From positions 263,837 to 327,836 of the forward strand of contig FN648398.1 of NCBI GenBank assembly GCA_000310025.1: a stretch of DNA of 64,000 nucleotides, given 5' to 3'. Positions 1-64,000 of this stretch are shown one piece after another. Position 1 is the first letter of the stretch; every line of letters starts with the position of its first letter. The translations under genes were made by a program, and so were the position numbers. Below the pieces are notes generated by a model. The model was not told where the DNA came from. It ran no database searches and was given only the letters and a program-made list of their open reading frames with translations. Source of the stretch: Ectocarpus siliculosus (Eukaryota; Sar; Phaeophyceae; Ectocarpales; Ectocarpaceae).

Positions 1-1661
1 GGAGTGAGGGTTCTCGCCTTGCACAACATAATCTACTCGACCACCATTATGGTTATCGCAAAAAAAAAAACAGAGGTAAAAAAAAATAAACGGTAACCTG
101 GTTGCACGAAGTGAATTGGCTTGTTTTACAACGTCGTTGCCATGCGACGAAAACCCAATCCCAACGGCAAACACCGAGGGGGGGCTTGTTTTACAACGTC
201 GTTGCCAAGCGACAAAAACCCAACCCCGATTTGGGGGGAGTAGAGTTATGGGGAGTGATAAAAGGGAACGGGGTCCTTCTCGTCGTAAGAATACGTAACC
301 TCTGAAGGCGTTCTATCGGTATTTTGGGCCAACGGGTTGTTGTTGGGGACTATCCCAAGGTTGTATGTTGTTGGTGGATATCGTCCAAGGAGCAGCTTAA
401 TGTATGTTTCCGAAGCGTAGTGGGATACGGGTAGTCGGGTGGTATTCGCTCAAACCAAGCGCGATGCAGATCCCAGAGCTCGACAAAATACATGTTTTTA
501 CAAGAGGGGGCCTGTTTCCAAGGGAAATTTCGTTGAGAAACGGGATTTTTCTAACTCAGCCGAGGTTTTCAGATCTCATGACAACCACCCCACAAACTCA
601 CCCACGAGTTGCGCACCTTGGTGACAGGAGAAACATATCGACAGCACGGTCGTTCTTGCCACAATCTGTTCGACGTGCAGCACGTACAGTCTCCTGTTCC
701 TCGCTTGTTATCATCTCGAAATGCGGGAGTCTACACGCCTTGCCATTGTGTCCCAAGCACAGCGTGTAAGCCGGCCTGAGGTTCACATAGCAGTATTTTC
801 TCTCGGAACGAAAAAATGGTACCGGTAGTTGAGAAAGAGGCAGCAAACAACCGCATACCCTAGCGTACCGACGGACTTGCTTTTGCCGTTTCTGTCGCAT
901 TGTGTGCCTCAATTTATGCCTGTACTGGGCTCAACCCCATATTCCAACAACCCAGAAGAGTCCAGACAACCGAACGAGCCCTCCCTGTGCAGCGATGACG
1001 GTGCGTGTTGTGTTCCATGCTCTATGTTGCTTGTTCAGAAAGCTCTTCGAACAAGTCATGGCAGCATTCTTACGAGACGAAAACTGCACCCAGACTGACT
1101 TCGCCGCCGTGCTTGCGCGCGCTCACGCTGAGGGGGCACTTGGGAAGGAAAGTGAGTACACGTTAGTAAGAAAGGTGCACCGTACATGTCAGGTATCTCG
1201 ACCGAGCAGGCTTCTCCAATACGGTTTTGGGCCGTTCCTGGCTACAACGCAGAGGGTTGTCCGCATGACGAACTTGTTGCGGAAGTTCCACGTGGGGCTC
1301 TAGATGTGATGTTGGACAGGTGTTCGCTGAGAAGCGTGGCGCCTATACTAGCATCATACCACAGCTTAGGTTTCTCTTGCGCTGTCTGACCACTGCTTCA
1401 TATATTGCTACTACAAGCAGATATTTCTATTGCAGGAACCATAGAAGGGACGACACAGAGGACATGGCTGCCGTTTGAAAGCACGCTAGATCATCCATCC
1501 CTGGTGTCATGGATGGTTGCGAACTTGGTGCATCCGGGTTCGTCTTTTGGTCTATCATCACACTGTAAATACCTCTTTTTTCGGACAATGGTACCTTCAA
1601 CAACGCAAGGAGCGCCTTCCCCCCTCCCCCTCATTTTGACCGTTGTGCATTTTCGCATCGT
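1..1661. other. Gene-poor stretch, no supported gene
   Basis: Short open frames occur in both strands but none shows a recognisable domain, a convincing splice chain or a biased composition. A 65-bp direct repeat lies near the left edge and is listed separately. The stretch may hold untranslated or intronic sequence of a gene beginning to the left of the window. Confidence 0.5.
118..226. repeat. Two-copy direct repeat, 65-bp spacing
   Basis: A unit starting GGCTTGTTTTACAACGTCG occurs at 118 and again at 183, followed in both by GTTGCC, GCGAC and AAAACCCAA with a few substitutions. It is a local tandem duplication with no evident coding role. Confidence 0.75.
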
Positions 1662-1952
1662 GTGGCCATGATCGCCTGGATCGTCGGAGTAGGTTTGGGC
1701 AGCCTGGTCATCGAGACCATGACGGCCGTGGATGACTTCGAGTCGTTCACGAATTTCATGAACAACGCCGTGGCTGGTGAAGACGAGGACGCCTTGGCTG
1801 GTGAAGACGAGGACGATAGCGACGGCGCACCCGAAAACGCGGCCGTCCAGGATGGGGAGGAAGAGAGCAAGCGATGTCGACTCGAGAGTGACGGTAGCGA
1901 TGGTTCCAACGGGGGGGTTGCTGATACCGCGGCAAGAAGGAGACGGAAGTGA
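1662..1952 (+). CDS. Possible acidic hypothetical exon
   Basis: An open frame of about 96 codons carries a hydrophobic start (about residues 3-18), then an acidic stretch with a short internal repeat (AGEDEDALAGEDEDDS) and a basic end (RRRRK). The composition is non-random, and a pyrimidine-rich tract precedes it, so it could be an exon. No family was recognised and no partner exons were found. It could equally be a relic of a mobile element, since a transposase relic lies about 5 kb downstream. Confidence 0.2.
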   Translation: MAMIAWIVGVGLGSLVIETMTAVDDFESFTNFMNNAVAGEDEDALAGEDEDDSDGAPENAAVQDGEEESKRCRLESDGSDGSNGGVADTAARRRRK

Positions 1953-2928
1953 TCCTAAGTTGCGAAACGACTCTCGACACCAAACAAGATCGTGGCGGCG
2001 AGGAAGACAAGGGTGCAGGCATGTGATTCGGTCTAGGTATTGCGGACGTCGCGCGTGGATGCTGACAGGGATCCGGCATGAAAATGTGCAATGGATGGGG
2101 TAGTGCCATTGAAATTACATAGTCATGGCATCCGCCGGAACCAATCGTGGTACGGTGGAGTCTCCATCTTTTCTTATAGATGTGGTTCGTCCGTGGTGGT
2201 GACTAAAAAAAACGACCAAACTGTTCATAAGACACTGCCATGGAAAACAACCATACAACAACAGTTAGTTGTGGCTCAGATATTAGAGGGTACGTGTTAA
2301 GAGGGGATTCCGATATAGGAAGGTCGAAATCGGTTGTCACGGACTCGACCCGCCATAGAATAATAGGAGGGTATCCGGACATTGATCGAAGAGGTTTCCA
2401 AGAAGTATGCCACAGTGTTGAGAAGATAGCCAGAACGAGCACGCATAGTCTACGCTCTTCGAAGACTGTCAAACTAGGTGAACTAAAGACGCTTTTCCTG
2501 TCGCGACCCTCACAATGTTTATAGAATCACGTGGCCAACATACACGCATGACTATAGATGAAACGTCGTAGATAAAATCATTGCTCTGATCAAGCCTTAC
2601 GTAAAACCTCCAGACGAACAAACGCAAAATATGCAAGGGGCAAACCCGGTTTTCGGGGCGACACCTCCCTGAGAGACCCCAAATGAACCGTCACAATCAA
2701 AGGAACAAAAAGGGAATACTAAAACCAAGACAACATTCGGGCAAAACAGAGAACCGAACACTGCAGTGTACATGTACGATCGAAACCTTTAACAACAGTT
2801 GATCATTTTCCTTCTGAAGAATGTCTCAACAACGTACGTTTTGTACAGCACTAACAGCCGTACGAAGCGTTTGCAATGACGACATTTTCGTGAGCATATG
2901 ACACATGTTCCGAAACGCTGATAGCAGC
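1953..2928. other. No gene seen
   Basis: AT-richer sequence with short frames only. No protein motif, repeat array or RNA gene was recognised. Confidence 0.5.
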
Positions 2929-4960
2929 CTACCTACGCTGCTGTGGCGGTAAATGCGGCTGGATTTGTTTCTCGGCGAAAACGACCTTCTCGCACCTCAA
3001 TGATGGTATCAGCTCCCCACCAACTACGCGACCACCCGCGACAGTCACACCGGCTTGAGCCAAGTATGCGTCGTTGAACGAGCACGTCCCACTCCCGTCT
3101 CCTAGGAAAAGCAAGTATGCTTCGAAGAGCGTATTATCTGTGATGTGGAAGGATGGGCCGGAATAGCCGGTGAAAGTCCTTGGGACCTGCGATTCCAGGG
3201 TCTCCACCTAGAAGCCCGTTGACCTACCCGCTACTGCACGACATGCGAAACCATTCACGTAGCCCCGACCGCATATATTATCCAACCCAAGGCTACCTGG
3301 CCAGCCTCTCCGGAAAGCCACGCTCTTCATCGCGTCCTCAATGGTGACCCTAGACGTTGGATCTCTAGCCTCCCCAACCATGGCGATACCGCTAACAACC
3401 AATGCCGAGAAGGTTAGGAGCTAGGATACTCGTGACTAGCATGAAAACGGTCAAGGGATCCGCGCTCAGGGTGGCCACGAAGTACGCTTCGACGGCCAGT
3501 TCTGCTGTGTAGGCTATCAAGCACCCTACGACCAGTACTCTCCTGCTCCAAACTCCCCCGAGGACCGCCGGGAGTACGATCAGCGTCAACATGCCGGCAT
3601 AAGCCGACGTAAAGGAATCCAAGTTGCCCGTCGTGGCGACAGCACAGAGCCCTAGAGCGCCAGCTAGGGCTTCCAGTATGATGACCGCCATGGCCACTGC
3701 GTCTGACCCGGGCGGTAACGAGAGAACCGCGTGGAAGGGGTCGAAAGCTGCGGTTAGCGGGCACTTCCCACTCTTCCACCGAGTACAAGAATAATACTAC
3801 CGATGCCACCACTTCTCCGGCGGCGTTTCCGAACAGGAGCCATCCTGTGCCGCTTGCGCCCTTGATCGCAACATAAGACACCACCGCCGCCGTGTTGGTG
3901 AATCCAAGTATTTGAATTACGGCTTCGACCGTCCGGTGTTCAGCTGTCACCGCGTAGAACAAAGAATCCTCTGCTCCCTGTTGTTCTTGGAGGGGCAGCG
4001 AGGGTTCTTGCTCCAGCAACCCGCAAAACCCTCGGACTACAGCACACTTGAGGCGATCCGATGATCTTGAACTGACCACCCGACCGACCGGCGTTACGCT
4101 AAATGAACGCTGCTCTATAAACGCTACCTCCGCGTACTCCACGTTGTCTGTGACGTGGGTCGCCAACTTGTCAACTACCAGGGTTTCCCGGCCGTTGACC
4201 ATGGACCTACGGGGCGCCGAGTTGCGAGATGACACTATCGCCAGCAGATCCCGGGGCGACGCTCCGCCGCACATGCTCAGGTAGTTGATGCCTACAGCCA
4301 CCTCTTGCCTCGTTACCCTACTCTCAGAGAACCAGCGGATAGGCCGCCACTGCGACAAGGTCGCAACAGAGGGCGCGTTTCCCCCTGCCGTAGACATGTC
4401 GAGCACCTCGTCCTTGACGCTGAACTGGTTGACCTGGCCACCTCCCTCGACGTATCCAACAAGTCCTCCGTTTCCGCGGCGGCGGTCCGCCCTGTTGCAA
4501 TGGTAGGGAAAGTCTCGTGCGCACTGACGCCAGCACCCGCTCTGACATTACGGAGTACCTGGGATGCCAACGAGACGACAGTAGCATGATCGGACCCCCG
4601 GGGCGGTACGCGTGTCGTGTCGGAGTTCCCGCCTGAGATTTTGGCCCGCCGTCTTAGGCCCTGACACCGGCAACTGCACGGGTGCATGCATCGAAAAGTC
4701 CCCAAGCCTCAATGATCACGTGCACTACGAAAGCCGGCAACACCACCGCCACGAACGTCATCGAGCCAAAGACTAAGGTTAGGAAAACGCTGCACCAACA
4801 GATGCCCGGTGCCGAGGACCCCGCAGGCATTCTGGTGCCATCCAGGAACAGTGAAAAGCCGGGTTTCCACGAGTAAAGCGTGGAAGGAGGGAGAAGGGTA
4901 GAAAGTCAAACCCCCTTCACCGAGCGCGTCGGAGGGCATCAGTGACGGAAACGCTGCAGC
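2929..4960 (-). pseudogene. Degraded polytopic membrane-protein gene
   Basis: Read on the minus strand, this stretch gives consecutive membrane-protein-like segments that fall in different frames. First come a hydrophobic segment near 4790-4730 and a soluble stretch. The longest frame (about 4450 to 3740) follows, with two predicted membrane helices near 3950-3790. After a frame change near 3740 there is a run of at least four hydrophobic helices (3697-3414). After another change near 3400 come a last hydrophobic segment and a soluble tail (3402-3208, then 3207-2929). At least three frame changes are needed and no good GT-AG pair explains them, so decay is more likely than splicing. The family was not recognised. 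A gene with unusual introns remains possible. Confidence 0.4.
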
Positions 4961-5299
4961 GGAGCAACGTCAGCAAGAGCGTGCGGGTCGGAAACTGCTT
5001 CGGACCGTGCATAGGTTTCGGAGAACGGCGATTGCTCGGGAGTGCAAGGCGGGTTGACAGATGTTAATTTCCTCGCCTGTCACAGTTGGTGTAGGGTATT
5101 TCTCCGAATACCGCCGAATCTGCTACGAATTTCTTGGACGGAAAGAGTGAAGTTAGTCAAGCCCGTTTCCATGGAGTCCTATTTTTTCACCGACATGGGT
5201 CCCGTTTAGCCTTGGATTGTCGAGTCGGTTTGGCAGTATTTTCACATCTAAGTAGTTGTTCAACAGTGTCGTGATACTGAAGTACTGAAAGGCGGAGGT

Positions 5300-5722
5300 T
5301 TGGCGTCAGATGCGTATGGGTTCCCTCGTCGAGAACGCCTCCTCAAAGCTGACAGTGAAACAAAAACTTCGAACTATTTGGCAATGACGCCCCGCGATGT
5401 TTTGCTTCTGATTCGATCAAACCAGGAAGATATGCGTGTCGGAGTGGGGACGCAGTTTCACACCGGGACTCGGGACACCGAAAACCCTGTCTATGGAACC
5501 GTTTACAAGGTCAAGGCGGATGACGATGTCGAACAGGCCTCGAACGACGTGGTGATGGATTCAAGCTGTTGCATGCAAACGGTTCCTGCTGGTTTCGTCG
5601 ACACAGACGTCGCGATCGACGCCGGAACACCAACAACCAACAAACTAGCAGGGGGAAAGGGTGGGCAGGGGCAAGAATCCGGGTGGCTCACACCGGATGG
5701 CCGTGATACTGTCACCAACTAG
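5300..5722 (+). CDS. Hypothetical 140-residue open frame
   Basis: This uninterrupted frame begins near 5300 and ends at a TAG at 5720. The product is hydrophilic, with no signal peptide or membrane segment, and has a Gly/Gln-rich tail. No family was recognised. It is immediately followed by a 60-bp repeat array, so it may be part of a mobile element rather than a host gene. Confidence 0.2.
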   Translation: MASDAYGFPRRERLLKADSETKTSNYLAMTPRDVLLLIRSNQEDMRVGVGTQFHTGTRDTENPVYGTVYKVKADDDVEQASNDVVMDSSCCMQTVPAGFVDTDVAIDAGTPTTNKLAGGKGGQGQESGWLTPDGRDTVTN

Positions 5723-5815
5723 GATGGGATAGACGGCAGTCTGCCAAAAGCATGGAGAAGGGGGGAAGCGGGAGTAGCAGCATCAAGGGGTAGGATGACG
5801 CGACATTGACGACTA

Positions 5816-5985
5816 TTCTCGGGCAAGGATAGGAGTAGTAGCAGCGGCGACTAGGAGGATGGCGACAGTGATGCCTACTCGGGCAAGGAGAGGAGTAGCG
5901 GCGATGACCAGGAGGACAACTTGTACAGTGACGTCTACTTGGGCAAGGATATGAGCAGCGGCAGCCACATGTATAGCGGCAACCA
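5816..5985. repeat. Degenerate 60-bp tandem repeat, three copies
   Basis: The core CTCGGGCAAGGA (third copy CTTGGGCAAGGA) recurs at 5818, 5878 and 5938, each followed by a variant of TAGGAGTAGTAGCAGCGG. The spacing is exactly 60 bp, so the frame is kept between copies. The plus-strand translation is Ser/Asp/Gly-rich but contains stops. Confidence 0.75.
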
Positions 5986-6003
5986 CATATTGTTTTCGGC
6001 CGA

Positions 6004-6430
6004 ATGGCGGCTTGCGCGACAGTTGGTGGCCGTGGGAACATAAAAACAAATGGTTTTGTGCCAATTGGATGTGTTATCGGAAAGTTCTCTCGCGGTGTCA
6101 GAAAAAAGCCGTGTTTACGAGACCGCCGAGGTGGTGTGCTGCGACCACATTCTTGGGCGTACCTCGGGAACCACGTGCTGGTTTCCGCTAAATGACGGCT
6201 TGTGCGACAGCCGGGGGCCCTGGGAACACAGCTCAATTCGTTTTGTGCCTATTGGAGGTGTTTTCGGAAAGGTTTTCAAACATATGTTCATCTACGACAC
6301 CGCCGAGGTGGTGCCGTGACGTCAATTGGGACCGTTTCTCGGCAACCGCCGGTCACCATGGGACGAACGAGGGCTTGCGCGACAGCTGAGAGCCGTAAGA
6401 ACACAACGAATGTTGTATCGAAGATATCTA
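6004..6430. repeat. Degenerate tandem repeat of about 180-190 bp, three copies
   Basis: Units begin at 6004, 6192 and about 6369 with variants of GGCTTGCGCGACAG, then GTGGGAACA, a TTTTGTGCC segment and GACCGCCGAGGTGGTG. The third copy is diverged and partial. The array abuts the Harbinger transposase relic and may be its subterminal region, but no terminal inverted repeat was identified. Confidence 0.6.
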
Positions 6431-6537
6431 GGCGGTGTCGTAATTATTATTGGGGTCGAAAATATGCCCCGTATGCCCAAATGTCCGCAGTAGTCACCCC
6501 CTTCCGACCATGGTATATCCGTCCCCCTTAGCGAACC

Positions 6538-7020
6538 CTAACCAACGCAAGAACTACGCTTTCGATGCTGTTTCAAACCCGCCAACGTTAATTCCCGGTA
6601 GGAACGTCATCGGGGCCATCGACGGCACCCACATTCTGATCCCAGGGCCGGACGAGGAGCTGATGCTCGCGTACTACAACTACAAGAGGTTCTACTCCAT
6701 CCTACTCTTGGCGATTGTGGGCAAGAGCAGGCTCTTTCGTTGGTTTATGTCAGGCGCAGCGGGCTTGCGCGGGGATAGCGGTGTCTCACAAGCGACGTCG
6801 CTTTACAGGAGGGCATAGGAACAGTCCAGGCCCCCTACTGCACGCAAGATACTCGCAGACGGAGCGTTCATCCTCGGTGACTCCGACTTTGTTGAAGGAG
6901 CACGGCTGCGAATGCCCTACACGATGCCGATACCTAGACAGAGCGGAGTGCTTTTTCACCTACAAGCACCCTCCATGAGAATGCGAGTTGAAGACGCTTT
7001 CGGCAGGTGTAGTGCCGCAC
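6538..7020 (+). mobile_element. PIF/Harbinger transposase relic (DDE_Tnp_4)
   Basis: Two frames together give a Harbinger/HARBI1-type catalytic core. The first (about 6540-6818) contains NVIGAIDGTHI and YYNYKRFYSILLLAIV, which match the first catalytic Asp block of DDE superfamily endonucleases. The second (about 6843-7018, after a frame change) contains LADGAFILGDSDF with the second Asp, RMPYTMP, and RVEDAFGR with the catalytic Glu. All three acidic residues are still readable, but the frame is broken near 6820 and the flanking domains are missing. The copy is therefore inactive. No terminal repeats or target duplication could be assigned. Confidence 0.8.
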
Positions 7021-7029
7021 AACCAACCC

Positions 7030-9133
7030 TAGACTAGCGCCTCCCGCCCCGCTGTACTGTACGCCATGTATCTTTTGTTTATGTTGCCCGAATGTGTGCA
7101 TGTGTATGGATTGGATTAGTTGTTTCGCTGGTGGTATGGGTCGGCATGAGTCCGTGGTTACATTCGATATTTCGTTCGCTATCAAGACGCCGCAGTTATA
7201 TTGTTGTGCATACCGTCCCTTCACCGCCCTCCCCGCATCGGTGCTCGACAGGTGTTAAGTGGAAGTTCCTCTTGCTCCAACCATGGCCTCAACCTCAACC
7301 TCAACCTCAAGGACGCCACACTCTCATCACCAACATGCCGTAAAAACCTCCCGCAAACGACCCCCCCCCCGAAAAAAAAACTTGGAATACTACGGAGTTT
7401 TGAATATGTAGGACTTGTGTTTTTCCCTCCAAACTTCGCTATTCCCAATCCATGCAGAAAAATTCTCACATTTCCAGTGGTGTTGCGGCGCGGCGGCGTG
7501 CGTTGTAAACTTGTTCGTACCACCAAGCAAGACAATCCACCAAGTCTTTCCTACACCCGCCGCGTAGACAGTGAATGAAGAGGTAGGTTTTTTGTTCAGA
7601 AAACGACACAACAGGGTTTACCCTGGTCGAAAAGCGGCACACCTGGGTACACAGTCATTAACAGCAGTAAATGCACTCATATCATTGATCAGCGCCCAAT
7701 TTCACCCCGGTGCGCCCGAAAAGGCGCAGGGTATATCCTGTCGTGACTACTTTTCTCAACAACTGTACCCTGTTCTCGGAAATGTACCCTGACCTGACGG
7801 GAAATGAGACCCTTTTATCAATCATTTCCCGCGCAGGAATCTTCCCAACTCCTTTTCTCCTCCAACGGTGGGATACCAAACAGCGAATTTTCCCGCCCAA
7901 TAACAACCATGGCAACGGGGCAGGAATCAGTTTCCGCCCCTGCGAAACAACACCAGCCATCAACTCTTCCGCTCTGAATCAACAACGGCCGGGCAATACC
8001 CCAGCACATTTGTTCCGTTTGGAAACATGCACACACGCGTACAATACCCTTTTTTTGTTTCCTACAGTTTAGGCCTCGAGATATTGAGCTTTCCCTCGAA
8101 AAAATCTGTGTTGGATACTCCATGTCGAGTTTGTACGCGATGTCTCCTCTTCGATTTTGACTCTTGTGGGACTCTTGTGTCTGAAGGTACATAAGAAAAG
8201 GGCGGATGGAGCATGCATGCATACGAGAGTGTCGTCCACAAGACGCAATAATAATATCGGACGGAATGTGTGCAGCCTTTTTGCTACTAGCCGGTACGAG
8301 GTACCGTGGGCGCAGGCAAGTTGAATGAGAGCTGCAGAACACGCAGAACGAAAAGGCGGAACAGAATAACAAGCAACCCACGCGACGAGGTAGACTAACT
8401 GCACAGCAGACCACACCCGCCCCGGAAATAAATGAAAAATAAAGGCGCGACGCACAGAGCACGTTTTTTCGGGAAGATAATCGACTATACCGCTTCATTG
8501 GGGTTGCCGCGTGTGCGTCCCTCGCAAACTCGCTCTTCACCTATCTTTTTGCGGCGAGCCAAGTGCGATCAGGTCTCCGAACGTGATGTCACCGTTTCAG
8601 TTTGTGGGAAGCAAGCGCGGTCGAAAAGCTATACCAGATAGATTGGTCCCGTGCCTCTTCTGTTGGCACCGTCTTCTTGTGTATAGCTCTGCTCTGCGCG
8701 GAAGGGTTATAATCGTCGGGAATGCATGGCCAGTGGTACCAAAATCGGAACCTTTGGCGCCGGTAGACCTGTCCGGTGTGAGTGCAGGGATCCTGGATTT
8801 CCCGGCAAGAGGTTCGTCCGTGTTTCGTAGACAGGAACATGGACGGACCGGGTATGCATATCTTCGGAGGTCACGAGGCACAGTTTTCCCGAGATATTGG
8901 GGGCTCCGCGGTTAAAAAGACTCGCGTCTTTCATTGGTCAGTCGGTTGGCGCGGCGCAACCTACCACACAGCCGACCGCCGACACACCGACACAGCACTG
9001 CTCTCCCTGTGCTGTTGGGCTGCTGTTCGTGCTCAGCATCTGTGGTGACCTCAACACCATCGAGCTCACCAAGAGCACAAATCCGTGGTGCCAGTAAGGA
9101 GGCAGCAGTCGGTGAAGAGGAGACAGAGGACAC
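7030..9133. other. Intergenic stretch, no supported gene
   Basis: Holds a (CCTCAA)n-like microsatellite at about 7287-7311, poly-C and poly-A runs near 7360-7380, and several short unrelated frames. A 240-codon minus-strand frame (7818-8540) has no domain and looks accidental. The 3' part probably contains the promoter and 5' leader of the downstream plus-strand gene, but no clear core element was seen. Confidence 0.5.
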
Positions 9134-12100
9134 ATGGTGTCCATGGCGTGCTGCGCTGCAGTGAGCAGTGTGAGCCTCAGCTTGCTGTTGTTGAAGGCAA
9201 CGGCGTTCGTGCCCGGTCCTTCGCTCCCGACACGGCAGCGGGCTCCACTGCCATACCGTGGGCAAGCTGCTGCTGCCTCCTCCATCAAGGACGAGCTGCG
9301 GTGTTGTGGCCGGGAGAAAGGGACGAGAAGACGCCGCAGCCGCCGTAGCCCGGAGCTCTCGAGACTTGGCGCTGGCGGCGGCAACAGTCCACCTCTGGAG
9401 GTTGTTGTTGATAGCGAACACCTGCAACATGTGTTGGCAATGACTACTGGCGGCTGTTTCCTACCGACGCCTGATACAAGTTGTTTGATCCTGTCTACCG
9501 TCCTTGCTTCCGCACAAGTCGACGTGGAGCATGTTTTTGAGTGCTTTGCCTGCCTAGCATAGATTCCCATTCCAGGTTGTGCGGTGTGCGGCATACATAG
9601 TCTATGTCGCACGGTACCTGTACACTCCTTGCTGTACATGTACTTTGTGTAAGATCGCTGTTTTGTCCACGTAGGATCGGGAGCCAATCGAGCTGCCACC
9701 GAACTGAGGGGGTTGGGTCTGTAGCGCGCCACGACTCCCCTCCCCTCGTCCTTACAAGTTCTGAGCCACGACATCGTGAGAGTGCGGCGTGCAAGGGTAG
9801 GTGATTCGCTGGTCCGCTGCTGAGTTGTCGTCGGCGCTTTGTAGTTCCGGTTCAAACTGGAGCTCACCCGGTCCCACTGCTTGTGCAAAGTAGACTGTGA
9901 GTCGCTCCCGCGACGTCGAAGGAGAGGCGATGATTTGCCTGATCGTGCAAGACTTCGGGTAAGAACACGATTCGTTCCAACCAATTGGCAGGTTTTGAGG
10001 AACGACAACGCCAGGGTGCGGCGGAACCTCGAGCGCATCCGTCAGGTGGAACGGGATGACACCAAGACGATCCGGGCCATCACCTCGTCGGCGCTAAGGG
10101 GGAAGCTACGCCTGAGCGGCCGAGATAAGCGTGGCCGCGTGTTTCTCCCGAGGTGAACAGGTCTCCGTGTGTTGTTATCGTTTTGGAGCTTGCTCAGGGA
10201 TCGGCTTTCATCACTGGAATACCGCTTGCATGCCCGAATTCAGACAGGCTGGTCGATTGCGGGAGATCTGCGGGTGCTCTTGCGTGGTGCGGGACGCGTT
10301 CATATGCCGCGGGACTAGTTATGTAATACAAGGGCGGTGGACGCGGGGGGCTACCGCCCCCATCGTCCCCCGTTTGAGAGTCGATGCGCATACGAAACGA
10401 ACGGTATAACGGTGTAACCTATTTATGTGATGAGGTAAGCTAGCAGTTTTTTTTCCAAGTTTGAAACACATACCAAGTGGGACGGGTGTTCGTTACAGCA
10501 AGAGAACGATAGACGCAGGTTCGAAGTCGAGCGAAGCGTGCGTCATCATGCTCTCATGCTCTCCGTATACACTTAGGCCACCGGCTTCTCTGAAGCAAAA
10601 TGACAATTGTTGAACGAAGGTTGAAGCTTGTGGCGCACACCGTGTGCATCTGTCTGTCTGTGTGTGTTTTTTTATTAGGAAAAATAAATGCACACACAGA
10701 AAGACTACCCATTCGAGATATACCCACGTTCGAACGGGGTGTGGTGGAGTCTTTTCTGTGAGTGGGGGGAAAACCGGCTGGGTACTGGACTTAATTCGAG
10801 TCTATTTTAAGTCTTTACACTGATGATTTATATCAGTGACACCAGCTGGTCCTAAGTACAAAAACATCTGTAAAGGTAGCCTACATCTTGCAATACATCC
10901 CCTGTAGTTCTCTACTGGGTCAACGACAAAAATATCGGGGAGAATCCCTCCGTCATGTCGTGTGTGTGTGTTTTTAGCATTAGCATCGACCGCGCTAATC
11001 GGGTGACCAATGAAAAGACGTCAGTCTTAGTGCGGTTGAAAACACGAAACACTTTTATCTAAATTCCATTGACTGGGACCCCGTGAGGGTGTAACATGTC
11101 TGTGTGTGTGCAAGTGTGACTTGTACCATATAGCTATATTAGCCGTGAGACTACAGCAACATACAGCAGTCATCGTTTTACAAACATACACACACACCCC
11201 GTGTCGTTCTCCTGACTACAGCAGAGAGATCCAGCACACAGAACTGATGAGAGACATGAGCATAATGCACGTGATATGTGTTCCGAGTTCCGAGAGTCAG
11301 TTGCCGTCTTCCGTCTTCTCAATTATTTCCGGAAGAAATAATTCTCGGAATATCCTGCAAGTTGCCGTTCCTTTGACATTTTTGGGAAAGATGAGATGCT
11401 TGCCTGTGCGTGCAAGTTAGCAGTGTTGCACAGCAGTCCCTAGCACACGATGGGCACATGATGGATGGTGCATAAAGCGCTTACGTACCATTTAGTGGGA
11501 AGCAGACATGTGCGGGCTATGCATATGTGGTTGCTACATTAATTATAGACATGTTCCGAGTTTTGTGATAACTTCAAGTTCCCAAAAATACCCCGAAGAC
11601 AGTCCCGTCCAGTAAGATCGCTTGTTCTTTACAGTCCCGAGCGGAGGGGTCCGAGGTATAGAGAAAAAGTGCGACGACGTGGTTTTGAGCCGTCCCGCCG
11701 GCGCGCGCAGGTCGCCCGTCGCTGGACGCCCGGAGCCCCGAGCGGCGGCGTCTCGCTGAGAGAGGGCTCCCGGCGGGCTTCGCGGAGCGGGAGGCCGAGC
11801 GGCGGCCCCTGCGTCGCGCGCCAACACTCGACGCTATCGTGTCGACTTGAGAGTACGCGCAATCCCGCCTCTTCGCTCTCAGGCGCCGAATGGAGGCCTG
11901 CGGTGCGCCCTCAGCCTGAGCTAAAATTCCTTACCTCTATTTTCGTTTCGTTTATGTTGCGGTTGAGGGTTCTCTCGAGGCATGGGCAACGTTCCTTAGC
12001 GTGCGCAACAGCACCGAAGAAACGGGCCACGGGCGCTCTGGGTTCCTCTTGGCACACGAAGACCCGACCCGTTCAACATCTCACGATTGTTTCCCGTACC

Positions 12101-15100
12101 TACTTAACACCATGCCACTCTGCCGACGACTAGTAGCCACTCTCCCGACGACTAGTAGCCACCCTGCCGACGACTAGTAGCCACCCTGCCGACGACTAGT
12201 AGCCTGTACTCTCATTCTGTTCCACCTCAGCCCATATAAATATGAGTGCAAACTGGTGTGATGTTAAATTTTGAACTACCAGGAAGACAAGGGAGTAGAT
12301 AAAGTACTTGAGGTTCCGATGCTGGACGGATATGTATGGATCCAGCGGCATGACTCAGCCCCCCCCGCCCCCGCCCCCCCCTACGTCTCGCAGAGATCCC
12401 GCAGGCGGCTCTTTGGAAACCCTCCGCCGGATGCTGAAGGAAACATTCCCGCTGGGAGACTTCCCTGTGGCCCTCTACGTAAGTCGACCCTTCGAAAATC
12501 CGACTTATGTGTGTGCGAGGGATATTTTTATCCGAGGTTGTGTTTCGTGCCGAAGGGGATCGGTGGTTTTCCCTTCTTTGCCTTGCAGCTATCTGGTAGC
12601 GTCGTTCTGTCCGCCTCACACCGGGTGTGTGCTGTTGTTGGAACCCAAGCAGAAGCAGAGCTGCTGATGCGTGCTTTGCTCTTCACGGCAATGAAGACTT
12701 GCTGCACAAAGTTGTGCGGTGGCCGCCGCATTTCTACAGAGGCACCCATGAACGCTACTGGGTTCTCCTGTCCTCTACAAATCCTATCATGTTTTTCTTT
12801 CACTCTCGCGACCCTTATAATTGCGTACACCGACGTAACGCCCCCATGCCCCTCGCCCATTGGGTTTGACCCTCTCTACTCTGGGGACATGTGTTGCCAT
12901 GCCCCCCGCCCTTAAGCTTTGACCCTCCGCTCATGAAAATCACCGGCTGCTGCGTGCCGTTCAGCAAGACGAGGTGGCTTTGATACGATGCTTTGGTGCA
13001 TGCTCTTGGTGTTTTCGTGGACCTCTCAGGTTAAGACCAGCCTCGGCGAGGACGCTCAGCGGTCGATGCTTACGTCGGACGAGGGCTTGCTCGGGGCCGT
13101 GGCTTGGGCGGAAGGGCAGGGGTTGGATCTGAACGTGTTCCTCGATGTGGTGAGTCCGTTTGTGTGCGTGGCTCGTGCAAACAGAGACAGATTTCGGCTC
13201 GTGAACAAAGCTCGGGGCCTAGGGGTGGGTGGGGTCAACATCTACTCTCTGAACAGACCACCCTGGATACATTGATGCCAGATATGTATGTGCTGGCCAC
13301 TTGTAGCTTCCGTGCGACACCAGCAGCGCCTCGGCTCGAAACTCACCCAGCTTGCACTTGGCCGGTGTATTCGTGTCGCAGTGCTGTCGTCTAGACCACT
13401 AAAGGTGAACGTAAAAGAGGCCGCTGTTTTCGTGAGGTGTTCCGCATATGTCCCCCGTATCCCCGTTGTGGCCTTCTCGCCTGGAATTGCCGTTGCAGCT
13501 TTCCTCGCGTGTGTTGCTGTTGCCGTGTTGTACTCTCTCGCTCTTGATGTCAGTGATGCTGCCTCAAAATACTAAATGTTTGCTGGTGCTGGTGCTGCTT
13601 CTGCACATTTCGTAGCACTCGAAGTAATTCAGAGGATCAGGCACAGATGCTTGAGGAGTTCTGCACGCCTTTTAGCAACGACCTGAAGCCTAGCCTCTCC
13701 CCCTGATTCGCTCACGGGCGTCTCGCTCACGATCCTCTTGTTCCCTTCCTCGCAACTTCCTTACCCTTCTGTTGTTGTTGCCGTCGACCCTTCTCTTGCT
13801 TTGTGGTTGCGTTGCTGTTTGATTTGTGATTGCGCCGTCCCTCCTTGACACAGCACCCAGACTACGAAGAGGAGGAGGCGCCGGAGTGGCTCGTCGACGT
13901 CCCCGACCCGGACTCGGCGCCGGAGTGGGAGATGCTGAGCTTTTACCGTTTCGTGGACATCGACCAACCGGAGGCGTTCGCCAACATGCTGCAGGTTTGG
14001 TGTTTCGCCACACTCTGCTGTTGGAGCGCTGTTTTCTGTGCAACGTGTTGTCATACTCATGTTTTCGAGTACTAGTTGCCCGGGTTTGTTTTCTCTGGTG
14101 CTTAGTGTAGTCGTGGGACAAATAGGAGTTCGCTGTCTTCTCTCTGTCATCGGTTCTGGGGATTGGCTACATGTCCTGAAGGGTGCGTGTCGTGGCGATC
14201 GCGTTGTTGCTTTCCATTCGCTGCTGCGGGTGCTGCAATGCCGGCAGAGCAGCCAGCTTGCAGCGTTTTATCGACAAACACCTTCCACGAGTCTTTCGCC
14301 ACCACCGTGTCTAGGCCCTTATACTCGAGGGCTTCTTTTGGTGCGGTTATATTGCTATATGGGAAACCGGACAACAGGCGGAATTCTTCCATGGTGTTCG
14401 AGGCGGGTCGTATTGTGAAACATGCTGTATCCGGGTTTCTCATTTTAGCGGGATGCGTGCACCACCGATGCCGGTACGCGGCGACGGTACCTGTGCCCCC
14501 GAAAAAAGCAACCAGCTCTCTCTCCCTTGTTGGCTTTTCTTGTGCGTCGTTTCATGGAACTTGCTTCGCCTGTTGCCCGTTGTTGTCCCTGCGTCCCGCG
14601 TGCGCCCCGAATGCGTCCCATGTGCCTAACGCGTGCGTTCCGCGTGCGTTCCGCTCCCATGGTGCTGCTGGCCGCCCCGGCGGGCAGCTGGCGTGGGCCC
14701 CGCTGGGCGTGCGCGGCCGCGTGTACGTGGCGACGGAGGGAGTGAACGCGCAGATGGCGGTGCCGTGCACGTCGACGGAGAGGTTCGAGAGAGCCGTTGA
14801 GGCCGTCGAGAAGCTGGCCGGCGTGTGAGTGATTTTTTCATCTGCACGGTTGTGGGTTGGGGGTAGGCTGCTGATTTGGGTCTGTAGCTGTGGTCTTGTG
14901 GGACAAACCAGGTACAGAGTGCACCGTGCTGTGGAAGCTACGCTCTGGGTTGCGGGCTTCGGGACTGTAGCCGAAGTCTTGCGGGATCAAACTAGCTGCT
15001 TGGTGCAAGGGGGCCACCGGATTGGCGTGGGGGAGGGGGGGGGGGTTCCGGGACTGTCATGCTCGCACCCGAGGGGAGAGTAGGACGAAGAACGCCGCAT

Positions 15101-18100
15101 GCAGTGGGCATCACGTGGAAACCTCCTTGGCACCCTTCGAAGCAGCGAGTTTGGGGTGCTGAGTTGAGCACGGGTGCGATGGTCATCAGAAGGGATACCG
15201 ATACTTGCAGACTTTTGTTTTTTTTCAACGGGGATGGCGAGAGATTCATGAAATGTCGTTACAGGGCCTCATCATCCTCGTTTTCCTTCTCTATATTCGG
15301 CTTTGCGGTCGGTTTTTGTCCGCCCTACAACAGCTAACTTGCCAATGGCCTAACAGCTAAGGCATGCAAAATATAAGTACGCCCCCCCCCCCCCCCCATG
15401 CGTCGATTCGTCAAACGGGATATGTATGTATGCTGCGAGAAGGTACCTGAACAAGGCAGAGCGGCGGTGGAGCGGGGACGAGTTTCGAGAATCGCCTCCG
15501 TTCCCCGCTCTGCACGTGAGGGCGAGGAAGCAGATTGTGGCGGATGGGCTGGCTCGCCCTTTGGAGTGGTCGGACCGGTGAGTGAGTGAGTGAGTGAGTG
15601 ATTTGTACTGCTGTGACTCGCCAAGGATTTGGACGGCCTTGGGTGATGTTGCTGGTGTGTGTCGGCTGGGGAAGCTTCTGCTGGAGCTGTTACTGGTGGT
15701 GGCGATGATGCTGCCGCTCTGGTGGTCGTGGTCGTGGTCGTGGCTATCGTCGTCGTCTTGTCGCCGACTCTGATATGGTGATATGGTGATATGGTGATAT
15801 GGTGATATGGTTGCGTTATGTTATTGTAGCGTTCGTTTTTTGAGTGGCGGGTGTTTCATGTAAGGATGAGGATGCCGGTGACACAGGCACCAAAAGTGTG
15901 CTGGTTATCCGTCAGCGGAGGAAGGTCGTGTGCTCACCGGGCTTGGTTGCTACTCTTTTTCTCTCTCTCCCCATGGTGCTTGTATTTTCCCGTGGGCCTC
16001 TTTCGTTTTTTTTTTTACCGTGGTTGCCTTTCAGGTACGGTAGCAGCAACGCTTGAAAATTGCGCCATAACGCCCGCCCCGTCCCGATTGCAACCTCGAA
16101 TCGAACCGCAGCCTAGCACGGAATCTTGACACACAGAATCGTTTTAGTCTGGTATCGTCTCGTGCTACAGATAGCGCTCGTTTAGTGCTGCAGATAGCGC
16201 CCGCGGCCAAGAACCGCATGCTGAGCATTACGGTCGACCTCGGTTGTCCGGTTAGGGACACACCTGTTTTTTTGCTAAAGAAAAGTGTTCTTAAGCCGGG
16301 GAACTTGCCTTGAGGGCGATACCCCTCCTTACGTACATTCTGCGAGCTACCATGCCCGTGATTTTCTTTTTTTTTGTCCTTAACCGAGGGAGTTTCGTTA
16401 ATTTTGGTGTCCTCAAGCGAGGCACGACTGTTTGTCGAACGCAGGAAGTTGAGCACCATTTGTGAACCCAGTTGAAAAACCCTACACTAAAGCGTCCATT
16501 TGTAGCCCACAAGAGGAACTACTGCTGTACTGCAAGAGCCCCAGCCTCGACCAACACTAGAGGTTAGTGATTCCGGTCGCTATGTATCTGTATCCGATAT
16601 TTGTCCTGCCATATTTCCCCCCCACAGGTCCGGTAAGGTCGGGAAAGAACTGTCGCCCGAAGAGTGGCACCAGATGATGGACAAGGAGGAAGGCGCCACT
16701 CTCCTGGACTGCAGAAACTCGTGAGTTTTTCGAGGGGAGAGGGGTGACGGGATAAGATGAGCACTGGTGGGGGGAGGGGGGGGGGGGTAGAGTGCTACGT
16801 GCAGGTTGAGGTGCAACGGCCGCCCTTAGAGCCACAACGCGAACCCGGAGAGCTTGCCGTGGCGGTAGTGTTGGCTTTGGGTGCACTGCCTTTTGGGCAG
16901 TCTTGACCCGCCCCGGTAAACGCCGCCTTGGCTTCGAGGAGCGAAATTGTCCCGAAACGTTGGTACTGTGGATTGCTTGTCGTCTCGTCCTTGGTGTCTG
17001 GCCTGTGCATCGGCTTGTTGGTGCCTCTCGTGGTTTGGGAAGGAGGTGGAGGCGAGGTTGGGCAGGGCACCGGCCAGTGGCCTTTCGGGAACCCTGTTTG
17101 TGGTCTTGTCTTGAGCCCCCCAACACACGGAAAAGTCGTAGCAAGGGGGGGTGCTCGAGGACGCAAGTCCCCGCCGCACAGAATCAACCCAGGGCAAAAC
17201 ATCGCACGGCCAAACCAGGAGAGCAGGTTTTTGGGGTGGGCATTGCCCGGGACTAAAGGGGAGGGATTGGGAGAGGTGGTGAGCGTCGTAGCAAGAGAGG
17301 GTAGATGGCTGTAACAATGGCCCAGAGGAAAGTCTTACCCAATTTTCGATTGAGGTTCGTGGTCAATGAGCCCGAGCGCAACACCTCTACCAAGTGAAAG
17401 TGGTTGGTGGGCAGGGGGTCTGGACAACTGGACAAAACGTTTGGTGAGGCTTGAGTGATCAGTGCTCCTTTTCCTTGGCCGTTGGCCGTGCCCAGCTTGC
17501 TTCGTCCGACGGTCGTGCGTTGTTGCGTGTGTTGTTCCCATTATTCCCCAAGCTACCGATTCATTCCCGACCCCCGACGTCCTCGAGGTCAATGGCCAAA
17601 CGACTATATACGGCATGCGCGACTCTGAGTACACCCCCGACGACCTCTTTTTCCCTCGCCGCCCGAAGGTACGAGAGCGTCGTCGGAACCTTCGACAAGG
17701 CCCTCCCTCTGGACACGAGCTTCTTCCGGGAGTCTTGGGGGGAGCTCGAGCGGCTGGTCGGCGACGCCGACCGCGATGCGCCCATCATGACCTACTGCAC
17801 CGGCGGCATCCGCTGCGTCAAGGTGCGGGGGTGGCGTTGTGAGCGAGTACAGCAGTGCGCACCGAATGGGGCCCCCGTGTCTTGGAGGGGGTGGGTGGGT
17901 GTTTTATTTGCGGTGCTTTTGAGTCGCGCCGGTGGTTGTCAAGGCGGGGGACGTGCCACAGGTTGCATTAGATACTGTGCCACACCAGTAGGGTAACATT
18001 TTCTGTGGTACGCAAAAGTTATCACGCGGGTGTGGTATTCTGCAGGGGGTGGGTGTGATATGTTTTGCCACCCGTATGGTAAAGTGCACTCACTGAGCCC

Positions 18101-21100
18101 CGCCTACAGGGTGTGTGATAACGCCGCACGTGTGAGCAAGTGCGCTCAGAGCAGGAACCCACTTACAGGGTGTGATGAAAGGGGTGTTTGAAAGGGGTAA
18201 GCAATATGATCTGTTGGTGCGGGCCTCTGCAGTGATGCGGTGTTGTGCACGGTGGCGGAGGGAGTCGTCTCAGCAGGGACGACGCGCTCCCCCTCGGCGG
18301 GTTGAAGAAATGACGTCATGGAGCGTGTAGCCGCCGGTGGCGTTTAGACCTACAGCAGGCTGAGGCGCTCGGCTTTCACATGGGTTGTTGACTGCACGTT
18401 GTTAACTGCACCCCTCTCCACGGTATTTTGTCGACCTCCATGGCTTTTGCGCGCATGTTGCTTCGCTTGCGTGCTTGTGGTGGCATGTTGTCACGTTGTC
18501 CCACCGTGGGTCATAAGCGGGCTCCGTCGACAATATGCGGCTCAATCGTGTGATGTAATTACGGTATTTTCCGGGCTTATGATGGCTCTCACGGCTGTGG
18601 TATTCTGTAGCATTTCGAAGGGGGGGGGGGTGGTGTCTTAATGCAGTCTACGGTAACGTTCTTCTTTGGGGTACCCAACTAACGCAGCACAGGACTCCAT
18701 AGTGCGAGTCTCGCTACCAAGGCCGGGGACGAAGTACGGAGCCCCGTACCGTATGTGTTATGGTGATACGCGTATACCATATCACATACGGCACGGGGCT
18801 CGGCACTTTGTCCCCGGCCTGAGTAGCGAGACTCGCAATATGGAGTCCTGCGTTGTGTCGTTGGGTATCCCAAAAGAAGAACGTTCCGGAGCCCCGTACT
18901 ACCGTAGGTTGCATAGGCTATCAATCACACTTACGTAGATACCATACACCCTTCGAAAACGTACACAATACCTCACCCGTGTGCTATGTATTAACTCAAT
19001 TAGCGCAACACGGGACTCCATTTGGAAAACCGGGGTCTTGTCGACAAAGCCGAAGCGGGCTTTCCCGCGAGCGTTCCCCCCTCGATCCGGCAATAGGGAC
19101 GTGCTTCGGACGGAAGTCGAGGCGATGTAAGCTGCAAGTATTCGCGCGCCGCTGGTCCGTAGTTGGCTGAGGGACAGAGAGAGAGAGACGGACAGCGACG
19201 CACACAGGGAGACAGAGGCACAGACAGAGACAGATACCGAATGCTTCTTCGTGACACAAATGCGGGCTGCTGCGGTCCTTGTGTAGAGTGTGCGTACCTT
19301 CCCAGCGCGCGGGCACGTTTCAGCAACTAAATGTCGCGCCCTAATTTGTTGCGTTTTTTCGGGTTCGGGGGAAAACACGTTGCCCTATTTACCAGATTGC
19401 GGCGTACCTGGAGCAAGAGATGGGCTTCACGAACGTGACAAGGCTGGGGGGCGGGATCATCTCGTACGCCAACTTCGCCAAAGAGCGAGGACTGGAGTCC
19501 AAATTCAAGGTACATTGTTCATGCCGACCGTTAATGTTCCGTGCTTTATGCCTGGACAAGCAGGGGCCGGGGAGGTGCCACACGGTTGCGATCATATCTG
19601 TGAGATGGCTTTTGTTTCTCGCAGGCATTCGCATGATTTTTTTTTTTTCCCTTGCGATATCGCCGATGCCTGTGGGCTGACACTGAGTTCCGTCTCCCCG
19701 TCTTTCTTCCCTTTTTTTTTTTTTTCTCTAGCGTACAATTGTGCCGACGTTTCACGACACCGAGAAAAAACACGGCAGCTTTTACCACACAGGCTCCGCG
19801 TTTCCCGATGTACCAGGCTTTGTTTTTCCCAACCCCCCACCCTCCCTCCTGCTGTAGATGAAGATGGTTTTTTTTCTTTGTCCTCGGCAAGGGGGGGGCT
19901 GGAGGTCAACCTCGAGGAGGTGTGGGATTGGAGTTCTTGTGGGGGAGGGTGGATGCAGCTGCCACATTCATGACGTATCTCTCCGCAAGACCCTTCGTGG
20001 ATGGATAGGACGTCCGGTGCGAGATCTTGCCTCGGTATGGGTTTTTGCCTGCAAAGCACAAGCACGCCTTCGTCTGATGTCTCGCTGCTTGTTGTGTCTC
20101 TGATGTATGTCAGGGCGTGAACTACGTGTTCGACAAGCGCATGGGGGATAAGGTTACCGGCGACATGCTGTCCAAGTGCCACCAGTGCGGAGTGCCTTGC
20201 GCGGACCACACCAACTGCGCCAACTCGTGTTGCCACGCTAGGCTCATCCAGTGCGAAAGGTACGTTGTTGTCTGTTGTTGTTATTGTGCATTGATGCCGT
20301 TACTTGTGAGATACGCCGGCGGGAAAAGCCCCAACGATTCCCTTCCCTTCGACCCCTAACTCTCCGCATCGCGAAAGACCGGTGGCGCCTTCGCACAACT
20401 CGCAGCCACCGCCAACCCTCGGACTTCCAACCCTCGCCGCCCTTCGCCTAACCCCTCCCTCCAGCTGCGCTTCGAAGTACAAGGGCTGCTGCAGCCGTGG
20501 GTGCGACGACCAACGGTCCCGCGAGGACCTTCGAGCGTCGCTCATGCGCTCGGAACGCGAGGCGATGGGGCTTCCACCTCTGCCGACCCCGCCGTTACCC
20601 TTAGACTCAACTCCGACGGCGGCGGGTGGGGCAGGAGAGGCGGTCGACGATGACGCCCAGGGCGGTGTGCCCGGGTCTGCTGGCCTTGAGGAAGCGACAG
20701 CGATAAGGACCGAGACGCTGGAGGATGAGGGGGAGCTGCTGTGGCTGGTCTGGCCTTTCCAGGTACGTTGTAAGGTTGAGGGATCAGGGTTCGCCCGACC
20801 ACGTCGCCAAGCGAGTCGCTGTCATCGTGCGATGCGTATTGGTGCGGCCACAAGAGGGTTTTTGATTGGCCCGGTCCACACGTTGTGGTGGGAGCGGAGG
20901 GATTTGCGATCCCTGTTTTTTTTTTTTTTCTGTTTCTGCTTCGGCGGTGTGTGGTGAGAGGGGAAACCGGGGTAAAGGCGTGGCCTGTGTAGCAGGCAAC
21001 GCAAGCCTCGTGCACAATCTAGAAGGATTTGCCGCGTGGGGAGACTGTGACGGTGTGTCATTTTACCCCCTTCGTTGTTTCTGACAGTTGGGTGGGCCAC

Positions 21101-23560
21101 GAAAATCGAAAGGTGGAGTGATGGCCGCCCTCTGTCCTAGCACAACTCCCCGCGCTCTGTGCATTTCCGCATCTTTACGTTGGGGGCCACACCCACCCAA
21201 CGCACAACTGATGCACGGCACCCCCTCCCGGCCCAACCACAGGATCCCACCCTGAACCTGATGTTCGACCGCGCCTTCGACGAGTATCGAGATTCAGCCC
21301 CGACGGGCGATGACGGCAGTACCGTGGAGCAAGACTCGTCGAGGATGATCGGCATCGTCTCCAGGCTCGGCGGCGGCAAGCGGGCGCTGGCGGTGGGGCT
21401 TGGATCCGGTGGTGCGGCCGGTGAGGTTTATGTACGGGTCGGAGTCGTGGTGGTGCTGTTGAATTGATGCGGTACTGTAGCCCGCAACACAACTGAATGT
21501 GCGGTCGATATCGAGTACAACAGTTCATCCTCTTCTTAACACTACTTGATGTTGGCTGTTGACGATAATTCCCACCCCGGCCGGGCAAACGGTTCCAACA
21601 TGTCCCCATCCGCTCTTCCCGTTCCTAAACGAAAAGGTCGAGCCGGCTTGCGGCGGCTGGCGGAGGCATTAGGGGAAGGGGGTGAGCTGTTCGTGGTGGA
21701 GGCGTCCTACGAAGCGGCAAGCGCGGCGCGAGGCCTTTCCCTTGTCGCTCAGGGACGAGGCTGCAGGTACGATGCGGTACGATGGACCCACCCGTCCCTT
21801 AGGGTTTGGCGCTGGGTGCGGGGTGGGGGGTTGCGGGGCGCGAAAGGTTAGGCTGGAGGAAGGTTAGGCGCTGTTTGTTCACGGCGGCGGTGGTCGGCGA
21901 TGTACCTGGCAACAACGCGGGGGGCGTGGGTTGCACGAACGGGAGGGGTGCACCCAAGCCTTGGGCGGAATGTTGTTCCGTCTCTTGCGTTGAAAGAAGG
22001 GGCTGCGCACCAAGCCTTGGGTGGAATGTGTTTCCGTGTATTGCGTTAAAAAAAGGGACTGCGCACTTAGCCTTGGGCGGAATGTTGTTACGTGTGTTGC
22101 GTTGAGCGGAGGGGTTGCGCACCAAGCGTTGGGCGGAATGTGTTCCTTTTGGTGAGTTGAAAGAACGGTGAGGAATGCTGTTCCTTCTCGGGGCAGTCAT
22201 GTAGTCATGTTTGTGTGTGTAGCGCACATGTTTGTGCTTTTGTTAGTTTTTTCGTCATTGCGTTCCCGTGACAGGCTTCCGCTTGTCCCACAAGACTGTT
22301 TCCTCAGCTTCGGTTTTAGTCTCGTGCTGTGGTCGTTGCTCCCGTTGGGCGGCCAATGGCCATGTACAGCAGTGCCAGCAAAGCACGTGGGACCGTGAAC
22401 CGGTGTAATAGCATGCGAGCAAATTACCACGCGTTCAAGGTGAGTTTTTGCCCCAGATCTGCGAGTCAAAACCACCTGCGCCTCTCGTGCCGTGGCTGGC
22501 GCCAAGCCCTGAGTAACCCGGGGTCTATTTGGCATTTTTTCAAGGCCCACGCCTCTCCCACCTTCGAAGTCCGCGAGAACCGTTGAAAACCAAGACAACG
22601 TTTCCGTCTTTGTGCGTTGTATGATACAATTCTCCGGAATCTGTGTACCAGTATATGCTTAGGACCCACACCCGTCCCACCTTGGAATTCCGTGAACGAA
22701 CCAACGCAGCGTGACCGTGTTGGTTTGCGACGAGGGGGAGATGCTCCAAAGTGTTACCAAGGTCGTTGCCGGAGCCGATTCGCCGAAGGCCTCGACGGAG
22801 GCGGCGGCGGCTGCGGTGGGCAAGGACGGGGACGTAAGGCCGGATGGGGCTGCTCATCGGTCTGCGCGGGGTGGGCTGTTCGACGTCATCTTGCTTGGCG
22901 GAGGGGATGGGGTGGAAGGGGCGGGGTCGGTCCCGGTTAGGGAGGAGGACCGCACGCCATCCGAAAGACTGGACCTTGTCATGGACAGGCGAGTGCGAAG
23001 GAAAAATCCTTGCAAATGCACACAGATGTGTGTTTTGTTGGGGTGCTGATGTTGAGGGTCTTTCATTACGAAGGGCTCGGTGACCGACGTGTCCTCTTGG
23101 GTGGACGTAAAAAACGGTGAAAACGCTCTCAGTGGCACTAGGGAGAAAGAAACACAACCATGATGTTAGACAACTTTTTACGTTGGAGATAGGTCGGCAC
23201 TATCTCACAGCAGTTTCATCTTGACGGATGTCTCCGCGATAAGTCATGGGTTTGTTCAGTTTCAGCCGTCCACGTATGTCAAGACCTTAATGGCCACCAC
23301 CCATTTAGCTCACGTCACACGCGATGACCCTCTCCCTCCCCCGCCAACCGCCTCGTTGTGTACCAACTGCCAGGCGACTCATGAAGAGAACCGGGCTGGT
23401 GCTGTGCGACCCGCAAGCTCTCGGGGGAGGCCGGGCGGCTGCGAGATCGATGGTAGCGCGGGCGGCGGAAGTGAAGGGCAGCGTTGAGCACGCTAGGGTC
23501 CCCGGGGCTGGGCCCAGCGGGGGGTTGCACGTGTTCAAGTGGAAAACGTATTCGCACTAG
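9134..23560 (+). CDS. Plastid-targeted TrhO-type rhodanese fused to a methyltransferase-like domain
   Basis: Exons: 9134-9400 (tentative), 9992-10152, 12394-12478, 13030-13149, 13854-13994, 14688-14824, 15440-15577, 16628-16720, 17669-17822, 19396-19509, 20114-20259, 20465-20762, 21243-21420, 21637-21766, 22710-22988, 23374-23560. Phases match at every junction, giving about 875 residues. The N-terminus is a signal peptide ending TAFVPG, a heterokont plastid signal. The middle is a full TrhO/YceA (UPF0176) module: FYRFVDIDQPEAF, RVYVATEGVNAQMAVP, FPALHVRARKQIV, LSPEEWH, LLDCRN, the active-site loop YCTGGIRC, VNYVFDKRM, and a Cys-rich tail (KCHQCG, NSCCHARLIQC, CCSRGC). A new domain follows: AVGLGSGGAAG (motif I-like), ELFVVEASYEAA, FDVILLGGGDG and RTGLVLCDP, ordered as in class I SAM methyltransferases. 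TrhO makes 5-hydroxyuridine at tRNA position 34; action on plastid tRNA is inferred. The exon 1 donor (GTTGTT) is weak. The exon 15 donor is GC. Confidence 0.85.
10960..11090. repeat. Dispersed repeat, copy 1
   Basis: This segment shares an ordered set of blocks with 25225-25345: a TGTGTGTGTG run, CATCGAC, a TGACC(A/T)ATGAAAAGAC block, GTGCGGTTGAAAACAC, AAACACTTTT and a terminal CCCC(G/A)TGAGG. The spacers differ by small indels. The pair is probably two copies of one old non-autonomous element. Confidence 0.7.
11690..11830. other. GC-rich island inside an intron
   Basis: About 140 bp is strikingly richer in G+C than its surroundings, with repeated CGGCGG and CCGGCG words, and is flanked by ordinary intron sequence. 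It has no convincing reading frame linked to the host gene. Its origin is unknown. Confidence 0.5.
12123..12204. repeat. 22-bp tandem repeat, four copies
   Basis: The unit CCGACGACTAGTAGCC plus a six-base linker starts at 12123, 12145, 12167 and 12189. The copies are nearly identical, with C/T and G/C variation only in the linker. It lies in the second intron of the rhodanese-fusion gene. Confidence 0.9.
15578..15602. repeat. (GTGA)n microsatellite at a splice donor
   Basis: Exon 7 of the rhodanese-fusion gene ends at 15577 and the intron opens with six consecutive GTGA units. Each GTGAGT in the run is a good donor sequence, so alternative donors at 4-nt steps are possible. Only the first keeps the downstream phase. 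Confidence 0.8.
15773..15812. repeat. 8-bp tandem repeat (GATATGGT)
   Basis: Five units of GATATGGT in a row in the seventh intron of the rhodanese-fusion gene. Confidence 0.85.
18655..18885. repeat. Near-perfect 231-bp palindrome (foldback element)
   Basis: Two arms of about 115 bp meet at position 18770 with almost no spacer. The outer ends are AACGTTCTTCTTT (left) and its complement AAAGAAGAACGTT (right). Inner blocks such as GCGAGTCTCGCTAC / GTAGCGAGACTCGC and the GCCGGGGAC / GTCCCCGGC pair confirm the symmetry. Short complementary flanks (CTACGGT on the left, ACCGTAG near 18900 on the right) suggest a longer original element. It lies in an intron of the rhodanese-fusion gene. A shared 20-bp word (GCA-CAC-GGACTCCAT) also occurs near 19000-19020, hinting at a relative. 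Confidence 0.85.
21945..22165. repeat. 56-bp minisatellite, four copies
   Basis: The core CACCAAGCCTTGGGCGGAATG recurs with the TTGGG word at 21961, 22017, 22073 and 22129, a constant 56-bp period. Each is followed by TGTT(T/A)CCGTGTNTTGCGTT and a purine-rich spacer. It lies in the intron between exons 14 and 15 of the rhodanese-fusion gene. Confidence 0.9.
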
Positions 23561-24593
23561 ATAGATGGTCCACCCCCATGTAGGTGTAGGTGGAAGACAG
23601 AGATGGGGGTTTCGTGTTCCCGTTTCCGTTTTTTTTCAGGTTTTTGTAGGGGTAGTGTGGCGCCTGCGCTGCGCTGCAGAGTTGTGATGGTACCCCTAGC
23701 CTACCCATTGGAGCCATCGCCTCTTGCTGTACTTGGCAAACCTGGTACATGGTGCGGTTTTCAGAAGGGGTCGTGGAACATTTCGCAAAGAACGCCAAGA
23801 TTGGTTGTTGGATCGTGTTGGAAATTCGGCGATGCATACCGTATTCCACTTTAATGACGTGACCATCGTGCTACAACCACCTTGTGGTAGGAGGAATTGT
23901 TATTGGTGTGTACGTTTTTTATGTATGGCTTGTTGCTGTGCCGTTTTGCGGTATGTCGTCTTTGGTCCGTTTCTCCTCCGTCTGCCTGTTTGCTGGCTGT
24001 TGCACTTTTTTTCTGTATAGCGACAACCGTTTCCCGTTGCTCAGGCGTTTGATTTCTTGCAGTTTGCCCCCCGTTCTGTGTTGCGCTATGAGTTTTTGTT
24101 TCCGTCGGTGCGAACGTGAGTCTTGTCTTCATCCGCCCGAAGAGCTAAATAGATGATTTGGTAGAACCTCGAAAAATACGAATAACTACCGCACGGGTGG
24201 TAGAAAATGCGTTCATGTGATCAAAATTCTCTCCTCGACCGAGACCGTTCACCCATGCAAGGAAGGCGAGTTCCCATTCTATCGACATTCACACGGCCAT
24301 CATGGTCCCATGCTCACAAAGTAAGGCGGTGAAGCGTGACGATACAAGGCGATGGTATCGTACCGAGGAAGCGTGCTCTGTGTGACCAGTCATAACTTAT
24401 GTTTGCACGTGTTGGAGCTCAAACTCTGTCCGGGGTTCACTCGCGGTAGCACGCAACCGCACCTTGAAGTGAGTGAGAGCGTCCCTTGCCGTAGCCAGGA
24501 GAAGAAGAGCAAGCAAAAAAACACACACCTACTTTGTATCACAGACAGATTCCGGTGTGTGGATACAGTGGGGGGCCCTCTATAGTGCCAGGG

Positions 24594-25803
24594 TATTCTA
24601 CCGGCACTATACCGGGCACTGACACTGTTCAGAATAATGGTGCCCCAAAGTGCTGATTTGGCACTATTGATGCTTCGAATGTCCCTCAATAGTGCCGATC
24701 CGGCACTATTGAGGTGTTTGATTTAATCGTGTGGCGCTCGCGCTTGGCGGGGCCAACAGAGTACGAAATGGATCGACCTTGAAATTGGTGAAGTTCTAAG
24801 CGTGGGTGTGAGCAGACTTTCACGCGACACAGTGGTAGAGTTCGTTGCAAGACAAAAAAGAAGAAAAATAACAATCGGAAAAAAGAAACACGACGACAGC
24901 AGTGCACTGTAAAAAAACAAACGACCACTACTGCAGCTGTAATCTCCCCCCCTCACTACGTCGCGATAAACTCTCTCATGTCTGCCTGGCGCATCTGCTT
25001 CGATGTTGCAAAAAAAAAAAAAATACAAGTACGACAGGAAGCGCACCGCCAGGCAAACAAACAACCATGTGGCGCGGCCATGAGGGGCTTGCGGTATCCT
25101 GTCTGGTTGAAGGCACAGATAGTTCACCTTCCGCACATAGGATGGTGCACCTCTGCGCAGAGCTCTTTGGGTCTGCAGCAGCACGTGTTCCGTCTTTTCT
25201 GTGTTGCATCTGTGTCCGCTGTCTTGTGTGTGTGCGTCTGCATTATTACTTCATCGACTGCACTAACCGGCTGACCTATGAAAAGACTGTGCGGTTGAAA
25301 ACACAAAACACTTTTGAATGCCACCCCATGAGGGGGGCGGCATGGGGGAGGCTAAGATATTCTCTGCATTCAACACAGAAACGGTAGAAGCAGAAGAAAA
25401 GTGGACGTGTCTACCAAGGCTGCTTCCTTGCACTCGAGTTCGTTTTGGAGTGTTTTCACTTTCACTATCATTCTCCTTGCTTTCACTGCCATCACTTTTT
25501 TTATTTTTACAGCTAGTTTTCGGCAGTTCTTGTCAAGGCCTGCGTCGTTTGCTGTGGGGAAGGTCATCTGGCTCGAAGTTCGTGATCTCTTCCACTCCAT
25601 GCTCCCCTCCTCCGTTGCTGTTTTGGTCGTTCTGGTGTGTGTGTAGTGAACGACACTATTGCGGACCGTGGTACCCAACCGGTACTATATCGGGGCCGGC
25701 CTCAATAGTTGCGGGGCGGCACTATTGAAGGCGCTGTCTGTGCCCAGAGATTTTACCGGCACTCTACCGGGCACGGTACTGTTCAATCTGCACTATGGAA
25801 CCC
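24594..25803. repeat. Region bracketed by direct repeats and GGCACTAT hairpins
   Basis: A segment of about 50 bp (TTCTACCGGCACTATACCGGGCAC and following) at 24594 recurs in the same orientation at 25749. Inside each lies a hairpin built on one motif: a perfect stem at 24685-24715 (CCTCAATAGTGCCG ... CGGCACTATTGAGG) and an imperfect one at 25700-25731. Further GGCACTAT or ATAGTGCC copies are scattered near both ends. The layout suggests a non-autonomous element of about 1.2 kb with repeated subterminal motifs. No transposase frame was found between the ends. Confidence 0.55.
25225..25345. repeat. Dispersed repeat, copy 2
   Basis: This copy matches 10960-11090 in the same orientation, including GTGCGGTTGAAAACAC and AAACACTTTT. 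It sits inside the 24594-25803 bracketed region, so the repeat may be part of that element. Confidence 0.7.
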
Positions 25804-26465
25804 CCCCCACAGTACTCGCTCTATCCTCTTTGTTCGCGTTCGTTTGCCCATGAAGTTGTGTTTTCTTTCACCCATCCGAAACCACCAAGCTCGGTGTGCT
25901 CTGGGTCTCGCTTAGTTCCACAGAGGCGGGCAGCAGCAAGGGGAACGGTTGTGAGGTATCGCACCGGATTTTCCAGGTCCTCTTCGCTTGTACCTCTTGT
26001 TCTGGAAATTACAGTTTAGTGTAATGGAAGACGAGTTTGAGCGCTCGCGAAGTCCTGCTTGTTTGATGATCATTGAGTCGGTTGGTGAAATTTGAAAACA
26101 CTCGTGGGTTTTGTTTTTGTGGTTGTGCGCTTGGCCGACGCATCTTCCCGGCATTAGCATGGATGTTGATATCCCCGAAGCAGTCTGTGCGGGATCTTCC
26201 CGTCATTGATCACTGTCGTCATTCAGCGACGAAACAACGCCGAGTTCTAGCCACGAAAATCGCAACCCGCGAAGCCATCTTGCATGGCAAACGCCATTGT
26301 CAACGCTTGCTTCCCTGCCAATTTCCCCCCAAAGCATGAATGACCGTTCTGGCAATAAATGGGGGTAACTCATTGCGGACTTGCACGTTGCCCAGGCGAG
26401 TGTACCTTGCAGACCCAGGGTGTGTTTGCACCGACCGAATCCCCGACACCGGCTCTAATTGCGTA

Positions 26466-29400
26466 TTATTGTTGCACCACGGGATAAACTAGTGAATACC
26501 CAGCCCCCGCCGCCTCTGCGTTTCCCCCAAGACCTGCCGCTGCCGCTGTTCGGTGCTTTTCCGGGGGACGAAACACGGAGTCGAGGGCGATGCTGAGGGT
26601 GTCATCGATAACCCGGACGATCATACCTTGAAGCAAGGGGCACACGAACTCCAGGCACGGGTTGGAATTAACCTGCGTCGAAATTGGCCGTATTTCAAGT
26701 GTTGTTAGGGCGAGTACAATGGGTAGATACGCGAGAGACCAGACACGTGACTCCCGAATGATATTCACACCTGCTTCTTGCTGACCTTCGATCATGGGTT
26801 CGAGACGCGCAAGTTAGTGTTACGGAGAATATTGCCGAACGTCACGCGTGTCAGAGCCCTCTGAGTCGACGGATAGGGCTGTGGCGTATATGGAACGTTG
26901 TTTCAATAGGTCGTTTTGATGGCGGTGACTTCAAGTATCTTGTTGCCCCTGCAACCACCTGCTTTGTTTCTTAATCCGGCAAAGTTGAGTCCTGCCCGAA
27001 AAAGAATCGGTGATCTACGAACAGAGATCTCATTGAGGTGCGAAAGAAAAATCAAAACACGCTGTAGACTAGCTGTGTAGGCCATGGCAGAGAGAAAATT
27101 GGCGAATACATGGAGTAGCCCACCGCATACGACGTAAGGAAACACACCCGCGTGACAAGCACGAGTTGTTTTCTGTACCTCATATTGCCGCCGTGTGAGT
27201 TATAGTGTGGTCCGAGTACCAATAGTCTCCCAATATTTGAGAGTGATTTCATGTTTGGGCTCAATTTGATCCGTAACATTATTGCCACCGGGTGTGGTAT
27301 TGTGTGTGGGGTTCGTCATCGAATGTCGAATATGGTGCACGAGAAGAGCAGAGTAGTGCAATTTGTGGATTCGAAGGTTGTGAGTGGACAACGGAAAGGA
27401 AAACATCTCCTTGGAATATCCAGATCGCTATGTTCAGACAACATTGTCGTTAGTGGCCATACCTCGATGAGGTAGACTCGAAGATCATCGTCAACCATGA
27501 AGTCGTACCCGAGGAGTTCGAACGCGTAGGGACGGCCTCGCCTGTTTATCCCCGCCTGTGAAGCCGCGGCGACGGAAGTCGCTACCATCGAGTGCATCCG
27601 TGGCCGCAGAGTTTGCTCAACCCACCCGCAAGCATTCCCCTTGTGAATCGACCTATGCGACGGACAGGGCAGGTATATGGCTTGAAACACCGCACCGTGT
27701 CTTCGAAGGGAAAGGAATTTCGACTGTTAAAACGAATGTTGGTGCCATACGTTGAGGCTCAAAGAACATTTAACGTCACCACGTTTGACGAATACCACTC
27801 GCATGCGACATCGGTGGTGGGTTGTGCTTCAACTAATCTGGGAGAGTTGTCGTGTGTACGCACACCCAAAGCTTGTTCATTGATTGCTGCGTTTCGTCTC
27901 GACGTTTCCATCAAGTGCGATGCATCTCAGCCGTCTGCCAAGGATCGAAACCTAAATCCAGGTGAAATTCCGATGCCCAACCATTCGCTCATCAAGATGA
28001 GCTATACATGTCAAACCTACAGTAGAGTTCGTTTTCACATTACTCAAGACTCGTTTCTCCTTCATCAAGCACAGCACACTGCACCTACGTGGTAGCCAAG
28101 GTACGCACTGCTGTCTAGATAGCCTCTTCAACAACAAAATCGTATGACCAGGAAAATTCAGTCGAAGCGATCAAGCCACACACGGAAGATATTGTGATGT
28201 ACAACCTTTCGCGTGAGGGGTCATCATCGCCACATCCAGAAAACACTTTTCCTGCTCTGGACTCACTCATCCCCGTCGAGCCAATCCTGAAGGTCAGCTA
28301 AGGTGAGCTTGTTGCCGGGCTCGTCGTGGCCATAGCTAGGACTCCGACGCTGAACGGCATTGTTCGTCAGGTGGATGAACTGAGGCCATCAAGCGTAAGC
28401 ATGGCCGGGGGAACACAACAACGCATCTATGTTCAAAGAGAGTGCACCGAGGATGGGCAGGGAATCTTAGCCAATTCGATTTGAATCGTTTGCTATGCGC
28501 GGAGAAGTGGGGCCACCTCGCTAGCGAAACGAAAGAGCGTGCGCCTATCGCCGAATCTTGACGGTGGAAGCTAGGGTGTGGATATCGTACTCTTTACACA
28601 CAATCATCCACTCCGATACACTTTAGAAGCGTATTCAACGCCTATGCACACAGACGTATCTCAGGAACAGGACCTGTGTCGGCGTTGCAGCCAAATCAAG
28701 CGGAGGGGGTACTGACTGTGTTCATCCTCACCCGGTCTTTCACCTTGCTGGGGTGATTGCTGTACCTCACCGAGCTGGTCCGTACGTAGGCGTCTTGGTG
28801 ACACCACGCCCTCAACGGACAAGGAGGCGGAGGTGACGAAACGCCGCCACCGCCGAAGACGCTGCTGCCGTTGGCGGGTGCCGCCTTCGGCTCTCCTCGC
28901 TCCTCAACACTTCCCGCCTTCTCCGACAGCTGGCTCTCCGAATCCGAAGATACTCTAGCCGTACCTTTGCTAGCATGGCCTCTGGGTGTTTGTTGTTGCT
29001 GAAATGGCTTCGATCGTCTTCGCCAGGACCGGGTGGACGGGTCGGCAACGACCAGGACGAAGAGACGGATGTCGAACTTTCGGCCTCGGACCAACAGCGG
29101 CCGTTCGATGTATCGCTGCACGACCCACCCACTACGCCCGGCTTTATTGTCCGTGGCGTCTACGATGCCCAGGACATCCTGGGAGGCAACGAAAACGACG
29201 CACCAGGGGGAAAGGCTCAGGCCGGTGGGGGTGGCCCAGTTCGCAACGGCTGGCGGAACTGACAATAGTAAGGTTTTTGCACAGGTTGGATGGAAGAAGC
29301 TATACACGCCGACAGGCAATTGTTTCCACGACATCCTCATGAGGAACACTTAGGATTGCAGCGACGGCGAGGTGTAAGGGAGAATGCAGGTCTCTCGCAA

Positions 29401-32400
29401 GGAGTAACGACGGCAGAAACGCTGACATGAATTCATCGCTGAAACGTCGGATAGAAACCCTGATGGCAAAGCCGACAAAGCCGACAAAGCGAGCCAAGCC
29501 GACAGAGCAAGCAACACGAGCAAAGTCAGCAAAGCCAGCAAAGCCAGCAAAGCCAGCAAAGCCAGCAAAGCCAGCACAGCCAGCTAGATATCTTGGCCAC
29601 CGAAGTGGTGAATGCGACGTTTGGACCGTCCGACAGTACCACCGCGGCGCTCGCACCGGTGATACCTCTATTTATCCCTGCGGGAGAGATCAATTACGGT
29701 TATCCGAGGATAAACGAATAGCAACCACCTCCCACACCGCGGGGACCCAGCCAACAGCACGTGCGTTGCATGACAGCCGAGGAAGAATATTCAATGTACG
29801 GTGGGCAGGCAGCGGAGGGGCATCATGGTCGACGATCGCGAGATCGGGACGAGGGGGGGATAGCTCGAAAGTGGGGATTTTGCGTGCTACAGTAGGTGGA
29901 TCTCGTTTACCTCGAGGGAACAACAAACTTGTATCCCAAAGCCACAGTTTGAGTTTGCGGCCGGCTTGACCACCCACGTCGGCATGCCCCCGGCCGACGT
30001 CGCTGGATCCACATCGCTGCTGCTCTTGCGCCTATTTTTCCCTGCTCCATCTGGTTTGATGTCGTTGGCGATGCTATTTCTTGTCGAATCGCCCTCGGTA
30101 AGATCGATGTTATCGGTCCCTTGGTTGCCCTTCACCATCTGAATGCCGCCTCTAGTGCTACGCTTTGGAGTTTGATCATTTGACCCTTTTTTGGAAGCTC
30201 CTCCTCCCCCTTTCCCTTCTCTTGCTATTGGGTTCGCGGAACGCCCCTCATCCCCTTCTTCTCCATCTATCTTCGTTGCTGTCGCAATGACAACCCGAGG
30301 GATTGGACCGTTTCTCCCATTCCCCGATCTGACCGTGCTCGATTCAGCAGCGGCACCAAGCGACTCCGAGCAGTTGCTGACCGGAGCGATGTCGTTTTCT
30401 TGTGCGGTAACGTCATCGGGTGGCAACGGTGAACTCGCCACGTCCTCTGGACATTCCTCGTCCTCTGGACGTTCCTCCAGAGAGACTTTGTCCGTAGGGG
30501 TTTGCGCAAAAGGCCCTGGCGACCGGGGAGCCGGAGGGGGCGACGCCGATCGCACTACCGTTTGCGGCGGGCACGATTCGGCGGCATCATGACCGGAGAA
30601 ATCCGTTTCGGACGTCACTGCTACTTCCGGCACCTTACCTCCCGCCACGGGAGCGACCATGTTCGTTTTACAACCCGACACCGATCGCACAACCGCTCCT
30701 AACGGGCGAGAGACGCAGCCGCCTCCGGTGAGCACTACGTCTTCGACCGCCGTGTCCGGTGCCAGCGTCAAAATTGGCTTAGCGGGCATGACCGATGACG
30801 TCTCTGCCGTTCTTTGCTGCGAAGGAGACGTCTGTGCCAACGGTGGAAGAGGAGGTTCTTGCGCTGGGATCGTCGTCGAAGAAGCTTCGGACGGGTCCCC
30901 CATCGCTGCACAAGCGGCAAGAAACGCCGCGCGGTCGTCGCCGACATTGCCTTGTTTGCCGCTCGCGCTACCGAGGTTGAGGTCTCTGCCGTGAGGGTTG
31001 CCGGGGGCCTTCGAAGACCGCACGGCACCGCCCGAAAGGTAGAAGGTCTGCGGAACGATCCCGGTAACGGATTGGCCCTCGGAGGCACAGTAGGCGCGAA
31101 GGCTCTGCCAAAGGCCCTGAACCCAGGTCAGGGTCAAACGTTACGAGAGGCAGATGAGACGATGGAGGTATGGCCTAGTGGATAGTGGTGAGTGCAGTTT
31201 TCTTGTTTTGAGGACGTGCTCTATGTCTCCGTTGGTGTTTTTGTTCGAGTAAGGGAAGAATTGGACGTACCTTCGCACTCTAGAAGCGCGTGCGGACATG
31301 AGATTCATGTACCGTAAACTACGGAGTTTCCCCCCCCCGGGGAGGGGATCGCTTTTTTTCTGAAACCAAACCCGCCGGGGGGAAAGTGACGTTCGGCGGG
31401 GGGTTAGTTTTTTTTTGTCCAATGCTACCCCGGGGGAAAGGCCCCCCCCCGGGGGGCTTGTGCAAAATAATGATGGTCCACACACCACACACACAGAGCG
31501 TGGCGAAACTGAGATGAATAATGTTTACGAGCAAGCGTCCAACAAGCAGAGGGAGGAGGAACGACAAGAGCAACGAAGGCGAAGAGAAAAAAGACAGCAA
31601 GGCGGACAGCAACTGGGGGAGTTTGTCTCCTCCCGCGAGTGATTCCAAGAAGAGGAAGGACCCGCCTTCCAGAGAGTACCCGCAGATCTGCAAATGAATT
31701 TTCCGTCCCACATCATGCTTTTTGTGCTCTGCGATGCAACAAAATCGACTCAGAAAGTTAGGGAAATACTTTCCCCCGAGGGGAACTCGTGGGAAAACTG
31801 GTACCCCGGGAAGAAATTGAAATACCCGGGGGGATCTTCTTTCATTGGTCGAAAACGATCTACCCCGGGGCTAAATCGACGAAACCATGCTTCCAGGCCG
31901 AAAAGGTAATGGGGGGGGGGGGGGGTGTACTAGGGGGGGGGAACTCCGTAGTTTACGGTACACTAGAAGGAAGGCGAAGGGAATGGTAGATACGGAAAAC
32001 CACAAACTACCATCGACAGTGGACGAGGCAGAAAAATGGACAGAAATATAAGAGACAGAGCGACACTATACCCTACTGAGAAAACCAGCTAAAGATATGG
32101 CCTCATCACGACCCACCTTCTTCGAGACAAGTGTGTCGTTGAACTCGAAGTGGTTCACGGCTTGTCGCAAATTCACGTCCAAGTTGGTTCCCTCGATCAC
32201 TGGTCGCGAAGCGTACATCTCCCACCACAAAATTAAAAGTCTTGTTGCTGTGAGCGATGCGTGGCGGGAACATGACATAAAGAGGAGACAAGAAACACAA
32301 AGACGAAGAGGCCGGACCGTGCAAATCGAAGCGCGAGTTTTTCAGTGAGGAATAGGGATAGGAATCCACGACAAACGGAAAGGAGACGCCAGGGAATTTT

Positions 32401-34273
32401 TTCTTTGTGGTCGTCACAAGCCATGTTGGTACAGAAAGAGGCGTTCGTTGGGTTAGCGCCAGGTCTCGTGAAGAAATTTAGTCAACCCTATCTCAATCGG
32501 CCCGACAAGTGACAAGACTGTGAATCCTGCCTGGAGTTATAGCAGACGCGATCGGATGGAGTGAGCTGTATGCAACGAGCAACAGAAGTAATGTCTTCAT
32601 GCCTCGACGGGGAGGGTTGCACGTGATTACGAGATGTAGCTTTTGCGTTTGTTCCACAAAACTCATGTCCTACTGTACACGTAGAAACATCTTGGTAACC
32701 GCTCTCTAGGGCACCGGCAACAGAATCCAACCGCAATTGAAAGGTATGGCATTTCTACAGTACATCACATTTCAGTCTGTCTGTCCTCGTCCATGAGGTA
32801 CACACCTGTACCCAGCCTTGCTTCCTACGCTTTTGGCATGTTTTTTCCTTCTCGAGGTGAAGGAGGAGCGGACGACTGTCGCTGCTGATTCATCCTCTTC
32901 TCTTCGAGCGGGTCCCCACCAAGGTCTCCGACGGAACGCCGCCAAAATTGCCCTCGAATTATTCCCAGGAATCACCACATACTTCAATGGTTCCATGCGA
33001 TGACGGGAAACACCCCCAAAAAAAAGCGACGTGAGAACGATAATGCTGTAGCCAGGTGTCTGGAGCGAGTGCAAGTGGTGCGTGGGGGTGCTCATGACGG
33101 CACAGGAAGTTCTCGTGGAACCATATCAAGTGTCGCATGGCGCTTGGAGCAGAACTACTATGTAGCACACAACACTTCGACGATCCTTGTTTCTGGGTAC
33201 GTTTGCCCTGTTATTCTCAACATGGCCCTGCGAATATCGTTCACCGAGGAGCCCGGCCACCGGAGCACTGCATGCGGAGGTAGGACGTTACGTGCCTTAG
33301 CAGACGGCACCAAACCTCAAAAGAGTACCAGTATCTTCTTTTCCCCGAGGCTTGCCCCTTCCCTCCTCTGCGGTGATGCAAATGAGGGCTACAAAGGCTT
33401 TCGTGTAGGATGGGATTCAAGTCTTTATTGGCTTCACGAAGAAGATGAACGATCAAATTCCAAAGGCACCTGCACCTTGAAGGTGATATCGTGAGATGGT
33501 GCCGCCTGTGGTGCCTTGCTTGGATGCCCAATACATTTCTTCCGGCTTCCCTTTATGGAACATGCGATACTCAATACTCTTCACTCACGTTGTTTCGAAC
33601 AACATACCTACGGACAACAAGAGGCATTGCCCAAACTAACTAAGTGGGCTCGTAGCACGACTCTGCAGCCGAAAGTCCATTGGAGTCCACCAGGTGGTTG
33701 ACTCTGCGGCCGATAGTCTACTGGAGTCCACTCTTGCTGTAGGTGGTTGATTTGAAATCCGTCGTGCGCAGTCGTCATAGAACACCTTCCCTCCTCTAGC
33801 TTTCCTAACGCGACTCTCTGAAAACTAGCCCTTGGACCGGCGGGGCAGCTCTGCATGCGTGCATGCGCTGCTGCTGTGAATAGCGCAGAACGTTGCCATG
33901 TCAAGGGGCAAACCGCCTCACTCACCTTGTATCTCACGGGAAGAGAAAAGTCCCCACTCCTGCGACGTTGAAGGGGGCCGTGGGGCACCAGCGAGGCCCC
34001 TTGCGACCCCTGGGCAAGTTGGTCAGTCCCCACTCGTCGAGGCAGTGGTTGCGGCAGCGAGGATCGGCGTGGTGGCATCCTAGCTGCCGTTACTTGACCG
34101 GCGATTTCACCGACGACGGCGGCGGCGTCACGAGTACTTCCTCGAGGAGCCGTGGGCTTGATGGACTTGTGCTGCTGGGGGGACACCGCCACCGCCGACG
34201 ATGACGTTTCTACGGGGCTCAACTTGGGGAGCTTGAGAGGGGGGTTTGCTACGTCCGAACCTGGTGTCGTCAT
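26466..34273 (-). CDS. Tubulin-tyrosine-ligase-like (TTLL) protein
   Basis: TTLL enzymes use ATP to ligate amino acids to tubulin tails in cilia and microtubules. Minus-strand exons in transcript order: 34273-33926, 32981-32804, 32247-32117, 31116-29929, 29178-28732, 28379-28267, 27652-27463, 26672-26466. They total 933 residues with matching phases. Diagnostic blocks run in order: GNNSRAILAAFRRRPWW, QAVNHFEFNDTLVSKK, TWVVKPAANSNCGFGIQ, WVVQRYIERPLLV then GRKFDIRLFVLV, FIHLTNNAVQ, FELLGYDFMVDD, and LIEVNSNPCLE. These include the ATP-grasp lysine, the HLTN loop and the metal-binding E-x-N motif. Exon 4 inserts about 320 Pro/Ser/Glu-rich, probably disordered residues before the ATP-binding core. 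A second Ser-rich insert interrupts the FDIR-to-RTSS region. The first exon is inferred from a strong GTGAGT donor and fitting phase; translation might instead start at the ATG at 32996. The donor of exon 2 is ambiguous by 2 nt. Substrate class (tyrosine, glutamate or glycine) cannot be told. Confidence 0.9.
29520..29585. repeat. 9-bp tandem repeat (AAAGCCAGC)
   Basis: Six or so units of AAAGCCAGC, preceded by related AAAGCCGAC units from about 29468. It lies in a TTLL intron. The frame it produces (Lys-Pro-Ala repeats on the plus strand) is antisense to the gene and not supported as coding. Confidence 0.85.
31308..31962. mobile_element. 655-bp MITE-like element with terminal inverted repeats
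   Basis: The left end TGTACCGTAAACTACGGAG at 31308 is matched by its exact complement CTCCGTAGTTTACGGTACA ending at 31962. In both ends the repeat runs on into a long homopolymer (C-run left, G-run right). The interior has many CCCCGGGG blocks and no transposase frame. It sits in the TTLL intron between 31116 and 32117. No clear target-site duplication was seen. Confidence 0.8.
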
Positions 34274-36032
34274 CGTACCTGAATTACGTAAGCCGTCGTT
34301 GGCGGGCGCTCTCACTGCTTGTGTGTGCGAATATCTTTTCGTCTCGTCCTCCGCCTGTACGTTGGAATATCACGGCGTCGGTATTGCCAAGTGAGCTCAC
34401 GGGGGCAACGCTTTGTTCTACACTGAATCCAGGTACGAGACGCTTGCCATCATGTTAGTCGATGCATCATTTTTTTCAACGGAAATGCGCCTTTGCATGC
34501 ACAGAGCATCATGCGCGAGCAGTCCGCCGACGGACCATATCCTGGGGCTCCGACGAATCAGTTGTTCAGTTCGTGCGGGGGGCACCCTCACCCTGCACAG
34601 TCCCGAGCTGGCACACTCGATGTCCTGAGCATTCAGTACTCAGTACCGGAACGGGGGTGCACCACACACTCGATGAGATTGCTAGGAATACGATGCCGGG
34701 AATGGGCTCGACGCTGCTTTTCCTCCTCGACAATGACCACCAATGGCCCACGTGAGTTTGGCTACATCAGTTTGGCTGCAGCAGTACATCGGCGAACACC
34801 CGCGCACGCCTTCTTTTGTATCTTCAAATGTTGTCCTGCGGCCTGCAGTAGACGTCTAAACTATTACGCCGCCTCTTGTACCGTGGCTTGGGCACGCGTG
34901 GAACACAGTAGTACGCTTGCATGTGTGCGTAGAGCAAGAGGTGAATGCGTAGCACCACAGTTCAGGCTGGAAACGGTGATAAACACTACATGCTGCAATT
35001 GGTCATGCTGCAATGTGGTAAGGATTGTGGTGATTCATCCACAACGGTCGACGCCCTTATAACGACAAGATCCCTCCGGAGTCGGCGGCTCATGAGAACA
35101 CAACAGCAGTGTCGTCGTCATCAAGGGGCGATGCAACTTGGAAATAAAAGCAGGCAGCACGACCAACCCACGGTTGACTGCCAGCTGCGGTGTAACGTTT
35201 CCCAAGCTCAACAGCTTGCACTGCTGACGTGTTTCTCTCACGAATAACCCAGCGAACCCCAACGAACCTACAACAACAGTTAGGGCTATCAGACCAAGCA
35301 CTGTATGTAGAAGGATGGCAGCATGTGGTGCAGGTGCCCGACGACCGGGGGAGGTCCGGCCAGCGTATTCATTGCATTTCGCCGTTTATCTGCATGCTCC
35401 CTCAGTGCTCTGTTCGCGGTCTGGTCGCCAGGAATACTGCTCGACGTTGGTTCATCGTTTACAGCAAGAAGCAAAACGTGCCATTGCAGCAAACGGGAGA
35501 GTCATGCATTCCCCGCCGTAATACATCTAGACTATCGTGTTCTGCTAACCTGGTCTCCATTAATCAAGAAAATTGTTGAACAGAACCGCCTCCTTGCCTA
35601 TGTAAGGACCGGAAAAAAAACGAAGCAAACGAACCAGCCACCAGGCTGACGCCAATGCCGTGTCGCAACGAGACGTGCAGAGCATACAAGAGAACCTCTG
35701 TGTTGGATCACGGTGCACCACATTGCATCCTCTTCGCTTGGGCCTCCCAAGGGCTCTCTCTCCTGTCTGCGCAACTTTCTTGTATGAGACAAGCGGGACT
35801 ACCTAGAATGTCAAATCTTAGACTGCCACTGTTGACCGAAAAGGCCCCCCTTTTGGTCGCACGCTCGTATGAAGTTTTTACCTACCGACTGCATCGACTA
35901 CTTTGCTGAGCCACGTATCGACTGCGCAGCCCGCCGTGAGAGGCGCTTCTCAGAATACTGTACCGGGTTGACCGCCCGTTTACCCCCCCCCCCCCCGCGC
36001 TCCACACCTCCATTCTGCCTGGGTGACATCAG
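34274..36032. other. Divergent intergenic region and unresolved first exon of the helicase gene
   Basis: The TTLL gene (minus) and the helicase gene (plus) are transcribed away from here, so it should hold both promoters. The first helicase exon must also lie here, because the first recognised exon opens after a splice acceptor with an in-frame stop just upstream. One candidate is the short frame from the ATG near 34694, ending at a good GTGAGT donor near 34752, but its phase does not fit the preferred acceptor. No TATA-like or CCAAT-like element stood out. Confidence 0.45.
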
Positions 36033-39000
36033 CCTTCAGCAGCAGCAGGGTCGACTAGCGTGCTTCGCCCTTACCAGTCCTCGGTGATAGACCGGGCCGT
36101 GGAGCTGTACGGACAAGGAACCCGGCGCCTGTTGGTTCCGCTGGCAACGGGCCTCGGCAAAACCGTGGTCTTCACGCACCTTCCCCAGGTATGTACAGAC
36201 ATTTTGTTTTTATCCCTCCTGTCACCATGCGTTGCTATAATAGTACGTCCCTCGGTGTTCCCTGAGGGGGCCCACAGCTGTTTGAACGAGGCCGAGCACT
36301 GGACGAAACGCAAGCTGTAGCAGCTGCTGTTCTCCATGTTCCTTTTCTTTGGAGGTTTTTCATTTTTTGGTGACTTAGGAGGGGTCGTCCCTTCCCAGTT
36401 TCTTGGCATATACCGGGATGATACGTATGTCCGGAGGTTAGCCGAAGGTGGACGTTGTTCCTGTCACTATTGCTTCACCTGCCGCAGCTCTTATATTTTT
36501 TGCTGCAACCGCCACAAAGCCCCGCTGCTTTGATGGCCACTGAGCCGCTTTGCAAAGCGATGTTACCACACTTTCCACGCGCCCTTTGGGCGATAGATCA
36601 AAACCAGAGATGAATATGCTAACGGCGAGGGTCGCGGGCGTTTTCGATGCTTGCGCCAGCAGGCGTTTCCGGAGCTGTGCCGGCGGGGAACGTTAGTGCT
36701 GGTGCATCGCGACGAGCTCGTGCAACAGGTGAGATACGCCACACCGCCCGTGCCTGACTCACGGTTCAAGCAGGCTCCCTCCGCACGGACACCCTTCCTT
36801 CCTCGGAGGTTGCGGGATTCACCGATGATGCGGGTGATGTCGGCAAGCGTTCGTGGAGTGGCCAAAACGATTTATTTCCAAGGATGTTACGCCATGTATT
36901 CGTGTGTGGCATTTTTTCAAGTTTGTTTCGTCGGTCCTTTTTTCTCACCAGGCAGTAGCATCCTTCGGAAAGTTCCTGCCCCATCTGTCGGTGGGGGTGG
37001 AAAAGGGGCCGGAGACCGCGCACGCTGGGTTAGACGTGGTGAGCTATTATTCATAGTGATGTGCAAAGCGACTGCGTTGGTGGTGTTTGGTGTGGCAGAG
37101 GGGGTCCAACGGCGTCCAACTACTTGGAGCAAATCAACTGGAAAACAATACCCTGAAATAGGTGTCAGCGTTGATTACAAACACACCCGTGCAGGTTTGA
37201 TGCATAACTGTATCGAGAGGTTGCTAGGCACAACGAACGTTTCAAACCCAATTTCCTGGTAATACGGCACGAGGTCATTTTCTGTCTATTTATTTTTTTC
37301 GCTCAATTTTTGTTTGTTTTCTTCATAAGCAAAGTGGTCTCGCTCATGACAAAAGATATTTACTTGTTGCTTTTCCGGTGCGCGTTGCATAAACGTGAAA
37401 CGGCGTCCTGCTGGCACCGGCATGTAATCATGTTGTTTGAAGGCGCGTCTCTACGACCTGGGTTCGCTTGCTCTGGGGTATTTCTTGGTTACTACATAAC
37501 CTTTCGTGGCATAGTTCGCTTCGCATGTTGGCCTTGTTTTTTTCGGTTACCCTCATGCAGCGGGAGCGGTCTGTACAACTCGTGCATTGGATATTGTTGG
37601 TCGTCCCACGTAGAGTAATAACGTCTCATGGTTTGGTGGGCTCCATGTGTCAAACCTTGGTTCATGTTCGGTGATTTTGTATGCGTGCTTTCTTTTTTCA
37701 CGGCAAGGTGGTCGCTTCGGTTCAGACCCTTGGGAGGCGCGGTTCGGGAGCGGCGAGACTTCAAAACTTCGCGGACTACGCGGGAGTAGTTGTCGTCGAC
37801 GAGGTATGTGCTTTCGTCGCCGTCAAGTTAATGTTGTCACGATCATGTCACCGGTATCGTCCTTCACAGAGCCGTATGCTCTTTTGAGTCGGCAAGGCTA
37901 CGGCAATCTTCAGCGATGACTATTGCGACGTGTTGGGGTCGTTAGGTATGACATGGTTTCAGATGTTTCACTGTAAATATGGGGTGTTTTGGCCGTGGAA
38001 TGTGTTTTGATCGGTGGCTGTCGATATGAGCCGGATATTGTCGCAGTGAAAACGCGACCGGGTTAGTATGCATGGTCGTGACGGATACTTCTTTTCCTGT
38101 TGTATTTACTATGTCTCCATAACGAGGATCATTTAATGAAAGTGTTGGATTTGGGTGAGGCCTCCTGCGCCGGTAGGAGGTCTTCGTCTGGTATGTCCTT
38201 CCCCACGCGATGCGACTACGGGTGTCCTTCGCGCGGGGTAGCACCTACCAGTACGATTCAGGTATTGCAAAGACCTTTATAGACTTGACGGGTGGGTGGG
38301 ATGGTCTCAACAATTCCCGACCCGACTCTGCTCTCGAGGTTTTCGGGAGCGAAAGGGAGTTGTGGTCTCTCTCTGTCACAAAACCCAGATGTTTCGATAC
38401 CATCTGCGGTTCCGTGATTCGTTCCAAATCTGGATCCATTTGATCGGAACGGAATTTAACTGTTGTATTCTGTCTCCATACCGAGGATCATGTAATGAAA
38501 GTATTGGATTTGGGTGAGGCCTCCTGCGCCGGCCTGTGGTCCCGCCCACGTCGTTGCCTCCATTGACATTACCAGGACGTTTAGTTTTGACCACTACCAG
38601 GCCGTTGCAGACTCACTCAATCTTCTTAACACGCCGCTAATCTGGGGATCGGTGCAGGGCAGTAGTGACCTTCATTTGTGACCTGCGCACGCGGCGAAGC
38701 CCTGCTGGAACGCCGGAAACAGAGGCAGCTCGCTACCCTCTGCCTAACTCCTGCCTCTTTGTCTCTTGCTACCGCTTACCGGAGTGCTGGTGGTGGCACC
38801 AATATAGTATCTCGCCGCGGACTCCGTCTTCCAACCACCGGTCTTCATGATTTCGTCAACCGCCGTCCCGGCAAGGGACTGACTAAGGGAACCACCCACC
38901 CGAAACGAATGCATGGTGAAGTGGACCAGCAGGTTCGCCACCCGCACGCGCCCTTGCAAGGCCATCGTCATCCGGGCAGCCGTGAGAGGCAATCTGCCCC

Positions 39001-42000
39001 GCTGTCCCGCCGACGTTACTAACAAGTGTCCTATCATAAGGTCCCACTTCACGCATGGAGCAGCCTCTATGTACTCCGTGACGGCGCGGTATGCGCAAAT
39101 CTCTGGGCAATCCGGGTCTGCTAGCACCACCACTGCCTCGATGCACGCAGCTGCTTGCCAAACTGAAAATTGAAAACCAAACCGCGCGACTTTTTTTTGT
39201 GGAGCTTGAGGATCTAGGACCCTAACGTAAACGATAAATCGAAGCCCCTGCGCATCGAAAAAAACGCCAGGGAAAACAGGCGACATCCCGCGTCAAGCCA
39301 ATGCGCTCCGCAACCTGGGGCGCCACTTGCGCGCGAGACCACATGTCGCTGAGGAGGCCCACAAGCGTGTGCGCTAGCACAGGTGGAGTCTGGTGAACCG
39401 CCACTCCTACCTTCTTCTGTTCCTCGGATACGATAGTAAGGTACGAGTCCACCATAGGGCTACCACACGGGTTGCCTACTTGGCGGATGGGGTCCCAGTC
39501 CGCGCCTTCCCGTGCTCCTTCAACGCCATTTTAACTTGAAGACGAAGCCTGTGCGGAGCGAATCGGCCGCATAACGTCGAGCGCACGTTGACCCCGCGAG
39601 GCACCTGGCGGCCCTCGGGGAACCCACGCCCGGGCACGCCCTATCATGCACCATCTTCGTACCTTTTCCTTGTGTGTCCAGAAAACAAAGAAAATCGAAG
39701 ACATTGTCCGGGGTCGCGGTCTGCCAGCCCCGGCAGCCCGCGGAGGCTACCAGCACAAACGCATCAAATTCATCGGCCACCCGGCTTTTCCGCACTTGCC
39801 CAGGGCGCCCTGCCATGGCGGCTAACGCTTGAGCGCGACTGGCCTGCACCTGAGCCACCACGAGGGCACTTGCTGCGGGTATCGCGGCGTCGGTAGGGCC
39901 CGATTGGAGGGGACCCCACACCGAGTATGCCACTGCTTCAATAGCCCATGAGGGCTGGGCCACTGGAAACAACCCCATTGAGCCCGCGAGGCCACCGTAA
40001 CCGACCGGACCGCTGCAATTTGCACCAACGGAAACCAGTACGCCTTAAAATCGGGCAAGAGAAGCACCGCACGTGCCTTACACTCGGCCAAATGCTGCAC
40101 TATTTGCCCGTTATTTCTGGGGGGGGCGAAACAAAAGCCAAAGGCCGCGCCGGTACCCCTCGGCATGACCGAAACATCCTGAGCTAACACATCAACACCA
40201 GCGGAGCCTGGGAAGTCATTTTGCGAGAAAATGGGGAGCGGCTCCTGAACACCCGGGGGCCGGAGAGCCGACGCGGTGCATGCCATGAGGTTGACCGTGA
40301 AGGGGTCCAATTTACTCCACACCAATTCGAAAGCTGCGGGGGAGATCCGAATCGTAGCCTCGCGTGACGGGCGCGAGATGGCATTCGCCACGCCATTCTC
40401 CTCCGTCGGAACCCATCGCAGCGAGGGCATGAAGTCATACTCAACCTGCAGCTCGAACAGCTGCACGAGCAAGGCATGCGCCTCGCGGTTCCGGGCGCGC
40501 CCGCGATTGAACGCGCTAACCACCGACTGGTTGTCCATATCGACGAGTACTTTCGCCCGCCTCAAGATGTCGGGGAACCGAGCACAAAACTGCTGTAGCA
40601 GGTAGTATAGCGCGTACATCTCCTTCTGGTTGATATGTTTGGAGAAACAGTCCTCCGGGAACACCCGCCCCGCGGAGAAGGCACCCGCCACCGTGCGGAC
40701 TACTCCTTCCAACGCCACGGACAACGCGTCCGACGCCCCCGTTTTGAGGGCCGCGGTGAAGTGCCGCGCCCGCCGCCACGCTCCTGCGACGTAGCCGTGA
40801 TGCTCAACCACTGCTTGAACTCGCCGACCAGGTCGGCGCTAGCGTCACACGAAAGGTCAATGGAGGCGATGCCCGACTTGTCCAAGTCCGCAAGGGCACG
40901 GAACATAGCATGCGTCCGCAACGACGCCGGCCGAACTGCCACCGTCATGCTCAGCATTTTCCGGCGATGCGCTGGAGTGCACGAAAAGACAGCCGTCCGT
41001 CATCCACCGTCGTACGTAGCAATAGCTGCAGTTTGTCCAACTTGTCCTGAGGCACTCGAAACGTGGCCGTGGAGGAGTCGCACATCATGCCGAGAAACTG
41101 CTGCAGTTGCTTCGGTCGCAGATTGCCCTTCTTAGCTGACAAGAATTGGCCGCAGAACAGGGAGACCAGCATCGCGATATGGGTAGCCCCCCCCCCCGCT
41201 GCAAGCCATTGCTCTCGCGCGGAGGCCCCCAGGGAAGTGAGAAAGTTGCGGATCCAGGAGCCATCGAGGTACGCCAGTGCCGGGGTGCCTTTGGAACCAA
41301 GAAAGGCCGACTTAGCCTCGCTGCGGATATGGCACACCCACGGGCTGAGACTGAACCCGAAGGGGAGGACACACAACACGTAGTCGACCCCTTCATAGCA
41401 GAAACCAAACAAAGGCCAAGAGGACGGCCCCAGCAGGATGTGATGAAACGCAGACCAGTCATCCAGCGACGTCATGTAACATCCTTGGGTCGCGACGTTC
41501 GCCACCCGAGCCACAGTGTCCTTCGAGAAAGGGAACCTCTTGACCCGCTTGTTGAGCCGCCGCCCATCGTGGACCATGTCCGGTTTTGTTTCTTCGACGG
41601 ACAGTGCCATAATCAAACGCGGCCTCGACGGTCCATCGGGGCCGCGCATAGCAGCCCACTTCGCGACACGCCCTCGAACGCCGGCGGGATACGGTTCTTG
41701 AAGGCCGGCCCGGGGAATTGGTCCACCGCATGCGGACAAGTCGAGGACGGCCCGCGGTAGTCATCCAAAAGCAAATCGTAGAGGTCGACGCCATCCTTTA
41801 GGAACGACACCAGCTGATCACTGAACGGGAGTATCACCGGCTGGGAAGCGGCCAGCCCCCCACCCCACCGATGAGGCGCGGCCAAAGGAGCGAAGCCCGT
41901 GGGCGGGACGCGGGCCTGCTGGGACCCTCCCAGGGACGAACCCCAGCGGAACCCCGCGGTACACCCCCCCCGACCCTTTGCCGGCAGCGCGCGCGGACGA

Positions 42001-45000
42001 AGCCGACGCCCCGGAGGTCTCCAAACCGAGCGACGTTTGGATGGCGCGCCCACCCTTCAGGTCTCGTTCAATCTGGAACTTCGAGGCCCCCCGATAGTTC
42101 GGCAACTTTTCGGTGAAGACCGCCAAGGTCAGCTTCGGGCAGAGGTACCTGCGGAGGATAAAATGTCCACTCGGTGCCGTGTGCTCAAGGATCCGCTTCT
42201 CCTTCGACATGCCGAGATTATGTGCCAGCGACGCCGCCGTGAGCAGCGCGTATTCAAAATGATGCCAGTCCATAGTACCTTCCGAGTTTTGCCAGATCCT
42301 GGTCGGATCAACGATGTGCTGCTGGAACTGCCACCAACCGCAAGCGCAACAGAGGGAGGTACTATGGACTGGCATCATTTTGAATACGCGCTGCTCACGG
42401 CGGCGTCGCTGGCCCATGATCTCGGCTTGTCGAAGGAGAAGGGGATCCTCGAGCACACGGCACCGAGTGGACATTTTATCCTCCGCAGGTACCTCTGCCC
42501 GAAGCTGACCCTGGCGGTCTTCACCGAAAAGTTGCCGAACTGTCGTGTATGACGTGGTATTACAAGTAGATGCAGCATCCCGGCCCACTCACCCTGTTAG
42601 GCATCAAGATATAATGTGGGTTGCGGGAGGATGCGAAAAAAATTGATCATATCATCCGCATTTTCGACAAAGACACGATATCATGCGAAAAACGTCTGCC
42701 ACGGTCAAGACTAGAGGTAGACACCGTTGACAAACTACATTGTTGGGAATCTTGCCGTCTACCATCGGAAGCCGTTGAAAAGAAAAAGCTGGAGGTTTTT
42801 CAAAGGCAGTTTTCGGTTCCGGTTTCGGTTTTACAGAAGAAAGAATTTTCGTTGCACCCTTGAAACCTTCCGCGAAACACCCATTCTTTCGCGTTCTTGG
42901 CACTGTAGCAGCCGTCTACCGTTGGAAAATATTCCACAGGCTATCGGGGCCTTTATGTGCTGGTGTTCGGTTTCGACTTCGGCAGAACCGGAGAGTAGAT
43001 TTTCCGAGACTGGATTCGGTTTGACCAGAGACACAACAGAGGCGTGCGACGAGTTCCGACTACGGCTACGGCTCCATGGTTCGAGACGGGCTTATACCGT
43101 GAACCGCAACCTGTGCCACCAAGGAACAAGGCTCCTTAGCATCACCGCTGTTGTCATCGCTGTTCAATTCTACTTTTGAATCATGCACACACGAGTCGGC
43201 ATCCTGAGTGCTCATGTGGCCCCTCTTCAGTCTTCCCCTCTTGCCCATTTATTGCTCGGTTTTGCTTGTCAGCTGCTTCCCCCGCATGACGCTCCACGCT
43301 ACATGGCGCATGGGCGTTCGTTCACGCGGGGTGGCTTCAGCCCGGTAGCAGCCCCAACTGGTTCTTTTCACACGAGCGGCATACACACCATGCCCGTTGG
43401 TTTCTCTCTGACAGCTTCCGTGATCGTTTTTCTCGTTCTCTGGATCTCCTCTGTTTTCCTGCAAGAAAGGCGCATCACGTGAAGGCGGGAGGAATGTACG
43501 ACGACGTGCTCAACGGGCTTGGCGTCGGCAGCGCGTGTAGGGGAGAGACCCGGGGCGGTCGCCTCCTGGCCGGCTTCACCGCCACACCGCGAAGGTTTTG
43601 GCGAAGTGATTTAATTGGTCGGAAGATACACAGCAGTAGTTTGATGCACTTTATGTGCTACGAAACGACAAAAACAATTGGCTTTCGAAGTACGTTTTCA
43701 GGGGTAGGTGGTGTTCCTCTTTCTGCCCCCAGACGCTTCTTGTTTTCGTTGAAGCTTGCCTTCATTCCCCAGACGCCGCGCACGAGCCACCGCCCCCATG
43801 TCCTTTCTATCTTCTGCCTCACCATAAACACGGAGAAGTCCACCATGTCTAGCAAGAGGTCCCACGGAGTGAACGGCCGTGCTCTCATCTCTCGAACTCG
43901 CCGTTGACCCTTTCGTTTTCTTCTCAAATATTTTCGTTGCCCTCGTGCCGTCGAAAAGAGCGGACGGGCTGTCCCTGCGGCCTTTCTTCGACCACAGTAT
44001 CGGGGGTCTGGACCTCCACTGGGGCATCGCGAACGGATACCTCGTCGACATCCACGCCTTTGCCGTCAGAACCACCACCGACATCGCCGCGCTGCCTACT
44101 CGCATGCAGGTATCGAGGCGGCATTCGTGTTTTTTGCTGTCCGTATAGTTGGTTTGTGGTGGTTGTGGTGTTCTTGTAGGTGATTTCGGCAAAAATCGTT
44201 CGGCGAAACGCGTAGGCACAGGTGCATGTCTTGAATATTGTCATTCATTCGGTGTCTAATACGCCTTCTCCGGGTGGTCGTGTCTACCGTGTGTACCTGT
44301 TGGCGGGCGTGGGTTTAGCCGAATCTTTGTTTGGGGGGCTGGGTGTTAGGGCATGTGCTCTCGACGCGCGAAACAAACTGAAGTTGTTCTCCTTTGGGTG
44401 TCCTCGTGTTGAAACGCAATCCACCGTTTCCGCTACTTCCTTCCGGTCCATTCCTTCCTTCGCCGAAGAAAGACCTGTCGACAATTCGCCGTCACAGCGA
44501 CACTGAGTGAAAATCATTGTTGCTGGGCGTTCTGGTATCCGTTTTTTCAGGACTTTTCCGCCGGCGCGCTGTCTACTGCGGTGAACAACGACGTCCGCAA
44601 TGAGGCCGCCGCGCGCGCGATGCTGGAGTTCGGTGCGGGGGAACCCTCATCTTCGGGGAAGAAAAAATCCCCGAGGTGACAGCCCGGTGAAGTGGAAGTC
44701 GTGCACGAAGCGTTATTCTACTTTACGGCACAAGTTCTTGCCTTGCCTCCCTTGTTTGTTTTCAACGACAATTCATTTTTCTTCCGGCAGGGGAATCGCT
44801 TTCTGCGCGGACGTCCGTCACGCGCACGACCTCGCCCGCGTCCTGAACGAGCACAATATTTCGGCGATGGCGGTCGACGGGGGCATGAACAAAAAGGTGG
44901 GGACGAGACTACATGTATGGATAATGTGCACCGTTGAGGAACGGACAGTGCGCCATGGGTAGTGCGGAGGTGGTGAACAAACATGGCGGGAACGTTTAAT

Positions 45001-48000
45001 AGTACGACAGAGCAAGGGGGACGTAGCATGCCGCGGTGCATGGGGATGGACGATAAACATTGTGGGAGATCGACCGAAAATGGACAGGAAAAAGATAACC
45101 ACCACGCTGTGTTGGCGTACCAACGAATGACCAGCATCGATGGATGGGTTAGATATATCGTGCGGTAATTGGATCGGCCGTGTTTGTGAACCAGTTATCC
45201 ATTGGAGGCATGGGCAAACAGGACAGGACAGGACAGATACGAAGGGCACCAAGGATAAGGACATAAAAATCATCGTAGTTGAAGTTGCTTGTACACATCA
45301 ACGTGCAACCTAAGTAAGCTACGCGTTGCTGCTACTTTTTTTTGCTCTTATGGAGGTGCGTTTATACGGTGATTCCATCTCGGATTCTTAGTTGCTCTCA
45401 CACCAGTCCTTATCCCGATCACTGCGCTTGGCTCGAGCACTCACAAGAATAATACGTTTTTTTAGCCCGCCGTTCGCTCCAGCCTGAACCCACCTCGGTT
45501 GTGCTTCACTAGGCCACAAGAGGCTGCGCCGAATCTTGTTCCTCCGGTTGTTTACCCGTATCGCTGTGTCTCTGAGGCAGGATAGAGGTCGGGCGTTAGC
45601 GGCCTTCCGGTCCGGGGAGGTTTCCACTCTCACCAACTGCGGCGTCCTCACGGAGGGTTTTGACGCGCCCTATTGTGACACGATTGTCATGTGAGTGAGG
45701 TTAGGAATGAAGAGTAGAAGAAATGAAACCGCCGCGATACTTTGCCGACGTTAGTCTCGGTATGGCCGAGGGCACTTGCTCCACGCCAGTAAGAGTCAAG
45801 CACCGTTGTGATATTCGAATTATGTATCTCCTCTCTGCTTTCACTTCCTTGGCCAACACCCCCCCATCCCTGCAACCACTACCCCCTACCTGCAATGCCG
45901 TTTTCCGGGTCCAACATTCATATATGCATAGTTCATGCATGTTAATCGTCTGGGGAAATGCGGCCTGCTACAACCAGCCCAACACTCTCTTTGGCCAAAT
46001 TCTATTGCCCCCACGATAGCCGTCGGTCGCCTGCACGTTATTTTTGTTTGTCGCAGGCACGGAACGGCTCGACACGCTGTAAAGGCTCCGAAAGGACTAT
46101 TGTTTACCCTCGATATTTCCGACCCACGTGCTGCGCTACAAATAGAAGTGAATATCCTCTGTAGATTATGCGATGCTTGAACAGGGGGTAGGTGCGTATT
46201 TGAGGGGGGGGAAACTTGCTGTGCTGCCCCCTTCCCCTGATGTTTGGAGTGAATATCTAGGGACTTGGGATTAGGTTGAGGTGGGACAATATGTAATCCC
46301 CATCTTGAACACCGGAGACAACAGCCTGAGCGATCGAAACGTGCCAGAGTGCTGAATCACAACCCAAGAAAATACTTGTTCTACGAACACGACATCCCAC
46401 GCAAACTTCGTTTCTGGAAATCCCTTGCATTGTTCAGGTGCCGCCCGACCCAGTCGGCCCCTCTCTACATGCAGATGATTGGCCGCGGCACTCGCCCGTG
46501 GTTGTCACCAACGCCCCAAGGTGCGGAGACCCCACGAATCACGGATATTTCCAGCAACAATGCACACGACGTACCAGTGTTTTCATTGGTCCGCCGGGTA
46601 GCGCCCTAGGTGCTAAAGAAGTACACACAACACACAGACCTCTTTTGTCCTGAGTAACAACTGTTCGATTACAAGCGGAAATATCTCCACTCAGCGGGTG
46701 TTCACTTGTCGGGATAAGCTATCGTCGCGCGCGCTCTTGGCTGAGAACAATCTGTGACTCAAACTACTGGAGCACGATCCGGGGGGGCGTGTGTGTATTG
46801 AAACGGCACCAGTTGGGTAGGACAGCCTTGGGGGCGATAGCTCGGTTAGCAATACTCGGTTTTCATACAGAACGCGCCACAACTAAATAATGAGCCTCTT
46901 GTTTTTGCCGAGGCTGTTCTCTTTCGTCTATGGCCCCACCGCGACTATTTAGGATTAGTGTAAGCTTTTGGTCGAATCCTGGTGGAACCAATCTTCTGCA
47001 GCCCCTCGTCTCGTGCCTGGCGGTCTTCTCTGCCCCCCGTCTTTTTTTCATGGTTCGAGGCAATGCGGCTACTAGCTTCGAGCAGGAGGAGCGGAAGTAG
47101 AACCGATTTAAACCAATTCCCCATCTGTGACACATGGTTCTTTTCACCTCAAGTGTCACTCGGGGTTGAGATCTGTGGGTATTTATTGGGACGGGGGTGG
47201 TGTGCCGCGGGCGATGAGATGCGAACCTTGTCAGCGAATCCTGTGTAGTGCCACTCGGGATGGAGCAAAATGCAGCTCCTATGTTTCTAATTAGGGCCGG
47301 GCGCTTGGGGCGTTCATGAACGCAGAGAAGAAATGATGCCAGAAGAAACGAAGCTCTCACTCTTTGTACGAACAAGAAATACGCTTGATCATCAAGATGG
47401 CACCGTGCGAGAGCTATCACCCCCTCGCTTCAAGATATACACCAGCGCACAGCAGCCGCCACCGCAAGCAGTTGGCGATAGTTCCAAACTCGGCTAAAGC
47501 GAGTCCATAGCGGCAGCTGCGGTAACTTGGACAAGGTCGCGGTTGCCTTGAGAGTCCCCCAAGGGTTAGCGTTTGACACATTTTCATCGCGGGAAACCAT
47601 AGATTAGTCACGGAATGGGCTCCGTCTTGAAAAGGGGCCCGTCGTCAGCGGTCTCCTGACTCAACGCGCATGCGCCCCACCCTCTCTCCCACCTCCGGCA
47701 CGGACAACAGTGAGGCCTGGTGAGTGGCCTCAATACCTACGGCCTCCTAGGAATGGGAAACGAGTAAGCGAAGTCGCGCGACAACGAATGCGTGTAGAAC
47801 ATATATATATTTTGTGGCATGTTAATGAGTACGAGCTCCCTCGTTTCCTCACACCGTCAATTCCAGCGAACAATGCGGATGCGGGTGCTGATTCGACGGC
47901 CTCGAGGCGACGGAGTGACATTGCGGCATCACCAAAGCCGCGTATGCATGTGATCGACCTGGTCGATAACTGCGGGAAGCACAAGGCGAGAACGTCGAAT

Positions 48001-51000
48001 TTTTCCAAACGGGTCCAGCACCTGTTTGATTACAGCATTGCCGCAGTTTGTGTTTTGTGGTGTGCACCAAATCGTGCACTCGACACTCGTCCGGCTAGAT
48101 GTTGGGCGGTTCCCTGTTCTAAACCAGAAAAACGCACGATTCTACCAAGTGAGGGAACAATAAGGCAGCAGCAGCAACAGCAGCAGGTGTTGCTTTGGTG
48201 TGCCGTCCCGAACAAGGCAGCGCTCTATCCGGTACATCCCTGCACAATACCGTAGTATGCAAACAGTGCGGTAGGTGCAACACACCTACGAGGGCTATAT
48301 CGGCACTACCGGTGGCAAGAGGTTAGGCATGATGCTCAACACCCTCAAGGATGCTTGTTTGTTTTTTCACCCTTGTTAGTACATCGCTCGCTTCTTTCCT
48401 TACCCACCTCGTGGTACTACACGAATGTCACCTACAATACCAAAGTTAGACGGCAGTCAAGTAAATTTCCAGGGGAAGGCCGACAAACATCTCGCAGTCG
48501 CAACGAGCATATCTAGACTTTTGGTTTGCTGCTAGAGCGAGGGTTGTAGACGCATCATCACACAACACAAACGCTAAGTTCACGAGAAAAATACTCGAAT
48601 GTCCACCACGATTGGACCAAGAGAGGTACAAGAGGGATTTTTTTGTGGAAACAAGTATCTGCAGTGGGCTCGTGCGTTGTTACCATCGGCTCGTCTATAT
48701 CACACAGCAGCAGTGCTGAGTTGGGTGGCGCCAGGGTGATTTACAGAGAAGGGGGGTGTTATTCGTCATCATGTGCTAGAGAGAGGGGGGGGTGTTATCA
48801 TGAGCTATGTACATTTAAACATTTGCATAGCAGCGCAAAAAAAACTCTCTCTGTTGTTCCTCTCTCTGGTTCGAGCTTTGATCTACAGACAACTCCAAAG
48901 CGTGTGGTTTGTGACCAGACTATTAGCACACGGAAGGCACAGGTGGCACCGTAGGCCCTCGCACACAAGTATAGGAGGTTTACAGCAGTACATGCATCAT
49001 CAATGGTGGTGTCTAGCAGCGTGTTGGTGCGCCTCTTGTCCTCTCTCTCGCTGATGACAAAAACGCTGCCGCTCGCAAAACGCACAACACAACGCTTCTG
49101 CTTCTCTTTCTCGCTTCCTCCGCCGATAGCTAACAGCAGTGTTGTAAAGGACACCAGCCTCCCGCCTCGCTCTCCCGGTTGTGTGTGTGTGTGTCTCCCG
49201 CCCCCCTTGTCCATGTTCCCTGTCTCTGTGTAGTGTGTTGCCACAGCAGCAGCAGCTAGAGCTGCCGAGCACACCGACCGGCGGAACCAAAACCGTGAAT
49301 CCTAGATTTATTTCAGCACAGATGCTGTGCTATCTCGACGCACTGACCACGGATTGAAAAGGTAGCAGTTGGGACAGCTCGGGCAAAATGCTACTTGTTG
49401 TGCACAAGTCTTAGATTGCAATTTGGTGCCTAGATGGTGAAATGGGCTTCAATCTCCTGTGTGTTTATGGGCGCACAGACAGACATCGCTGAGAAATGTC
49501 CCCCTCAGGTGCAATTTGTTTTTTCGCGTACGTACATATACATCGCGATCCCTCTCAACAGCTTTTTTCTTGCTACAGTAAAGCAAAAATGCCCCCCTAT
49601 CGGCGCGCTCAAAAAGGTTAGTAAATGTGAACCCGTTTTTGCGTGCATGATAATCTGGGCTGGCGTAACGGCATCCTAACGCCGGCATCCAGGTGATGAG
49701 CATGTCGGCTGCCCTAGGGCTGTCCTCCGGGTTTCGCGGCGACGATGCTGGTACGGACGGAATGGGTGGGGCGTTCTCCGTGGAGGTGAGGAATAGCCGG
49801 TGCAGACCCCGCCGTCGATTGGCTGTTTCGACGTGAAGCTGTTGTTTGATGGAGAAACTTGTAGCGACGCGAAGTGATGGTGCGGTATATATTTCCATGG
49901 GATATGGTACCGTGGGATGGCGTTCTTTCGGTATGTTCTACGGTATGGGTTCATCCGGGATAAGCGCGGCACCCCTGTTGTACGTGGCGTCGCCGCCCGT
50001 AAGGGGCGGCTGAGTGTGGTGAGAGGAGAGAATACAAGGAATCTTCTCCTTGGCGCGTGCACGATGAGTTTGCCCTTTCCCGCTCCATGACAAGTTTTAC
50101 CCTATCAAGCTACCCCCATGTCGGATCGTCTCAAGAGGCTAGCGTGCTTGGCAACTCAGGTGGGCGCAGCTCGAAAGCAGCTTGTCCAAGCCTGGCCGAG
50201 ATGGAAAATTCTTGTTTGGTTTGGCAGCCAAGTGGATGGGAATTGCTGCTACACCACACCAACCGAGAGCGCATCATGACCATACTCATCTGTCACGACC
50301 TTCTGACCGCGAAATGAATCCCCATCAGCCAAGATATTCCGTGGAAGGCGACTAGACACCTCCTGTGTTCACGCAGTCTACCGACTGCAATCTCCATACG
50401 CGTGTGCTCAGAATATACCTCCGTCATACATGCCACGAGTATGCCTACCGTCGTCCTTTGACGCATCGTACTGATATGGCCAGTCGGTTTGAACTCACCA
50501 TGCAAAATATCAAGTTGTTGTAAGAAAACCCAAAACCAAACGCTCGAATGAAGCAGACACACCGGAATCACTATGTCTTATCCGAAAAACGTTGTTCTAG
50601 CCCATCACTCTCTCGCTTGGCACTTACTACACCGTTCGTATTCGCTCGCTTCTGCTTCGTCTCGTTCTCTCTCTGCGCACGCGTTCAGAATCACGCTCTC
50701 ATTTAGCATCCGTTTTTCACTCGGGATCCCGCCGTGGGATGCTTTTTATATCGAACATGTGGAGAAACGCCGCCCGAACACAGCAGTGTTGGTTTGCTTC
50801 GTTGCCAGACTGCGTTGTGTGCTTGGTCTTCATGCTTGCGGCGTACGTCTTGCCAGGGCAACAGGCAGCAGAACTACCCCGCACGCTTGGAGCCCACGGG
50901 AAGGCACAAACGCTCGTGACTCTCTCTCACGGCACTATGTACACCCCCTTTCACGCTCACCCGCTCCTTCCACCCCCGCCCGCCACTTGCACATACGCAT

Positions 51001-52942
51001 TTAGAATCACGCCCTCGACACAATCAGTCGTCAACTCGCAAACATGCTCTTCTTCATATCGGACACGGGGGAAAGCGCCCGAACGAAAGTACTCGTTAGC
51101 TTCGGTGCCAGATTTTCCTGAGTAGAAAGGTGTTGTGAGAGAAGACTTAGAAGGCGATGTTAACGATGTGTTGTTGTCGCTCGGCAATGGCGTTCACCTT
51201 GTGTTTATATCTCTACGGCCGCAAACCTCCGTATTGAGTACTCGATCCAACAGGCCAATGTTTCATAGCACCCCCCCAAAGTGTCACCCCCCTATTTCCA
51301 TCTCTTAGTCTCGAAGCGTCGTGCCGTGTGTTCTATTGTCTGTAGCATGTCGGGTCCCTCGCGGCAGAAGCCATGTCTTTGGTCGATGCTGACGGCGCTG
51401 CCGAGGTGGAAAATGCTTGTTCTCATCCCCTGCTGGAAGCCAAAACCCCTCGGGAGCTTGCGCTGCTTGTGAAGCACTACCGCCTCCTGCAGGTGAGATA
51501 GGGGGTTGGTGGCCGTAACAGTGGAATAGCATTGCCTGTGCCTTCTGCGTTGTAGGCCGGGTTTTACGGAGATGTTTGTCTTGCGTTTTGCTTGTCTCAG
51601 GGGTGAAGATATGGGGGGATACTCACATGATCTCCTTTGGGGGGGTGATGCTCAGGAACAGGGGGTTAGACCGCATAACTCACGTACCGAAGCGCGTGCG
51701 ATGCGTTGTCGGAAAAAGTACAATGGTATTTCGAAGCTTGGAGAGTCAGAAGCCACCTGGAGCTTCGTATGCCAATGCTTTGGAGACACAGCGCCAAGTG
51801 GTACATTGGGGGTCAAGACCGGCGTGAATCATATGTTTTACAAGGTTCGAACAGTGGTTTGTGACGCACTGATGAACCATGTGTCTCAAAGACTTGGCAA
51901 GCTGAGTTACCGCCACAAATCCGCCGTTTCTCATCCCCTCCCCGCCGCCTGGACCACTTGAGGGAGCAAAAACAGCGGAGACTACGCTGACGGTGACAGG
52001 AAGAGGGGCCAACGATGGAACTTCTTCTCCCGGTTGGGACTTGTCCCAGCTTTGCGTTGGAGATCGAATCGGGAAGGACTCGTTCTTGAGGGTGAGTTGG
52101 CGGTTGTTGCTGAAGCTGCTGTTGTTGGGACAATTGTGGATATCTCGTTGGTCTTCGGTTGCTATTGTTGTCACGATGATGGTGCTCTTGGATTTGCTGT
52201 TACCAATCAGTGTCGTGGTCATTGGCGCAAATAGTCCACCTTGCCAGCAAGAGTAACACCGGGTCTTCGTTTTTGGAAAATTACACATCCCCTCCCTCCA
52301 ATGTAAACGATGTCCACTGTTGTTTCGTTATGGACACTTGCGCGTTCGGCTTGACGGTGGGGAGCTTTGCCTTCACTGAGATGCCCTCCTCGCAAATTCT
52401 CAATTATCTGAAGAGTTGAAGGCTACCACCGACTCCAAACGCCCCGCGCCTATTCCCCCTTCCGAGCCAAGGTTATCGTAGAGGCCATCTTGTTGGGGTA
52501 CGAAGAAGGCCAAGACGATGACGAAAGCGAAGATTTCGACGATGAGGATGTCGACTACGACGACACTGATCACGATTGTGGCGACTACGACGACGAAGAC
52601 GGTTGCGAAAGAAGCTTCAGCAAGCCGCATCCAAAAACGAAACGACGACGCTTTCCTCGTGCCCCCATCCGAACCCGTCCGTGGCGCAAGAAGAAACCCT
52701 TTGCCGCCGGTTCCGCGACCGTGCGCATGCGCCACCCATCGTCGGGCACCATTTTTTCGTGGAGAACGTCCGGGGTTAAGGATACGAGCGGCGCGGAACT
52801 GCATGAGGGGGCGTCGTACCGGTTGGTGGCCACGGTAACAGAGGCGTTGGCAGCAGGCGGGGCGGAAGAAGCGGGAGAGGTCGGGTTAACGAGATGTCGG
52901 CTCACACTTGTGACGGCCGATGCGTCTGGCGGCCGCCGGTAG
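36033..52942 (+). CDS. SF2 DEAD/DEAH-type helicase, IRC3-like (N-terminal exon not found)
   Basis: Exons: 36033-36188, 36660-36728, 36952-37038, 37708-37803, 43470-43594, 43959-44109, 44551-44675, 44791-44896, 45581-45690, 46438-46520, 47867-48045, 49693-49785, 51346-51492, 52472-52942. Phases agree throughout, giving about 665 residues plus a missing start. All SF2 motifs are present in order: Q-like VLRPYQ; I, PLATGLGKT; Ia, LVLVHRDELVQQ; VVASVQT; II, VVVDEAHH; III, FTATPRR; IV, IAFCADVRHA; V, TNCGVLTEGFDAP; VI, QMIGRGTR. The order and the short C-terminal HVIDLVDN block resemble Irc3-type helicases, which act on organellar DNA in yeast; organelle location here is only inference. The last exon encodes an Asp/Glu-rich stretch, a basic linker and an unrecognised globular end. 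The stop TAG overlaps a possible GTAGGT donor, so another exon could exist. The donor at 48046 is weak. Intron 4 (37804-43469) contains the antisense retroelement. Confidence 0.88.
38112..38532. repeat. 61-bp direct repeat pair at the retroelement's 3' side
   Basis: A unit TGTCTCCATAACGAGGATC ... GGCCTCCTGCGCCGG at 38112-38172 recurs at 38471-38532 with four or five substitutions, 359 bp apart and in the same orientation. The pair lies just beyond the recombinase end. Ngaro-type elements carry split direct repeats there, so these may be their B1/B2 or A2 parts. No matching copy was found at the other end of the element. Confidence 0.75.
38744..39978 (-). pseudogene. Tyrosine recombinase of the retroelement
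   Basis: Three minus-strand frames in series (39978-39520, 39455-39222, 39286-38744) form one recombinase interrupted by frame changes. The N-terminal part has the helical SAM-like DNA-binding look (DEFDAFVLVASAG, FDFLCFLDTQGKGT). The C-terminal part holds the catalytic box: HSFRVGG (H-x-x-R), then MKTGGW, then the nucleophile tyrosine in AARYYIG. The catalytic residues of the last block are intact, but the broken frame implies loss of function. Confidence 0.8.
39979..40957 (-). pseudogene. RNase H region of the retroelement
   Basis: Continuing from the reverse transcriptase after a frame change near 40955, the frames carry an RNase H-like fold: a likely first Asp in GASDALSVA, a Glu in INQKEMYALYYLL, and an Asp in KVLVDMDNQSVVSAFNRG. 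The usual V-A-D-x-x-S-R end motif reads VANAISR, so the last catalytic Asp is Asn here. The downstream part (about 40320-39980) is a linker to the recombinase. Confidence 0.75.
40951..41739 (-). pseudogene. Reverse transcriptase of the retroelement
   Basis: The open frame of about 260 codons contains RLIMALS, DDWSAFHHILL (aspartate A block), PLFGFCYEGVDYVLCVLPFGF with the conserved L-P-F-G-F-S-x-S-P block, and ALAYLDGSWI, the site of the usual Y-x-D-D box. The second Asp of that box is Gly (codon at 41260-41262), which one base change would explain and which should abolish polymerase activity. The C-terminal thumb runs into the RNase H after a frame change. Confidence 0.85.
41740..42280 (-). 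pseudogene. Gag-like N-terminal region of the retroelement
   Basis: Minus-strand frame starting near TMDWHHFEYALLTAA (about 42275) and running to 41818, with a structured first half (HFILRRYLCPKLTLAVF) and a Gly/Ala/Pro-rich second half. Its position before the reverse transcriptase fits a YR-retrotransposon gag protein; no zinc knuckle was seen. The first 184 bp are duplicated in inverted orientation immediately upstream. Confidence 0.5.
42097..42540. repeat. 184-bp inverted repeat with 76-bp loop
   Basis: The left arm 42097-42280 (GTTCGGCAACTTTTCGG ... CCATAGTACCT) and the right arm 42357-42540 are reverse complements with very few differences. They have equal length and a 76-bp spacer. 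The left arm is the start of the gag-like frame, so the same peptide (MDWHHFEYALLTA) can be read on both strands. Confidence 0.9.
42589..43469. other. Remaining part of helicase intron 4
   Basis: Holds degenerate repeats of a TTTTCGGTTCCGGTTTCGG type near 42810-42830 and 42965-43020, then a pyrimidine-rich tract leading to the acceptor at 43468-43469. No coding exon was recognised. Confidence 0.5.
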
Positions 52943-54278
52943 GTTAGGGTTTGCCAAAAAATGGAAGGTCGTGCGAGCTGAGAGTTGATTGGATGGACTG
53001 CAAGCGTGTGGAGTGTGCGACAGCGAGGATTCGGGCGGGTAAGATACGATAGCAACTTCATCGGTCTTCGCTGCAATCCATGGATTGGGGTAGTAGCAAG
53101 ATGTGTTTTCTCGCTGTCGCAAGCTGCCGAGGGCGGACGGTGAAAAGATTAATTGAACACCTGCGCACGGTCGTCCAGTCTGCACGTTTTCTGCTCCAAC
53201 GAGGCGGATGGTAGTACTCCCTACAAGGGGTTAGAGCAAGGGGTAATGTCGACCAGTGCTTCAGCTACAGTTTCTGCTCTGGCCGTTGTGTTCTTTGCGG
53301 GAGTAGTTGCACAAGCACCCAATTTTCTCCACGCAGTGTACACAGCCTCCCACGCGGGCCAACACATAAGGTTGGATATGTGGCCTGTATCCCTCCCTCC
53401 TCAGCACATGGCAAGAGGACGATGGCAACGACTTTTCTGAACAGATTATAGTCTATGCCATCAATATCGATACTAGAAATGGACGTCCAGGCTGGACATG
53501 CGCTGCTTGGCGGCGGAAACGACCTATGAGCACCTACACTTCACACGCACGCGCAGAAAAAAACAAAAAACACAGGACTCTGTCAGGACGCTCCCCGTTG
53601 GAGTGAATACATTTCGATGCCCATGACCAACACTACTAGGACACCAGAACTTTCACAACTGTGTAGCACGGGAGGTGGGACCCCAATAAATCAAACACTG
53701 CTACTGCAAGAGAGACAAGCATCGCTTTTCTCAGGAACCTGTGTTTGTTTTTTAATGTTGGTCAATATGGGGTGTAATATACAGCTGTTGATGGCACGCA
53801 GCCATACATTTCAGCTCGCCATGATGGGTCAACTTAGGACGCGGGTCAAACAGGCAACGTAAGACCATCGCTCAAGCATCATACACGCGTAAAGTGCGGA
53901 ACGAGTTGCTCAGCGATCTCGGAAAGAGTTCCGATCAGCCGTTACACCCGAAATACACGCCTGAGAATATGTGGAACACCCGCAGCTGCAGACCCTTGGA
54001 GCAAAAAAAGTGGGTTGGGACGTTGGGACACATTCACCTCTCGGCAGCGCCGGTTCCGCGGTACAATTGACCAATATCTCTAGATACCCTCGCGGAGTAA
54101 TAGGGAATAAGTGCTGGTTATTTCTCACGAACACACCTTCTCACCACCCTCTCCTCCCCGGGAACGGTTTTGCGAATTTTGTGTCGGACAGCAGCACAGC
54201 AAACGCAGCACAGCAGCATCAGCACAGTCGGCGGGACAACACCCGCAAGCGTACAGCAGTTACCAAACCACGGTTGCC
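52943..54278. other. Intergenic stretch between helicase and lipase genes
   Basis: Presumed 3' untranslated region of the helicase and promoter/leader of the lipase, both on the plus strand. Short frames on either strand (for example 53617-53862 plus) have no recognisable domain. A poly-A-rich run lies near 53558-53570. Confidence 0.5.
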
Positions 54279-57200
54279 ATGGCGGAGAGTACTACCTCCC
54301 GGGAACCGGTGATAACCGGCAATTTTCCTCAGGTAGGTGCCTCATCAACTGCGAGCCTTTATCGGTTCAACCCCACAAGTACAAGTAGACTAGTAGACTC
54401 GCAAGCGGGTTGCGGCGGGATTCGGTTGTTTGTGTTTTTGACGTCATGATGACGACACGTCACCACCCCTGTGAGGGTCGAAATCACGGACAACGGTATT
54501 CCGGGAACGTTTGGGTGCAGAAAAAAAAGCTACACGGAAAAATTGACTCAGGGATTTAAGCCCGAATCCCAGCGCTGATTGGCCAAGATCACCCCTCGAT
54601 TTTGTTTTCTGGCGGCTCAAGCGGAGAGTTCGGCGACCAGGCTTCCCGAGTTGGTTTTCACCGTCTTCTGTCGCCCCGGTTGCAATTCTGACTCTCTCAC
54701 TCGGCGTGATGCGACTGTCGGGTCCCTCGACGATCATATGCAGGATGACATCAACCACTCGCATCGAAGTCCACCATGACAGGCGATCCAACTCAATCAT
54801 CACGTGTGTGTGCCAAGCGCCAAGATCCTAAACGCCCACAACTCTTGCAACACACTGAGGCCTCTTGACTTGTTTCTCTTCGGCGTTCCGACTATCTCCC
54901 CCATGCTTGCAACGCAAAAAACCCGAAAAAAACACCCCGCCATCGCCGCCATCGCCGCCGCCGCACGCTCGCCGTGTTCCGGCATCGGCTGTAGTGTGCA
55001 TCAACGAATCAATTCTCCCTCTCTCGTATAATCATACACACACACACCGGGAAGTACAGTCGATGCAATGCATACAGCAGTATAGAAAACACAACCTCGA
55101 TGGACCGAGACGGAAATACCACAGCAGCAGTACGTAGGCCCAAATAGTTATCGGGGCATTGAAACTGAACCAGGTGTATCGGCAGAGAGTAGAGCTGTGC
55201 GTAGTGTATGCCAACTCCGGTGGTCACTGCTGTATACGTGGTGCTGCTGGCTGGCGGTGTCATCCTCGAATAACGCTAGGTGCTGAGACGACCCTTGATT
55301 GGGATGACGTCTGGCCCTGCATTTCGTTGCGACGGTACACGCTGACCGGGGTAGGCACAAAACTGTGAAAGCTGGCTCGGGAAGACTTCGCGGTACTCTC
55401 CGCTTGAGCCGCCAGATCACGCTCGGTGGCCTTTGCCAAACATCGTAGGGTCTTGGGGGTTATTTCCTGAGTCAACTCCTTTCGTACGGTCTGGTGCCAC
55501 CGAATCATCCCGGCATACAGCACCGTTTTCTGTTGATGACCGCAACCTTTAGACACCAACGGCGGCGGCTCTGGTGCCACTGTGCAATAGTTATGAATGG
55601 TGAACGCAGATCAAGTGTGCAGCTGGGACGCGCCCATGTACGCCTTTTGGTTTCGATACGATGTCATCTGAAGTTGTTTTTTCGCCCCACCGCTTCGTTT
55701 CGCTTCTTATTTCCTGAGTCAACTCCTTTCGTACGGTCTGGTGCCACCGAATCATCCCGGCATACAGCACCGTTTTCTGTTGATGACCGCAACCTTTAGA
55801 CACCAACGGCGGCGGCTCTGGTGCCACTGTGCAATAGTTATGAATGGTGAACGCAGATCAAGTGTGCAGCTGGGACGCGCCCATGTACGCCTTTTGGTTT
55901 CGATACGATGTCATCTGAAGTTGATTTTTCGCCCCATCGCTTCGTTTCGCTTCGTTGTTGGCCATGTCGTGGCGAAAAATGGGTGTAACGTTGTTGGAAA
56001 CAGGGCGATGAGTACATGGTCAACACCCGTGAGGAGATATTGCACCTTCGCACGTACGTGCCGGCGGACGGGGAAGAGATCAAGGCCCTACTTTTCTTCA
56101 TCCCCGGGTACGATAAGTGCGAAGGACGGATTGTCGGCGATTGTTGCGTTGACCGTCTACTTGGTGTGGGCCGCAATATATTGCTCACGCACCCATCTAG
56201 GAGATTGGGGCGACGGGCGTGCTTGCCTTCCCGTGGAGCTGCAATGTGTTGTCTTCTCTGTCATTTGTTTTTACAAATGATGGGGGCAACAGCACTGTGG
56301 GTACGAGCGAGGGTACACGATGGACGGTTGCGAAGTTTCCTGTAGCGGCTGAGGCGCATGTGCTATGCCTGATACAACTATCTCACCGCTGTCCCACCGC
56401 CAACGGCAGCACAGGTACGGTGGCCACGTCAACTCCTCCCATAAGGTGAAGCTGGGAAAGGCAATGATTCCCCTGGGGATAGCCAACGTGCAACTCGACC
56501 TGCCCGGACACGGGTACTCGGAGGGCGAGCGCGCCTATGCCACTCACTACTCGCATTGGGTGGACGATATTTTCCAGGTACCATTGACCCTTTCCTCGAA
56601 CTCGTTCCCGTCGCTCGCAGTGGCTGATACTCCTCACTACCCTGTGTTGTCATGTGGCACTCTGAGATCGCTTATCGTTTGACGCGTTTTCGATTTGCGT
56701 TCGCGGAAGTGAAAACCGAACAAAATGGGAGCTGGCATTATCAACAAATTTCTTTGCTGCATGTTGCGGTGTGAGAACGGCGTACTCAGAGCCAGAACCG
56801 CAGAACATAGCGCACCGCGCCTATCATATGCACCCGGGGTGGTCGCTGACCCACGCCTACCTTGAGCGCAATTGTCAGTACTGTATTAGTCTGAGCCCCA
56901 CATTCCTGGGCCCCCTCGCTGTCGCGGCCTCTCTGCCCACCATTCCGCTGTCACTGATACCAAGAGAGTGGTTCCGACCTTAGATCCTGACATACTGTTG
57001 GCGGTTGCGACGTTCGCGTGCTTAACTCCCGCCATCATCACACCGCTCATGTCTGCGACGGCCAAGACATGACCTCGCAGTACACTCTGTCGCTGTTCAC
57101 ACTCGCCCTGCCCCCGTTTAGATCTCTCGTCCAACTCTCTAACAAAGCAGGCGTCCTAGGTGTGCGAAGCAAACCCGTATTCCGCCCGAATACAGATTCC

Positions 57201-60200
57201 TGGTGCCTTAAACAACATTTATGCGAAAGAGTTATGGCCGTTGACACTGCCCCGGCCATTGGAGTACGACTTACATTGCTCCGTCTCGATTGATTTGGTA
57301 CCCGTTTGGAAATATGCAATGGGCGAGCCGACATGACTGCGCCCCCCTAATTCCTCCGTTAGTGTCCTTCCTACCACGGGCACCCACGCTTACGCACGTG
57401 ACCTCGTCCCCACACTGCTGCTTGGACGCAACGGCCGTTTACAGCTGCTTGAGGCGATTGCGGGAGGCGGCTTTACGTCTCCCGCGGCAGGAAAGTTCTC
57501 CCTTTCCAAGGGACAGCTCGAGCAACTCAAGACTGTGAGAATTGCGGGTTTGTTTGCATCGTTGTTTCGGGCACGTGCAAGCGATATAATGTCTTTGCTG
57601 TGGCATTAGGCATTTTGAAGGTTGAGAGGCTCTTCAACCGTTCTTGCTCTCCACTTATTGTTCTATACCACGCCGTTGTGCCCGCTGGCTTGTTTTGGGC
57701 GTTTCCATTGGTGCGGTATTGTTGGGCAGTTTGTTTCACATGTTTCGGAGGAGAAATAAGGGGGAAAGGGAAAATGCGACAGCTGTTCTGTGGGCAAGAC
57801 CGCATTCGCTTGAGACTTTCCAGACAGCCGAGACACCCGGATCCGCAAGGCGGACCAGGGCTAGCCGGGGCTAGGCTCGGGGTTTATTACTGACACCCCG
57901 TCCACCTCGCAATGTACTTGGGAGTGTCTTGGTGAAGGTTGGGTGAGGGCAGTTGGATTCTGCTTCTGATCCCTAACATCGCGCCGATGTCGTAATATCA
58001 AGAGGCTGGTTCGACCCCCTATTCCGCCTGCCCAAGCGATAAAATGGGGTTGTGGTCTTCAGGGAAAAATCTAGATACCACAGATAATATCGGATACAAA
58101 CTAGCACAGATAAAAGTGAAAATTCGGATGAAAAATGCGACGGAGAAGATAAACGGCACCCGTGTTGCACGGTGAAAAACAGGAAGGTCAAGGAAACGGT
58201 TGACTACGTGACCCCTTCTATCCCACCCGTCTGTGTTGAACTCTGCGAAGGTGCCGATATTCTTGTCGGGAGAGTCGCTCGGGGGTGGGCTTTCCTTGTT
58301 CACGGGCTTGACGCTTTACGACAGACAGGTGGGATGGGAAAGCTCTGGTGGACGAACGTTCGTGCGATTTGTCTTGACCGCCTGCAATGTTTCGCATGTG
58401 CAGTCTGCGTTCACGTATTTGTTTCTCTCTTACCCGCGTGCCTAACTTGGCGTTATTGCTCAAGCAAAATCTCGACTTCATTCCTGCTGTGTATTTAGGG
58501 ACTTGATGGAAGATGCTTCACTAGGGATGTATCCAACTCAATGTAAGCGCATGGCACTGTCGATAGGGTGAGGCGATCATCGCACGCACTTCGTAATGCT
58601 TTTTGGATCCCCGCACAGGAGTCGGCATGGATGGATGCGAGGTCGGTGGTCGAATTCACACGGCGCGGATGATCATCGATGCACGCCCTCCACCCGGTCC
58701 CACCCTTGCGTCCCGTTTGCTTAATGTTTTATCTGTCGGTATGTGCCACCGTTAGCACGCCTTGTTGCCGCGATTCAAGGGAGTCTGCCTGATGGCTCCG
58801 GCAATCCAGGGTAACCCCCCCCCTGCCCCAGTGGTAGCGTTTCTGCGATACGTCGTGGCCCCTGTCATCCCCAAGTGGCAGATACCCAACGCGCTTGAGT
58901 CAGGTGCGAGATCGCATAGAATGGCTGTCTCCTCATTTACCTGGTGGTGTTGGTAGCGGTGGGGGCGATGACACCTGTTAATGTTGCTATTAGGCTTTAG
59001 TTTAACCTGATTTCGTTGCTTTCCAACATTGAGAAGAGTGGGAAGCGTTACCGTTGCTGTAGCTGCTGATTTATCCTTGACTGACGCAACCCGGAACCAA
59101 GGCGTCCGTTCATCAGATGTTTGATTGCCCCTATCTACCCTTACTTTCCTCCGCAGCTTTGCTGTGATTCTTTTCTTCTCACGGTACGCTGCGGCTATAT
59201 TTCTGGAACCCCCTCCGCCTCCGGATACTTCTGCCTGGTTGGGTTCATATGTCAAACGGTTCCGCTCCATCTTTATGGGGATGGGAGAGTGTGGATACAC
59301 AGGAAATGTCCGTGAGTGAAAAAACTCATGACTGCAACTTCATCATCCACTTCATGTTTGACTCTCCGAATTTCTTCCGATGCAGTAAAAAACCCCACCC
59401 AAGTTTGGAAAACCGAAGAAGACCGAGCAAAGGCGGACCGAGATCAGTGGGGAAACCCGGGTGAGCGAAATAGAGCCAATAAGATGTCGGAAGACCTGGC
59501 GGCGGTAGGTTCAGTTTTCGATCTTGCCGTGACTGGCAGCTGACAGCAAGCATCATGTTTGTATATTGAACTCGGGCGAGAGAGAACGTGGCCCTTGCGA
59601 TTGTGGTTTGAATGCTGTTCCTTATCTTGCTTGCCGCCGGTTTTGAAGGCCACCAGTCGGAAACAGTCGAGGAAAAGCTGCTAGACTCACACCAGCACGA
59701 CCGAATGAAAACCCGCATTTGGCCTGGGTTTGTTACCGCGGATCTCGACCCCTGTTTTTTTTTTTTTCGACTCTCTTGTTGTTTTTCGTGTCTGTCGGCG
59801 CTCTTTTAGCATGCTGGTATAACGCTGGCTGACCACACGCGTAGATAATGCTTTACAAAATGCCCCCCCGCTGATCTCCCCCATGCCAATCGTACTGTGT
59901 AGGAGCGCTCGGGTGGGGGCACAACATGAAGTTCAACATGGGGCTCAACATGATGGACATGGTCGGTGTTGTATACAGCCGCCTTTCGGACGTAAAGTTC
60001 CCGTTCCTCATTATGCACGACCCCGGAGACGGTGAGATGTTCTGCGAACAATTTCAGCTAAACAATTTTTGTCAGTGCTATGGCGTTGTTATTGACTATA
60101 GCGCACCGTCGATGGCTCATGGTATCGCACTCCTTGACAGTTTTTTTAGTCTGATCTACCAGAATCAGGCCTATCGGTAGGGCTGTGGTACCAAGGGTAA

Positions 60201-61394
60201 CCACTGACTTGATCTGAGGGAAATTTTAGAGTTTAGGCGTAGTTGATGCCTGAGAAAAACATAGCTGCCCCATGTCGTATTTTCTAGAATTTATCGTCCC
60301 CCAAACGCACTACCCGAGCTATGGGCCTCGACTGAATTCATATCTAAACGCGTTGCAACGTTTTCTCAAGAGCATCGTTTGAGAATGTCCTTGGGCAGCA
60401 GCTCCTCTCCACTGCCTCGCATGGCACTGTGTTCGGCCTTGTTGTGTTCTGCGCATGCTACGACAACCAAACGTCACGATTTTGGAAGCTAAGCCCTTTC
60501 GCAAGATATCGTCCCCAAGGAGCCCGGATGCGCCTCACGCACCTATCCTGGTTGGACGCGATTCGCCAAACACCTCACTGCGCTTCGCGCATGGTTCTTT
60601 GCAGACACCCCATGATCAGCTCTTTCTCAGCGTCAGGAGGATGGGCGTCTAGAATTTAGGTCGAACGAACCGATTGGGAAGATTCTTATCTATCAAGTAG
60701 CATTTAATCGCGCCTCTCGAGATGCACCGGTCGTCAAAGGTAAATAACCAAACACCAATAAGTAACAAGTGAGTGCGAACCCCACCCACCCTGCGCAACC
60801 CCGGTGGACTTGCCGTGCCCCTCACGGAAATGGTATGTTCTCGCGGGCGTTGGAATGTGCGTCATCGTACCTTCAGCTATTGTCCAGTTTGGTCCAGCGC
60901 GTGAGTTGATGGAGAAGGCAGCCACTCCAAAGGATGACCCAAGGGCGAGGTGAGCGAGAGCATTTTCACTACGAAGCTTTCGGTTATTCCGAGCGCGAAG
61001 CTTTCGTGGGTTGGTCGAGCTTGTTCTATATAGTCTAATTTGTGCCTTGTACGACGTCATGTCCACACGTCCGCGCGAAGACTGCTGTATTTCCAAAATC
61101 AATTCTAGGTTGATCAATTATTTGTGTTTACAGTAGACTGCCAAGCTCGGAGCGTGCGTCGGGGTATTATGCATGAACACATGCACAGCACGGAAGTCGC
61201 GGCGGTGACATCTTCGCTCCGTTTTTATTCCGTCCCTCATATTACGGCCCGCACCGTCATGCCTATGATATTCATTTGCGCACAGGGAGCTCAAAGAGAT
61301 GGACGGCTGGCTGCACGACCTCCTCACCAACTGCCCGGACCTTATCATCGGACACTTGACGGACTGGATTGTCTACCAGATAAACCGCGCGTAA
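54279..61394 (+). CDS. Monoacylglycerol-lipase-like alpha/beta hydrolase
   Basis: Exons: 54279-54332, 56004-56107, 56415-56577, 57445-57534, 58251-58328, 58780-58903, 59386-59460, 59903-60031, 60877-60949, 61286-61394. All phases agree, giving 332 residues from the ATG at 54279 to the TAA at 61392-61394. The order of motifs is that of the monoglyceride lipase/lysophospholipase group (Hydrolase_4): LLFFIPGYGGH, then QLDLPGHGYSEGERAYA, the nucleophile elbow FLSGESLGGG, GVCLMAPAI, the acidic residue in PFLIMHDPGD, and a C-terminal His in DGWLHDLL. These families hydrolyse monoacylglycerols or related esters; the substrate here is inferred only at class level. There is no signal peptide or membrane helix, so a soluble cytosolic enzyme is likely. 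A small exon (57445-57534) adds about 30 residues, Gly/Ser/Lys-rich, before the nucleophile strand. Intron 1 is 1.7 kb and repeat-rich. Confidence 0.9.
54608..55416. repeat. Inverted pair of diverged 73-bp repeats
   Basis: The segment 54608-54680 (TCTGGCGGCTCAAGCGGAGAG ... CCCCGGT) matches the reverse complement of 55345-55416, including TTCCCGAG, TTTTCAC or TTTCAC, and CCCCGGT, with roughly a quarter of positions differing. Both lie in intron 1 of the lipase gene. They could be two insertions of one element or the ends of one. Confidence 0.7.
55460..55953. repeat. 247-bp tandem duplication in lipase intron 1
   Basis: The unit starting TTATTTCCTGAGTCAACTCC at 55460 repeats from 55707 almost without change, for example TTGTTTTTTCGCCCCACCG against TTGATTTTTCGCCCCATCG near the ends. 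The very high identity implies a recent duplication. A minus-strand frame is duplicated with it, but nothing suggests it is coding. Confidence 0.95.
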
Positions 61395-63182
61395 CCCCTG
61401 CCGCCCTCCACCGCCCGCGGCACACGGGAGTGACGGAGTCAGAACCTTGAACCCGGTCGGGTCGGTCGGCAGGCCATCTTCCGCGTTTCGTCTAAGTGTC
61501 ATCCGAGGTTGGGCTGTGGCAGTTCGCTGGAAGAACCCTCCCTCGGCCATTTGTACATTTTGGGATAATTCTTCGTGTTGGAGGGATGGGGCTCCGGGAC
61601 ACTACGGGTTGCTCTAACACCTCCAAGGATCTGGTTGGTTTTCCGACGGGACAACCGCGCATTGTGTTGGCATGCAGCAGGAGAGCCATGGGTTAAAACC
61701 CATTGCATCGGACCTCAATCAGCGACATTGATCCGCACGTTATTTGGCGATTGCGTAGATCGAGGGTACGTGTTACCTTATTTCTATGTGCGAACCCCCC
61801 CCCCGGAAAAGTAGGCATCGACACTTGGAGGTTTCATTGCAGCAAATCAATTTCTCCATCGTCGCGCCCGTATTATGAAGAAAGTGACGTCAACACACAC
61901 TGTTCGTAAACGTTGCTCATCTTGCGGGTGCGTATGAGGATCATAGTAGCTCGGTGAAATCAACGTTTCAGCCGCACATGTTAACAACCGGCACGGGAGG
62001 GTAGGCATCGCATATCCTAGACGGGCCATCGAGAGTACTCTGACTAATCTGTACTTGAGTACCGTTGTTTTGTTGTAAAGAGTGGGCAGGTGACGCGCCG
62101 CGCTCGCTGTCCTTGTTGCTTGCGTTGTGATATCTATCTTGTGTATCTAGTGTAACTTATGTCTGAGTTGGCCTAAACCGAAAGCCTTGTACGGGCAGCC
62201 ATACCACGAGATGGTACCTGTTGTGGTATTAACAGAGGTCGCTGTGTTTCGCATTTTGAGAAAAGATCAGCCGAGCGGACTTGTTGCCACATTTGAAGCC
62301 AGACTCAGCAAGATTTGGGAGGTGCCGATCTAGATCACTAGGTTCAACTCAGGAACACCGTGGATAATATGCATTCGTCGCGAAGGAAGCAGATGGTCAC
62401 ATGGAGAATTTTTCACCCAGTTTTTCTTTTCTTCGAAGATTATGATAGGTGTTTCCAACAAGGATGCCGGTATCGAGACCAAATGCCCCCCTCGCCCGAG
62501 GGGAAAATTCCTTGATCGTTTACACAGCTGGTGAACGAAGTCCAGTCACGCCACCAAAGCTGAAAATAAGCAAGCGCGGTCGCGATAAGAATGCCGCTGG
62601 GTGAAGTGCTTCTCGTGCCCCCACCTCACATGACGTGTCCTGTTTGTTTCGAAATAGCGCGCAGAGATGTCGCCCCCTCACACGTCAACTTGGAGCACAA
62701 CCTCACCTGCCTTCATAACACTCCCAAATTCACGAATGATACTAGCATGCTGACCTTGAATGCAGCTGGAAAATGACTCATCCATTTATCGAGGGTAGGC
62801 ACCATCCCGCGATAGTACCTCCTGATGCCACAACACAATTTAATGGCTTTTCAAACCTTCGCTTGAAGAGCAGGGCCAGGTCCAGGGACCACTTCCATGT
62901 CACGTCCGAAAGGTGAATGATAAGTTATACAGCTGTGGCCTTGCAACGGACGTCAATATGTTGAAAAAATGTTACAGACAGCAGGCAGGGTCCCATGCTT
63001 CACCCAGCGCTGCTCCCCGGACGTCCCAGGGTCCCTGAGAGTACGGACCCGTGCCAAATATCTGCCGAGGACCTCTACAAAACATTCTCAAAGAGGAAAA
63101 TGATTTTCATCTTCGCGTGGAGAGGCCTCCTATTCGTGTGAAAAGCGCGGAGGCCTTTTTATGGAGGGATCAGAGAGAACGG
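61395..63182. other. Convergent intergenic region
   Basis: The lipase gene (plus) and the FucU gene (minus) end toward each other. Only short frames are present, one being the 61-residue plus-strand frame at 62591-62776 with a CPVC-like pair but no recognisable domain. No RNA gene or repeat array was recognised. Confidence 0.5.
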
Positions 63183-63942
63183 CTAGAGGGTGAAGATGGC
63201 CGGACCGCTCCCTGCGCTCTCATCGCTAACGCCCAGTACTCCTTTGACGAGGATTATGTTGCCGTACTTGGCTGTCTCCCCGGTGGACACGACGGCGTAG
63301 CACGAACGCGCGCGCTCGTAAAAGGCGAAGCGCTCCACGCGCTCGACCTTGAACATGCCGGGCTGCCGCCGAAGACGTGGACACCAACAGGAAATAGCGA
63401 CGGATGAGCCGTCCAATAGTGGTCGATGCAGAAAAAAAAAAAAAACGTCGGCGACGTTGCTTCCGTAGAGTGATCGATGGACATGGTCGGCACTTTTACC
63501 CACCACACACAATAGTTCCACCGATAAACCAGACAACGAAGCCAACGAAACGAGCAGGGTGGCATTCGTTCTCTTGCTTCACTTCGGCTACCTACTCCTA
63601 CACCGGCTCCAACATTTCGCTGTCATCGACGACAAACGCCGTAGTAACGGTAAAACAACTGCACCAGAATCTGGAAACAGACTCACCTGCTCCGCCTCGA
63701 CGGCGGTGCTAAATCTCTCCTCTATTGACGCGTCGAGCTCGTCTCCTGGCACCGCCGCCATCATTTGCACGGGAAACTCCGTATACGTGTCTAGCGGGAA
63801 CAGCTTCGAAACGGCACGTAGAAGAGGAGCGACCTCGTGACCGTCAGCACGGACCGTAATCGGCCCCGGCTTCCCGGGAGATGTCAGGTTCTCCGAGGGA
63901 AAGTTTGCGTCGGCGAAGCAGATGGAGTCGCCGTGTCCCATA
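63183..63942 (-). CDS. L-fucose mutarotase (FucU/RbsD family), 5' end outside window
   Basis: The enzyme interconverts the alpha and beta anomers of L-fucose and related sugars, in salvage of fucose for GDP-fucose. In brown algae that supply also feeds fucoidan synthesis (general knowledge). Two exons are visible on the minus strand: 63942-63687 and 63362-63183, joined in phase. The first carries the family signature [15 protein letters not shown] with the conserved His, then IRADG-like [19 protein letters not shown] and [10 protein letters not shown]. The second carries [29 protein letters not shown] and KGVL, the usual C-terminal end. The first exon begins in phase 2 after a CAG acceptor. 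About 19 N-terminal residues, by comparison with the usual 140-155-residue family, must therefore be encoded beyond the right edge. Confidence 0.92.
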
Positions 63943-64000
63943 CTGCATGTGCGTTTCGGTGTAGACCCGCAGGGGGGGGGGATTACGGAAGTTCGCCGTG

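What the first reader, a model, noticed from the sequence alone, without database searches (positions are those of the whole stretch)
9134..23560. TrhO-type tRNA hydroxylase module fused to a SAM-methyltransferase-like domain in a predicted plastid protein
Seen: one phase-consistent exon chain carries a complete TrhO/UPF0176 rhodanese (active loop YCTGGIRC plus the C-terminal Cys cluster). It is followed by AVGLGSGGAAG, ELFVVEASYEAA, FDVILLGGGDG and RTGLVLCDP, which have the spacing of class I methyltransferase motifs. Known: in bacteria TrhO makes 5-hydroxyuridine at tRNA position 34 and separate enzymes (TrmR, CmoB) modify the hydroxyl. Inferred: this fusion could perform hydroxylation and methylation of wobble uridine in plastid tRNAs as a single protein. 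The methyltransferase call is from motif pattern only, and motif I is Gly-rich but not classical.
Basis: partly seen in the sequence, partly recalled or inferred. Interest (0 to 1): 0.8.

Follow-up and report, generated by a model that had tools for sequence, protein, structure and literature searches.

The report
tRNA hydroxylase with degenerate methyltransferase domain
This algal-type gene joins a tRNA-hydroxylating enzyme to a second domain that looks like a tRNA methyltransferase but seems to have lost its active site; such fusions were already known in related organisms.

Summary
A 16-exon, phase-consistent model (9134-23560, 874 aa) encodes a TrhO tRNA-uridine-34 hydroxylase followed in frame by a further domain. 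The TrhO part is solid: three Pfam domains, the NCBIfam TrhO model over its cut-off, and the four loop residues essential in E. coli conserved. The C-terminal part has no significant hit in Pfam, NCBIfam or PDB sequences, but aligns to a bacterial COMT/Methyltransf_3 profile (hhalign P = 8e-5, 123 columns). Of 243 decoy ORFs 3 score higher, all 3 SAM methyltransferases. Its function claim is doubtful: in that alignment the motif-I Glu, first metal Asp, Lys and metal Asn, invariant in 31 bacterial relatives, are lost; but the second half of the domain does not stand on its own. The fusion is not new in kind: Sakai et al. 2019 report trhO-trmR fused genes in Phytophthora sojae, P. ramorum and Phaeodactylum. 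My reading: a predicted plastid hydroxylase of the known stramenopile TrhO-TrmR fusion type whose methyltransferase half looks catalytically degenerate, with a weak PB1-like N-terminal region. No fold was predicted and no transcript was seen.

The parts
9134..9400 (+). Exon 1: hydrophobic N-terminal segment, then KATAFVPG (ASAFAP-like) and an Arg-rich stretch; plastid-type bipartite presequence by motif
   Evidence: Sequence, hydropathy and charge. ASAFAP as plastid motif: abstract of PMC4329603 as shown in the search listing. Donor is weak; no targeting predictor was run.
9992..10152 (+). Exon 2: start of weak PB1-like region
   Evidence: Phase; PF00564 E = 0.05-0.07, below Pfam's cut-off
12394..12478 (+). 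Exon 3: PB1-like region
13030..13149 (+). Exon 4: PB1-like region, end
13854..13994 (+). Exon 5: start of TrhO (UPF0176_N)
   Evidence: PF17773 E = 1e-21, aa 236-335
14688..14824 (+). Exon 6: TrhO UPF0176_N
15443..15577 (+). Exon 7: TrhO; holds R330 and R332, aligned to E. coli K112 and R114
16628..16720 (+). Exon 8: TrhO rhodanese domain, start
   Evidence: PF00581 E = 1.9e-8, aa 358-453
17669..17822 (+). Exon 9: rhodanese domain with active loop YCTGGIRC at 17793-17816
   Evidence: C423, T424, G426, R428 align to E. coli C200, T201, G203, R205
19396..19509 (+). Exon 10: rhodanese domain, end
20114..20259 (+). Exon 11: Rhodanese_C, first part of the Cys cluster
   Evidence: PF12368 E = 3.8e-17, aa 469-531
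20465..20762 (+). Exon 12: end of the Cys cluster and a linker, in the same open frame that leads into exon 13
21243..21420 (+). Exon 13: COMT-like domain, first helix and motif I (AVGLGSGG; Glu of motif I replaced by Ala)
21637..21766 (+). Exon 14: COMT-like domain, second strand with kept acid (FVVEAS)
22710..22988 (+). Exon 15: COMT-like domain with low-complexity insert; FDVILLGGG, first metal Asp position reads Gly; GC donor
   Evidence: this half is not above shuffles when tested alone
23374..23560 (+). Exon 16: COMT-like domain, LCDPQA (metal Asp kept, Asn position reads Pro), last strand GGLHVFKWK, stop
   Evidence: same caveat as exon 15

Best explanation
A nuclear gene for a predicted plastid-targeted TrhO hydroxylase of the known stramenopile TrhO-TrmR fusion type. 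The TrhO part uses O2 and the rhodanese loop cysteine to make 5-hydroxyuridine at position 34 of tRNAs that read family codon boxes (shown for E. coli TrhO; inferred here from conserved residues). The C-terminal domain descends from a COMT/TrmR-like O-methyltransferase (inferred from a remote profile match and from the published fusions) but has lost the metal site, so it is most likely not a working Mg-dependent methyltransferase. It may still bind tRNA or SAM and position the substrate for the hydroxylase (speculation). ho5U, rather than mo5U, would then be this protein's product.
For: TrhO: Pfam UPF0176_N 1e-21, Rhodanese_C 3.8e-17, Rhodanese 1.9e-8; NCBIfam TrhO 189.6 bits against a cut-off of 170; PDB tRNA uridine(34) hydroxylase 1.2e-36; loop residues essential in E. 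coli (PMC6599085 section 13, passages) kept. C-terminal domain: hhalign against 31 bacterial Methyltransf_3 proteins P = 8e-5, probability 61%, 123 columns; 3 of 243 decoy ORFs and 0 of 120 shuffles score as high, and the 3 are methyltransferases by Pfam; spermidine-synthase and UbiE profiles give P 0.005 and 0.012 over 21 and 38 columns. By hmmsearch 0 of 4000 shuffles reach it. Residues: invariant in 31 of 31 relatives and absent here are the motif-I Glu, first metal Asp, Lys, metal Asn and the Asp of DGL; kept are the motif-I glycines (31 and 30 of 31), the strand-2 acid, the second metal Asp and the Gly of DGL. Metal ligands are described as two Asp and one Asn, essentially invariant in COMTs (PMC6543040, passages). 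Fusion precedent: PMC6599085 section 8.
Against: Tested alone, the first half (end of exon 12 to exon 14) is reached by 1 of 4000 shuffles, but the second half (exons 15-16), where the metal residues lie, by 346 of 4000. That second half scores better against the spermidine-synthase profile (7 of 4000 shuffles as high), though through LLGGGDG matched to that family's motif I, out of the order expected here; the whole domain is reached there by 12 of 4000. The statement on lost ligands rests on the alignment being right in that half. With hmmsearch 6 of 243 decoys score above the main model, 3 of them not tested for what they are, and the unsplit 874-aa protein is reached by 3 of 4000 shuffles (smaller profile). 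No fold was predicted and no transcript was seen. I could not check whether the published fusion proteins keep the ligands.
Confidence: 0.5

Rival explanations
1. A working bifunctional enzyme: TrhO makes ho5U34 and the fused domain methylates it to mo5U34, perhaps without metal or with shifted ligands.
For: Fusion with trmR is reported in related organisms; SAM-side features (motif-I glycines, strand-2 Glu) are kept; G000 gave no match to the CmoB model or to peptidase U32/TrhP, so an mo5U route would fit better than cmo5U. Mutation of the conserved Lys did not abolish activity in Rv0187 (PMC6543040, passages).
Against: First metal Asp and metal Asn are absent in the alignment; COMTs are described as requiring a divalent metal. 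Missing matches in G000 do not show absence.
Confidence: 0.2
2. The C-terminal part is not methyltransferase-derived at all; it is a lineage-specific GC-rich extension whose motifs resemble a Rossmann fold by chance.
For: No significant Pfam, NCBIfam or PDB sequence hit; second half not above shuffles with the COMT profile; Ala/Gly-rich composition.
Against: hhalign rank among decoys and shuffles; the alignment follows the expected order from motif I to the D-N motif; published trhO-trmR fusions.
Confidence: 0.2
3. Two genes: TrhO ends in or after exon 12, and exons 13-16 are a separate downstream gene.
For: Exon 12's frame runs open past the donor to a stop ending at 20957, so a shorter transcript could end there. 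No transcript data.
Against: Consensus-like donor and acceptor (CAG|GTACGT, CCACAG|GAT) with matching phase; the intron is only 480 bases; a TrhO plus TrmR fusion has precedent (domain order not stated in the text I saw).
Confidence: 0.1

Closest known systems
trhO-trmR fusion genes of Phytophthora sojae, P. ramorum and Phaeodactylum tricornutum (Sakai et al. 2019, PMC6599085)
   Same: One gene carrying TrhO (yceA) and a TrmR-type domain, in stramenopiles
   Different: Those sequences are not held here, so it is unknown whether they also lack the metal ligands. Phytophthora has no photosynthetic plastid (recalled), so the fusion is not tied to plastids.
TrhO (UPF0176, YceA; E. coli, B. subtilis YbfQ)
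   Same: All three domains, the CTGGIR loop and the C-terminal Cys cluster; 39% identical to the TrhO on an E. coli plasmid record; the 80 bacterial loci kept are 40-45% identical, by title mostly Bacteroidota (capped list)
   Different: Presequence and PB1-like region, extra C-terminal domain, seven introns within the TrhO part (exons 5-12)
TrmR/YrrM and COMT (Methyltransf_3, PF01596)
   Same: Order of motif I, strand-2 acid, FD strand, D-x motif and last GL strand
   Different: Not detected by Pfam; motif-I Glu, first metal Asp, Lys and metal Asn not present; a 39-residue low-complexity insert
Free-standing COMT-family gene of the same genome (G000 contig C7, L152)
   Same: Same family by Pfam model
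   Different: Keeps a motif-I acid (DIGT, Asp), DADK, DNVL and DGL; its start was not determined; the frame with its first helix holds KGKRKRKRED and no obvious signal peptide

Membership tests
TrhO (tRNA uridine-34 hydroxylase) | UPF0176_N, Rhodanese and Rhodanese_C domains in order | tested here: met
   each above Pfam's cut-off
TrhO (tRNA uridine-34 hydroxylase) | NCBIfam TrhO equivalog score over the curated cut-off | tested here: met
   189.6 bits against 170
TrhO (tRNA uridine-34 hydroxylase) | C200, T201, G203, R205 (essential in E. coli) | tested here: met
   C423, T424, G426, R428 (essentiality from PMC6599085, passages)
TrhO (tRNA uridine-34 hydroxylase) | Basic surface residues K112 and R114 | tested here: met
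   R330 (Lys to Arg) and R332
TrhO (tRNA uridine-34 hydroxylase) | Makes ho5U34 with O2 | not testable with these tools
   needs an assay
TrmR / COMT (PF01596) | Score over the family's Pfam cut-off | tested here: not met
   no PF01596 match listed at E up to 10
TrmR / COMT (PF01596) | Remote profile similarity above decoys | tested here: inconclusive
   Met over the whole domain by hhalign; second half alone reached by 346 of 4000 shuffles; 6 of 243 decoys higher by hmmsearch
TrmR / COMT (PF01596) | Metal ligands Asp, Asp, Asn | tested here: not met
   Gly, Asp, Pro at these columns, as far as the alignment is right there
TrmR / COMT (PF01596) | Methylates ho5U34 (TrmR) | not testable with these tools
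   needs an assay
Stramenopile TrhO-TrmR fusion | TrhO and a C-terminal domain in one spliced reading frame | tested here: met
   gene model only
Stramenopile TrhO-TrmR fusion | The second module is TrmR | tested here: inconclusive
   COMT-like by remote profile, ligands not met; no sequence of the published fusions was available
Plastid-targeted stramenopile protein | Signal peptide plus ASAFAP-like motif | tested here: inconclusive
   hydrophobic N-terminal stretch and ATAFVP, with 14 basic and 5 acidic residues in aa 25-89; no predictor run; species not established

The most novel reading that the evidence does not exclude
A plastid wobble-uridine hydroxylase that carries a pseudo-methyltransferase: the TrmR half of an ancestral two-step enzyme lost catalysis and was kept as a tRNA- or SAM-binding control domain, leaving ho5U34 as the final modification in these plastids, with a PB1-like module for docking to a partner.
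Probability: 0.3. Interest if true: 0.55.

Novelty: new variant of a known kind. Interest (0 to 1): 0.35.

Why it matters
Whether plastids carry xo5U-type wobble modifications is open: a review states that xo5U derivatives were not found in Chlamydomonas reinhardtii by mass spectrometry, and its table, as I read its columns, gives family-box U34 of plastid tRNAs as unmodified U or U* (PMC8877259, two passages). A plastid-targeted TrhO in a secondary plastid predicts ho5U or mo5U there, and the state of the methyltransferase half says which. That is a direct mass-spectrometry test.

Tried and rejected
Rejected: an exon candidate at 19732-19830; TrhO continues correctly from exon 10 to 20114 without it.

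Rejected: the viral-contig hit L154 to the C-terminal domain; it lies antisense to a 584-aa ORF, which looks to me like a phage recombinase-type gene (not searched).

Rejected as chance: C-terminal hits to PG_isomerase_N (E = 5) and to sensory rhodopsin transducer chains in the PDB (E = 0.22 and 1.2).

Rejected as evidence: the first spermidine-synthase and UbiE control profiles were cut in wrong frames and rebuilt; there 2 of 7 spermidine-synthase rows (L130, L136) are still fragments of 104 and 103 aa. One search used an hhm file that hhalign misread (error); its numbers are not used, one search replaces it. One search timed out without output. One search was a mis-specified query. One search failed and was repeated.

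Dropped rows and selection: the 31-sequence profile leaves out 7 of the 38 loci L092-L129 (L106, L108, L109, L110, L111, L127, L129), which I judged partial or of another family. ORFs were picked with a pattern that asks for D or N at the first metal position, so 31 of 31 there is partly by selection; the Asn and Lys columns were not selected on. The 243 decoys are ORFs of 180-450 aa on both strands of the 80 TrhO loci; some are not genes and many are orthologues of each other. The no-insert variant (P = 3.5e-6) removes 39 residues by hand and is post hoc. The splice variant 'both' is weaker (12 of 243 decoys as high).

Searches that led nowhere: TrhO and the C-terminal domain in viral contigs, the C-terminal domain in plasmids, a second copy of the C-terminal or N-terminal domain in G000 (only the window itself). 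PF00421 gave no match in G000, so I did not look for plastid tRNAs. Bacterial fusions: none seen in 80 TrhO loci with about 2.5 kb flanks (longest frame with the loop motif 503 aa); among 653 ORFs there the best Methyltransf_3-profile match has 13.8 bits.

Not run: structure prediction. The tool asks for a protein that the DNA gives letter for letter; this one exists only after splicing, so I did not send it.

Full report
What was checked. The window lies in a 189-Mb assembly of 492 contigs and unnamed origin. I did not establish the species; a stramenopile source is an inference from the ASAFAP-like presequence. Sixteen exons with matching phases give an 874-aa protein. The coding signal in exons 13-16 is above that of introns and of the other frames, so the C-terminal exons look like real coding sequence in the same phase.

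TrhO part. Pfam finds UPF0176_N, Rhodanese and Rhodanese_C, each over its cut-off; NCBIfam calls it TrhO over the equivalog cut-off; the best PDB sequence hit is a tRNA uridine(34) hydroxylase. Loop residues whose change abolished activity in E. coli (C200, T201, G203, R205; PMC6599085 section 13, passages) are kept, as are the two basic surface positions, one as Arg for Lys. The scan patterns came from this protein and two enterobacterial ones, so this says little about origin. A second, divergent UPF0176_N gene lies on contig C19.

C-terminal part. No library names it: Pfam gives only PG_isomerase_N at E = 5, NCBIfam nothing, the PDB two chance-level hits at E = 0.22 and 1.2. I built a profile of 31 bacterial Methyltransf_3 proteins from genomes reached. 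hhalign aligns the domain over 123 columns at P = 8e-5. Of 243 decoy ORFs 3 score higher, and Pfam calls all 3 methyltransferases; 0 of 120 shuffles do. By hmmsearch 0 of 4000 shuffles reach the domain, but 6 of 243 decoys score above the main model, and with a smaller profile the whole 874-aa protein is reached by 3 of 4000 shuffles. Against the domain, UbiE is a chance-level profile (85 of 4000 shuffles as high) and spermidine synthase a weak one (12 of 4000). Split in two, the first half stands with the COMT profile (1 of 4000) and the second does not (346 of 4000); the second half scores better with spermidine synthase (7 of 4000), by matching LLGGGDG to that family's motif I, out of the order seen in the full alignment. 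So 'class I methyltransferase-like' is well supported, 'COMT/TrmR-like' moderately, and the residue assignments in the second half are the weakest link.

Active site. At columns invariant in the 31 relatives the window protein reads Ala for the motif-I Glu, Gly for the first metal Asp, Asp for the Lys, Pro for the metal Asn and Gly for the Asp of DGL; it keeps the motif-I glycines, the strand-2 acid and the second metal Asp. COMT enzymes are described as needing a metal held by two Asp and one Asn (PMC6543040, abstract and passages). A free-standing COMT-family gene with a motif-I acid, DADK, DNVL and DGL exists elsewhere in the same genome. This points to a degenerate second domain in the fusion.

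Known before. Sakai et al. [quoted passage not shown] ramorum and Phaeodactylum tricornutum (PMC6599085; sections 8, 9 and the first part of 14 read, and passages). The text calls them bacterial species; they are stramenopiles (recalled). The fusion is therefore a known kind. The listings shown by my paper searches held nothing that I recognised on a brown-algal copy or on its methyltransferase residues; (brown alga, rhodanese, tRNA modification together) found 0 papers. This covers only the held open-licence library and its capped lists. The TrmR paper of Ryu et al. 2018 is not held.

Other anatomy. Exons 2-4 encode a weak PB1-like region (E = 0.05, 14 bits against a cut-off of 23.6), which would suggest a docking module if real. 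G000 gave no match to the CmoB model or to peptidase U32/TrhP; missing matches there do not prove absence.

Conclusion. An ordinary but informative gene: a member of a known stramenopile fusion type with an intact-looking hydroxylase and an apparently degenerate methyltransferase half.

Noticed in passing
9992-13149 (exons 2-4): Weak PB1-like region between the presequence and TrhO (PF00564 E = 0.05, below cut-off).
   Followed up: partly
L153 (G000 contig C19, 2519700-2525700): Second TrhO-like gene, divergent, with frames holding YCTGGVRC and KNFVFDER; its full exon chain, presequence and any fused domain were not worked out.
   Followed up: partly
L152 (G000 contig C7, 1112300-1116700): Free-standing COMT-family gene with DIGT, DADK, DNVL and DGL motifs and a KGKRKRKRED stretch upstream.
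   Followed up: partly
22989-23373 (intron 15): GC-AG intron (ACAG|GCGAGT ... CCAG|GCG), needed to keep the frame in this model.
   Followed up: no
21954-22165 (intron 14): Tandem array, 56-base unit, 3.8 copies.
   Followed up: no
40954-41760, - strand: Reverse-transcriptase-like ORF (PF00078 E = 0.0013, below cut-off), perhaps a retroelement remnant.
   Followed up: no
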